Below are positions 1 to 48,245 of a DNA stretch of 48,245 bases, piece after piece. The stretch covers positions 1-48,245 of the forward strand of contig CADBEA010000016.1 in NCBI GenBank assembly GCA_902793635.1. The letters are read 5' to 3'. Position numbers and translations under genes: made by a program. The stretch comes from an uncultured Erysipelotrichaceae bacterium (lineage in GTDB: Bacteria; Bacillota_I; Bacilli_A; Erysipelotrichales; Erysipelotrichaceae). Under the pieces are notes generated by a model. The model had not been told where the DNA came from. It worked only from the letters and a program-made list of their open reading frames with translations, and did not search any database. The number at the start of each line of letters is the position of its first letter. The first letter of the stretch is position 1.

Positions 1-109
1 AATCAGCATATTCCTTACCTCTTTGCGTTTAGATTAGTCTTTTTCCCGAAAATCGCTGTACACTGCCAGGTACATCAACTAATTCTTTGAAAAGAGCGTG
101 CCAAATAAA

Positions 110-138
110 AAGAAAGGCTGAATGACTCAGCCCTTCTT
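110..138 (-). terminator. Terminator of the GH1 gene
   Basis: On the minus strand a 12-bp stem with one G-U pair and a 5-base loop lies just past the GH1 stop codon and is followed by a T-rich stretch (TTTTTAT). The rest of positions 1-109 shows no gene that I can support. Confidence 0.75.
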
Positions 139-146
139 ACTGATTC

Positions 147-2350
<2,204 letters not shown>

Positions 2351-2358
<8 letters not shown>

Positions 2359-3205
2359 CTTTCTGTGCCTCCTCTATGCGGGCTCTCAGGAAAGCGCTGG
2401 CTTCCTTGATGACCTTGATATGATCCTGTCCTTCCTGATACCAGAATTCACCGGTGAACATGCGCACGCCCATATCCAGTGCCTTTCTGATGCAGCGGAC
2501 ATATTCCGTATGCCCGCCGGTGCCGTAATTCATATCACGGTAAATGCCGGGCAGGGTTTCTTTCAGATGCACGGCAAAGGTATGTCCTCTGCCCTTTTCC
2601 ATATCTTCCACGACATCCAGTCCATACAGGACAGCCGCGTTTTTCAGATTGCCGATATCCGGATAGACACCAAGGTACGGCGAATCCACTTCTCTGACGT
2701 ATGCCATGGCTTTTTCAACGGTATCCATGAAAGGTGTTTCCATCGTTTCAAAGGCCAGGATGACACCTTTGGCCGCCGCATAGTCCGCTGCCTTCTTCAG
2801 GTTTTCCAGAAACAGCGTGCGGGTCTCTTCGTCGCCTTCTTCATAGTAGACGTCATAGCCGGCCAGCTGGATCACAGCAATACCAACATTGACACAGAAG
2901 TCGACAGCCCGGTACATGATCTCCATGCTTCTTTTACGGACGGCGGGATCCTTTGAACCCATCGGGTATTTGCGGTGTCCGCTCAGACACATGGTGCGGA
3001 TCGGCGTGCCGCTTTTTCTTGCCAGCTCGCCAAGACTGCACTGTTCCTGCGGTGTCATATTCAGGCGTGACAGGCGGGCATCCGTTTCATCAATGCTGAT
3101 CTCGAAGCGGTCGAAACCGCATTCCCTTGTGATCATGAACATCTCTTCAAACGTATAGCCGGTCGGAATCGCCTTTTCATAAAGGGCAAGCGTATAGTTC
3201 ATCAT
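2351..3205 (-). CDS. ulaE: L-ribulose/L-xylulose-5-phosphate 3-epimerase
   Basis: TIM-barrel AP-endonuclease-2-like sugar-phosphate epimerase of 284 residues. By family it converts L-xylulose-5-phosphate to L-ribulose-5-phosphate. The expected metal ligands are recognisable in order: Glu in LAFETME, Asp in YPDIGN, His in AVHLKET and Glu in FTGEFWYQ. The N-terminal region ([18 protein letters not shown]) is characteristic of UlaE/SgbU. The start overlaps the stop of the upstream propeller gene (ATGA), and a second ATG follows immediately at 3202. The downstream ulaF gene overlaps its end, so the two epimerases are made together. Confidence 0.9.
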
Positions 3206-4251
3206 TCATCCTCCTGCAGGGTATAGACAGCGATCTCATCCGTCTCACGGTTGACGGCCAGCAGTCTGTTTTCACCATTGACGGTATAGAACATGCAGTT
3301 GGCCGGTCCGCTGCCCTGATCGAGCACAGACACCTGATATTCACCGTTTTCAAAACAGATCATGACCAGTTCCCTGTCTTCCTGACGGTTGCCGGTAAAC
3401 GCACACCATCTGCCGTTGACGTAAGCTCCGTCAATGGCATGAATGAACGGCATCTTCTTCTCTCTTTCCCATACTTTGACAAAGGCTCCGTCCTGCCGTT
3501 TGTAAACGCTGACGGTATCACCGTGGAACGGTGAAAGAACGAGAAGTTCTCTTTCGCCGTCGCCGTCAAAGTCCAGATACAGCATATCGCTGGCCGGTAC
3601 TTTCAGCAGGCATTCACAGTTCCATTCACCGCCCTTTTCAACCGGCGGATCAACTTTGAAAACACCGTTCTCCGTGCCGACGACTGCGAAGGTGCTGCCG
3701 TCTGCTTCGCTATGGACCGCGAAACCGTGGTTCTTGTACAGACCGCTCTGCAGCGGGAAGAGTTCCAGCTGATGGTCAGCGTCATAGCCGTGCAGATCTT
3801 CCGGCAGTTCGGCCACCCAGATACGGCCCGGACATGTCCAGTCATTCTTGAAGGCATGGGCTGATTTCAATGTGCAGGCAACCAGATAGTTGCTGTTGTT
3901 TCTTTTGACAATGCCGAAGCGATGGACAAAAGGCAGATCACAGAGGACATGGCACTGCCATTGGTTTCCTTCCTTCTCATACCACACGATCTTCGCTTCA
4001 GCCGAATCATTCGGTGAATAGAATTTCTGAGTTGCCAGCAGAATACGGTCGGAATACGGATATGGCAGCAGTGTCATGACACCGCCCGGTCCTTCCCATA
4101 ACGTATCTGTCTTTTCCCCGTCGAGGGTAAAGGCATAGCAGGGATCCTGTTTTTCCGCCGCGACGACGAGATGCGGTGTCCCGTCATATGTAAACTGGCA
4201 GACAGCATAGCATTTATTCAGACTGCCGATCACTTTCTTTTCCGCTCTCAT
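3202..4251 (-). CDS. Beta-propeller-like protein of unknown function in the Ula-like operon
   Basis: A 349-residue protein that I do not recognise as a named family. It has no signal peptide or membrane segment, so it is probably cytoplasmic. It consists of repeated short beta-strand-rich units, for example HLVVAAEK, YLVACTLK, STFAVVGTENG and RELLVLSP, with an FDGDGERE segment resembling calcium-binding FG-GAP/VCBS loops. This suggests a 6-7 blade propeller. It overlaps both neighbours by ATGA junctions (FGGY kinase upstream, UlaE downstream), so it is translated in lockstep with sugar-phosphate enzymes. Possible roles are a lactonase, a mutarotase-like enzyme or a sugar-binding accessory factor; none can be settled from sequence alone. 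Confidence 0.75.
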   Translation of the reverse strand: MRAEKKVIGSLNKCYAVCQFTYDGTPHLVVAAEKQDPCYAFTLDGEKTDTLWEGPGGVMTLLPYPYSDRILLATQKFYSPNDSAEAKIVWYEKEGNQWQCHVLCDLPFVHRFGIVKRNNSNYLVACTLKSAHAFKNDWTCPGRIWVAELPEDLHGYDADHQLELFPLQSGLYKNHGFAVHSEADGSTFAVVGTENGVFKVDPPVEKGGEWNCECLLKVPASDMLYLDFDGDGERELLVLSPFHGDTVSVYKRQDGAFVKVWEREKKMPFIHAIDGAYVNGRWCAFTGNRQEDRELVMICFENGEYQVSVLDQGSGPANCMFYTVNGENRLLAVNRETDEIAVYTLQEDE

Positions 4252-5720
4252 GATCTGTTTCCTTTCCTGACGCTTTCATACAGCGCCAACATCTGTTGTC
4301 TCTTATCTTCGTACTGACGGCTCTTATCCGGATCGGGCCGGTATTCCGTCAGCTTTTCACCTGCCGCCAGTGTCCGGCGGGCTTCCTGTACGGAAGGAAA
4401 CTCACCAAGGCCGGCCAGAGCCACGCTCAGGCAGCCAAGTCCGGTCGCTTCCGGATCTTCCGTGCAGAAGACAGAACGGCCGTAAACATCCGCCTGCAGC
4501 TGATTCAGAGCCGGGCTGGCGGTCATGCCGCCGCCGCAGAAGATCCGGCGGATCTCCACTTCTCTGGCAAAATCATTCAGATGGCCGGCAATCTCCATGA
4601 AGATGCTTTCCATCGTACTTTTGAATAATTCACTGCGGCGGGTCGCAGTCGAAATATTGGCAAATACGGCCCGGGCTTTGGGATCCCAGTCAGGCGCTCC
4701 CCGGCCGCTGAAGAACGGCACGACGATACAGCTGCTGACAAAGTTTTCTTTGTGCAGTTCTTCTTCCAGCTTCTGATAGTCGATTTTTTCCATGCCGTAC
4801 AGTTCTCTGGCACACCATTCCAGTGCCGCGCCGCAGCTGAGCACATTGGCTTCCATGATAAAACTTCCCGGCACAGCCGCCCGGTTCCAGATCATTCTGT
4901 CCGGCAGCGTCGGCGGCAGTCTGTCGCAGGCAGCCGCGATAAAACCGCCGGTTCCCATTGTGATGGAAAGATCCCCTTCCGTCAGAATGCCATGACCGAC
5001 AGCGGCACATTGCTGATCACCGCCGCAATGAAGAACAGGAATGCCTTCCGGCAGGCCGCTCAAGGCGGCATACGCAGCTGTGATATAACCAGCCGTATCA
5101 CCCGGTTCCTTCAGTTCACACAGCTTTTTTTCTTCCACTTCATACAATGACAGAAGTTCCGGATGCCAGCACCCGCGGCGCAGATCCATCAGGCCGGTAC
5201 GGCTCGCATAGGTCATATCCGATACATATTCACCGGTCATCAGAAAACATACGTATTCCGGAATGTTCAGAAACTTATGGACCCGCCGGTAGATTTCCGG
5301 CTGATTTCTTCTGACCCACGTCATTTTACTGCCGGAAAACACTGTACTGACTTCCGCACCGGTCAGCTGGAACAGACGGGCGTTGTAAACAGACAGTTCA
5401 TTGCAGATGGAACGGTTGCGGGTATCCTGCCACATGATGGTGGGCAGCAGCGGATGACCGCTGACATCCACCGGTATGATGCTAGAGCGCTGGGATGTAA
5501 TGGCCACCGCTTCGATATGATCAGATGGATAATCCCGCAGCAGTTCATGGATGATGGCGAGCGTGTTGTCAGCAAATTCCTGCGGATCCTCTTCAATGAG
5601 GCTGTCGCCGAGAAAAACAAGATGATTTTCCCGGCGGCTTAAGGCGATCTTATTTCCGTTTTTTTCGTAAAGGATACCGCGCATACTGGTGGTGCCGATA
5701 TCCAGAACAAGAATACTCAC
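4248..5720 (-). CDS. FGGY-family carbohydrate kinase
   Basis: A 490-residue ATP-dependent sugar kinase of the FGGY family (xylulokinase, gluconokinase, L-xylulose kinase group). The N-terminal phosphate loop LDIGTTSMRG, the MWQDTRN segment and the C-terminal CGGGMTASPALNQ adenosine-binding motif are intact, and both actin-fold domains appear complete. The start codon is GTG, preceded by GAGGAG, 15 bases after the ulaG stop. In this context the likely substrate is L-xylulose, 3-keto-L-gulonate or a related acid or ketose, by analogy with E. coli LyxK. That substrate is inferred from the neighbours, not seen in the sequence. Confidence 0.88.
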   Translation of the reverse strand: MSILVLDIGTTSMRGILYEKNGNKIALSRRENHLVFLGDSLIEEDPQEFADNTLAIIHELLRDYPSDHIEAVAITSQRSSIIPVDVSGHPLLPTIMWQDTRNRSICNELSVYNARLFQLTGAEVSTVFSGSKMTWVRRNQPEIYRRVHKFLNIPEYVCFLMTGEYVSDMTYASRTGLMDLRRGCWHPELLSLYEVEEKKLCELKEPGDTAGYITAAYAALSGLPEGIPVLHCGGDQQCAAVGHGILTEGDLSITMGTGGFIAAACDRLPPTLPDRMIWNRAAVPGSFIMEANVLSCGAALEWCARELYGMEKIDYQKLEEELHKENFVSSCIVVPFFSGRGAPDWDPKARAVFANISTATRRSELFKSTMESIFMEIAGHLNDFAREVEIRRIFCGGGMTASPALNQLQADVYGRSVFCTEDPEATGLGCLSVALAGLGEFPSVQEARRTLAAGEKLTEYRPDPDKSRQYEDKRQQMLALYESVRKGNRS

Positions 5721-5735
5721 ACACTCCTCTTTTCT

Positions 5736-6839
5736 TTACAGAACGGAGCGGAACGGAACGTTGGCTTCATAATCGAAGCAGTCATCGAATCCGCGGTCGT
5801 GATGATATGCTCTTCTGTCCTTGTCCTGCGGATAGATATAGCGGCCGCCGACTTCCCAGAAGAACGGATGGAATCCGTAGTCGAGTCTGTCCTTGCGCAT
5901 GTCGTACAGCACTTTGATTTCATTGACATCAGCCATGAAATTCGTCCAGACATCATAGTGAATCGGAATGACAACCTTGCAGCGGAGGGCTTCCGCCATA
6001 CGCAGGATATCGGTCGCTTCCATCTTGTCCTGGATGCCGACCGGATTCAGTCCGAATGAACCGAAGGCGACATCGATGTCATAGTCTTTGCCATGCTTTG
6101 CGAAGTAGATGGAATAATGCGAGTCACCGCTGTGATAGATGTTGCCGCCCGGTGTCTTGATCAGATAGTTGACGGCTTTTTCGTCCATATCGGTCGGGCA
6201 CTTGCCGTACAGATCTTCGCGGTCAGGTCCCTGGGAATCCGTCGTCACGATGCAGGTACGGTCAAAGGAATCCAGTGCGACAATTTCAAGATCCTTGATC
6301 CTGATGACATCACCCGGCTTGACGGTAATGCATCTGTCGGCCGGAACACCCCAGCTCAGCCAGTAGTCAACGGACTTTTTCGGACCGATGAACGGCACCG
6401 GAATTTCCTCACCGGCTTCGTTGGTCGTCGTCATACCGGACTGGATGACATGGGCAGCGAATTCAGCGCTCATATGATCCTGATGATAATGGGTGGCAAG
6501 TACGGCATCGACGTGCTTTACCGCAAACGGATCGATGACGAAAGGCACAGCTCTTAAGTTTGGCTGCATCTTTCTGACACCGGCCATATTGGCCATCTGA
6601 TGACCGACTTTGATCTTGCCGTCACCATGCGTGCGCTTGCCGTTGCCAGCCCACAGGTCAATCGTGACATTGGCGCCGCCCGGTGTCTTGAACCAGATAC
6701 CGGTGCAGCCAAGCCACCACATACCGACCTGACCTTCGGGAATCTCAGTGTTTTCAATTTCTTCGTTCAGCCATGTTCCCCACTCCGGGAAGGTGCTCTT
6801 GATCCAGCTTTCCCTGGTGATTTCTGTAACTTTACTCAT
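5736..6839 (-). CDS. ulaG: UlaG-type L-ascorbate-6-phosphate lactonase
   Basis: Metallo-beta-lactamase-fold hydrolase of 367 residues, full length for UlaG, which opens the lactone ring of L-ascorbate-6-phosphate to 3-keto-L-gulonate-6-phosphate in the cytoplasm. The metal-binding THYHQDH motif, the later YHSGDSH and the IPIHYDVW segment are present. It is the first gene of the operon, with GGAG 7 bases before ATG and an extended -10 box upstream. In E. coli UlaG works with a PTS that makes the phosphorylated lactone; no such PTS is visible here, so the true substrate may differ. Confidence 0.92.
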
Positions 6840-6867
6840 GATAAATGATCTCCAATCTGTTCATTTC

Positions 6868-6929
6868 TTCTGCTTTTATTCTAGCAGATAAGATGCCTCT
6901 TTTCTGCTTAGTAAGGACAGCTTCTGCTT
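6868..6929 (-). promoter_or_regulatory. Three direct AAGCAGAA repeats at the ulaG promoter
   Basis: The octamer AAGCAGAA (minus strand) occurs at 6868-6875, 6902-6909 and 6922-6929, around the predicted ulaG -10 box. Such spaced direct repeats could be a regulator binding array, but the region is T/C-rich on the plus strand and chance is possible. Confidence 0.35.
6878..6886 (-). promoter_or_regulatory. Extended -10 box for the ulaG operon
   Basis: TGCTAGAAT on the minus strand fits an extended -10 element (TGnTATAAT) about 40 bases before the ulaG start. No convincing -35 box is present, as expected for extended -10 promoters or activator-dependent ones. Confidence 0.5.
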
Positions 6930-6980
6930 CTTTTTCAACTTTCCGGCAGTATCCCGATAGGTTCCTTTTCATTTGTGTCT

Positions 6981-6986
6981 TATAAT
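6981..6986 (+). promoter_or_regulatory. -10 box for the peptidase operon
   Basis: A perfect TATAAT lies 24 bases before the peptidase start codon, ahead of an AAGGAG ribosome site at 6994-6999. The -35 region is weak. Confidence 0.5.
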
Positions 6987-7009
6987 GGTGAACAAGGAGA
7001 ATTCTGAAT

Positions 7010-9274
7010 ATGACTGATATGCTCAAACGTTATCAGGCAGCCGAAAAACTGCTGCCCTGGAATGTCAGACATGCCGTGCTGAATGCGGCACCAAAAGCAA
7101 AGAAACTTGATGACTCACATTTTTATTATGGATTGGAAGAACGCAGCGGTGATGAAGTCCATACCATCTTCAAAAAAGTGAATACGGAAGACGGTACGGA
7201 AAGCGATCTTTTTAACGCGAAAGCACTGGCTAAAAAACTCGGCTGCGATGATCTGCCCTTCGAGCGCTGTGAGGTGAAGGACGCGAAGATCATTTTCGTT
7301 CATGATGAATATGAATATACCTATGATCCGCAGACAGACACACTTGTCAAAGGTGACTACCAGCAGGCCCGGGCGGTCAGTGTATCACCGGACCGCAGTA
7401 AAGAGCTGTTTGTCAGGGACAACGACCTCTGGCTGCGTGAATGCGCCACCGGCAAAGAGACAAGACTGAGCTATGACGGTGAAAAGGATTTCGCCTATGC
7501 CAAGTGTGCTGAATACAGCGGCTATATTACCGACCGTGTCAAAGGCGTTCCGGAAGTGCCGGATGTATTATGGTCACCGGACGGCACAAAATTCCTGACC
7601 TATAAGATGGATCAGCGCTGTGTCAAAGATCTGTATATCCTGCAGTCCTATGACGAAGAAACAAGAGAAAGCATCCGTCCCCGTCTGCATACTTACAAAT
7701 GCGCCTTCCCGGAAGACGAAGATCTGCCGCTTGCCCATTACTGCCTCGGTGATGCGGAAAACGGAACCCTGACCATGCTGGACATGGAGCCGCAGCCGGC
7801 CGGCGGTCCCCTCTTCCATGATTACTACAGCGCCGCCAAGTGGCTTGACGACAGCAGCGCCGTCTTCACCACCCATGTCAGCCGCGGCAACAAGACCGCT
7901 TCCTTTGTCATCATTCATAACGACGGCAGTGTGAAAAAAGTGCTCAGTGAATCCAGTGACACGGCTGTTAACATCCGCACCTATGGTAATCTTGACGGCT
8001 TCAATGATTACTGTGCTTCCAATTTCCTAAGCGATGATCAGAAAACGGTCATCTGGCAGAGTGAGCGCGACGATTTCGCCAGACTGTTCCGCTATGATAC
8101 CGATGGAAATCTGCTCAACGTTCTGACGCCGGCTGACTGCTCGGTCGGTGAGCTGATCGGCAAGGATGATGAAAATGAGTTCGTCTATTTCTATGCCAGC
8201 AACTTCAAAGAGACCAGCGATCCGTATTATCAGCTGGTATGCCGCGCCCGTTATGACGGCAGTGATTTCAAAGTGCTCTGCCCGGAAGACGGCATGCACA
8301 GAGCTGTGCTCGTCAATGGCATGATCGTCGATACCTGGAGCCGCGTCGACAAGGCACCGGTCACCAATCTGTACAAAGCCGACGGCACCTTCGTCAGAGA
8401 ACTCGTCAGTGCCGACATCAGCGATCTTCTCGCCCGCGGTTATGTCATACCGGAACGCTTCCACGTTATAGCCTCAGACGGCAAAACGGAACTGTACGGC
8501 ATTCTTGTCAAACCGGCCGGTTTCGATCCGGATCAGTCCTATCCGTTCATTGATTATATTTACGGCGGCATGCAGTGCTACAACGTACCAAAAGCCTTTG
8601 CCTGCTCAGCTGCCATTGAAGGCCGTGAGATCATGGGCGGTCTGGAAGAATTCGCCCAGCTCGGGTTCGCCGGCATCATCCTGGATGGCCTTGGCACACC
8701 CGGCCGCGGCAAGAAACTGCATAATATCAGCTATGAGAATATCCATGGCTGTGCCGGTCTGAAGGACCATGTTTACTGCCTGCCGCAGATCAGGGAACTG
8801 TATCCGTTCCTCGATCTCGAAAGAGCCGGCATGTGGGGAAATTCCGGCGGCGGCTGCGCCACTTCAAGAGCCATGCTGGAATATCCGGACACCTACAAAG
8901 TCGGTGTTTCCTCAGCCGGTAACCATGACCAGAGAATGTACAACAACCAGTGGACCGAAACCTACTACGGACTGTATAACAAAGAAATCTATCTGAAAGG
9001 TGACAATACGGCTCTGGCCAAGAACCTGAAAGGCAAACTGTATATTGTTCACGGTGCCATGGATGACAACGTCGCCATGTCCCAGTCGATCCGTCTGATC
9101 GATGCCATGATCAAGGAAGACAAAGACTTTGATTTCCTGATCCTGCCGCGGACCAATCATAACGTTCCGGCCAATCCGTATTTCATCCGCCGCAAGCTGG
9201 ATTACTTTGTCAGACACCTGCTCAACGAAGAAGTACCGGATTATCGTTTCGAACTGCCTGAGGATCTGAAATGA
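7010..9274 (+). CDS. DPP-IV-like prolyl oligopeptidase family peptidase (S9)
   Basis: A 754-residue serine peptidase of family S9, probably removing dipeptides from peptide N-termini. An N-terminal beta-propeller region (about residues 60-470) precedes an alpha/beta-hydrolase domain (about 490-750). The nucleophile serine is in MWGNSGGG, the catalytic aspartate in GAMDDNV and the histidine in RTNHNVP. No signal peptide is visible, so it should be cytoplasmic and act on imported peptides. AAGGAG precedes the ATG. Its stop overlaps the start of the next gene (ATGA), so the two form an operon. Confidence 0.92.
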   Translation: MTDMLKRYQAAEKLLPWNVRHAVLNAAPKAKKLDDSHFYYGLEERSGDEVHTIFKKVNTEDGTESDLFNAKALAKKLGCDDLPFERCEVKDAKIIFVHDEYEYTYDPQTDTLVKGDYQQARAVSVSPDRSKELFVRDNDLWLRECATGKETRLSYDGEKDFAYAKCAEYSGYITDRVKGVPEVPDVLWSPDGTKFLTYKMDQRCVKDLYILQSYDEETRESIRPRLHTYKCAFPEDEDLPLAHYCLGDAENGTLTMLDMEPQPAGGPLFHDYYSAAKWLDDSSAVFTTHVSRGNKTASFVIIHNDGSVKKVLSESSDTAVNIRTYGNLDGFNDYCASNFLSDDQKTVIWQSERDDFARLFRYDTDGNLLNVLTPADCSVGELIGKDDENEFVYFYASNFKETSDPYYQLVCRARYDGSDFKVLCPEDGMHRAVLVNGMIVDTWSRVDKAPVTNLYKADGTFVRELVSADISDLLARGYVIPERFHVIASDGKTELYGILVKPAGFDPDQSYPFIDYIYGGMQCYNVPKAFACSAAIEGREIMGGLEEFAQLGFAGIILDGLGTPGRGKKLHNISYENIHGCAGLKDHVYCLPQIRELYPFLDLERAGMWGNSGGGCATSRAMLEYPDTYKVGVSSAGNHDQRMYNNQWTETYYGLYNKEIYLKGDNTALAKNLKGKLYIVHGAMDDNVAMSQSIRLIDAMIKEDKDFDFLILPRTNHNVPANPYFIRRKLDYFVRHLLNEEVPDYRFELPEDLK

Positions 9275-10659
9275 TCCTGTCTGAAGAAAAACTGCAGCAG
9301 GCGGAAGACCTGATACGGACTATCATGGAAGAATGTGAAGCCAGCGGCCTGACAGCCTGTATTCTTGATCAGGACGGCCGTACCGTCTATGAAAAGTCCT
9401 TCGGTTTCCGTGACAAGGAAAACCTGCTTCCCATCGACGGTGACACACTGTTCGGTCTGGCTTCCGTGACCAAATCTTTCACCGCTCTGGCCATCATGAA
9501 AATGCAGGAAGACGGCCTTCTGTCTGTCAATGATCCACTGTCATGCTATCTTCCGGAATTTACAAACCATAATACGGAAACCGTGCGGCTTGCCCATCTG
9601 CTTTCTCACAGCGGCGGTTTCTTCCCGCAGGAAAGAATCACTGTCATGCCTGTTGCATCACAGCTTGGTCTTTCGGAAGACAGAGACCATGACCTTGCCC
9701 GCAACGAACAACTGGCAGCGGAAGGCGGCCGGCTGGTGGCTGAACGTCTAAACAGTCTGCAGGAAGGCAATGGCCTGATCGCAGAACCGGGCAGATACTG
9801 CAGTTACTGCAATGACGGCTTCGGTCTGCTTTCGGAAGTGATCCGCCGCTATGGTGATCAGCCTTCCTACGACGAATATGTACGGAAACATATTCTGCAG
9901 CCGCTGCATATGGAAAGAAGCTTCTGTGATTTCATCAGACCCTCAGAAGATGATAACGCAGCCGTTCTTTATCAGAAGAAGGACGGTGTCATGACGCACC
10001 ACCGTGACTATCATGATGATGCCTTCGTACTGAACGGCGGCGGCGCCATGAAATCCAGCCTGAACGATCTGAAGAAATACCTGACGATGTATCTGCATCA
10101 TGGTGAAGGTGTTTGCACGAAGGAAAGCATTGCGGAAATGCTGAAAGAACGTATACCGTTCGGCATTGACGGATATTACGGATACGGTCTCTACACGCAG
10201 AAGATCGGTCCCTTTGGGATCTTCCAGCACGGCGGCAGTCTGCCGGGCGTATCTTCCAACATCCTGTTTTCCTACGATGCCGCCTGTGCCATCATCGTCC
10301 TGTGCAATACTTCCGATGTCCCGGTCAGCCGGATCAGCGACGCTCTCTTTATGGCTTATACGGATCTGTCAGAAGATATCCATAAACCATATCCGGAAGC
10401 TGCCTGGTCAGCTGAACTGTGTACGAACATCCAGGGAGAGTATCAGTCCGGCGAAGGAACCTCCTTTGCCATCCGGGAAGAAAACGGCAGTCTGATACTG
10501 AAAAGTGAAGATTCGGAAAGAACCATTCAGCCGATATCAGACAGTCTGGCCATTGTCAGAGGAAAATGGTCCGATACCGTCCTCGAACCGATCACAAACG
10601 AAAAACGCGGCCTGTTTGCCGTAAGATACGGAAGCCGCGTCATTCCTAAAATATTATGA
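9271..10659 (+). CDS. Beta-lactamase-fold serine hydrolase (S12 / class C family)
   Basis: A 462-residue serine hydrolase of the class C beta-lactamase/D-alanyl-D-alanine peptidase/esterase superfamily. The SxxK motif is in SVTKSF, the YxN equivalent in YCNDG, and the late HGGS segment matches the KTG-like position. A C-terminal beta-rich extension (about residues 370-462) is typical of this family. No signal peptide is visible, arguing for a cytoplasmic esterase or aminopeptidase role rather than antibiotic resistance. Coupling to the DPP-IV-like gene suggests a joint role in peptide or D-amino-acid peptide breakdown, which is inference. Confidence 0.88.
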   Translation: MILSEEKLQQAEDLIRTIMEECEASGLTACILDQDGRTVYEKSFGFRDKENLLPIDGDTLFGLASVTKSFTALAIMKMQEDGLLSVNDPLSCYLPEFTNHNTETVRLAHLLSHSGGFFPQERITVMPVASQLGLSEDRDHDLARNEQLAAEGGRLVAERLNSLQEGNGLIAEPGRYCSYCNDGFGLLSEVIRRYGDQPSYDEYVRKHILQPLHMERSFCDFIRPSEDDNAAVLYQKKDGVMTHHRDYHDDAFVLNGGGAMKSSLNDLKKYLTMYLHHGEGVCTKESIAEMLKERIPFGIDGYYGYGLYTQKIGPFGIFQHGGSLPGVSSNILFSYDAACAIIVLCNTSDVPVSRISDALFMAYTDLSEDIHKPYPEAAWSAELCTNIQGEYQSGEGTSFAIREENGSLILKSEDSERTIQPISDSLAIVRGKWSDTVLEPITNEKRGLFAVRYGSRVIPKIL

Positions 10660-10660
10660 T

Positions 10661-10680
10661 AAGGGAACTCAGTTTCCCTT
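10661..10680 (+). terminator. Terminator of the peptidase operon
   Basis: AAGGGAA, 6-base loop, TTCCCTT, followed by TTCTCTTTTC on the plus strand. It also overlaps the end of the convergent downstream gene. Confidence 0.7.
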
Positions 10681-11784
10681 TTCTCTTTTCATCAGCATCT
10701 CTGCCAGAGCTGCATTCTTATATGCCTTTTCGCCGGTGATCTCACGCAGGACCTGGATTTCCGGCGGGAAGGTGATCTTCTGATCATCCTGGCTCAGTTC
10801 GATTTCCAAAATTGCCCGGTCTTTCCAGAACGGATAGACGTCGATTTCGAAATACTGCTGTTCATAGATCAGGCAGTATCTTGTCTTGTGGATCGGCATA
10901 CGGGTTTCATCAGCCGTGGACATCAGGCGCAGGTATTCATTCTCATTGATGCGCTGTTCGGTTTCGATCCGCTTCAGACCGTCTTCACCGATCGGCTTCT
11001 TGGTTGTCACATAGCAGATATAATGACCGTTTTCACCGCGCTGGCGAATCCGTCTTTCTTCCCCTTCCGGTGCTTTCAGATAGGTCTGGATAATATCGAT
11101 CTTATGGCAGAAAGGATTGTTCTCCAGCCAGTGAATATCCGGATATCTGATCAGGAATTTCTTTTCCGTTTCGATCGGATTTTCAATACCCAGGAAAGCT
11201 ATCATCTCATTCATCAGCCGTTTCAGTTTCTCGTCAAACGAAGTGCTGTTGTCAATGATGCGCAGATGCGGATGGCCGCTCCAGGCAGCAATCAGTTTGT
11301 CATCCATCGCGCAGGCTTCCTCGATGGTTTCCGTCCGGGCTGCGTTGTTGTCGGTCGTATAGAATTCCTTCGCTCCCTTGGCGGCTGTCACGAGATGGAA
11401 TACCGCGTCATAGGAATCACGCAGGCTGACGACATTGCCGTTGACGGAAGCGACCGCCTCGGCGAATTCCTCATCATTCATATATGCCCTATTGTCCATG
11501 AAGCCCCGGTCACAGATCAGCAGGACCTTTTCGGTGTTCATTGTCCGGGCTGCCTGTTCAAAGACGGCTTCCTTGTCCAGCTGCAGACGGACCTGGCATT
11601 TCTGATAATCCAGATTACTGCCGCATGTCCATGGTGCGACACCGCCGGTGATCAGTTCGGTGGCCGTTTCCGGAATAAACAGAACTGTGTAGCCCATTCT
11701 TGTGAAATGGTGCTGGATCCAGCTCATCGCTGTGGTTTTTCCGGCACACGGTCCGCCGGTTATGACGATTTTGGTAATTTCCAT
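10669..11784 (-). CDS. P-loop NTPase fused to a CYTH domain (Ttd14-like)
   Basis: A 371-residue two-domain protein. Residues 1-185 carry an AAA_28/NadR-like P-loop domain with Walker A GGPCAGKTT and a Walker-B-like LLICDRGFMD. Residues about 198-368 form a CYTH-type triphosphate tunnel domain opened by the ExExK-like IETEKKF. The architecture matches the Ttd14 (TRPL translocation defect 14) family, eukaryotic members of which bind GTP and phosphoinositides. In bacteria the role is unknown; a nucleotide kinase acting on a triphosphate or phospho-ligand is plausible. AGGAG lies 9 bases before ATG. It stands alone, convergent with the peptidase operon. Confidence 0.82.
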   Translation of the reverse strand: MEITKIVITGGPCAGKTTAMSWIQHHFTRMGYTVLFIPETATELITGGVAPWTCGSNLDYQKCQVRLQLDKEAVFEQAARTMNTEKVLLICDRGFMDNRAYMNDEEFAEAVASVNGNVVSLRDSYDAVFHLVTAAKGAKEFYTTDNNAARTETIEEACAMDDKLIAAWSGHPHLRIIDNSTSFDEKLKRLMNEMIAFLGIENPIETEKKFLIRYPDIHWLENNPFCHKIDIIQTYLKAPEGEERRIRQRGENGHYICYVTTKKPIGEDGLKRIETEQRINENEYLRLMSTADETRMPIHKTRYCLIYEQQYFEIDVYPFWKDRAILEIELSQDDQKITFPPEIQVLREITGEKAYKNAALAEMLMKREKGN

Positions 11785-11888
11785 GATTCAGTACTCCTGC
11801 CGTTTCTGCAGATTCATTATAATATACAAATCGCCGGACAGCGCCTGCTTTCGCTGTAAACAGCCGTCCGCAGAGTATATCATCCTGT

Positions 11889-11913
11889 AAAAAAATGACT
11901 TCACTTGAAGTCA
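11889..11913 (-). terminator. Terminator of the AEC transporter gene
   Basis: TGACTTC, 4-base loop, GAAGTCA, followed on the minus strand by seven T residues; on the plus side four T residues follow, so it may act in both directions. The surrounding 11785-11963 holds no other feature that I can support. Confidence 0.75.
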
Positions 11914-11963
11914 CTTTTCATATCATGCAAAACAGTCTTCCGATGTGCAGCCTGACACTTCTG

Positions 11964-12887
11964 CTACAGATAATACAGCATGGTCAGAAGCGGCATTGTC
12001 ACAAGACATGTCAGCGTTGTGATCGTGTTGATGGCAGTCGCGTAACTGACCTCTTTGTCATACAGCTGAGCCATCTGGGTAACCGTCGTAGCGGAAGGCG
12101 TCATCGTCGCCATCAGACTGATATACAGGATCGTCTGACCATCCGGTGACAGATTGGCCAGGCCGCTGAATTTCATGATCAGGATCACCAGCCCCGGCAG
12201 AGCGACCATCTTCAGGAACGTAATCAGCCAGATCCTCTTTCCTTTCATCATTTCAAGGATATCAACACCTGCCAGGATCATGCCAAGCATCATCATACTG
12301 ATTGGACCGATGGTGCTGCCCAGTGACTTCACCGTGTCTTTCAGAAGTGAAGGAAGCTGCAGATGCAGCAGGAACATGACAAGACCGATCAGACAGGCGA
12401 TCAGATTGACATTGGTCAGGATCGAATGCATGTCAAAGCTTCGTTTTCCTTCCACCAGTGATTTGCCGTGCGTCCAGATAATGAACAGCTGCACGACCAT
12501 GAAGCCGCTGGCATAGATGACCCATTCCTCACCAAGAACAGCCGTGACCAGGGGAATGATCAGGTTGCCGGCATTGGAATAAATCAGCGAAGCTTTTTCG
12601 ATGCTGGTGAAATGAAAGACATAACTCCCCAGATAGACGAGTATGAACAGCAGCACATGGATCACAGCGGCGGCTGTAAATGACAGGATGAAGTTGCCGG
12701 CTGTTTCCGGCGTATAGGCGATCTGGAAGGCATTCAGGATCGTGCAGGGACAGATCACATAGACGATCATGATCGAAAGCACCTTGCTGTCGGAGGCTTT
12801 CAGCAGGCCGGCTTTGACAAGCAGATAGCCGCACAGCATGATCAGAAACAGCTGGATGATCTGTTTGGTCAGTAATAACGTAATCAT
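11964..12887 (-). CDS. AEC family transporter
   Basis: A 307-residue integral membrane protein of the auxin efflux carrier (AEC) family, about ten hydrophobic segments in two five-helix halves. Typical features are the N-terminal GYLLVKAGLL and the central half-junction near GSTIGPISMMMLGMILAG, followed by the second repeat ending in TTVTQMAQLY and TTLTCLVTMPL. Bacterial members often move malate, lactate or other organic anions, but the substrate cannot be read here. AGAGGAAAGAG precedes ATG. It is monocistronic with its own terminator. Confidence 0.9.
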   Translation of the reverse strand: MITLLLTKQIIQLFLIMLCGYLLVKAGLLKASDSKVLSIMIVYVICPCTILNAFQIAYTPETAGNFILSFTAAAVIHVLLFILVYLGSYVFHFTSIEKASLIYSNAGNLIIPLVTAVLGEEWVIYASGFMVVQLFIIWTHGKSLVEGKRSFDMHSILTNVNLIACLIGLVMFLLHLQLPSLLKDTVKSLGSTIGPISMMMLGMILAGVDILEMMKGKRIWLITFLKMVALPGLVILIMKFSGLANLSPDGQTILYISLMATMTPSATTVTQMAQLYDKEVSYATAINTITTLTCLVTMPLLTMLYYL

Positions 12888-12924
12888 TTCTCTTTCCTCT
12901 GCTTTTCATCATACTACAGGAAAT

Positions 12925-12951
12925 GAAAAAAGACTTCCCGAAGGAAGTCTT
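12925..12951 (-). terminator. Terminator of the alpha/beta hydrolase gene
   Basis: A perfect 9-bp stem (AAGACTTCC / GGAAGTCTT) with a CGAA loop, then a T run on the minus strand. Confidence 0.8.
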
Positions 12952-12963
12952 GCCTGAGAAAGC

Positions 12964-13890
12964 TCAGTCGCACCAGTCAAAGAAATCGATGATGCCGTCT
13001 TCGACATCTTCCTTGATATCGGCATAGTTATGGATTTCATGCCGGTAGCCCGGATAGAGTCTTGTCGTGACATCGTGACCGGTTTCGATCAGCCAGTTGC
13101 TGACCTGATAGACACCGCCGCCATACTGACCGACCGGATCCTGATCGCCGGCGATATTGTAGATCGGCAGTTCGACAGGAACCTTCTTTGCCCATTCCAC
13201 GCTGCTGATTTCTTCCATCATCTGCATGAAATACAGCCAGGAGCGGTTCAGACATGGTTTTGTGAATGCGTCAAACGGATCTTCCGCATGATCTTTCTGC
13301 ACATAAGGATCATCGCAGATCCACTCGTTGCCAAGTGTTACGCCTTCCGGGCAGCGGGCAAACATCCAGCCCATCAGCGCACCGCCGAGGGACGGATCAG
13401 ACTCTGCGCCTTTGCCTTCATCGACCAGTTTCTGAACCAGCGCGATGTTTTCCTTCAGATTCGGCCACTCACCGGTCGTTCCGCAGAATGTCACACCGGT
13501 CAGATCGTCGCCATAGCGGGCCGCATACATTCTGGCAATGAACGAGCCCATGCTGTGACCGAACATGAAGTAAGGCACGTCCGGATATTTCTCAGCTACC
13601 AGATCATGGAACTTCTTTTCATCCTCCACCATGGTCGTGTATCCTTTTGTACCCCAGTCACCCCATCTGTCATTTTCGATGGCTGTCTTGCCATGGCCGA
13701 CATGATCGTCAGCCGCGACGATATAGCCGGATTCCATGAAGCTGGTGATCATGTGAAGATACCTGCGGGAATGCTCGCCGAAGCCATGAATCAGCTGGAT
13801 GACACCAACCGGCCGGCAGGCCGGAACATAGATCCATCCATGGACCTGATCACGTTCGTTGAATGACAAAAATTTTACTTCATGCAGCAT
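12964..13890 (-). CDS. Alpha/beta hydrolase, monoacylglycerol-lipase-like
   Basis: A 308-residue serine hydrolase of the Hydrolase_4/lysophospholipase type. The oxyanion-region motif LIHGFGEHS and the nucleophile elbow FGHSMGS are clear, with Asp in NIAGDQDPVG and His near GYRHEIHN completing the triad. No signal peptide or membrane segment is seen, so it is a cytoplasmic lipase or esterase. GGAAGGA precedes ATG. It is flanked by terminators on both sides and forms its own transcription unit. Confidence 0.9.
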   Translation of the reverse strand: MLHEVKFLSFNERDQVHGWIYVPACRPVGVIQLIHGFGEHSRRYLHMITSFMESGYIVAADDHVGHGKTAIENDRWGDWGTKGYTTMVEDEKKFHDLVAEKYPDVPYFMFGHSMGSFIARMYAARYGDDLTGVTFCGTTGEWPNLKENIALVQKLVDEGKGAESDPSLGGALMGWMFARCPEGVTLGNEWICDDPYVQKDHAEDPFDAFTKPCLNRSWLYFMQMMEEISSVEWAKKVPVELPIYNIAGDQDPVGQYGGGVYQVSNWLIETGHDVTTRLYPGYRHEIHNYADIKEDVEDGIIDFFDWCD

Positions 13891-13967
13891 AATGATATTT
13901 TTCCTTCCGGGAGTATCAGTACTCCATCTTATGTCTTTATCGTATCATGAGAAATCTATCACGTCAG

Positions 13968-13995
13968 AAAAAAGGAACTGATTATTCAGTCCCTT
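13968..13995 (-). terminator. Terminator of the acyl-CoA synthetase gene
   Basis: A 10-bp stem (13972-13981 with 13986-13995, one G-U pair) with the gene's TAA stop in its loop, followed by six T residues on the minus strand. Confidence 0.75.
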
Positions 13996-15727
13996 CCTTT
14001 TCAGATTGTTTCGCGGCGTTGATTTTCGCCATTTCCTCTTCCTCAAGCTGGCGGTAAGCAACCTTTCCAACCAGTGTCTTGGGCAGTTCCTGACGGAATT
14101 CAATATCCTTCGGCATCGCATATTTGGCAATATGCGCACGGCAGTAAGCCATCAGTTCCTGTTTTGTTTCCTCATTGGCACTGACGCCCGGTTTCAGCAT
14201 GACAAAGGCTTTGACCGCCTGCATGCGGTAAGGATCCGGAACACCGATGATGCAGCTCATCTGCACCTTTTCGTTGGCATCAAGAATGTTCTCCAGCTGA
14301 GCCGGATAGACATTGTAACCGGAGGAGATGATCATGCGCTTGGCACGGCCGCGGAAATAGATGAATCCTTCGTCGTCCATTACACCGAGGTCACCGGTAT
14401 AGACCCATGTCAGACCGTCAGCATGAGTGCGCAGTGTCTGCGCTGTTTCTTCCGGATTGTTCATATAGCCCTTCATGACTGTCGGACCGGCCAGCAGGAT
14501 CTCACCTTCTTCGCCATACGGCACTTCTTCATCAGTGCCCGGCTTAACGATCTTGATATAGGTATCCGGGAACGGCAGACCGATACTGCCTTCCTTGTAG
14601 CGGTCACGCGGTGTCAGGCAGCAGGCTGTAACTGTCTCTGTCGTACCGTAGCCTTCTCTGACCTGGATCGCCGCTTTATGGTCAGCCAGGAATTTATCAA
14701 ACTTCTTTTTCAGTTCAATGGACAGTGAATCACCGCCGGAGAAGACACCTTTCAGACTGCTGAGGTCAGCATTCTCCATGGACGGCAGACGCAGCAGTGC
14801 TTCATACAATGTCGGCACACCGGCAATAAAGTTGCACTTGTATTTGGTGATCAGTTTGGCATAGCTCTTGGCTGTGAAACGCGGCACAAGAATGCATCTG
14901 CCGCCCTGTGACAGCATCGTGTGAATGCACACACCAAGACCGAAACCGTGGAACAGCGGCATGGCTGCCAGCATCTTGTCACCCGGCCTAAACATCGGAT
15001 TGGCCGCGACAACCTGCTGACCGAGGGCGTTGAAGTTCCTGTTTGTCAGCATGATGCCTTTGGTCGTTCCGGTCGTACCGCCGGAATAGAGAATGACTGC
15101 CGTATCCTCTGCTTCGGTTTTGACCTTGTAGTTATAGAAGCAGTATTTTCCGAGATTCATGAATTCCTGCCAGCGGATGACCGGCGCGTCAGCTGGAATC
15201 TTCTGGATCTTCCGGCCTTCCGTTAACATATAACCGGTACGCAGCGGCTGGGAAAGCTCATCCTTGACGGAAGCGATGATAATATTGACGATCTTCGTAT
15301 TGGCTCTGATCTTTTCAAATTTATGATAGAACTGATCCAGGGTGATCGCCGTCACGCTTTCCGAAGCATTCAGATAGAATTCAATTTCCTTCTCAGCGGA
15401 AAGCGGATGGATCATATTTGCAACAGCACCGATCAGATTGACCGCGTAGAACATAAAGATCGCCTGCGGACAGTTCGGCATCGCGATCGTCACTCTGTCA
15501 CCCTGGCGCACACCGATCGTACGCAGTGATTTCGCGCAGCGGTTAATCTCACCGATCATCCGCTTATATGTCGTGGAACGTCCCATAAAGTCGAATGCGA
15601 TCTGGTTTGGATATTTATCGGCAATCTTTTCGACTGCTTCATACATGGATCCGTCAAAATATTCCAGATGGGCCGGAACATCACCGAGATGACTGATCCA
15701 TGGTGTTTTTACTTGTGTCTGGGTCAT
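13982..15727 (-). CDS. Long-chain acyl-CoA synthetase (AMP-forming)
   Basis: A 581-residue adenylate-forming enzyme that activates a carboxylic (probably fatty) acid with ATP and CoA. The P-loop-like YSGGTTGTTKG, the GYGTTE motif, the YTGDLG hinge region and the C-terminal catalytic lysine region (PKTLVGKV) are all intact. Start ATG at 15727 follows AAGGGAGG. It is monocistronic, divergent from the glycosyltransferase gene. Chain-length preference cannot be read; exogenous fatty acid use or lipid remodelling is the common role. Confidence 0.9.
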   Translation of the reverse strand: MTQTQVKTPWISHLGDVPAHLEYFDGSMYEAVEKIADKYPNQIAFDFMGRSTTYKRMIGEINRCAKSLRTIGVRQGDRVTIAMPNCPQAIFMFYAVNLIGAVANMIHPLSAEKEIEFYLNASESVTAITLDQFYHKFEKIRANTKIVNIIIASVKDELSQPLRTGYMLTEGRKIQKIPADAPVIRWQEFMNLGKYCFYNYKVKTEAEDTAVILYSGGTTGTTKGIMLTNRNFNALGQQVVAANPMFRPGDKMLAAMPLFHGFGLGVCIHTMLSQGGRCILVPRFTAKSYAKLITKYKCNFIAGVPTLYEALLRLPSMENADLSSLKGVFSGGDSLSIELKKKFDKFLADHKAAIQVREGYGTTETVTACCLTPRDRYKEGSIGLPFPDTYIKIVKPGTDEEVPYGEEGEILLAGPTVMKGYMNNPEETAQTLRTHADGLTWVYTGDLGVMDDEGFIYFRGRAKRMIISSGYNVYPAQLENILDANEKVQMSCIIGVPDPYRMQAVKAFVMLKPGVSANEETKQELMAYCRAHIAKYAMPKDIEFRQELPKTLVGKVAYRQLEEEEMAKINAAKQSEKEGTE

Positions 15728-15781
15728 CAGAAACCTCCCTTAAGAAAACAGCAGTTTAATTATACAACTTTCTCTGACGGA

Positions 15782-15809
15782 TTGAACCGGAAAAGAAATG
15801 CGTTAGAAT
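15782..15809 (+). promoter_or_regulatory. Promoter predicting a leaderless glycosyltransferase mRNA
   Basis: TTGAAC, 16-base spacer, TAGAAT. The -10 box ends 6 bases before the ATG, so the transcription start should fall on or next to the start codon. There is no Shine-Dalgarno sequence. Confidence 0.65.
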
Positions 15810-15815
15810 TAAAGA

Positions 15816-17273
15816 ATGAAAACAAAAACTAACATCTGTCTTCTCAACGACTCCTTTCCGCCTGTTATTGACGGCGTCGTCAATGCTGTTCTGAACTATG
15901 CGCAGATTCTTTCCGACCGGGAAGATACCAATGTCTCAGTCGGCACACCATACTACCCGGATACGGATTACAGTTCCTATTCTTTCCCGATATATGCCTA
16001 CCCCAGTCTCGATACAACTGTTCTGACCGGCGGTTACCGGGCCGGCTATCCGCTGCCCGTCAAGGAAATCGCTCTGATGGCGAAAAACGAACCGGACATC
16101 ATCCACACGCACTGTCCGATCAATTCCCTGTTCGTCGCCCGCTCACTGCGTGACCTCAGCGGCGCTCCCATCGTACTGACTTACCATACGAAATTTGACA
16201 TAGATATCCGTCGGACAATTGCCGTGCCCATCCTGCAGGAGGAAAGCATCAAAGCTCTGGTCCATAACATTTCCGCCTGCGATGAGGTATGGGCTGTCAG
16301 CCGCGGTGCCGGTGAAAATCTGCATTCTCTTGGCTATGAAGGGACATTCAAAGTCATGCCGAACGGTGTCGACTTTCCTAAAGGCAGAGTATCGCCGCAG
16401 AGCATTGAAGAAACCGTATCAGGATATGACCTGCCGGAAAACGTACCTGTCTTCCTGTTTGTCGGCCGGATGATGAATTACAAAGGGCTGCCTCTGCTGA
16501 TCGACGCTTTATATCAGCTGGCGGAAAAACACGATTTCCGGATGGTCATGATTGGCCAGGGAACCGACCTGCCTGCTTTGCAGGAAAAGATTCACAATCT
16601 GCAGATACCCTGTGACATAAGAAATGAAAATGGTGAAATTGTTTCCCAGCCCGGCCGGACGAAGGGAAAAATCATTTTCACCGGGGCCGTCACTGACCGT
16701 GACATTCTCAAAGCCTGGAACTGCCGGGCTGATCTGTTTGTCTTTCCGTCAACCTTTGATACAAATGGCCTGGTGGTAAGAGAAGCAGCCGCCTGTGGGC
16801 TGGCCAGTCTGCTGATCAGAGATTCCTGTGCGGCGGAAGGCATAGAAGACGGCCGGAACGGCTATCTCTGCGATGAGAACACTGACAGTATTGCCGCTTT
16901 TCTGAAATGGGCCTGTGATCACTGTGACGAACTGCATACTGCCGGTGAACATGCCATGCAGGAAATCTATCTGTCGTGGCAAGATGCCGTAAACATGGCT
17001 GTCGACGGCTATTATGATCTGCTTGAGCGCAAAAAAAGCGGCCGGCTGACACCCAAGAAGTCGCTCGGTGATGATTCGCTGTATACCATGGCAGCTGATG
17101 CGGCCATTCTGTATGAACGCTACAATGCCATGAATCCGCCGGATTATGAAGGTATGCTGGACAACTTTATCAGCCAGCATGAAGAGCGAAGGAAAAAGTT
17201 TCTGGAAGACATGCAGAATAAAAAAACAAAACTGCAGGATCTTCTCCTACAGCATCTGAACCGGAATGAATGA
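15816..17273 (+). CDS. GT4 glycosyltransferase, glycolipid-synthase-like
   Basis: A 485-residue GT-B glycosyltransferase of family 4, resembling the diacylglycerol/glycolipid glucosyltransferases of Firmicutes. The N-terminal NDSFPPVIDGVVN, the HTHCPI segment, the FVGRMMNYKGL donor-site entry and the FPSTFDTNGLVVREAAACG loop with the EX7E-like glutamates are present. The C-terminal 90 residues are charged and helical (EERRKKFLEDMQNKK), as in membrane-surface associated enzymes. The start must be at 15816, because homologues begin within a few residues of this point. A promoter just upstream leaves almost no 5' leader. The true acceptor lipid is not evident. Confidence 0.88.
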   Translation: MKTKTNICLLNDSFPPVIDGVVNAVLNYAQILSDREDTNVSVGTPYYPDTDYSSYSFPIYAYPSLDTTVLTGGYRAGYPLPVKEIALMAKNEPDIIHTHCPINSLFVARSLRDLSGAPIVLTYHTKFDIDIRRTIAVPILQEESIKALVHNISACDEVWAVSRGAGENLHSLGYEGTFKVMPNGVDFPKGRVSPQSIEETVSGYDLPENVPVFLFVGRMMNYKGLPLLIDALYQLAEKHDFRMVMIGQGTDLPALQEKIHNLQIPCDIRNENGEIVSQPGRTKGKIIFTGAVTDRDILKAWNCRADLFVFPSTFDTNGLVVREAAACGLASLLIRDSCAAEGIEDGRNGYLCDENTDSIAAFLKWACDHCDELHTAGEHAMQEIYLSWQDAVNMAVDGYYDLLERKKSGRLTPKKSLGDDSLYTMAADAAILYERYNAMNPPDYEGMLDNFISQHEERRKKFLEDMQNKKTKLQDLLLQHLNRNE

Positions 17274-17298
17274 CTCTCAGGCTTTCCTGAGGGTTTTT
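17273..17298 (+). terminator. Terminator of the glycosyltransferase gene
   Basis: A 9-bp stem (17273-17281 with 17286-17294, one G-U pair), CTTT loop, then a T run reaching into the end of the convergent gene. Confidence 0.8.
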
Positions 17299-18443
17299 CA
17301 TTTTTGCCGGAAATACTTCATGATTTCACTTTGTGTGCAACCCTGTCCGCTCAGTTCCATGGCTTTCTGCAGCTTCGGCACAGCGTCTTCATAGAACATT
17401 TTCAGCCCTTCACAAAGATAATACTGACCGATACCGTCTTCTCTGATCACAAATCTGTCTTTCGGACAGCAGCCATGGCATAAAGGCAGCCACGGACAGT
17501 TCCGGCATTCTTCCGTCAGTTTCTTCTTCGCCTGGCCGAATTCTCTCTGAAAAGCTGATTCAGCCATTTCCTGCAGCGGTGTTTCAAGCAGGTTTCCCAG
17601 CCGGTGATCACGGTCGACAAAATGGTCGCAGGCAAATACCGAACCGTCTTTTTCCACGATCAGGATATTGCCGCAGGTTTCCGAAAGCCAGCAGACATTG
17701 CTTGTTTTGCCGCTCAGTAACAACGCGGTTTCCGCAAACAGCTGCACGTTCATTTTGCCGAGATCATGCGTGATCCATTCCTGAAAGACCGCCTTCAGAA
17801 AGCGGCCGTATGCCTGCGGTGTCACGGAATCCGCCGTCACTCTGCCGTCGGCATCACGGCGGACAATGGGAATAAACTGGATCCAGCCGGTGTGATAGTT
17901 TCTGAGTGTCTGATACACACTGCGGCCGGAAGCAGCTGTTTCCGCTGTTACCGTGCAGAGCAGATCAGGCTTGATACCGTGTTTTTCAAAACAGTACAGA
18001 GCGGCGCGGACCCGGTTATAGGTATCACTGCCGCCGGCATCGTTCCGGTAAAGATCATGGATCATGCGGGTGCCGTCGATGCTCAGACCGATTTCAAACT
18101 GATTGTTTTTGAGAAAGCGGCACCAGTCATCGTCAATGAGCAGACCGTTGGTCTGAATGGCATTGACGCAGTATTTACCGGCCGGCAGATATTTCTTCTG
18201 CAGAGACAGCGCTTTTTCGAAAAAGGGAATGCCGGCCAGAGTCGGCTCACCGCCGTGCCACGTAAAAGAAATCTCCTTTTCCGAAGATGCTTCCATATAT
18301 GAACGGATATAAGCTTCCAGCACCTCATCTGACATCCGCAGGGTATGCATATCCTGACCGCTGTCGGCATGCAGATAATAACAGTAGGAACAGCTCATAT
18401 TGCAGTAGGAACCTACCGGTTTGGCCATTGTCGCAAATCGCAT
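17298..18443 (-). CDS. Radical SAM/SPASM enzyme, anaerobic sulfatase-maturase-like
   Basis: About 381 residues. The radical SAM cluster motif CNMSCSYCYY (Cx3Cx2C) is near the N terminus, TWHGGEPTL follows, and a SPASM domain near the C terminus carries the extra cysteines (CRNCPWLPLCHGCCP) for two more Fe-S clusters. This is the layout of anSME enzymes, which convert an active-site Cys or Ser of sulfatases to formylglycine without oxygen. No sulfatase is in the window, so another peptide substrate is possible. I chose ATG at 18443 because TCAGGAGAG lies just upstream; the frame's earlier part runs through a palindrome. Confidence 0.85.
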   Translation of the reverse strand: MRFATMAKPVGSYCNMSCSYCYYLHADSGQDMHTLRMSDEVLEAYIRSYMEASSEKEISFTWHGGEPTLAGIPFFEKALSLQKKYLPAGKYCVNAIQTNGLLIDDDWCRFLKNNQFEIGLSIDGTRMIHDLYRNDAGGSDTYNRVRAALYCFEKHGIKPDLLCTVTAETAASGRSVYQTLRNYHTGWIQFIPIVRRDADGRVTADSVTPQAYGRFLKAVFQEWITHDLGKMNVQLFAETALLLSGKTSNVCWLSETCGNILIVEKDGSVFACDHFVDRDHRLGNLLETPLQEMAESAFQREFGQAKKKLTEECRNCPWLPLCHGCCPKDRFVIREDGIGQYYLCEGLKMFYEDAVPKLQKAMELSGQGCTQSEIMKYFRQK

Positions 18444-18455
18444 AATCTCTCCTGA

Positions 18456-18479
18456 AGAAAGCCGCATATGCGGCTTTCT
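18456..18479 (-). terminator. 24-base perfect palindrome between the hydrolase and radical SAM genes
   Basis: A perfect inverted repeat (AGAAAGCCGCAT and its complement) directly after the hydrolase stop and before the radical SAM ribosome site. Only a short T/C stretch follows on the minus strand, so it may be a partial terminator or an mRNA-processing element inside a two-gene unit. Confidence 0.55.
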
Positions 18480-19256
18480 CTACTCGTCTTTTCCGGTTTT
18501 CAGGTGGGCATCGAAGAAAGCCATCACCTTGTTGAAGGAATCCATTGCCTGTTCCTGCCGGTACATCGGTTTGTCATAGTACCAGAAGCCGTGTCCGGCG
18601 CCGTCATAGCGATAGAACGTATAGTCCTTGCCGGCTTTTTTCAGACGTTCTTCCAGTTCATCGACTTCCGCCGGTGTCGGGAATTTGTCATCATTGCCAA
18701 AGATGCCGAGCAACGGAATATTCAGTTGTTCGGTAAACTCGATCGGTGCTTTCGGACGGGCTGGCGAAAGCTGTTCAGGTGTCATTGAGACCTGTCCGCC
18801 CCAGCAGTCGACCGCGCAGTCAAAGCCATCCACCGTGCAGGCTGCCAGGAAAGCGTGCCGGCCGCCCGAGCACATGCCGATAACACCGGTGCGGCCATTG
18901 CTGTTTTCCTGTACCTTCAGGAAATCAAGACAGCCTTTGGTGTCTTCCATGACATCCGCGTCAGCTGCCCCGCCCTGCTCTCTGGCTATGGCGGAGACTT
19001 CTGTCGGTGTGCCGTTACCGAACTTCCGGTAGATATCCGGGCATAATACAGCATAGCCATGCTGGGTAAAGCGTCTGGCTGTTTCCCGGCACCATTCATC
19101 CCAGCCCGGCATATGCGGTATGAGAACAATGGAACCGACATTCTTTGCATAAAGCGGACGTGAATAATACGCACGGATCGAATCACTCCCATGCGGGATC
19201 CGGATCGTTTCCGCGATCATGCCTTCACAGGCATCTGTTCGAAGATCATTCCACAT
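18480..19256 (-). CDS. Dienelactone hydrolase family protein
   Basis: A 258-residue alpha/beta hydrolase of the dienelactone hydrolase type. The nucleophile is a cysteine in IGMCSGG, the acid is in FGNDDKFP and the histidine in GAGHGFWYY, giving the Cys-Asp-His triad of this family. No signal peptide is seen. GGGAG precedes ATG. It lies immediately upstream of the radical SAM gene, with only a palindrome between them. The natural substrate is unknown; these enzymes act on lactones and small esters. Confidence 0.87.
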   Translation of the reverse strand: MWNDLRTDACEGMIAETIRIPHGSDSIRAYYSRPLYAKNVGSIVLIPHMPGWDEWCRETARRFTQHGYAVLCPDIYRKFGNGTPTEVSAIAREQGGAADADVMEDTKGCLDFLKVQENSNGRTGVIGMCSGGRHAFLAACTVDGFDCAVDCWGGQVSMTPEQLSPARPKAPIEFTEQLNIPLLGIFGNDDKFPTPAEVDELEERLKKAGKDYTFYRYDGAGHGFWYYDKPMYRQEQAMDSFNKVMAFFDAHLKTGKDE

Positions 19257-19322
19257 AAAATTACTCCCGTTTCTTTCTTTCAGTATATCGTAAGCAAATC
19301 GCTTCCTGATAAGGAAATGATT

Positions 19323-19341
19323 TTAAACCACCCGTTTAATG
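19323..19341 (+). repeat. Inverted-repeat copy 1 flanking the DUF2828 gene
   Basis: TTAAACCACCCGTTTAATG has TTAAAC/GTTTAA arms around a 5-base centre. A copy with 17 of 19 identical bases occurs at 21053-21071 within the terminator of the same gene. Confidence 0.5.
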
Positions 19342-19459
19342 ACGGCCTGTATGAGCACGGCTATACTGAAAGCGTTCCTTCCGGAACAGGGTAATTCCCG
19401 CAAGTCGGCACATACAGCAAACCTTTCAGATAGAACAATAATGATGGATCATATTGCGT

Positions 19460-19577
19460 GCCTGATATCCTGCTGAACTTCAGCGGGATCGGCAAAAAAA
19501 ATGACTGGTCAAGAAAACGCGTACCGTCCAGACAAGCAGAGTGCCGCGTATCACTGCTTCGGAATCGGGACGCGTTT
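19460..19577 (+). ncRNA. Structured leader or small RNA upstream of the DUF2828/TROVE-like gene
   Basis: Two strong foldable elements lie in the 346-base gene-free stretch 19257-19602. The first (19460-19493) pairs GCC-GAT-CCTGCTG with CAGCGGG-ATC-GGC, leaving one- and two-base bulges on the 5' strand and a 5-base loop. The second has an 8-bp closing stem (19515-19522 with 19570-19577) enclosing a stem-loop at 19534-19559. Ro60-type vWA proteins often have a Y RNA gene nearby, so a Y-RNA-like function is an attractive guess. A regulatory 5' leader is equally possible. I could not find a clear promoter or a tRNA-like T-loop. Confidence 0.4.
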
Positions 19578-19602
19578 CCTGTCAAAAAAGGAGGTGGTCA
19601 GG

Positions 19603-21069
19603 ATGACTCTTATGAATGCCATGAAATACCAGCAGAATTTCACATATACCGAAAACGGCGCTCCGGCATACCGTTCAACCGGCAGTGCCCTTCTCGATCT
19701 TTTTTCTACGGCCGGTGCTTTGCGCGGCTGGCTGGAACAGGACATTGTCCTGGCTTTTCAGAAAGCGCTGATTGAAAACAGAACCCTGGCCATGCGGCTT
19801 GCCTTCTGGTGCCGTGACATCCGCGAAGGCCTGGGTGAAAGAACAGCCGGCCGCACCATGTTGAAAGTGCTGGCAAATCAGGAAAGCGAATCACTGAAAC
19901 AGTATCTGGATCTGATTCCGGAATACGGCCGATGGGACGATCTTTTTGTCCTGCTCGATACACCTTTGAAAGATGATGTCCTGCAGCTGATCAAAAGACA
20001 GCTGGCTGCCGACCTGCAGAACATGCGGGAAGAAAACAGCGTCAGCCTGCTTGGCAAATGGCTTCCGGGCATCAATGCCTCTTCATACAAAACCAGAAAG
20101 CTGGCAAAGGAAATCTGCACATCTCTGCAGATGAGCGAAAAAGAATACCGGCATACCCTTGCCGCTTTGCGTTCTTATCTGAATATCACGGAAAAGAATC
20201 TCAGCATGAAAACATACGGGAAACTGTGCTATTCGTCTGTACCCTCCTATGCGATGCACCGCTGCCGGAATGCTTTCATGCGGCATGACCATGAACGTTT
20301 CCTTGCCTATCTGCAGGCTGTTGAAGAAGGCCGTGAAGCGATCCGCAGCTCCGTGCTGTATCCCTATGACATTGTTGAGAAGTATCTGTATACCCTCAGC
20401 ATTTCCGATCCGGTCCTTGAAGCGCAGTGGAAAGCTCTGCCGGATTTCACGGACGGTGAAAACCGCATCCTCGTCATGGCTGACGTTTCCGGCTCGATGT
20501 TCGGCCGTCCCATGGCTTCCGCTGTCGGTCTGGCCATCTATTTCGCCGAACGGGCCAAAGGTCCGTTTCACAATCACTTCATGACTTTCTCCTATCGTCC
20601 TGAACTGACTGAGATCCGCGGTGCGTCTCTGTTCGACAGAGTCAGATCCGTTCAGAACGCGGACTGGGAAATGAACACCAACCTGGAAGCAGCCTTCATG
20701 CTGATACTGAAGACGGCGGTAAAGGCGAACCTTCCGCAGGAAGAGCTTCCGGACACGCTTGTCATCATTTCTGACATGCAGTTCGATGAATGTGTCTATG
20801 GCAAGAGCACATTGATCAGTGACGAAATGAAACGCCGTTTTGCCGGATACGGCTATACATTGCCGAAACTGGTGTTCTGGAATGTCAACAGCCGGCGGAG
20901 CACCTTCTTCGCAGACCAGAACAGCGAGAATATCATTCTTGCCAGCGGCCAGTCCGCTTCCGTCTTCTCTTCCCTCTGCCGATGCGACGCGCTGACGCCG
21001 TACGAATACATGTGCTCCGTCCTCAACAGCGAACGATACGAAAAGATTTCCATTAAACCAACAGTTTAA
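19603..21069 (+). CDS. DUF2828/TROVE-like protein with vWA domain
   Basis: About 488 residues. The N-terminal two thirds are helical repeats with FWCRDIREGLGERTAGR and LIPEYGRWDDL, motifs seen in DUF2828 and reminiscent of the TROVE ring of Ro60. The C-terminal third is a von Willebrand A domain with an intact MIDAS DVSGSMFG, and later TNLEAAF and ISDMQFD. Ro60-type proteins bind Y RNAs and misfolded RNAs and act in RNA quality control or degradation. That role here is inferred from likeness only. ATG at 19603 is chosen because GGAGG lies 8 bases upstream; the open frame before it runs through structured RNA. It has a strong terminator and is probably monocistronic. Confidence 0.78.
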   Translation: MTLMNAMKYQQNFTYTENGAPAYRSTGSALLDLFSTAGALRGWLEQDIVLAFQKALIENRTLAMRLAFWCRDIREGLGERTAGRTMLKVLANQESESLKQYLDLIPEYGRWDDLFVLLDTPLKDDVLQLIKRQLAADLQNMREENSVSLLGKWLPGINASSYKTRKLAKEICTSLQMSEKEYRHTLAALRSYLNITEKNLSMKTYGKLCYSSVPSYAMHRCRNAFMRHDHERFLAYLQAVEEGREAIRSSVLYPYDIVEKYLYTLSISDPVLEAQWKALPDFTDGENRILVMADVSGSMFGRPMASAVGLAIYFAERAKGPFHNHFMTFSYRPELTEIRGASLFDRVRSVQNADWEMNTNLEAAFMLILKTAVKANLPQEELPDTLVIISDMQFDECVYGKSTLISDEMKRRFAGYGYTLPKLVFWNVNSRRSTFFADQNSENIILASGQSASVFSSLCRCDALTPYEYMCSVLNSERYEKISIKPTV

Positions 21070-21087
21070 TGGAAATTTTATTTTTTT
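21046..21087 (+). terminator. Terminator of the DUF2828 gene
   Basis: A perfect 13-bp stem (21046-21058 with 21064-21076), 5-base loop, then a T-rich run. The last eight codons lie within the hairpin. Confidence 0.85.
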
Positions 21088-21088
21088 A

Positions 21089-21097
21089 TGCTATATT
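21089..21097 (+). promoter_or_regulatory. Extended -10 box for the small HTH gene
   Basis: TGCTATATT directly follows the T run of the preceding terminator. It predicts a leader of about 100 bases before the HTH start. Confidence 0.4.
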
Positions 21098-21204
21098 GTT
21101 TCTGCAGTACAAAAGTATCCAATGTACTTCATGTAGAGATGTTATTAAAAATCCGAACGTATTTTTTCTATTGTTTACAGATCTTAATGCTGAGGAGGTA
21201 CATG

Positions 21205-21477
21205 ATGAACGGATACATCTGCCCTGTCATCGATGTAAAAAAGACAGGAAAAAGAATTCAGGAGCTGCGCGAACAGAACGGTATGTCTGTCAAAACCCTG
21301 CAGGAGATTCTCGGATTTACTTCACCGCAGGCCATCTACAAATGGCAGTGGGGACAGGCCCTGCCGGATATCGCAAACCTGTTATTTCTGGCCAGATTAT
21401 GGCACGTAAATGTAGAAAACATCCTTGTTCTTGCGAACGAGGATGTTTTTCTTTTCTGTTACTGTTTTCTGAGATAA
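21205..21477 (+). CDS. Small XRE-type HTH protein with its terminator inside the coding region
   Basis: A 90-residue protein (ATG at 21202 is the alternative start; GAGGAGG lies 3 or 6 bases upstream). The HTH spans about residues 12-70: KKTGKRIQELREQNGMS, then TLQEILGFTSPQAIYKWQWG, with LFLARLWHVNVENILV after it. It resembles small Firmicute HTH regulators and has no second domain. A 15-bp terminator hairpin with T run (21416-21456) lies before the TAA at 21475-21477. A transcript ending there lacks the last 7-8 codons and the stop. The 3' end also overlaps the convergent methyltransferase gene by 19 bases. Its target is unknown. Confidence 0.78.
   Translation: MNGYICPVIDVKKTGKRIQELREQNGMSVKTLQEILGFTSPQAIYKWQWGQALPDIANLLFLARLWHVNVENILVLANEDVFLFCYCFLR
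21416..21456 (+). terminator. Terminator within the HTH reading frame
   Basis: A 15-bp stem with one G-U pair (21416-21430 with 21435-21449), TTGC loop, followed by TTTTTCTTTTC. It could also serve the convergent methyltransferase gene on the minus strand. Confidence 0.85.
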
Positions 21478-22046
21478 GCATACAGCCAGCGGAAGTCAGG
21501 CTGTCCGGGATGTTCGTTGCCGAAGATGCCGGTTCTGACTGTCACCAGTTCCGGAAACTTCGCCAGCGTGGCGGCGAATCTGTCCTCGGTCATATAAGTG
21601 TAATACCGCTTGCCGAGATAACCGTCCTGATCTCCGTATTTGAAATTGACATACAGCACAGCACCGGGTTTCATGGCTCTGATCATCTTCGGGAATACTT
21701 CCAGCAGTCTGTCATATTCCAGATGCATGATCGAAGCGGAGGCGTAAATGCCGTCATACACCTCTTCGGCTGCCAGTTCGTTGAATTCCATGCATGTCAC
21801 CGGGGTATGCAGATATTCCGAGGCAAGCCGGCACATTTCCGAAGAGCCGTCCGTCGGATCGACAAGGAAACCTTTTTCACGGAAATAGGCCGTGTCCCTT
21901 CCCGAACCGCAGCCGAAGTCAAGGATCCTGTCTCCTTCTTTCAGGAAGGAGAGAAAGGTATCCTGATTGGTGCGCTCGGTAATGGTGAAGGCATCCTGGA
22001 AGCACTTCTCAGCTTTTTCATTAAAATACTCAATTGTTGTGTTCAT
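21459..22046 (-). CDS. Class I SAM-dependent methyltransferase
   Basis: A 195-residue Rossmann-fold methyltransferase. Motif I is ILDFGCGSGRDTAYF, the acidic residue ending the next strand is in VDPTDGS, and later motifs read YDGIYASASIMHL and MKPGAVLYVNFKYG. The length and the N-terminal EYFNEKAEKC helix match the small Methyltransf_25/11 proteins that modify unknown small molecules or tRNA. AAGGAAACAG precedes ATG. It lies 15 bases after the aldo/keto reductase stop on the same strand, so co-transcription is likely. Confidence 0.87.
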   Translation of the reverse strand: MNTTIEYFNEKAEKCFQDAFTITERTNQDTFLSFLKEGDRILDFGCGSGRDTAYFREKGFLVDPTDGSSEMCRLASEYLHTPVTCMEFNELAAEEVYDGIYASASIMHLEYDRLLEVFPKMIRAMKPGAVLYVNFKYGDQDGYLGKRYYTYMTEDRFAATLAKFPELVTVRTGIFGNEHPGQPDFRWLYAYLRKQ

Positions 22047-22061
22047 CTGTTTCCTTAAAAA

Positions 22062-23198
22062 TCAATGTTCATAATGGGCCGCGACATCCTTCAGGAAGTC
22101 AATGATGGTCAGGTGCTGCGGGCAGACACCTTCACACTGACCGCACTGAATGCAGTCACTGGCTTTGCCGAATTTACTGCTGAGGATCTCATAATTGGTG
22201 AAGTTGATCGTCCATCCCTTCTCATCCAGCTTTTCCCGCATGTCTTCATTGTAAATGGAGAAATACTGCGGAATAGCGATATGCATCGGGCAGCCTTCCG
22301 TGCAGTAGGAACAGCCGGTACACGGAATGGCGATCTGATTGTTGATGATCTCAGCGGCTTTGAAGCAGATCTTCTTTTCTTCCTCATTCAGCGGAACAAA
22401 GTCCTGCATATAGCTGGTGTTGTCGTTCAGCTGTTCCAGATTGCTCATACCGGAAAGAACGACCATGACATTGTCCAGACTTGCCGCGAAACGGATCGCC
22501 CAGCTCGGAATGGAAGCCTGTGGTGCGTAGTCCTTCATCAGCTTCTCAGCTTCCGCCGGAACGTTGGCCAGTGTGCCGCCCTTGACCGGTTCCATGACGA
22601 TGACCGGCTTGCCGTGTTTTTTGGCGACTTCATAACAAGCCCGGGAACGGATCCACTGGCTTTCCCAGTCGAGATAGTTCAGCTGCAGCTGCACGAATTC
22701 CATCTCCGGATGTTTTGTCAGAATTTCCTCCAGCAGTTCCGGTGTGTCATGGAACGAGAAGCCGACATGCTTAACAAGGCCTGCCTCCTTCTTTTCCAGC
22801 AGCCAGCTGAAGCAGTCAAACTGCTCATATTTGCCGATCATGCTTTCTTCGATGCCGTGCAGCAGATAATAATCAAAATAGCCGGCACCGGTCTTGTTCA
22901 GCTGCTCATTGAATACCTTGTCACGGTCTTCCAGGGAGTTGAAGAAACCGGCATGCAGTTTCGTCGCAAGCGTGAAGCTCTCACGCGGGTATCTGTCGAC
23001 CAGCGCTTCTTTCGCAACTCTCTCGGATGCGAAACCGTTGTACATCCAGGCTGTGTCAAAATAAGTAAAGCCTCTTTCCATAAACAGATCAACCATTTTC
23101 TTGACCTGTTCGACATCAACATCGGCAGCGTTGTTTTTGTCATTTCTCGGCAATCTCATTAAACCAAATCCAAGTTTCTTTTCGGGTTTGAATTCCAT
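22062..23198 (-). CDS. Aldo/keto reductase with ferredoxin-type Fe-S domain
   Basis: About 378 residues. Residues 1-280 form an aldo/keto reductase TIM barrel with the catalytic Tyr in FDTAWMYNG and the conserved YYLLHG histidine region. Residues 280-378 carry two ferredoxin-like cysteine clusters, CTGCSYCTEGCP and CIQCGQCEGVCP, likely binding 4Fe-4S centres. This fusion is common in anaerobic Firmicutes; the electron path and substrate are unknown. I chose ATG at 23198, which has GAGGAG 9 bases upstream, over an in-frame start 7 codons earlier that lacks a ribosome site. Confidence 0.9.
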   Translation of the reverse strand: MEFKPEKKLGFGLMRLPRNDKNNAADVDVEQVKKMVDLFMERGFTYFDTAWMYNGFASERVAKEALVDRYPRESFTLATKLHAGFFNSLEDRDKVFNEQLNKTGAGYFDYYLLHGIEESMIGKYEQFDCFSWLLEKKEAGLVKHVGFSFHDTPELLEEILTKHPEMEFVQLQLNYLDWESQWIRSRACYEVAKKHGKPVIVMEPVKGGTLANVPAEAEKLMKDYAPQASIPSWAIRFAASLDNVMVVLSGMSNLEQLNDNTSYMQDFVPLNEEEKKICFKAAEIINNQIAIPCTGCSYCTEGCPMHIAIPQYFSIYNEDMREKLDEKGWTINFTNYEILSSKFGKASDCIQCGQCEGVCPQHLTIIDFLKDVAAHYEH

Positions 23199-23290
23199 AT
23201 CATCACACTCCTCTTCCAAGTTTATTTTAGCAACTGTTTTTGCCTGCTTCCAATACTATCTGACTATGACTGGCTATAACTGAAATACAT

Positions 23291-23317
23291 AAAAGGCCGT
23301 ATTCACTGAATACAGCC
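23291..23317 (-). terminator. Terminator of the first ROK gene
   Basis: A 10-bp stem with one G-U pair and a 3-base loop (23295-23304 with 23308-23317), followed by TTTT on the minus strand. Confidence 0.7.
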
Positions 23318-23329
23318 TCATGTGTATGA

Positions 23330-24283
23330 TTATCCTTCCTGGTGCAGCAGCCAGTTGTATACGGCACCTACCATGTTGGCATCGGCACTGAATGTGCAGA
23401 TGTCCAGTTCTGTCTCCGGCATGCCGAAGGCATCCATCAGCGGCCGGAACTTGTTGTACTCTGCCTTCACATCTTTGAGAAGCCGCGGATTGCGGGAGAC
23501 ACCGCCGCCCAGCACGATCTTCACCGGATCGATGACCATCTTCAGATTGATGATGACCTGGGTCAGATTGCCGAGCCATTTCTCATAGACCGCACAGGTA
23601 ACAGGATCACCGTCCTCGATCCACTGGAAGACATCTTTGCCGGTATAAATCGGCAGATTCGGATCCGGTTCACCCTGAGCCATGAAACGTGATACTTCAA
23701 ACTGCGCCGGACTCATGCCTTTGGCAAGCGCGACCATCATCAGAAGTGCGCTGGTCGATCCGCCGCCGGCTGCCAGATTGTCCATGCCATAGGAACCCGG
23801 ATGGGCAAGCAGACCGCTGATTTCACCGGATGCGAAATGCGCGCCTTTGCGCAGTTTGCCGTCCATGATCACACCGCCGCCCAGGCCGCTGCCGATAATG
23901 ATCGCCGCAGCGTCGCTGACACCCTGCAGAGAACCTTTCCAGGCTTCCGCAAGAATTGCCGACTTGGCGTCGTTTTCCACAGCAACCGGTACATCGACCT
24001 TGTCTTTCAGCAGTTCAAAAAGGTTCTTTCCGCCCATGGCCTGCGTATATGCCCCGCCGGAATAGAGATATCCGGTATCACTGTCGATTACGCCCGGCAT
24101 CGAAATGGCAATACCGCAAACCTCGCCGCGATACTTTTCATACAGATCGGCAATGACCTGAACAAAGTCGTCACTGCTCTTCAGCGGAGCGGGAATTTCA
24201 CCGCGGTCGCTGATAACCGCGTCATCGTCCATCACACAGTGCTTGACAAAGGTACCGCCGAAATCCATCGCTAAATATTTCAT
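23330..24283 (-). CDS. ROK family sugar kinase
   Basis: A 317-residue ROK protein, probably an ATP-dependent hexose or amino-sugar kinase. The ATP phosphate loop is MDFGGTFVKH, the catalytic aspartate is in VENDAKSA, and the glycine-rich GSGLGGGVI is present. The usual CxCGxxGC zinc motif of ROK kinases is absent; the corresponding region reads HPGSYGMDNLAAGGG. There is no HTH, so it is not a NagC-type repressor. GGAGG precedes ATG. It lies 54 bases after the amidohydrolase gene with a TATAAT between them, so it may be read from both promoters. Confidence 0.87.
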   Translation of the reverse strand: MKYLAMDFGGTFVKHCVMDDDAVISDRGEIPAPLKSSDDFVQVIADLYEKYRGEVCGIAISMPGVIDSDTGYLYSGGAYTQAMGGKNLFELLKDKVDVPVAVENDAKSAILAEAWKGSLQGVSDAAAIIIGSGLGGGVIMDGKLRKGAHFASGEISGLLAHPGSYGMDNLAAGGGSTSALLMMVALAKGMSPAQFEVSRFMAQGEPDPNLPIYTGKDVFQWIEDGDPVTCAVYEKWLGNLTQVIINLKMVIDPVKIVLGGGVSRNPRLLKDVKAEYNKFRPLMDAFGMPETELDICTFSADANMVGAVYNWLLHQEG

Positions 24284-24337
24284 AATGATTATTCCTCCGT
24301 GCTGTTTCCGTTTTTATTATATAGAATTATCGCTGTT

Positions 24338-25606
24338 TTACAGATCTTCGCTTTTTTCCGTTGGATAGGAGATACCGTCTTTCATGACAAAGGCACAGTC
24401 GAGAAGCGCTTTGGAATCATGCAGCAGATCTCGGCTCCATGCGGAAATATCGGCGTTCTTGCCGGCTTCGATCGTGCCGGTAAATGCGTCGATGCCAAGA
24501 ATCTCGGCATTGACTTTCGTGGCCGCCTGCAGGGTCCGGAAAGGATCCATGCCGCTGCGCAGCCAGGCGTCATATTCCCAGCCGCTGTCATAGTTCTGAT
24601 GATTGGCGACAAAGTCAGTGCCGTAGCCAAGTTTGATCTTACTGGCGACGATGACTTTGCGGCCGGCAACCAGACGGTCCTTGTACAGTTCCAGTTTGGC
24701 GCGGAATTCCGGCTGTTTGTCCTTCAGTTTTTCCGGATCATAGTGCACCGCTTCGTCATACGGACAGAAGGTCGGCACCAGATACGCACCTTTTTCAACA
24801 AACAGTTCAGCTGTTTCTTCATCCATCAAAGATCCGTGTTCACAGCCATCAATTCCCATTTCCAGCATGGTCCGCATCATTTCCGGTGCGTAGACATGAG
24901 CTGTCACGGTCGTGCCGAGTTCATGGGCGGTTCTGATCACCGCCTGAAGTTCCTCGTCGTTCATCTGTTTCTGCAGAGGCGTATCGTTCGGTGTGAAGAA
25001 GCCGCCGGTTGCCATGATCTTGATGAAGTCAGCACCGTATTTGACCTGTTCCCTGACCGCATTGGTAAAGAAGTCTTTGCCTGTCCCGCAAACCGGCTTC
25101 ATACTCTGCAGCAATGCGGCTGCCCGCGGATTGCCGGCATAGCTCTGGGAAGCATCGCCATGTGAGCCCGGCGCGCAGAGACTCAGCGGTGCCGCAATGA
25201 TCCTGGCACCATGAAACAGACCTTTGTCGATAGCGTTGCGGACATCCACGACACCATAGCCGACACCGTTGATGTTGCCCATGTGGCGAACACTGGTAAA
25301 GCCGCGGGCCAGGGCCTTCTGCGCGCAGCGCAGGATGGCCAGCGTTTTCATTTCTTCCGACGTTTCATAAACTTCCGCCCGGATGCGGTGCCAGTCCAGA
25401 TAATCCATATGCATGTGGGCATCGATCATACCCGGTGTCACGGTCAGCCGGCTGAGATCGATGACTTCCGCCTCTTCCGGTATTTCCGCACTGTCACTGA
25501 CTTCCAGAATCTTTCCGTCCCGGATCAGGATCATTTTGTTTTCCTGCAGTTCGGCATGAATGCCGTCATACAGTTTTCCGCAGATAATTACTTTCAAATC
25601 ACGCAT
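24338..25606 (-). CDS. Amidohydrolase family protein
   Basis: About 422 residues, a metal-dependent amidohydrolase of the imidazolonepropionase-like/prolidase-like group. The first metal motif HMHMD follows the small N-terminal beta domain (PGMIDAHMHMDY). The carboxylated lysine is likely in FIKIMATGG, with the later ligand histidines in VTAHVYAPE and GCEHGS and the aspartate in YGTDFV. No signal peptide is seen. ATG at 25606 overlaps the end of the upstream gene by 8 bases and has CGGAG upstream; an earlier in-frame start is less likely. The substrate is unknown. Confidence 0.87.
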   Translation of the reverse strand: MRDLKVIICGKLYDGIHAELQENKMILIRDGKILEVSDSAEIPEEAEVIDLSRLTVTPGMIDAHMHMDYLDWHRIRAEVYETSEEMKTLAILRCAQKALARGFTSVRHMGNINGVGYGVVDVRNAIDKGLFHGARIIAAPLSLCAPGSHGDASQSYAGNPRAAALLQSMKPVCGTGKDFFTNAVREQVKYGADFIKIMATGGFFTPNDTPLQKQMNDEELQAVIRTAHELGTTVTAHVYAPEMMRTMLEMGIDGCEHGSLMDEETAELFVEKGAYLVPTFCPYDEAVHYDPEKLKDKQPEFRAKLELYKDRLVAGRKVIVASKIKLGYGTDFVANHQNYDSGWEYDAWLRSGMDPFRTLQAATKVNAEILGIDAFTGTIEAGKNADISAWSRDLLHDSKALLDCAFVMKDGISYPTEKSEDL

Positions 25607-26060
25607 TGTTCTGTTCTCCGTTATGTTCAAGACAGTACTGTTTCAGATGTTCCTTCAGATACAGATACCGTTCTTCCTTTTCTTTTCTCTGGAAATGTTC
25701 TTCCCGCTTCTGCATGGCGCAGTTGTCATAATTCAGTTCTTCAGAAAACTGCTCGCTGGTCAGATCAAACAGATGTTTTCCCACTTTGTTAAAACAGTGG
25801 AAGCCGCCCTCCGGCAGAGGAATGCCGTATACATCGCCGCCAAAGATATCTTGGGCGAGAAAGGCCGTAATTGCACAGGCGCCAAGGGTCTTATGCGAGC
25901 AGGCAAAATCCTTTCTGAGCCGGGGTGTGCAGGTATATTCACACCAGACATTCAGTAGGGCATCGTAGAGGTCCTGCGGGGTATGAATGCCCGGATATTC
26001 CGTCTGCTCTGACATCAGTCCGGTATCTTCACTGCCGTAATAACCGCGTACCATGATCAT
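25599..26060 (-). CDS. YunG-like small protein, possible Cys-His-Asp hydrolase fold
   Basis: A 153-residue protein resembling the uncharacterised YunG group. A cysteine in LGACAITAFLAQDIFGG, a histidine in GGFHCFNKVG and an aspartate in FDLTSEQF are spaced as in papain/transglutaminase-like folds, though activity is not established. The C terminus is a charged helix (KREEHFQRKEKEER). Its ATG overlaps the stop of the GH31 gene (ATGA) and its end overlaps the amidohydrolase start, so it is translated with both. What a YunG-like protein does between two catabolic enzymes is unclear. Confidence 0.62.
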   Translation of the reverse strand: MIMVRGYYGSEDTGLMSEQTEYPGIHTPQDLYDALLNVWCEYTCTPRLRKDFACSHKTLGACAITAFLAQDIFGGDVYGIPLPEGGFHCFNKVGKHLFDLTSEQFSEELNYDNCAMQKREEHFQRKEKEERYLYLKEHLKQYCLEHNGEQNNA

Positions 26061-28051
26061 TTGTCCGTCACTTTCCGGAAGACAGGAATGGAATCCAGCG
26101 GTGCTTCAGCAAGAACTGTCTGAGAGCCTTCGTATTCCTTCTGATCTCTGATATCGATCCATTTTCCTTCCGGAAGATAGACTTCTCTTGCGAAGGTATT
26201 CAGACTCAGAACAGGTGCGACAAGATATTCACTGCCGAACATGTACTGATCATAAATATTCCAGCACTTCTCATCTTCCGGGAATTCGTAGAACATCGCC
26301 CGCAACAATGGTGAACCGTTCTCATGCGCTTCCCGGAAAATCTCCTTCAGATAATCCTTCATGCCAAGACGGATATCCAGGTGTTTTCTCATGATGCGGT
26401 AGTTTTCTTCGCCGTAGCTCCACATCTCGTTGGCATGACCGGTATGCAGATAGCCGCCGCCCCAGTTACGGTCATCGAGCGGTTTGATGTCGATTGGTCC
26501 CCGCTCACCATGCAGACGGAGAACAGACGTATAGACCGCGAATTCAAACCAGCGGATCAGCAGCTGCTGGAAATCCGGATCCTGCCAGTCGGCTGTCATG
26601 AAGCCGCCGATGTCCGTCGTCCACCAGGGAATGCCGGCCAGACCCATATTGATGCCGCACTGCAGCTGATCCCGCAGTGATTCAAAGGTACTCGGCACAT
26701 CACCGCTCCAGACGACATTGCCGTATTTCTGGGAGCCTGCCCAGCAGGATCTGAGCAGATTGACCGGTGTATTCACACCGTCCTTCATCTGATTGTCATA
26801 GATTGCCCGGCTGTAGAACTGCGGATAGATATTGGAGCAGGCCAGCGCCGGTCCGATGTAATAACGGTAATGGTCAAAGTCATATTTGACAAAATCCGGT
26901 TCAGCGTTGTCCAGCCAGACCATATCGATACCATAGTCGAGATAATTCTTCTTTACTTTCTCATAGAGATACGCCCGTGCCTCCGGATTGGTGCAGTCAA
27001 TTTCCACACAGTCACCCTGGTAGTCATAGGTCTGCGCGCCGCCCCGCTCGGTGCGGATCAAAAGTCCCTTCTCCCACATCTCGGCAAAGTTCTCACTCTT
27101 TTTATCGACTGACGGCCATACGGAGACGCATACTTTGATGCCCATTTCATGCAGTTCATCCACCATCGCTTTCGGATCCGGCCAGTAGGTCTGATCGAAG
27201 CGCCAGTCACCCTGATACGGCCAGTGGAAGAAATCAATGACGATGGCATCAAGAGGAATATTGCGCTTTTTGTATTCTCTTGCGACGGACAGAACTTCTT
27301 CCTGACTGCGGTAGCGCAGCTTGCACTGCCAGAGACCCATCAGATCTTCCGGAAATTCGGAAGCGCGGCCGCTGACATCGGTATAGTTCTTCAGAAGTTC
27401 CTTCGGTGCATCACCGACTGTAACCCAATAGTCCAGTTCCTTTACAGCTTCGACTCGGTATTCCGTGATATTCATGCCAAAGGAAACACGGCCGACGGCC
27501 GGTGTATTCAGCAGCAGACCATAGCCTTTGCTGGAAATCATAAACGGCACACTGACCTGCGAGTTTCTCTGTTCCAGATCGAGAATACAACCCTTGAGAT
27601 CGGTATTGGCCTGCTGGTACTGGCCCATGCCGAAGATTTTCTCATGCGGATCGGAATCGAATTTCTGGACGATCCGGTAATCACCGCCGACATACGGGGT
27701 ATACTCACGGTTGATATATTTCAGACAGCGGCTTTCATTGACCAGTGTTCCTTCATAATTCCGGAAATACTCCTGGAAGATCACCTTACCGTCTTTCAGT
27801 ACCTTCATCACACTCTGCGCGTTGACGATGACACTGATACGGCCGTTTCTGATTTCGGCGGTACTGCCATCCTCACTGACTGATATTTCTGCCGGAAGAT
27901 TTGCCACTTTTTCCGTCAATGCCCAGTTTTCACCGCTGAAACGCGGATACATGGTGGCGCGGATCCGCAGGGAGTCCTTTCCCCATGGCTCGATCCGCAG
28001 TGTCTCACCCTGGTGTCTGACAAATAAAGCTCTTTCTTCGCATATAAACAT
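26057..28051 (-). CDS. GH31 family glycosidase
   Basis: A 664-residue glycoside hydrolase of family 31 (alpha-glucosidase, alpha-xylosidase, sulfoquinovosidase and related enzymes). The N-terminal beta-sandwich (about 1-200) is followed by the TIM barrel. The nucleophile aspartate is in MVWLDNAEPD and the acid/base aspartate in VWSGDVPSTF. LFSAPVL-type signature residues appear near the end (SEYLVAPVLS). No signal peptide is present, so it acts inside the cell on imported oligosaccharides. The start is read at 28051; a possible promoter lies at 28084-28113. Substrate preference cannot be assigned. Confidence 0.9.
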   Translation of the reverse strand: MFICEERALFVRHQGETLRIEPWGKDSLRIRATMYPRFSGENWALTEKVANLPAEISVSEDGSTAEIRNGRISVIVNAQSVMKVLKDGKVIFQEYFRNYEGTLVNESRCLKYINREYTPYVGGDYRIVQKFDSDPHEKIFGMGQYQQANTDLKGCILDLEQRNSQVSVPFMISSKGYGLLLNTPAVGRVSFGMNITEYRVEAVKELDYWVTVGDAPKELLKNYTDVSGRASEFPEDLMGLWQCKLRYRSQEEVLSVAREYKKRNIPLDAIVIDFFHWPYQGDWRFDQTYWPDPKAMVDELHEMGIKVCVSVWPSVDKKSENFAEMWEKGLLIRTERGGAQTYDYQGDCVEIDCTNPEARAYLYEKVKKNYLDYGIDMVWLDNAEPDFVKYDFDHYRYYIGPALACSNIYPQFYSRAIYDNQMKDGVNTPVNLLRSCWAGSQKYGNVVWSGDVPSTFESLRDQLQCGINMGLAGIPWWTTDIGGFMTADWQDPDFQQLLIRWFEFAVYTSVLRLHGERGPIDIKPLDDRNWGGGYLHTGHANEMWSYGEENYRIMRKHLDIRLGMKDYLKEIFREAHENGSPLLRAMFYEFPEDEKCWNIYDQYMFGSEYLVAPVLSLNTFAREVYLPEGKWIDIRDQKEYEGSQTVLAEAPLDSIPVFRKVTDK

Positions 28052-28083
28052 ATGATTCTGTCTCCTGTCTTTTTCTTACTTCC

Positions 28084-28113
28084 AGTATAAAGCCAAACAG
28101 TTTCATTTCTGAA
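28084..28113 (-). promoter_or_regulatory. Promoter of the GH31 operon
   Basis: On the minus strand TTCAGA and TATACT are separated by 18 bases, about 35 bases ahead of the GH31 start. Confidence 0.45.
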
Positions 28114-28154
28114 CGAACTTCCGCAGAAATGATTCTCCGTCCCGGAATACAGCA

Positions 28155-28177
28155 AATGTAAACCGCCATGTTACATT
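28155..28177. promoter_or_regulatory. Inverted repeat AATGTAA-N9-TTACATT between divergent genes
   Basis: A 7-bp perfect inverted repeat with a 9-base spacer lies between the GH31 operon and the HTH gene, about 70 bases before the latter. It is a plausible operator for the neighbouring HTH regulator. Confidence 0.4.
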
Positions 28178-28245
28178 ATGAACACGCTGTTTTCTTGAGA
28201 TACCAGATTTCCGCCAATACAATAAAGGCAGAAAGGAAACAACCA

Positions 28246-28698
28246 ATGATGAATGAACTTGGAAATAAAATAGCCCTGAAGCGAAAGAATCTGGGCATGA
28301 CACAAATTGAATTCGCTGAACAGCTTTCCGTCACCCGCCAGACAGTCAGCCGCTGGGAAGCGGGCACGGTCATGCCGGATATTGATAAAATTCCCGATAT
28401 CGCCAGTATCCTCGGTGTCAGCTGTGACTATCTTCTGAAAGATGAAGCAGTGGACGAAGAACAGAAGGTGTCCGGAAACCATCTGAGCCGGCTGCTGAAA
28501 AACGCAGAGGGAAAGACCGTTATGCTGAATTTCTTCGAGGATGCGGGTGATGCGGATCTGTTCAATGTCCCATGCACGATCCTCGCCTTTGAAGGAAACT
28601 GGATGAAAGTATCCGCCAGAACGAAGAAAGGCACAATCGAAAAACTGATTTCCCTGGCATCCGTTCTGTCTGTTGAACTGATGGAGGAGGAACAATAA
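28246..28698 (+). CDS. XRE-type HTH regulator with C-terminal small beta domain
   Basis: A 150-residue DNA-binding protein. Residues 5-65 form an XRE HTH (KIALKRKNLGMTQIEFAEQL, then SVTRQTVSRWEAG). Residues about 89-147 form a separate beta-rich domain with GKTVMLNFFEDAGDADLF, TILAFEGNW and KLISLASVLSVEL. A very similar pattern occurs in the next gene. Two ATGs are adjacent (28246, 28249) after GAAAGGA. The stop overlaps the start of the next gene (TAATG). The likely target is its own promoter or the divergent GH31 operon, which is inference. Confidence 0.85.
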   Translation: MMNELGNKIALKRKNLGMTQIEFAEQLSVTRQTVSRWEAGTVMPDIDKIPDIASILGVSCDYLLKDEAVDEEQKVSGNHLSRLLKNAEGKTVMLNFFEDAGDADLFNVPCTILAFEGNWMKVSARTKKGTIEKLISLASVLSVELMEEEQ

Positions 28699-29084
28699 TG
28701 GAGTATGCCGCCTTTGTATTTGCCATCTTTGGTTTTATGGCATATATGCAGCTGACATCCCTGCAGAAGCGGGTCAATGAACTGGAAAGAGCATTGACAT
28801 CAATGAAAGGAACATCCTACGCGAAAAGCCGGGAAGATCTGATCGCAGCCGCCAGAGCTTATATCGGTCAGAACGTCAGACTGGAACTGAAAGAAGACTG
28901 CGCTGATGCGGATATCATGATGTACGGCAACTCAAAACATGGCTCCAATACGATCCTGGACATTGATCAGGACTGGCTGCTGGTGCATATCGAAAGTCCG
29001 AAAACAAATAAAAACAAACTGATCCGGCTGGAAGCTTTGATGGGTATCAGCGCTGTTCCGGAAGAAACAAAGAAAACCGCCTGA
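28698..29084 (+). CDS. One-TM membrane protein sharing a domain with the adjacent HTH regulator
   Basis: A 128-residue protein of no named family that I recognise. Residues 3-19 form one transmembrane helix (AAFVFAIFGFMAYM), followed by a short coiled-coil-like stretch (LQKRVNELERAL). A C-terminal domain at residues 57-120 reads GQNVRLELKEDCADADI, TILDIDQDWLLVHI and KLIRLEALMGI. This aligns by eye with residues 89-147 of the preceding HTH protein. The domain should face the cytoplasm. It is translationally coupled to the regulator, so the two may bind each other or the same ligand. Confidence 0.75.
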   Translation: MEYAAFVFAIFGFMAYMQLTSLQKRVNELERALTSMKGTSYAKSREDLIAAARAYIGQNVRLELKEDCADADIMMYGNSKHGSNTILDIDQDWLLVHIESPKTNKNKLIRLEALMGISAVPEETKKTA

Positions 29085-29096
29085 GCGGTTTTTCTT
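29073..29096 (+). terminator. Terminator of the HTH/membrane protein operon
   Basis: AAAACCGC, CTGA loop, GCGGTTTT, then TTCTTA. The TGA stop lies in the loop. Confidence 0.8.
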
Positions 29097-29490
29097 ATTC
29101 TGCACTGACGCGTCTGCGCAGCCAGTAATCACCGATGGGAACTTCCGGATGTTCATCGTCCCACGGCACTTCATGACGTTCAAAATAGCCGATCACGGTT
29201 CCCGATGCATCTTTGACCGGAGTGAAGAATTCTCTTTCCCCTGTCTTGCGGTTATAGACTTCAAACATTTCGTCTTCGCCGGCATCTGCCCGCTGCAGGA
29301 AAGCTTCGATCTTCGGCTTCGTGCTCTCATTGTGGCAGTTGAACAGGCTGTTGCCGATGAAGACTCTTCCTTCATAACGTTTCTTTGCGGTTTTATTCAT
29401 GTAGCGGACGGTATGGGTTCTGTCCACGAATACGATCTCATAGGGATACGCGTCCAGAATAGCAGAAAGAACAGCTTCATTGATTTCCAT
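29095..29490 (-). CDS. PAS domain protein
   Basis: A 131-residue single-domain PAS protein. EIVFVDRTHTVRYMN and the later DASGTVIGYFERHE are classic PAS strands. The GNSLFNCHNESTKPKI segment with Cys-x-x... and His resembles the PAS part of DUF438 proteins, some of which bind haem or other cofactors. It has no output domain and probably works with a partner. GGGAGG precedes ATG. It follows the ATC-hydrolase-family gene by 24 bases on the same strand. Confidence 0.82.
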   Translation of the reverse strand: MEINEAVLSAILDAYPYEIVFVDRTHTVRYMNKTAKKRYEGRVFIGNSLFNCHNESTKPKIEAFLQRADAGEDEMFEVYNRKTGEREFFTPVKDASGTVIGYFERHEVPWDDEHPEVPIGDYWLRRRVSAE

Positions 29491-29514
29491 AAGAGCCTCC
29501 CGAATACAAACAGT

Positions 29515-30147
29515 TCACACCTTTTTCTGATAGCCGCAGTCACAGTACGGACCGCCTTCGGCCAGCGTATGTTCTCTGACAAACACCGACACACCGCCGG
29601 CTTCACTCATCGTGTAGTCCAGCCGGCACATCGCCGGAATGGCTTCCGCCATGTTCAGTTTCCGCAGCAGCGTGCAGATTCCGCACTTCGTGAATCTTGC
29701 TTCATAACCGGCACGTTCCTTATACGGATAGAAGTCCATGTTCCAGGAATAGGGATTGCGGTCGGCCGCTTTCAAGGCAGCTGTTTTTTTCATGCCCGCA
29801 ATATCCGCGGCACTGAATTTCTGACGGGCGGAGATACGGCAGAACTGTTTCATTACTGGATTCATCATACCCTGTTTATAGAATTCTGTCGCTTCATCTA
29901 CATCCGGGCGGGGACTCATCTGAAGATAAAAAGCCGCGAACATGGCCGCTGAAACGATATTCACCTTAAACCTGTCACCTTTTTCAAATTCCGGCAGACC
30001 GGCAATGATTTCCCGATATTTCTTCTTTGCGGCAGCAGTGACAGAAACTGCCTTTTCTTGATCATACTTCAGGACGTTCTGCAGCGCGTCCCGGAACGAT
30101 CTGACAAAAAGCAGCCACATGCCGGCCGGCATTCCCTGATATTTCAT
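29515..30147 (-). CDS. L-2-amino-thiazoline-4-carboxylic acid hydrolase family protein
   Basis: A 210-residue protein resembling the ATC hydrolase family, named for an enzyme that opens the thiazoline ring to give S- or N-carbamoyl-cysteine. Matching features are TKCGICTLLRKL, the PAMCRLDYT segment and the C-terminal REHTLAEGGPYCDCGY with conserved cysteines. Most members of this family are uncharacterised and may be ligand-binding or metal-binding proteins instead. AGAGGTG precedes ATG. The gene forms a two-gene unit with the PAS protein. Confidence 0.72.
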   Translation of the reverse strand: MKYQGMPAGMWLLFVRSFRDALQNVLKYDQEKAVSVTAAAKKKYREIIAGLPEFEKGDRFKVNIVSAAMFAAFYLQMSPRPDVDEATEFYKQGMMNPVMKQFCRISARQKFSAADIAGMKKTAALKAADRNPYSWNMDFYPYKERAGYEARFTKCGICTLLRKLNMAEAIPAMCRLDYTMSEAGGVSVFVREHTLAEGGPYCDCGYQKKV

Positions 30148-30262
30148 CTTCGCACCTCTTGGTTAGATATTACTAATTATTATAGTTCCCTCTTTGTTCT
30201 TCGGCAATGCGCTATAATGCAGTCAGAAGACATCTTTATCAATTATCATGGAGGTTCCGCAT

Positions 30263-31648
30263 ATGATCGTCAAAGCTGTTATGGTACCGCACCCGCCGCT
30301 GGCAGTTTCCGAAGTCGGCCGCGGTGACGAAAAGAAAATACAGAATACCCTGGATGCCTATCATCAGGCCGCCCGGGAAATCGCTGAAACAAAACCGGAG
30401 ACCGTCATCATCATCTCTCCGCATGCCCTGATGTACCGGGATTATTTCAATATTTCCTGCGGCCGGGAAGCTTATGGCGACCTGGGCAGATTCCGGGCCG
30501 GCATGGTTGCCTTCGAAAAAGAATATGATGAAGAATTCACCCATGCCCTGAGCGAACTTCTGTATGCCGAAGGATTCCCCGGCGGCACTGAATATGACAA
30601 TGATCCGCAGCTGGATCACGGCACCATGGTTCCCCTCTATTTCCTGGATCAGTATCTGCCGGATGTCAGAATCGTCAGGATCGGTCTGAGCGGTCTGCCG
30701 CTTGCCCTGCATTACCGCCTCGGTATGTATATTGCCGAAACTGCCGCCAGACTGAACCGGCGGATCGCCGTCATCGGCAGCGGTGATCTGGCCCATTGCC
30801 AGAAAGAAGACGGTCCTTACGGATACCGTCCGGAAGGTCCGGAATATGACGAAAAGATCATGAAGACCATGGGCAGCGCTGATTTTGAAGCACTGTTCAG
30901 CTACCCGGAAAGCTTTCTGAATGCGGCAATGGAATGCGGCCACCGTGCTTTTGTCATCATGGCCGGCATTCTTGACGGTCTTTCCGTCACCCCGCATGTG
31001 CTTTCCCATGAAGCGACTTTCGGTGTCGGCTACGGCATCATCACTTATGACATCAACGGCACTGACGAAAACCGCCATTTCCTCGATCATTACAATGACC
31101 GGGAAAAGAACCGGCTGGCCGCAAAGGCTGACAGCAGTGACGCCTGGGTCAGACTGGCCCGGGCATCTGTGGAATCCTACATCCGGCATGGCAGAGTACT
31201 GAAAGTCCCCGACGGTCTGCCGGAAGAATTGTACAGAGATAAAGCCGGCTGTTTTGTGTCGATCCACGAACACGGCGAACTGCGCGGCTGTATCGGAACG
31301 ATTGCCGCGACCAAGCCTTCGCTGGCCAAAGAAATCATTGACAATGCAATCAGTGCCTGCAGCCGGGATCCCCGCTTCTCAGCCATCGAAGAAGATGAAC
31401 TGGAGTGGCTGGAAATCAACGTCGACGTACTTGGCAAACCGGAGCCGGTAAAGGATATTGCCGAACTGGACGTGAAGAAGTACGGCGTGATCTGTTCCTC
31501 CCGCGGCCGCAGGGGATTGTTACTGCCGGATCTTGAAGGTGTTGACAGTGTGGAGCAGCAGCTTGACATTGCCTGCTCAAAAGGCGGTTTTGACAGATAC
31601 GCGGAAGACCTTAAAATCGAACGTTTCGAGGTGATACGTCATGTCTGA
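30263..31648 (+). CDS. amrB-amrA fusion: AmmeMemoRadiSam system protein: MEMO-AMMECR1 fusion
   Basis: About 461 residues. Residues 1-265 form a MEMO-like (extradiol-dioxygenase-fold) domain with ISPHALMYRDYF, QLDHGTMVP, GSGDLAHCQ and MECGHRAF, covering the expected His and Cys residues. Residues about 285-455 form an AMMECR1 domain with GCFVSIHEHGELRGCIGT and the DPRFSAIEEDELEWL segment. These domains are often separate proteins A and B of the AmmeMemoRadiSam system, whose function is not established. ATG at 30263 is chosen because GGAGG lies 7 bases upstream. The gene overlaps the radical SAM gene by 8 bases, so all three activities are co-translated. Confidence 0.9.
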   Translation: MIVKAVMVPHPPLAVSEVGRGDEKKIQNTLDAYHQAAREIAETKPETVIIISPHALMYRDYFNISCGREAYGDLGRFRAGMVAFEKEYDEEFTHALSELLYAEGFPGGTEYDNDPQLDHGTMVPLYFLDQYLPDVRIVRIGLSGLPLALHYRLGMYIAETAARLNRRIAVIGSGDLAHCQKEDGPYGYRPEGPEYDEKIMKTMGSADFEALFSYPESFLNAAMECGHRAFVIMAGILDGLSVTPHVLSHEATFGVGYGIITYDINGTDENRHFLDHYNDREKNRLAAKADSSDAWVRLARASVESYIRHGRVLKVPDGLPEELYRDKAGCFVSIHEHGELRGCIGTIAATKPSLAKEIIDNAISACSRDPRFSAIEEDELEWLEINVDVLGKPEPVKDIAELDVKKYGVICSSRGRRGLLLPDLEGVDSVEQQLDIACSKGGFDRYAEDLKIERFEVIRHV

Positions 31649-32456
31649 GATCATCTGTGATGTTTGTTTTCATCACTGCCGTCTGGCGGAAGGAAAAACC
31701 GGTTTCTGCAAAGCCCGCCGCAATGAAAACGGTCAGAACGTCTGTCTCAATTATGGAAAACTGACATCAATTGCCCTTGATCCAATCGAAAAAAAGCCGC
31801 TGTATGGCTTTTATCCCGGTTCCATGATCCTTTCCTGCGGCAGTTTCGGCTGTAATCTGGCCTGCCCTTTCTGCCAGAACCATGAGATCTCCCAGCATGA
31901 CGATCTGCCGGTTTATGAACTGACGCCGGAGGAATTATGCGGCCTTGCCCTGCGGCATCCGGAAAGCATCGGTGTCGCTTTTACCTACAACGAACCGACC
32001 ATCAGCTGGGAATATGTTTATGACTGTTTCCGTCTTTTGAAACAGCATGATTTGAAAACGGTCCTGGTGACCAACGGCAGTATGTCAGCCGGGGTTCTGG
32101 AAAAACTGCTGCCGTACACGGATGCCATGAACATCGACCTGAAAGGCGATGCGGATTTTTACCGTGAACTGGCCGGTGATTATGAAACGGTCCGCCGCAA
32201 TATAGCCGCCTGTATCGGCCGCACCCATGTGGAAGTGACGATGCTGATCGTGCCCGGCAAAAACGATTCGGAAGAATTCATGCGCAGGGAAAGCAGCTGG
32301 CTCGCTTCCCTCGATCCGGAAACGATTCTCCACATCACCCGTTATTTCCCGCGCTATAAATACCAGATCCCGAAGACGGATGTCAGCCTCATGCGCAAAT
32401 TAAAAAACATTGCCGAAGAATCCCTGCATCACGTCTTCCTCGGCAATGTATTCTGA
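31641..32456 (+). CDS. amrS: AmmeMemoRadiSam system radical SAM enzyme
   Basis: A 271-residue radical SAM protein. The Fe-S motif CGSFGCNLACPFCQNHEIS (Cx3Cx2C within) follows an N-terminal four-cysteine stretch (CDVCFHHC, GFCKAR), typical of this PflA-like subfamily. Later motifs FTYNEPTISWEY and NIDLKGDADFY match the SAM-binding barrel. It is the partner of the fused MEMO-AMMECR1 protein and overlaps it. The modified substrate is unknown in the family. Confidence 0.92.
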   Translation: MSEIICDVCFHHCRLAEGKTGFCKARRNENGQNVCLNYGKLTSIALDPIEKKPLYGFYPGSMILSCGSFGCNLACPFCQNHEISQHDDLPVYELTPEELCGLALRHPESIGVAFTYNEPTISWEYVYDCFRLLKQHDLKTVLVTNGSMSAGVLEKLLPYTDAMNIDLKGDADFYRELAGDYETVRRNIAACIGRTHVEVTMLIVPGKNDSEEFMRRESSWLASLDPETILHITRYFPRYKYQIPKTDVSLMRKLKNIAEESLHHVFLGNVF

Positions 32457-32463
32457 ATCTGAA

Positions 32464-33336
32464 TTATTTTACAAGCAATGCTGCACCAACCAGTCCGGCA
32501 TCATCGTCATACTTTGCCGGAACGATCAGAATGTCATCGGCGGTGATATATTCCATCGCCTTTTTCTTTACGACATCCATATACCACGGATGATGAATGG
32601 CTACCGAACCGCCGAACACATATACATCCGGATCAATGGTATAGAAGATATTGGTCACACCGCGGGCCAGCGCTTCGGAAGTCTCTTCCAGGATCTGCTT
32701 GGCTGTTTCGTCACCTTTATAGAATTCCTCAAATAGTTCTTTCGGTGTCATATCACGGCCAAAGCGTTCGGTTGCCAGTCTCTGCATGGCAGTGCCGCTG
32801 GCGGTTTCGTTCAGCGAACCGGGGTTGGCTCCTTTATGACTGTACTTGTCATCGTTGACGATCATGTTGTAGAATTCCGCACCGCATGAATGCGCTCCGT
32901 GGATCAGTTCGCCTTTATAGACATAGGCGCCGCCAAGACCGGTGGAAATGCCGATAAAAGCAACCGATTCGTAACCGACACCGGCGCCGCGCAGTGCTTC
33001 CGCCAGACCTGCCACGTTGGCATCATTGTCGAGCCATGTCTTGAGGCCGGTTTTCTCTTCCATGTATTTGACGATTTCAAAGTTGTCCCAGCCGATCAGG
33101 TTCGGCGGATTGACGACAACGCCCCTTTTCAGATCGAGCGGACCGGGACTGCCGATACCGATACCCTGCAGCGGTTCACTGACCGATTTGATATAACGGA
33201 TAATGCGGTCCATGTTTTCCGCACCGCTCAAAGATCTGTCATTGATCGTTTTAAAGGAATCAATGATATTCATCTCGTCATCAAGCAGCGCCGCTCTTAA
33301 CTGGGTGCCGCCGATATCAATGCCTATCCTGTACAT
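32464..33336 (-). CDS. ROK family kinase/glucokinase-like
   Basis: A 290-residue ROK protein with the ATP loop IGIDIGGTQLRAAL, the catalytic aspartate in WLDNDANVAG, and GISTGLGGAYV. The zinc-binding cysteine cluster of typical ROK kinases is missing; the region reads GAHSCGAEFYNM, then a shortened segment. There is no HTH, so a cytoplasmic sugar kinase is likely. AGGAAGG lies just before ATG. It is convergent with the radical SAM gene with only 7 bases between. Confidence 0.87.
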   Translation of the reverse strand: MYRIGIDIGGTQLRAALLDDEMNIIDSFKTINDRSLSGAENMDRIIRYIKSVSEPLQGIGIGSPGPLDLKRGVVVNPPNLIGWDNFEIVKYMEEKTGLKTWLDNDANVAGLAEALRGAGVGYESVAFIGISTGLGGAYVYKGELIHGAHSCGAEFYNMIVNDDKYSHKGANPGSLNETASGTAMQRLATERFGRDMTPKELFEEFYKGDETAKQILEETSEALARGVTNIFYTIDPDVYVFGGSVAIHHPWYMDVVKKKAMEYITADDILIVPAKYDDDAGLVGAALLVK

Positions 33337-33357
33337 AAAACACCTTCCTCTCTGTTT

Positions 33358-33390
33358 AAAAAAGAGCTTCCGGCAATGCCGAAAGCTCTT
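33358..33390 (-). terminator. Terminator of the HPr-dehydrogenase gene
   Basis: A 13-bp stem with one G-U pair (33362-33374 with 33378-33390) and a 3-base loop, followed by a T run on the minus strand. Confidence 0.85.
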
Positions 33391-33405
33391 ACTGCAGCAA
33401 ATGGA

Positions 33406-34704
33406 TTATTTGCACTCAGCTGCGCCGAGGTCTACACCCTGGTTGAAGTTACGGGCGTTTTCAAGGGTAACAGCTGCGATAGCCTGCAGAGCTTCTCTTG
33501 TGAAGAATGCCTGGTGGGATGTCAGAACGACGTTCGGGAACATCAGCAGTCTGGCTGTGATATCGTTGACCAGGTAGTCGTCGGAATGGTCTGTGTAAAC
33601 GTTGGCATCTTCGCCTTCGTATACGTCGAGACCGACAGCGTGGAATTTACCCTGCTTCAGAGCATCGATCAGAGCTTCTGTGTCGATCAGACCGCCGCGG
33701 GCTGTGTTAACGAGGATCGCTGTATCCTTCATCTTGGAGATAGCATCAGCGTCGATCATATGATATGTGCCGGTCGGGCCCATGATCAGCGGTGCGTGCA
33801 GAGAAATCAAATCTGCCTTCTGGAGGAGTTCGTCTTTGTCAACATAGGTCAGCAGGCCTTCGTCAACGAGGCTCTGGTTCGGGAATGCATCCCAGCCGAT
33901 AACAGTCATGCCGAAGCCTTTGCAGATACGGGCCATGCACTGACCGATCTTACCTGTACCCATGATACCGGCAACTTTGTTGTGGAGGTCAACACCGAGC
34001 AGTCCGCTCAGCGCGAAGTTGTTGTCCTTAACCTTGTTGACAGCCTTGTGCATACGGCGGTTGCAGGTCATAACCAGTGTCATTGCGTGTTCAGCAACTG
34101 CGTAAGGAGAATATGCCGGAACACGGGCAACCTTGATGCCGCATTCCTTGGCAGCCTGCAGGTCAACGTTGTTGAAGCCTGCGCAGCGCAGCAGAATGAG
34201 CTTGACACCGCAGTCATGCAGTTTTTCAACAGCACTTCTCGGGCACTCGTCATTAACGAAAATACATACAGCGTCAAAGCCTCTTGCAAGACCTGCTGTT
34301 TCAGGTGTCAGACGGGCATTGAAATACTTGATATCGCAGTTGTATGCGCCTTCACCGACATCGCTTGCCAGTTCGCTGAAGAAAATACGGTCATAGTCTT
34401 TGGCACCGAAGAAAGCGATCTTGAGAACAGGAACTTCCTCATATCTCTTCAGTCTGTGGTCCAGTTCGTCCTTGATAACTGCCAGAGCGTGATCTTCATC
34501 GCCGCCTTCAGCACTGATTTCAAGAACGGAACCCTGCTGAGCATTCAGCGCCAGGATCTGCAGAACGTTGTCGCCATTGGCAACCTTGCCTTCGCACTTA
34601 ATTGTGATCTGGGAAGGCAGGGCTACGCATGCCTGTGCGACGAAAGCAGCCGGACGTGCGTGCATTCCGAGAGGGTTAGTGATTTCGTACGTAATCTGTT
34701 TCAT
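33406..34704 (-). CDS. HPr phosphocarrier domain fused to D-2-hydroxyacid dehydrogenase
   Basis: A 432-residue single reading frame with two complete domains. Residues 1-88 are an HPr (PTS) domain: NPLGMHARPAAFV gives His15, Arg17 and Pro18, the phosphorylation site. The position of the regulatory Ser46 is Asn46 (VANGDNVLQIL), so HPr kinase should not act on it. From residue 94 (LKIAFFGAK) it is a D-lactate-dehydrogenase-type enzyme, with NAD-binding GTGKIG at 249-254, the catalytic Arg in NTARGG, Glu in DVYEGE and His in SHQAFF. The junction lacks a linker and a start codon, so two genes misread as one is unlikely. Expected role: pyruvate to D-lactate, possibly under PTS phosphorylation. AAGGAGAG precedes ATG. 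Confidence 0.93.
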   Translation of the reverse strand: MKQITYEITNPLGMHARPAAFVAQACVALPSQITIKCEGKVANGDNVLQILALNAQQGSVLEISAEGGDEDHALAVIKDELDHRLKRYEEVPVLKIAFFGAKDYDRIFFSELASDVGEGAYNCDIKYFNARLTPETAGLARGFDAVCIFVNDECPRSAVEKLHDCGVKLILLRCAGFNNVDLQAAKECGIKVARVPAYSPYAVAEHAMTLVMTCNRRMHKAVNKVKDNNFALSGLLGVDLHNKVAGIMGTGKIGQCMARICKGFGMTVIGWDAFPNQSLVDEGLLTYVDKDELLQKADLISLHAPLIMGPTGTYHMIDADAISKMKDTAILVNTARGGLIDTEALIDALKQGKFHAVGLDVYEGEDANVYTDHSDDYLVNDITARLLMFPNVVLTSHQAFFTREALQAIAAVTLENARNFNQGVDLGAAECK

Positions 34705-34821
34705 TTTTTCTCTCCTTAGTAATTACCTACTTAATTATGAAAACTTTGATTCCTACTAAAATGATACTACATTTGACCGTCCAAAAGAAAGAAAACCACA
34801 GTTGTTTTTTCCTGCTTTGTC

Positions 34822-34864
34822 ACAAAAAAAAACAGTCCGGCCGCTGACAACGGCCGAAACTGTT
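34822..34864 (-). terminator. Terminator of the M20 peptidase gene
   Basis: AACAGT and CGGCCG arms pair with CGGCCG and ACTGTT across a small internal loop, followed by nine T residues on the minus strand. The remainder of 34705-34821 must hold the promoter of the HPr-dehydrogenase gene, but I see no convincing -35/-10 pair. Confidence 0.75.
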
Positions 34865-34881
34865 CAAAATCTGTTTCCAAC

Positions 34882-36129
34882 TCAGACAATGACACTGTCT
34901 GTCTGCTCAGTACCGGCGCACATCAGGGCCAGCAGGAAAGCACTCTGCGGTCCCTTGAAGGCACCTTCTTCTTTAAACTGCTCTTCCAATGTATGACACT
35001 TGGAATCATAATCGGAGCCGCCGCCCAAGCATACAGCCGGCAGATGCGCTTCCAGGGCCCGTGAGCAGTTGGTCGCGCCGCCTTCGTCCAGGCCTACCTC
35101 TTCGCAGCCAAGATAACGGGCTGCCGCGACAGCCGCCTGAACGATCGGGACATCATTGGCCTGATAGCCGGCATTGATATCACAAAGATGGCGGCAGTCA
35201 AAGGTGATCGTATCCCTGCCCCATCTGTCTGTCTCTTCCTTGCAGGCTTCATCGACGCAGCGGAAGATCTCGCCCCTGACTCTTTCCAGTTCTTCCTGAC
35301 TGTTGGAACGGAAGTTCAGAAGGATCGTCGCTTTGTTGACGATGGCGTGAATCGACGGATAGGAACCGGCGAAAGCCGCTGTTACGGCAAACGTCGTACG
35401 CGGATACTCGGGAACCTGCAGATCGGAGATTTTGGCAATGGCCCGGCCGGCTGCCGCCAGCGGATTGGCAACTTTACCGAAAGCACCGGCTGCATGTCCG
35501 CCGATTCCGTAGAAATTGAATTCATAGGACTGAATGCCGGTCGCCTGATAAGTAACTGCTTCATAACCCGGACCGTCAATGGAAATGCTGGCATCCAGTT
35601 CGGGATGATGGTTGACATAATACTGCATGCCTTTGAGAGCACCCATGCCTTCTTCCTGGACTGTGCCGACAAAATGAATGTCACCGGCAGTCTGAATGTC
35701 TGCTGCGTTCAGAGCTCGGAGAACCGAGAGAACCGAGGCGCAGCCGCGTGTGTCGTCAACGATGCCAGGACAGTAGATCCAGCCGTTTTCCCTCCTGATC
35801 TTCAGTTCGGTTTCCAGCGGGAAGACAGTATCCATATGACCTTCCAGCAGGACTGTTTTGCCGGTGCCGGTGCCTTTGCGGATGCCAACAGCGTTGCCGT
35901 ACGGATCGATATGACAGTCGGTGAGACCTTCCTCTTCAAACATTTCCAGAAGACGCTTTGCCTTCTTTTCCTCATGACCGGTCGGTGCCGGAATCAGTGT
36001 CAGTTCGATCTGTTTCTGAATGATGTTTTCCTGATCTTCCTCGATGAATTTCAATGCTTTCTGCACTTTCTCTTCATCCGTCAGTTTCTGCAGTACTGCC
36101 TGAATGCTTTCTGAAACCTGATAAGTCAT
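34882..36129 (-). CDS. M20 family metallopeptidase
   Basis: About 415 residues, a zinc-dependent exopeptidase/deacylase of the M20 (ArgE/DapE/PepT/CPG2) family. The metal and catalytic motifs are LLEGHMDTVFP, the aspartate in GIVDDTRGCAS, the catalytic glutamate pair in VQEEGMGALKG, and a later EVGLDEGGATN segment. A dimerisation domain is inserted at about 210-330. No signal peptide is seen. ATG at 36129 is preferred because AAGGGG lies upstream, 10 codons into the longer frame. Specificity (dipeptide, acyl-amino acid) is not readable. Confidence 0.87.
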   Translation of the reverse strand: MTYQVSESIQAVLQKLTDEEKVQKALKFIEEDQENIIQKQIELTLIPAPTGHEEKKAKRLLEMFEEEGLTDCHIDPYGNAVGIRKGTGTGKTVLLEGHMDTVFPLETELKIRRENGWIYCPGIVDDTRGCASVLSVLRALNAADIQTAGDIHFVGTVQEEGMGALKGMQYYVNHHPELDASISIDGPGYEAVTYQATGIQSYEFNFYGIGGHAAGAFGKVANPLAAAGRAIAKISDLQVPEYPRTTFAVTAAFAGSYPSIHAIVNKATILLNFRSNSQEELERVRGEIFRCVDEACKEETDRWGRDTITFDCRHLCDINAGYQANDVPIVQAAVAAARYLGCEEVGLDEGGATNCSRALEAHLPAVCLGGGSDYDSKCHTLEEQFKEEGAFKGPQSAFLLALMCAGTEQTDSVIV

Positions 36130-36161
36130 AGATTTTCCCCTTTTGCTTATATATTGCATCC

Positions 36162-36170
36162 ATTATAGCA
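36162..36170 (-). promoter_or_regulatory. Extended -10 promoter of the M20 gene
   Basis: TGCTATAAT on the minus strand is an exact extended -10 element, about 33 bases before the start and just after the preceding terminator. Confidence 0.65.
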
Positions 36171-36175
36171 GAAGA

Positions 36176-36221
36176 AAAACCCGGAGCCGGTCATGGATGA
36201 TTCCATGGGTCCGCTTCCGGG
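36176..36221 (-). terminator. Terminator of the glutathione peroxidase gene
   Basis: A long hairpin with CCCGGA/TCCGGG outer arms and an inner CCATGG-type stem, followed by a T run on the minus strand. Confidence 0.7.
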
Positions 36222-36240
36222 CTGTTATATTTCAGATGAT

Positions 36241-36792
36241 TTACTTTTTCAGTTCGGCTGCCACTGCTGCTTTGACGTCATCCATATCCGCTGTCGGTTC
36301 GAATCTGGCAACGACGTTTCCTTCACGGTCAATGAGGAACTTCGTGAAATTCCATTTGATGTAAGCTTTATCGCCGAAGGCCTTGTTGTTCATTTCCGAG
36401 AACTTGTTCAGAGCCGCATTCTTCAGGCCCCTGCCGAAACCGGCAAACGGTTTTTCTGTCGCAAGATAAGCAAACAGCGGATCGGCGTTCTCACCGTTGA
36501 CATCGATCTTGGCGAACTGCGGAAACTCGGTGCCGAATTTTACGGTGCAGAATTCATGGATTTCATCCTCAGTGCCAGGTGCCTGGTTGGCGAACTGATT
36601 GCACGGGAAGTCGAGGATCTCAAATCCTTCTGCCCGGAATTCTTTATACATAGCTTCCAGCGGATCATAGTGCGGTGTGAAGCCGCAGCCTGTTGCTGTA
36701 TTGACGATCAGAAGTACTTTGCCATGGTAGTCGGCCAGACTGACGTTGTTGCCTTTTCTGTCTCTTACTGTGAAATCATAAACTGTTGTCAT
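36241..36792 (-). CDS. Glutathione/thioredoxin peroxidase (GPx family)
   Basis: About 183 residues, a thioredoxin-fold peroxidase. The peroxidatic residue is cysteine, not selenocysteine, in NTATGCGFTPHYD. The conserved FPCNQF with a second cysteine and WNFTKFLID tryptophan/asparagine site are present. Firmicute members usually use thioredoxin and reduce hydrogen peroxide or lipid peroxides. AAAGGAG precedes ATG at 36792; a longer frame adds 14 unlikely residues. It is monocistronic behind a good sigma-A-type promoter. Confidence 0.9.
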   Translation of the reverse strand: MTTVYDFTVRDRKGNNVSLADYHGKVLLIVNTATGCGFTPHYDPLEAMYKEFRAEGFEILDFPCNQFANQAPGTEDEIHEFCTVKFGTEFPQFAKIDVNGENADPLFAYLATEKPFAGFGRGLKNAALNKFSEMNNKAFGDKAYIKWNFTKFLIDREGNVVARFEPTADMDDVKAAVAAELKK

Positions 36793-36834
36793 TTTAATGT
36801 CTCCTTTCAAACGAGATATATTTATTACAACCAT

Positions 36835-36862
36835 ATTTTATCAAATATAATTATCGTGTCAA
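36835..36862 (-). promoter_or_regulatory. Promoter of the peroxidase gene
   Basis: A perfect TTGACA, 16-base spacer and TAAAAT on the minus strand. The spacer reads GATAATTATATTTGAT, loosely like a Fur/PerR-type box, which would fit a peroxide-defence gene, but the match is imperfect. Confidence 0.7.
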
Positions 36863-36872
36863 GAGTTCTGAA

Positions 36873-36907
36873 ATAAAAAATACCGGCATGCATGACATTC
36901 CGGTATT
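36873..36907 (-). terminator. Terminator of the rhodanese lipoprotein gene
   Basis: AATACCGG and CCGGTATT arms around a 13-base top, followed by a T run on the minus strand. Confidence 0.75.
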
Positions 36908-36934
36908 GTGTATAAACAGATTTAGAAACTGTGT

Positions 36935-37687
36935 CTATTCAGTATAGACCAGACGGAACTCCGCCATGATTCCTTCTTTGCCGATACGGTAGCGGTCCGG
37001 ATACAGGTCGCCAAGCAGGCTGATATCCGCTGACAGTTCCACGCTTTCTCCATCCGCCAGTTCATATGCCTCCATCGTCCACATCATATTTCGGCTCTGT
37101 TCTGTTTCCTTCCATTCGCCGTTGTCATTGGTTTCCAGCACAAAGGCACTGCCGTAGGTAAACGGTTTGCCGCTCTGGTTGCTCAGCACCATTTTCATAA
37201 TGGGATAGGCAAATTCTTTCAGAGACAGCGTGATGCCGTCCAATTCACCGTCTTTATGTGTGTCCATGATCAGATCTATTTTTGTAAAAGCATTTTTCAT
37301 ATCTTCACCCTCTTCGATGCGGCCCGGCCAGGTCGTGATGCCGCCGATCTCCACAATATTCGTATAGCCCATGGCAGCCAGTTTTTCCGCCGCCTGTTTA
37401 CTGCGGTTGCCGCTGCGGCAGTAGACAAAGATCAGCTGATCAGGATCCGGCAGTTCAGCCGGCATACTGTCGGTGATCGTTTCGTTGGGAACATTAACAG
37501 CATCAGGAAGATGTGATTCGGCGAATTCATCGGTTCGCCGCACGTCGAGAATAATGTAGTCTTTCTCACTTGCCATCATTGCCAGCGCTTCCTCCTGGCT
37601 GATTGAACGGTAAGTATTCTCTTTTTCCCTGGCGCATCCGGCCAATGTAAACACAGCCAGTACAGCCGCGACGATTTTTCTGAACAT
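36935..37687 (-). CDS. Rhodanese-domain lipoprotein with Ig-like C-terminal domain
   Basis: About 250 residues. A lipoprotein signal peptide ends in the lipobox LAGC, so it should be anchored outside the membrane. Residues about 25-120 form a rhodanese domain with the active-site loop VYCRSGNRS, containing the catalytic cysteine. Residues about 130-250 resemble a bacterial immunoglobulin-like domain (Big_14 type: FTYGSAFVLE, then YELADGESVEL and YRIGKEG). GGGGAG precedes ATG at 37687. Rhodaneses of this kind handle sulfane sulfur; a surface role combined with an Ig-like domain is unusual but seen in Firmicutes. Confidence 0.86.
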   Translation of the reverse strand: MFRKIVAAVLAVFTLAGCAREKENTYRSISQEEALAMMASEKDYIILDVRRTDEFAESHLPDAVNVPNETITDSMPAELPDPDQLIFVYCRSGNRSKQAAEKLAAMGYTNIVEIGGITTWPGRIEEGEDMKNAFTKIDLIMDTHKDGELDGITLSLKEFAYPIMKMVLSNQSGKPFTYGSAFVLETNDNGEWKETEQSRNMMWTMEAYELADGESVELSADISLLGDLYPDRYRIGKEGIMAEFRLVYTE

Positions 37688-37812
37688 AACTGTCACTCCC
37701 CTGTCCTTTTTATCATACATGAATACAGCATGGGCCGCTCAGTCTTTGAACTGCAGGCATCATTTTCACAGCAATGTGCAGCAGGATATACAATATAAAC
37801 GGAGGTCTTCCT

Positions 37813-38802
37813 ATGGATCAGAACAATAATATTGTGCGTTACGGAATCATCTCGACTGCTTCGATCGTTCCCCGTTTCTGCAAAGGCATGGCGCTGACGG
37901 GAAACGGAAGCGTATCCGCCATTTCATCCCGTGACCTTCAGAAAGCCGAACAGGCTGCCAAAGATTTGTCCATTCCCAAAGCATATGACGACTACCATAA
38001 GATCCTGACAGATCCGGAAATTGACGCTGTTTACATACCGCTTGTCAACAGTCTGCACTATCCCTACGCGAAGGAAGCGCTCCTCTCTGGCAAGCATGTC
38101 ATTATGGAAAAACCGTTCGTTCTCCATGCCGAAGAAGCGGAAGAACTGTTTGCCATCGCCGCCGAAAGAAAACTGTTTCTTACCGAAGCTGTGAAGGCTC
38201 CGTATCTGCCGATTTATAAAGAGATCCTGAACATCATCAACAGCAATTTCCTCGGGAAGATCTGCTATATGGACTTCCGCCAGTCTTACAACAGCGGACC
38301 GTATATTCAGGGCTGGAATCGGGAAAAAGCCATGGGCGGCGGCGTGATGTTTGGCAACGAAGCCTATTTCTTCCACATGGCCGAATATCTGAACGGACCG
38401 ATCGAATCCTGTTACGGAAACGCGTCCTTCTTCGAAAGCGGCGCCGAACAGCAATGCTGTCTCACTGTCCGTTTCCGCAATAACACAATGGCCAGTCTGG
38501 CCGTATCAAATCTGGTTCTCTTTGAAAACGGTCTGACCATTTACTTTGAACATGGCCGCATCTTCATACCGGACTACTGGAAAGCATCCAGAGCGGTGAT
38601 CTGCACTGAAGACGGAAAAACCGAAAATATCGTCTGTCCGTGTGAACATGAACTTCAGTTTGAACTTAAACATTACAATGAATGCATTCTGAACGGTATC
38701 CTGACCAGTCCTGTCACAGCACCGGAGAAAACGATCCGTTATATCCGCTGGTGTGAAGACCTTCAGAAAACATGGGAAAACGAAAAGAAGTTCGGATCAT
38801 AA
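37813..38802 (+). CDS. Gfo/Idh/MocA family oxidoreductase
   Basis: About 329 residues, an NAD(P)-dependent sugar or inositol dehydrogenase-like protein. The Rossmann part carries RYGIISTASIVPRF and the EKPFVLHAEEAEE motif (catalytic Lys in EKP); the C-terminal alpha/beta domain has GGGVMFGNEAYF and a His in FFHMAEYL. The first-glycine loop is atypical (GIISTAS), as in the dihydrodiol-dehydrogenase-like subgroup. ATG at 37813 follows GGAGG at a normal distance. It stands alone with a strong terminator, and the substrate is unknown. Confidence 0.88.
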   Translation: MDQNNNIVRYGIISTASIVPRFCKGMALTGNGSVSAISSRDLQKAEQAAKDLSIPKAYDDYHKILTDPEIDAVYIPLVNSLHYPYAKEALLSGKHVIMEKPFVLHAEEAEELFAIAAERKLFLTEAVKAPYLPIYKEILNIINSNFLGKICYMDFRQSYNSGPYIQGWNREKAMGGGVMFGNEAYFFHMAEYLNGPIESCYGNASFFESGAEQQCCLTVRFRNNTMASLAVSNLVLFENGLTIYFEHGRIFIPDYWKASRAVICTEDGKTENIVCPCEHELQFELKHYNECILNGILTSPVTAPEKTIRYIRWCEDLQKTWENEKKFGS

Positions 38803-38822
38803 AATCCGAGCTTCCTTTTTTT
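38787..38822 (+). terminator. Terminator of the Gfo/Idh/MocA gene
   Basis: An 11-bp stem with one G-U pair (38787-38797 with 38804-38814), 6-base loop containing the stop codon, then a C and a run of T residues. Confidence 0.85.
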
Positions 38823-38828
38823 CAGCAC

Positions 38829-39503
38829 TCAGTCAAGGTTCAGAGAAGAAATACGTGATGCGTCTGCAGCGACGACCAGGTAGTCATTCTTTTCAAGAAC
38901 CGTATCCTTGGTGACGTTGGTGCATACGTTCTTCTCGTTTTCCCGCCGGAAACCAATGATATTGACACCGTAGATTTCACGGATATTCAGTGTGCCAAGC
39001 GGCCGGTTGCACCAAAGCTCCGGCACCTTGATTTCCATAATGGCATAGTCATTGGTCATCTGATAAATATCGATGATCTTCGGGTTGATCAGAGAAATCG
39101 CAACCCTCTGTCCCATTTCATTCTCGGGCTGAATAACACTGTCCGCACCGATTCTTTCCATAACATACTTATAACGTTCGTTATTGGCTTTCGCGATAAC
39201 GTTCTTAATGCCCAGTTCTTTCAGATTCAGAATCGTGATGACACTGGATTCCAGATGCGAACCCATGGCCACAATAACGACATCGGCATCCTGAACACCG
39301 GCCTCCTTCAGCAATTCGATATCACGTGAATCCGCGCATACCGCATTGGGAACAGAATCAGAAATTTCCTGGACAAGAAGCGGATCTTTGTCGATGGCAA
39401 TAACATCTCCGCCGGCATTGGCAATCGTCGTGGCGATAGCGTTGCCGAAATTGCCGAGGCCGATAACTACATATAAATTGGAACTGGCATTGGATTCAGA
39501 CAT
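38829..39503 (-). CDS. ktrA: Potassium uptake regulatory subunit (KtrA/TrkA family)
   Basis: A 224-residue cytoplasmic RCK protein. The RCK_N domain has the nucleotide-binding loop VIGLGNFGNAIATTI and the acidic end VIAIDKD; the RCK_C domain follows from about residue 145. KtrA rings bind ATP/ADP and often c-di-AMP and gate the KtrB channel. GGAGGAG precedes ATG. It lies 12 bases after the ktrB stop, forming the two-subunit KtrAB operon. Confidence 0.92.
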   Translation of the reverse strand: MSESNASSNLYVVIGLGNFGNAIATTIANAGGDVIAIDKDPLLVQEISDSVPNAVCADSRDIELLKEAGVQDADVVIVAMGSHLESSVITILNLKELGIKNVIAKANNERYKYVMERIGADSVIQPENEMGQRVAISLINPKIIDIYQMTNDYAIMEIKVPELWCNRPLGTLNIREIYGVNIIGFRRENEKNVCTNVTKDTVLEKNDYLVVAADASRISSLNLD

Positions 39504-39515
39504 GATTCTCCTCCT

Positions 39516-40937
39516 TTAACCGATGATGATATTCGCATCGGGATATGTTACATGATTGCTGACTTTCTGTTCAGCATGGAATGCTGTATAAAGACTAAGC
39601 GGTCCGATTCTGCCGATGAACATCAGCAGCATGATGATGATTCTGCCCATCACGGAAAGCAGCGGCGTAATTCCGGTTGAAAGTCCGACCGTGGCGATCG
39701 CTGAGAATGCCTCGAAGATGATCGCAATCAGAGACGCATTCGGCTCTGATAATGTCAGGATCAGAATCATGATAAAGATGATCGAGAAATAAAGCGTGAC
39801 GATCATAAAAGCGTGCTTCAGAAGTGACGGAGATATACGGCGGTGCCGGATCAGGGCATCGCTGTGTTTCTGATTCAAAGTGTTCAGCGCTGTCTTGAAA
39901 AGCACAGCTGCTGTCGTCGTCTTGATACCGCCAGCTGTACCGCCCGGGGATCCGCCGATCAGCATGTATATGCACATAACCAGAAGCATCGGTCTGCGGC
40001 ATTGGCCGATTGCAATGGTTGAGAAACCCGCTGTACGCAGGGTAACCGACTGGAACAGACAGGCCAGGAATTTCTCCGCACTGTCCATATTGCCGATGGT
40101 ACCGCTGTTGGTGGATTCCATCAGTGCCACCAGAATCGATCCGGATACCAACAGGATCACCGTCGTGCGCAGTACCACGACAGCGTGTTCCGACAGATAG
40201 CGGTGCGGTCTGTGAATCCCGTTGTACCTGCGCAGTCTGTGAATGATCAGATCATAGAGTTCAAACCAGACCATGAAGCCGAGACCGCCGGTAATGATCA
40301 GAAACATGATCGTCAGATTGACCAGCGGATCGGTGACGAACATGGCCAGGCTGTCCGGTGCGAAGCAGTCAAATCCCGAATTGGTAAAGGCTGATACAGA
40401 CAGAAACAGGGAATTAAAGAGACCATCCTGCAAACCGAACTTTTCACACAGACGCAGCGAGAGAAGGATAAAACCAATCAGTTCGATCATGGCTGTATAA
40501 AGCATGATCCGGTGGATATAGCTCGGCACGTCATAAAGATTGCTTTTTCCGGAACCGACCGCGAACAGTTTCTTCTCCACGGTTGCCATACGCTTCTTAT
40601 TCCGCTGCATGACAATGGCAATGATGGTCATCGGTCCAAGACCGCCGATCTGCATCAGGAAGATCATTACGATCTTGCCCAGCAGATTATAATGTTCCGC
40701 CACCGTGATGGTCGTAAGTCCTGTCACGCAGACCGCGCTCACTGACACAAACAGATTATCAAGATAAGGTGCCGGTTTCTGAATATTCGTAAAAGGCATC
40801 GACAGCAGGACAGAACCCAGGAAAATAATGAAAAGAAACGAAATCAGCAGCAGTTTTTCAGGCCTGTTCGATTTCGCCAGTCTTTCGATCAGAGGAGTAC
40901 GTCTCTTCAGAAATGTAAAATCAAAATTCGGATTCAC
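39516..40937 (-). CDS. ktrB: Potassium uptake membrane subunit (KtrB/TrkH family)
   Basis: A 473-residue integral membrane protein of the KtrB/TrkH superfamily with four M1-P-M2 repeats. Filter-like loops are visible in AVCVTGLTT, AFTNSGFD, TLRTAGFST and ATVGLSTGIT. It is the ion-conducting pore for sodium-coupled potassium uptake. The start codon is GTG after AGGAAGAG. It lies upstream of ktrA in one operon. No riboswitch is evident in the 143-base upstream gap. Confidence 0.93.
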   Translation of the reverse strand: MNPNFDFTFLKRRTPLIERLAKSNRPEKLLLISFLFIIFLGSVLLSMPFTNIQKPAPYLDNLFVSVSAVCVTGLTTITVAEHYNLLGKIVMIFLMQIGGLGPMTIIAIVMQRNKKRMATVEKKLFAVGSGKSNLYDVPSYIHRIMLYTAMIELIGFILLSLRLCEKFGLQDGLFNSLFLSVSAFTNSGFDCFAPDSLAMFVTDPLVNLTIMFLIITGGLGFMVWFELYDLIIHRLRRYNGIHRPHRYLSEHAVVVLRTTVILLVSGSILVALMESTNSGTIGNMDSAEKFLACLFQSVTLRTAGFSTIAIGQCRRPMLLVMCIYMLIGGSPGGTAGGIKTTTAAVLFKTALNTLNQKHSDALIRHRRISPSLLKHAFMIVTLYFSIIFIMILILTLSEPNASLIAIIFEAFSAIATVGLSTGITPLLSVMGRIIIMLLMFIGRIGPLSLYTAFHAEQKVSNHVTYPDANIIIG

Positions 40938-41041
40938 AATTCTCTTCCTGTCTCACTTATTATCATATTGTCTTTCACGGAAATACGCAAAGAAACTCCA
41001 TTAGTATGAAATTAAAATCGCATTAAAATTTATCAAAACAA

Positions 41042-41070
41042 CCAAAAAACGGACGGCTGATCCGTCCGTT
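41042..41070 (-). terminator. Terminator of the PTS IIB gene
   Basis: AACGGACGG, 5-base loop, CCGTCCGTT, followed by a T run on the minus strand. Confidence 0.85.
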
Positions 41071-41079
41071 AACATACAC

Positions 41080-41517
41080 TCAAAGCGGGTGCTTTTTAAA
41101 ATCCGCTTTTTCACCTTTCAGCCAGCGGCGGTGCGAAACAGCCCGCTTTACAGCAAGCGGCCGCGGTTCATCCGGGAACGTCATCATATTTGTTCCGCCC
41201 TGATTCCACAGTTCGAGAAGATCTTCGGCATCATCGACAAAGTCAAGAGCCGGCATCAGTCCGTAAAGACGGGGCGGAATAACAGTTACCGGTATATGAT
41301 AGCGACCGGCCGCACTGTCCTGCTTGACCTTGTATTCCGTATGCGGGCAGGTCATGGCAATATCAACTTCATCCTGACGCTGCACCAACTGACCAATCGG
41401 GATAAAAATAAATTTCACTTTGTCCTGCAGATTATTGGCGGCAACTTCCTGTTCCAGATGGGCAGCCAGTGCCGAAGAGGAAAAACCGCCGCCGCAGCAA
41501 ATTGCGATTTTGATCAT
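41080..41517 (-). CDS. Orphan PTS IIB-like protein (lactose/cellobiose type)
   Basis: A 145-residue protein whose N terminus IAICCGGGFSSSALA matches the phosphocysteine loop of lactose/cellobiose-family IIB domains. It is longer than the usual 100-105 residues, with a basic C-terminal tail (VKRAVSHRRWLKGEKADFKK). No IIA or IIC gene is near, and the gene is bounded by terminators on both sides. It may serve a distant permease or act as a regulator phosphorylated by the PTS. GGAG precedes ATG. Confidence 0.75.
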   Translation of the reverse strand: MIKIAICCGGGFSSSALAAHLEQEVAANNLQDKVKFIFIPIGQLVQRQDEVDIAMTCPHTEYKVKQDSAAGRYHIPVTVIPPRLYGLMPALDFVDDAEDLLELWNQGGTNMMTFPDEPRPLAVKRAVSHRRWLKGEKADFKKHPL

Positions 41518-41569
41518 AACATCTCCGTTTCTATTGTATTCATGCTGTAGTAATCATATCACTGTCTGT

Positions 41570-41618
41570 AAAAAAAAGTTTCTCTTTCCTGATATTACTC
41601 AGGAAAGAGAAACCTTTT
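41570..41618. terminator. Terminator of the HAD/carboxypeptidase operon
   Basis: A perfect 15-bp stem (41578-41592 with 41599-41613) and 6-base loop, with A-rich left and T-rich right flanks, so it can work in both directions. Confidence 0.85.
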
Positions 41619-42466
41619 TACATCCATCCTTTAGGTTTGAGATAATGATCCGCCAGATAGTGGCCTACACCTTCCTCGAAGCATGGCAGTTCTGTCACGT
41701 CGTCGGCACAGTCTTTCGTGCCCTGCGCGCCGTCGCAAAGACAGACACCCCAGCCGGATCTGATCAGCATCGGGTTGTCGTTTTCATTGTCTCCGAAGGT
41801 AATGATATTCTTCAGATCAATATTGTTTTTCTGTGCATAACGGGCCAGACCGCTGCCCTTGTCGATGTCTTTCTGCATCATTTCCACGGTTCCCGGGAAC
41901 GTGCCGACAGCCTGAAAGCCGTCACTCCAGCGTTCTTTGATGCGCTGTCTGATCATTTGTTCCACGTCCGGTGTTGTACGGAACAGGAACTTGTAGCAGG
42001 GTTTCTGACAGAAGCCGTCGATATCGCCGGTATAGTCGTCAAAGACCCAGCCGCGCCGCTTCATTGAATCAAACAGTTCACCCTTGATGTACATGGCCGC
42101 GTGATTCTCGCCACCTTCAACATTGACAGATACTTCGTATTTTTCAATGATCGGCATCATGTCCTTCAGGATTTCCTTCATGACATCTTCCTTCAGCAGA
42201 TCCATATTCCAGAAATTGCCGTTTGTCTTGTCCCACAGCATACCGCCGTTCATACCGACCAGGAAATCAAACGGCCGGTCCATGCCCCACTGCTGCCACT
42301 GGTTGTATAATCTGTCATTCAGTTCACGGCCGGTTGCCAGACCGATCTGAATGCCTTTGTCCTGCATGATACGGAATACCTGCTTTGTATATTCCGGCAG
42401 ATCACCGCCCTTGGCGGTAAGTGTCATGTCGATATCGGCTGCTACTGCTTTGATTTCATCAATCAT
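41618..42466 (-). CDS. Cof-type HAD family hydrolase
   Basis: A 282-residue haloacid-dehalogenase-superfamily phosphatase of the Cof/type IIB class. Motif I reads VAADIDMTL (nucleophile Asp and acid Asp), motif II is LATGRELN, and motif III/IV reads NIITFGDNENDNPML. The cap domain lies between motifs II and III. Substrates are usually sugar phosphates or flavin/pyridoxal phosphates. Its ATG overlaps the stop of the carboxypeptidase gene (TGATG), so it is translationally coupled. Confidence 0.92.
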   Translation of the reverse strand: MIDEIKAVAADIDMTLTAKGGDLPEYTKQVFRIMQDKGIQIGLATGRELNDRLYNQWQQWGMDRPFDFLVGMNGGMLWDKTNGNFWNMDLLKEDVMKEILKDMMPIIEKYEVSVNVEGGENHAAMYIKGELFDSMKRRGWVFDDYTGDIDGFCQKPCYKFLFRTTPDVEQMIRQRIKERWSDGFQAVGTFPGTVEMMQKDIDKGSGLARYAQKNNIDLKNIITFGDNENDNPMLIRSGWGVCLCDGAQGTKDCADDVTELPCFEEGVGHYLADHYLKPKGWM

Positions 42467-44184
42467 CAGTTTTCTTCCTTTTCTGTTTTTGTTTCACTTG
42501 TCAGTCTGAGGGTGACGCTTGCCTTGCCTGCTTTCTGGCTGACAGCTTCCAGTGTCACTTCGCAGCCCTCTTCGCCGCGGACATACCAGGTGACTTTCTT
42601 ACTGACGGGGTTCTTCTCAAAATTCATCGGGCCGAAGAAAGAGTATTCTCTCTTGACAGTTCCGTATCCATCAAGCTGACCGATCTTCTGGGTTGCTTTG
42701 CCGTCGGCGATTTCCGCACCTTTCAGAGTCACTTCAATATCACGGGCCAGTTTCAGCGTATTAAACTCACTTGTGGCGTTTGTCGGCATGAAACCGGTAT
42801 TGCCGATAATGGCTTCCACTTTATAGAGACCTTCAGCCAGCTTCTCGGTTTTTGTCTTCGTGAACAGAAGATGCGGCATAGCCTTGGCGTGGCGCAGAAT
42901 ATAGCGGGTATGTTTTTCCACTTCCTGTTTCAGGAACTGCACCGGTGGATTCTGCAGCAGGAACTTCTTGTCCGGACCGCCGATTTCAACAGTACCCAGC
43001 TGCGGATGTTCGAACTCAGTCCATTCTTTATAGAAGGAATTCAGATTGTTCTGATCGATCCACTTGAGCATCAGACGCTGATTCTCTTCGTCTTCTTCCG
43101 GTGTCAGTTTGATCGGCTTGGGGTATTCCGGCTTCATGCCGCACTGTTCAGCCAGATTCCATGTTTCAACCGAATGAGAGAAAACACCGTTGGCATGATA
43201 CAGATAATCATCCAGTGAACCGTTGGCCGGCGCATCACTGTCAAGCCCAAGGAAATCATCCTTGATGCGCAGCTGATGGTAGCCGGTTTCTTCCTTGGCG
43301 ATCTTCATGAAGAACTTGAACATTTCCTGGTCCTTCTGATCAGCCTGGGCAGCCGGAATGCCCGCCGGCGGATATAGGTACATACCGCCGAAGGTATGGA
43401 AAATGATCGTACTGACAAGGTTGCGGCGCTGGCTGATCCATTCGATCAGATTGCGTGATTCGCTCACCTGGCCCGGGTATAAACCGCCGCCCGGCTGCTT
43501 ATATTCCGGATTCCAGTTCATCGGATAATTGCGGTTCAGATCAAGACCGTATTTTGCCGGTGCCGGTGCGATCTTCACACCGTCGAAATCATTGATCATG
43601 CCTTCACTGTAAACATTGTAGTATTCACCGCCGACATCGTCAGCCTGACGCAGAACCAGAAGACGGTTGTCATTCGGATCCTTTTTCCAGCATCCGAAAG
43701 GTGTTTTGACGATCATATTGCGGATGACACCGTCACCGTCAATATCAGCCGGCATCAGACCCGGCATGTCGGTTTCAAACGGATACCGCTGATTGATACT
43801 GCGGATCATATCCGGATGATTCAGATAATACTCCGAACCGTCCGCAACCGGACGCGGCATGACATAGAAAGTCGAGTTTTTCAGAAGCGCGCTGATTTCT
43901 TCCTCTTCCAGGTTGTGCAGCAGCACATCCGCAAGATACATGGCGCACATACTGCCTGTCACTTCGCCGGCATGAACGTGGCCGACTGCCATATAGCCGG
44001 GCTTTTCGTCATAGTCACCAGTCTCGCTGTCACTGATGGCGAGCACCCACATCTCTCTTCCTTCCGTTGTTTTGCCAATGGAAGTCAGACGGGCGAAACG
44101 CGGAAACTGTTCCGCATATTCATGAAGAATATCCGTGATTTCCTGATAATTGTAATAATGATCATATGGATGAATGGTCTTCAT
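42466..44184 (-). CDS. M14 family zinc carboxypeptidase
   Basis: A 572-residue metallocarboxypeptidase. The zinc-binding HxxE is HAGE in VGHVHAGEVTGS, the third zinc histidine is in IIFHTFGGM, the substrate-binding NR in LDLNRNYPMNW, and the catalytic glutamate in SHSVETWN. The C-terminal 200 residues add a beta-rich accessory domain. No signal peptide is seen, so it acts inside the cell on peptides or on cell-wall-like muropeptides. AGGAGGAGA lies 9 bases before ATG. The HAD gene is coupled downstream. The substrate side-chain preference is not clear. Confidence 0.9.
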   Translation of the reverse strand: MKTIHPYDHYYNYQEITDILHEYAEQFPRFARLTSIGKTTEGREMWVLAISDSETGDYDEKPGYMAVGHVHAGEVTGSMCAMYLADVLLHNLEEEEISALLKNSTFYVMPRPVADGSEYYLNHPDMIRSINQRYPFETDMPGLMPADIDGDGVIRNMIVKTPFGCWKKDPNDNRLLVLRQADDVGGEYYNVYSEGMINDFDGVKIAPAPAKYGLDLNRNYPMNWNPEYKQPGGGLYPGQVSESRNLIEWISQRRNLVSTIIFHTFGGMYLYPPAGIPAAQADQKDQEMFKFFMKIAKEETGYHQLRIKDDFLGLDSDAPANGSLDDYLYHANGVFSHSVETWNLAEQCGMKPEYPKPIKLTPEEDEENQRLMLKWIDQNNLNSFYKEWTEFEHPQLGTVEIGGPDKKFLLQNPPVQFLKQEVEKHTRYILRHAKAMPHLLFTKTKTEKLAEGLYKVEAIIGNTGFMPTNATSEFNTLKLARDIEVTLKGAEIADGKATQKIGQLDGYGTVKREYSFFGPMNFEKNPVSKKVTWYVRGEEGCEVTLEAVSQKAGKASVTLRLTSETKTEKEEN

Positions 44185-44333
44185 ATCGTAAAATCTCCTC
44201 CTGTTTTCTGATCATATAATTCATATCCTGTTTTATTATATTCCGGCCGGCTCAGAACCTTTACTGAGATGACTGAAAGAACAAAACTTCTGGTACTATC
44301 TTAACAAACCGGCCGCCCTGCGCACAGCATAAA

Positions 44334-44358
44334 CAAAAAAGTTCTGCACAGCAGAACT
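44334..44358 (-). terminator. Terminator of the acyltransferase/phosphatase operon
   Basis: AGTTCTGC, ACA loop, GCAGAACT, followed by a T run on the minus strand. The gene-free stretch 44185-44366 shows nothing else definite. Confidence 0.8.
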
Positions 44359-44366
44359 CTTTTGTT

Positions 44367-46391
44367 TTACTTTTTGAAGTATTTTGTCAGTTCCAGTATG
44401 TTGGACTGGTTTTCATAGTGATATGTGAGGACATCCATGTTTTTCTTGACCAGATAGATGCCCAGACCGCCGATCGGCCGCTGTTCGGCAGGCAGTGTGA
44501 TATCCGGATCCTTTTTCTGCAGCGGATCATACGGGACACCCTGATCGACAAAGGTCAGACGGACGCCGTCCGGATCCTTCAGGTCATCCAGAATGATTTT
44601 GACCATACCGGTACCCGGTGCATAGGCATAGCTGGCAATATTGACATAGATTTCCTCAACTATCAGATTCAGCTGCATCCGCACCTTGCGCGGGCAGTTG
44701 ATTTCATCGAGATGTTCATTCACGAAAGCAAGGACTTCATCCAGGTTGTCATGTGTCGCTTCAATTTCCAGAGCCAGAGAACTTGTCTTCGGGGTTCCGT
44801 AGAAATCAAAGCACATCATTGTAATGTCATCCGCCTGCGGGCTGCCGTCCATATATGATTCCACATCACTGGTGATCTTCTGCAGCATTTCCTTGGCTGA
44901 GCAGCTGGCATTGGCATTCATGACGTCCAGCAGACGCTGGGTGCCATACTGTTCGAGATCGGGATCTGTCGCCTCCGGCACACCGTCCGTATAGACAAAC
45001 AGTCTGTCGCCCGGTTCCATCGTGAACGGACGGTCAGTGATCCTGGCATCTTCCACGACGCCGATGATCACGGAATGACGGTAGGTAACCAGTTCCCACA
45101 TACCATCTTTATGTTTGAAGAACGGATGTTCATGACCGGCATTCGCGGCCACACCCTTACCGGTGGACAGTTCAAGAATGGCAAACCATACCGTTACGAA
45201 CATACCGGCATCGTTGCCTTCACACAGCTGCTTGTTGACATCACTGAGAATCTCACCGGGACCGCCGCCCATCATGGCGCGGTTTTTGATCAGTGTTTTG
45301 GCAATGACCATGAACAGCGCGGCCGGTATTCCTTTGCCGGAAACATCAGCAATGACCAGACCGATATGATCTTCATCGATCATGAAGAAGTCATAGAAAT
45401 CACCGCCGACCTCACGGGCCGGATTTACCGTCGCATAGATATCAAACTCAGTTCTGTCCGGGAATGCCGGGAAGATCTGCGGCATCATATCCATCTGGAT
45501 CGATTTGGCGACATTCAGCTCGGCACCGATCTTTTCACGTTCCGTCGTCACGACAGAAAGCTTTCTGATATATTCGTTCAGATCGACCTGCATCTTCTTG
45601 AAGGATTCCGCGAGTTCCTCCACTTCGTCACCGGTATGAATATCCAGTTCCGTCGTTTCCTTACTGCCAAGATCGCTGACCAGATCCCGGGCGGCGTCAT
45701 TCAGTTTCAGCAGCGGATTTACCAGTCCTTTTCTGACGAAATAATACAGAACGGCACCCATGAGCAGAGTCACAATCAGAACACTGTTGACGATCATGTC
45801 GACAAAATCACGCAGTTTGTCCTGAATGCCGGGCATCGACAGATCAACACCAACGACCGCCACCGGTTCATTGGCCGAATTGAATACCGGATAATAAGCG
45901 GAAACGATATGTCCGTATACTTCATCTATGGCGACACTGAGTTCTTCCGGCGGATTCGGACGGTAAATCTTCTCAACCGCTTCCTTGCCGCCTTCCATAT
46001 ATCCTTCCGAATCACCCAGATGGCTTAAGGTATATGGGTTTACCGCATCCCAGATATAGACGACGGTGTCTTCATACGGAATGAAGACATAGTAGTATCT
46101 CATTTCCAGATCCGTCATCGTACTATTGACAGTTTTCAGTGTCGTATCAAAGTAATACTGGATCTCATTATAATAATCATCAGTCTTCAGCGTTTCGGCA
46201 TATTCGACAACCTTGTCACCGTCTATCAGTCCGGCAGCGGTTTTGGCATAGGAAAAACTCAGCTGCCGTGATTCTTCCATCTTGGTATTGTAATAAAGAT
46301 TCCGGATCAGAATCGTACTGAAAAGAATGATCGACACAGCGAAAAGAACAAGCGCACTGAGAACTTTGATGTGCAGTTTACTGTTTTTCAT
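44367..46391 (-). CDS. Membrane SpoIIE-type PP2C phosphatase with HAMP and HATPase domains
   Basis: A 674-residue signalling protein. A transmembrane helix (about 9-31), an extracellular sensor region (32-200) and a second helix (about 200-222) are followed by a HAMP domain (NPLLKLNDAARDL). The PP2C-type phosphatase (about 300-535) has NPAREVGGDFYDFF, ADVSGKGIPAAL and QADDITMMC with the metal aspartates. A C-terminal HATPase (about 545-672) has EEIYVNIASYAY (N box), FVDQG (G1) and GGLGIYLVKK (G2). Phosphatase and anti-sigma-type kinase are thus in one chain. Its start overlaps the acyltransferase gene by 14 bases. No STAS partner is visible. Confidence 0.9.
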   Translation of the reverse strand: MKNSKLHIKVLSALVLFAVSIILFSTILIRNLYYNTKMEESRQLSFSYAKTAAGLIDGDKVVEYAETLKTDDYYNEIQYYFDTTLKTVNSTMTDLEMRYYYVFIPYEDTVVYIWDAVNPYTLSHLGDSEGYMEGGKEAVEKIYRPNPPEELSVAIDEVYGHIVSAYYPVFNSANEPVAVVGVDLSMPGIQDKLRDFVDMIVNSVLIVTLLMGAVLYYFVRKGLVNPLLKLNDAARDLVSDLGSKETTELDIHTGDEVEELAESFKKMQVDLNEYIRKLSVVTTEREKIGAELNVAKSIQMDMMPQIFPAFPDRTEFDIYATVNPAREVGGDFYDFFMIDEDHIGLVIADVSGKGIPAALFMVIAKTLIKNRAMMGGGPGEILSDVNKQLCEGNDAGMFVTVWFAILELSTGKGVAANAGHEHPFFKHKDGMWELVTYRHSVIIGVVEDARITDRPFTMEPGDRLFVYTDGVPEATDPDLEQYGTQRLLDVMNANASCSAKEMLQKITSDVESYMDGSPQADDITMMCFDFYGTPKTSSLALEIEATHDNLDEVLAFVNEHLDEINCPRKVRMQLNLIVEEIYVNIASYAYAPGTGMVKIILDDLKDPDGVRLTFVDQGVPYDPLQKKDPDITLPAEQRPIGGLGIYLVKKNMDVLTYHYENQSNILELTKYFKK

Positions 46392-47508
46392 CCGCTTTCA
46401 TTCCTTTCTTTCTGTTTTTGTCTCTTATATGGATTATAACAGCAGTCAGCACACAGATAACAAAGGAAAGAAACAAAGATCCGGAAACCGGCAGTTCCTG
46501 CGTGCCGTTTTTGATATAAAGAAAAACACTGACTGAGAACGAAATCAGAACCCAGTGTATACAGTAAAAGGCGGTAATGTTCCGGCTGATCATTTCAAAA
46601 AAGCGCATCAGCCTTTCCGGTATATACCTGAGCAGGAAGTAATACACCCCAAGCAGACCGGCACTCAGACAGATATAAACCAGCAGTTCGTATGTAACCG
46701 CATGGTAGTATGCATTCTCACCGGGCATAAACATCCCCGTTTCGTAATGAATCGCCAGCGGGAAGTAGATCAGCGGCACCAGCAGAATCGGCATGAGCCA
46801 GAGATAGAACTTTTTCTTGTCTTTGACACGCAGCAGATATTCACCGAATATATAGCCGCAGACCGGAATGATCAGCCAGTTCAGCAGCGGCCAGTCAGAA
46901 ATCAGCAGACCGTCCGCCTGTTCCGTGCCGATGAAATTGCCCATGAAAATATTCAGAGCCGGATTGTGGAAATCAGTGCCGTTGAGCATCCAGCCGACAA
47001 GCGACATGGCAAGGGCCGTCACGAACATGGATGTTTTGGACATTTTCATCCGGAAGAACAGACCCATTGCCAGCAAAGCCAGCGGGGCGAACTGCAGGAT
47101 ATCATTGCCGAACACTTTATACCACAGCGGTTCAATGTACTGAGCGGTATCTTTCGTCAAAGCATAGCCAAGCAGATACGGGATCAGAAAACGGCAGATA
47201 TTCAGCGCATAGCCAACTGCCATCAGCTTCAGAAAACGTTTGGCGGGACTTGTATAAATCCGCACTGACGTATAGGCAATGCCGATGCCCATTGCGAACA
47301 TGAACATCGGCGCGCTGAAAGGAGCACCGATAATGGCGTCGAAAAGAAACGGTATACCGTGCAGCAGACCTTCTTCGGACGTACATTCTATGATCACGTG
47401 AACAAACGGCAGACAAAGGATCGGAAGTGCTTTGGCAACATCCAGTTCCGGCTGTCTGGTCGTATTAATCTTCACATCAGCAAACAATTCATTCTTCATG
47501 GTATTCAT
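46378..47508 (-). CDS. Integral membrane acyltransferase family protein
   Basis: About 376 residues with roughly ten hydrophobic segments, resembling the acyltransferase-3/DUF1624-like families that acetylate cell-surface sugars. The N-terminal RQPELDVAKALPILCLPFVHVI matches the start of this fold, with a His in the first helix. A late FYCIHWVLIS segment is also typical. I chose ATG at 47508 because a terminator hairpin lies between this and the earlier in-frame codons, which overlap the GNAT gene; the ribosome site is weak. Its end overlaps the PP2C gene by 14 bases, so the two are made together. The acyl acceptor is unknown. Confidence 0.72.
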   Translation of the reverse strand: MNTMKNELFADVKINTTRQPELDVAKALPILCLPFVHVIIECTSEEGLLHGIPFLFDAIIGAPFSAPMFMFAMGIGIAYTSVRIYTSPAKRFLKLMAVGYALNICRFLIPYLLGYALTKDTAQYIEPLWYKVFGNDILQFAPLALLAMGLFFRMKMSKTSMFVTALAMSLVGWMLNGTDFHNPALNIFMGNFIGTEQADGLLISDWPLLNWLIIPVCGYIFGEYLLRVKDKKKFYLWLMPILLVPLIYFPLAIHYETGMFMPGENAYYHAVTYELLVYICLSAGLLGVYYFLLRYIPERLMRFFEMISRNITAFYCIHWVLISFSVSVFLYIKNGTQELPVSGSLFLSFVICVLTAVIIHIRDKNRKKGMKADEKQ

Positions 47509-47531
47509 TCTATCATCGGCTACTTTCCGAA

Positions 47532-47555
47532 AAGAACCGTTATCCTGCGGTTCTT
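47532..47555 (-). terminator. Hairpin between the GNAT and acyltransferase genes
   Basis: AAGAACCG, 8-base loop, CGGTTCTT, followed by TTC on the minus strand, 16 bases after the GNAT stop. It is probably a weak terminator. Confidence 0.55.
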
Positions 47556-47570
47556 CTCTTATATACATCT

Positions 47571-48083
47571 TCAAAGATGCACTGTATTGCTTTTTTCGTA
47601 GGCAAGACGGGGATCATTGTCTTCTTCGACATAAGTTGTACCACAATGCACGAAGTGCAGTTTCTTCAAAAGGTTCTGCATCACCGTGTTGTCGCCGTGC
47701 GTGTCAATGCGCAGATGTCCGCACTGCTGATATGCCCAGTCGATGCAGAAGGATCCGGTGCCTCTTTCTGATCCGTCGGATGCGATCCGATGAACAACGC
47801 CATACGGACTCTCATCAAGCCAGTGTCCTTCCGTGATGTTTTTGTAGGTCGGTTCGATATCTTCTCCCTGGATGAAGAAAAAAGTACCGATCACCTTTCC
47901 GCTCTCATTGACACAGACATAGCTGTTGCCGTTTCTGATATCACTGCGGATCAGTTCCTCCGGCGGCCAGTGCGTCGCGCCCCACTGTTTCGGATTCCCG
48001 TGGGTCCGCATAAACTCTCTGGCATATTCATATATTTCCATCATACGGACAATGTCCTGTTCTTCTGATTTCCTGATTCGCAT
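47571..48083 (-). CDS. GNAT family N-acetyltransferase
   Basis: A 170-residue GNAT-fold acetyltransferase. The beta strands around SGKVIGTFFF and the acetyl-CoA site region (IASDGSERGTGSFCIDWAYQQ) followed by LRIDTHGDNTVMQNLLKKLHF are recognisable. The pyrophosphate loop is atypical, with serines and threonine in place of the usual Q/RxxGxG/A. GGGAG precedes ATG. The substrate could be a protein N terminus or a small amine. It is upstream of the acyltransferase gene on the same strand, separated by a hairpin. Confidence 0.85.
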   Translation of the reverse strand: MRIRKSEEQDIVRMMEIYEYAREFMRTHGNPKQWGATHWPPEELIRSDIRNGNSYVCVNESGKVIGTFFFIQGEDIEPTYKNITEGHWLDESPYGVVHRIASDGSERGTGSFCIDWAYQQCGHLRIDTHGDNTVMQNLLKKLHFVHCGTTYVEEDNDPRLAYEKSNTVHL

Positions 48084-48212
48084 AACAGTCTCCCTGTCTG
48101 AATTATTACCATTATATGCAATTCTGTTCCATCCTTTATCATTGATGCATAAAAAACTCGCTAAGGTTTGTCAACACAAAATGCATTAAAGAATAATACA
48201 CATTATGAAAAT

Positions 48213-48230
48213 TCGTTCTAAATAGAACGA
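48213..48230. repeat. Inverted repeat near the right edge
   Basis: CGTTCTA, two bases, TAGAACG (with one more pair outside), followed by a T-rich stretch. It may be an operator or the terminator of a gene beyond the window. The rest of 48084-48245 should hold the GNAT promoter (TTGACA at about 48158 on the minus strand) but has no gene. Confidence 0.4.
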
Positions 48231-48245
48231 TTTTCTTTCGGGCTG

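What the first reader, a model, noticed from the sequence alone, without database searches (positions are those of the whole stretch)
33406..34704. HPr phosphocarrier domain fused to a D-lactate-type dehydrogenase
One open frame encodes an HPr domain with intact His15/Arg17/Pro18, but Asn instead of regulatory Ser46. It runs without linker or start codon into a complete D-2-hydroxyacid dehydrogenase. This is the reverse of Crh, which keeps Ser46 but loses His15. It suggests that PTS phosphorylation state (PEP/pyruvate ratio) could directly set fermentative NADH re-oxidation, or that the enzyme is localised to the PTS. I do not know of a described protein with this layout, but I could not search. 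The seen part is the fusion and residues; the regulation is inference.
Basis: partly seen in the sequence, partly recalled or inferred. Interest (0 to 1): 0.87.

Follow-up and report, generated by a model that had tools for sequence, protein, structure and literature searches.

The report
Sugar-import HPr domain fused to D-lactate dehydrogenase
In a group of gut and rumen bacteria, the enzyme that most likely makes D-lactate carries a permanently attached, apparently working copy of HPr, the small phosphate-carrying protein of the sugar-uptake system, so sugar import could directly control fermentation.

Summary
Window 33406-34704 (-) encodes one 432-aa chain: an HPr domain (about residues 1-85), a short variable linker (86-93) and a complete LdhA-type D-lactate dehydrogenase (94-425). 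It is not an assembly error: 49 aligned members come from separate assemblies, including the isolates Kandleria vitulina DSM 20405, Eggerthia catenaformis DSM 20559 and Eubacterium pyruvativorans i6. His15, Ala16 and Arg17 are invariant in 49/49, Pro18 in 48/49. Position 46 is Asn (43), Asp (5) or Ser (1). The dehydrogenase halves form one clade (100/100) and so do the HPr halves (99/92), so one fusion event fits best; no sampled member of the clade has lost its HPr. The HPr half is under purifying selection, strongest on the phosphotransfer face. All 27 fusion genomes tested encode EI. The window's genome also has an ordinary Ser46 HPr and HPr kinase, but no L-LDH and no other close D-LDH.

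Best explanation (inferred): EI phosphorylates the fused HPr on His15, tying lactate dehydrogenase to the PEP/pyruvate-dependent state of the PTS. Correction: the nearest free HPrs also lack Ser46, so Asn46 was probably inherited. I found no description of this architecture in the open-access library searched.

The parts
33406..34704 (-). HPr-D-lactate dehydrogenase fusion gene, 432 aa
   Evidence: conserved in 49 aligned members
34450..34704 (-). HPr domain, residues 1-85: His15, Arg17, Pro18 present; Asn at position 46
   Evidence: Pfam PTS-HPr 73.4 bits; TIGR01003 67.1 bits over cut-off; HPr-like order of strands and helices with pLDDT about 93
34426..34449 (-). short variable linker, residues 86-93
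   Evidence: high entropy; dN/dS about 0.59 over residues 80-93; between helix 70-85 and strand 94-99
33430..34425 (-). LdhA-type D-lactate dehydrogenase, residues 94-425; Arg336, Glu363, His397 and Asp272 invariant in all 49 members
33362..33390 (-). intrinsic terminator after the gene (13-bp stem followed by a T run)
   Evidence: fold -20.4 kcal/mol, z -5.1
34833..34862 (-). terminator of the upstream M20 peptidase gene, which makes the fusion a single-gene transcription unit
34705..34716 (-). ribosome-binding site AAGGAGAG upstream of the ATG

Best explanation
The protein is probably the main fermentative D-lactate dehydrogenase of these bacteria, with a permanently attached, PTS-phosphorylatable HPr as its own regulatory domain. 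Enzyme I should pass phosphate from PEP to His15 of the domain, so its phosphorylation would report the PEP/pyruvate ratio and sugar flux. I propose that with a PTS sugar present (HPr mostly unphosphorylated) the dehydrogenase works at full activity and re-oxidises NADH, and that with sugar exhausted (PEP high, HPr~P) it is restrained, through a change in the pyruvate affinity or cooperativity of the LdhA-type oligomer. Shown: the fusion, its conservation, the kept phosphotransfer site, the presence of EI, and the lack of any other close LDH in the window's genome. Inferred: phosphorylation, coupling to activity, and its direction.
For: One fusion event fits best, with 49 of 49 retaining HPr. 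HPr overall diverges (51% mean pairwise identity against 77% for the LDH), yet His15, Ala16 and Arg17 are invariant and Pro18, Val47, Leu48 and Leu51 nearly so. Positions of the EI/EIIA contact face (list from general knowledge) have half the entropy of the rest, random draws as low in 0.045%. HPr dN/dS is about 0.23. EI was found in all 34 genomes searched, 27 of them with the fusion. LDH catalytic Arg336, Glu363, His397 and the NAD-type Asp272 are invariant. Own genome: no L-LDH (PF00056 none; control found in 13 of 14) and no other close D-LDH (next 38% identity over about 118 aa). Nearest solved relatives are LdhA-type D-LDHs, about 46% identity; three of them are cooperative tetramers, with fructose 1,6-bisphosphate activation marked in two (PMC4230899). 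Free HPr binds and regulates glycolytic enzymes in E. coli (PMC8167557).
Against: No biochemistry. The predicted model has pTM 0.60, so how HPr sits on the dehydrogenase is unknown. A conserved phosphotransfer face is equally expected if HPr only carries phosphate or only docks the enzyme to EI. Five members have Asp46, which in ordinary HPr would weaken phosphorylation by EI (general knowledge). One member has Pro18 replaced by Leu. Some carriers also have a stand-alone L-LDH.
Confidence: 0.5

Rival explanations
1. Docking and pyruvate capture: the HPr domain brings the dehydrogenase to EI, which releases pyruvate from PEP each time it phosphorylates HPr. The fused enzyme reduces that pyruvate on the spot, pulling the reversible EI reaction forward and re-oxidising NADH; phosphorylation itself need not change LDH activity.
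For: EI makes the dehydrogenase's substrate (PTS chemistry, general knowledge; PMC8100219); the EI-facing surface is conserved; EI present in all fusion genomes tested.
Against: Pyruvate diffuses fast, and docking of HPr to EI is transient; a review states there is no evidence for larger complexes between EI, HPr and EII (PMC8100219).
Confidence: 0.2
2. Plain phosphocarrier: the fused HPr simply serves as an additional HPr that phosphorylates certain EIIA proteins, expressed together with LDH, and the two activities do not influence each other.
For: Phosphotransfer face intact; HPr fused to other proteins is a known theme in PTS proteins such as FruB and DhaM-like fusions (PMC2405797).
Against: Every carrier genome examined for HPr already has at least one stand-alone HPr-family match; the fusions described in the survey join PTS parts to each other, not to an oxidoreductase; 49 of 49 keep the fusion although the gene stands alone in a non-conserved neighbourhood.
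Confidence: 0.2
3. The HPr domain is a passive folding or oligomerisation module with no PTS role.
For: HPr diverges faster than the LDH half.
Against: Invariant His15, Ala16 and Arg17 and the conserved contact face would not be needed.
Confidence: 0.07
4. Assembly or sequencing artefact joining two genes.
For: None.
Against: Same fusion in 49 separate sequences, including isolate genomes.
Confidence: 0.005

Closest known systems
HPr family phosphocarrier proteins (PF00381, TIGR01003)
   Same: Fold, His15/Arg17 active site, hydrophobic contact face
   Different: Fused to a dehydrogenase; Asn or Asp in place of regulatory Ser46 (also missing in the nearest free HPrs)
LdhA-type D-lactate dehydrogenases (Fusobacterium nucleatum 5z21, Pseudomonas aeruginosa 5z20, E. 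coli 5z1z)
   Same: About 44-46% identity over the whole enzyme, catalytic Arg/Glu/His and NAD-type Asp
   Different: No HPr domain; regulated by pyruvate cooperativity, fructose 1,6-bisphosphate and Mg2+ (PMC4230899)
Multi-domain PTS fusions (FruB/FPr, MTP, DhaM, EIIA-HPr)
   Same: HPr as one domain of a larger chain
   Different: Those partners are other PTS domains; here the partner is a fermentation enzyme
Crh
   Same: HPr paralogue with one regulatory site lost
   Different: Crh keeps Ser46 and lacks His15 (general knowledge); here His15 is kept and Ser46 is missing
Free HPr binding to E. coli PykF, PfkB, Adk and NagB
   Same: HPr acting directly on metabolic enzymes (PMC8167557)
   Different: Reversible partner rather than covalently attached; LDH not a reported target there

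Membership tests
HPr phosphocarrier family | Family profile match over curated cut-off | tested here: met
   PF00381 73.4 bits against 23; TIGR01003 67.1 against 47.9; all 49 members match PF00381
HPr phosphocarrier family | His15 and Arg17 active-site residues | tested here: met
   Invariant in 49 of 49
HPr phosphocarrier family | Partner Enzyme I encoded in the genome | tested here: met
   PF05524 found in 34 of 34 genomes searched, 27 of them with the fusion
HPr phosphocarrier family | Regulatory Ser46 (low-GC Gram-positive HPr) | tested here: not met
   Asn 43, Asp 5, Ser 1
HPr phosphocarrier family | Phosphorylation by EI and transfer to EIIA | not testable with these tools
   Needs biochemistry
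LdhA-type D-lactate dehydrogenase | Both 2-hydroxyacid dehydrogenase domains complete | tested here: met
   PF00389 and PF02826 over cut-off
LdhA-type D-lactate dehydrogenase | Catalytic Arg, Glu, His and NAD-selective Asp | tested here: met
   Arg336, Glu363, His397 and Asp272 invariant in 49
LdhA-type D-lactate dehydrogenase | Closest solved relatives are D-LDH rather than phosphoglycerate or glyoxylate enzymes | tested here: met
   Best 5z21, E 3e-93; structure search gives the same set
LdhA-type D-lactate dehydrogenase | Pyruvate to D-lactate activity | not testable with these tools
   Needs assay
VanH (resistance D-lactate dehydrogenase) | NCBIfam cut-off | tested here: not met
   214.6 bits against 540
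Crh | Lacks His15, keeps Ser46 (general knowledge) | tested here: not met
   The opposite on both counts
PTS multi-domain proteins (MTP, FPr, DhaM) | HPr joined to another PTS domain (EI or EIIA) | tested here: not met
   Only dehydrogenase domains found besides HPr

The most novel reading that the evidence does not exclude
A PTS phosphorelay directly and covalently controls a fermentation enzyme: EI-dependent phosphorylation of the built-in HPr switches the main lactate dehydrogenase, a new class of PTS output that bypasses EIIA, HPr kinase and CcpA.
Probability: 0.45. Interest if true: 0.85.

Novelty: new variant of a known kind. Interest (0 to 1): 0.68.

Why it matters
Whether and how PTS flux directly controls the end of fermentation is usually discussed through small metabolites (fructose 1,6-bisphosphate) or transcription (CcpA). 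A conserved covalent HPr-LDH fusion makes direct control testable with one purified protein plus EI. The carriers include rumen and gut lactate producers (Kandleria, Eggerthia), a guild linked to low-methane sheep (PMC5069950; PMC6781651). For protein engineers it is a natural example of a phosphorelay domain fused to a metabolic enzyme.

Tried and rejected
Artefact: rejected (many independent assemblies). Separate translation of the LDH from an internal start: rejected; start codons near the boundary are scattered and lack good ribosome-binding sites. Operon with PTS genes: none conserved; neighbours vary between lineages, and in the window the gene lies between two terminators. Asn46 as an adaptation to escape HPr kinase: weakened, because the nearest free HPrs also lack Ser46 and Asn46 also occurs in three fusion genomes where no HPr kinase was found (G148, G677, G757). 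The one Ser46 member (L053) lies in another genome where none was found (G154), which is suggestive but a single case. Origin of the fused HPr from the local Erysipelotrichales HPr: not supported by the tree. VanH: below cut-off. Fusion-specific conserved LDH residues (for example Trp271 and the 283-286 loop) were listed, but without coordinates of the model they could not be tested as a docking surface. Literature searches for this fusion found nothing. D-lactate as the product of Eggerthia and Kandleria could not be sourced in the library. Two tool calls failed on wrong handles.

Full report
What is there. On the minus strand at 33406-34704 there is one open frame of 432 codons plus stop. 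Pfam finds PTS-HPr at residues 3-79 and a complete D-2-hydroxyacid dehydrogenase (catalytic domain 122-423, NAD domain 208-399) in the same chain. NCBIfam's HPr family is also above its cut-off. An AlphaFold model from 49 homologues shows the HPr order of strands and helices with pLDDT about 93, a helix ending at residue 85 and the first dehydrogenase strand at 94. Overall pTM is only 0.60, so the arrangement of the domains is not known. The gene has its own ribosome-binding site, lies between a terminator of the upstream M20 peptidase gene and its own terminator, and no internal start is conserved at the boundary.

It is a conserved family. In the window's family 17 of 146 genomes have it, counting one split over two contigs. 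In a second family of the same order 16 of 43 have it; by matching coordinates and genome size that family appears to include Kandleria and Eggerthia. A sample of 398 genomes from the phylum of Eubacterium pyruvativorans gave 3. The genome-contig scan returned 29 full-length records, among them the isolates Kandleria vitulina DSM 20405, Eggerthia catenaformis DSM 20559 and Eubacterium pyruvativorans i6. The nearest records, 93-95% identical, are uncultured Erysipelotrichaceae.

One origin, no loss seen. The dehydrogenase halves of 49 fusions form a clade with 100/100 support; the sister group is unfused LDH of Lachnospiraceae. The HPr halves form a clade with 99/92 support. Their nearest free HPrs are a second HPr type found in Clostridia and similar genomes, not the ordinary HPr of Erysipelotrichales. 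Residues seen at position 46 in that sister set are Gly, Arg, Gln and Lys, never Ser (my reading of the sequences).

Selection keeps the phosphotransfer site. Across 49 members the HPr half averages 51% pairwise identity against 77% for the dehydrogenase, yet His15, Ala16 and Arg17 never vary and Pro18 varies once. The residues of the EI/EIIA contact face (list from general knowledge) have mean entropy 0.87 bits against 1.72 for the rest; random sets are as low in 0.045% of draws. dN/dS is about 0.23 for HPr, 0.59 for the linker and 0.13 for the dehydrogenase; the pairs overlap in ancestry, so these are averages and not independent tests. Position 46 is Asn in 43, Asp in 5 and Ser in 1.

The cell around it. 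The window's genome has an ordinary HPr with His15 and Ser46, HPr kinase and Enzyme I. All 34 genomes searched, 27 with the fusion and 7 without, have EI, so EI presence does not set carriers apart. HPr kinase was not found in four fusion genomes. The window's genome has no L-LDH and its other dehydrogenase relatives are distant, E 1e-16 or weaker. The fusion is therefore its only evident lactate dehydrogenase. The catalytic Arg, Glu and His and the Asp that selects NAD are invariant, and the nearest solved structures are LdhA-type D-LDHs.

How it most likely works. Enzymes of the LdhA type studied so far are tetramers with pyruvate cooperativity, and two of three are clearly activated by fructose 1,6-bisphosphate or Mg2+ (PMC4230899). 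In E. coli, free HPr binds and regulates pyruvate kinase PykF and other enzymes (PMC8167557). The simplest reading is that this lineage fixed such a link covalently: EI phosphorylates His15 according to the PEP/pyruvate ratio and the domain changes dehydrogenase activity. I propose that the dephospho form is the active one, because it dominates when sugar flows in and NADH must be re-oxidised; I put about 65% on that direction given regulation. Rivals are docking to EI with capture of the pyruvate it releases, or a plain extra phosphocarrier. All three predict the same conserved face, so sequence alone cannot separate them.

Relation to known things. A 2008 survey of the phosphoryl-transfer chain describes HPr as a single protein or fused with EI or EIIA domains, and the word dehydrogenase does not occur in it (PMC2405797). 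I found no paper on an HPr-dehydrogenase fusion in the library searched. Subscription journals and domain-architecture databases were not available, and the architecture is presumably visible in public databases. In low-methane sheep a Sharpea D-LDH gene is expressed 12-fold more (PMC5069950); whether that gene is this fusion was not tested.

Noticed in passing
window 30248-31648 (+) and 31641-32456 (+): A LigB-like (Memo-type) domain and an AMMECR1 domain in one chain, overlapping a radical SAM gene by a few bases: looks like the AmmeMemoRadiSam system with two parts fused.
   Followed up: no
window 36935-37720 (-): Possible lipoprotein with a rhodanese domain followed by a bacterial Ig-like domain (Big_14), next to a glutathione peroxidase gene (36241-36834).
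   Followed up: no
L012, L014, L054, L058, L059 (fusion HPr position 46): Five fusion members carry Asp at position 46, which resembles a permanent phospho-Ser46 mimic.
   Followed up: partly
L053:679-1986: Only fusion member with Ser46; its genome (G154) is one of four fusion genomes in which no HPr kinase was found.
   Followed up: partly
L060:6001-7302: Fusion member with Pro18 replaced by Leu next to the active-site His15-Ala16-Arg17.
   Followed up: no
fusion residues 117-119, 271, 283-286 and 407 (window protein numbering): Dehydrogenase positions nearly invariant in fusions but different in unfused LDHs; possible contact surface for HPr.
   Followed up: partly
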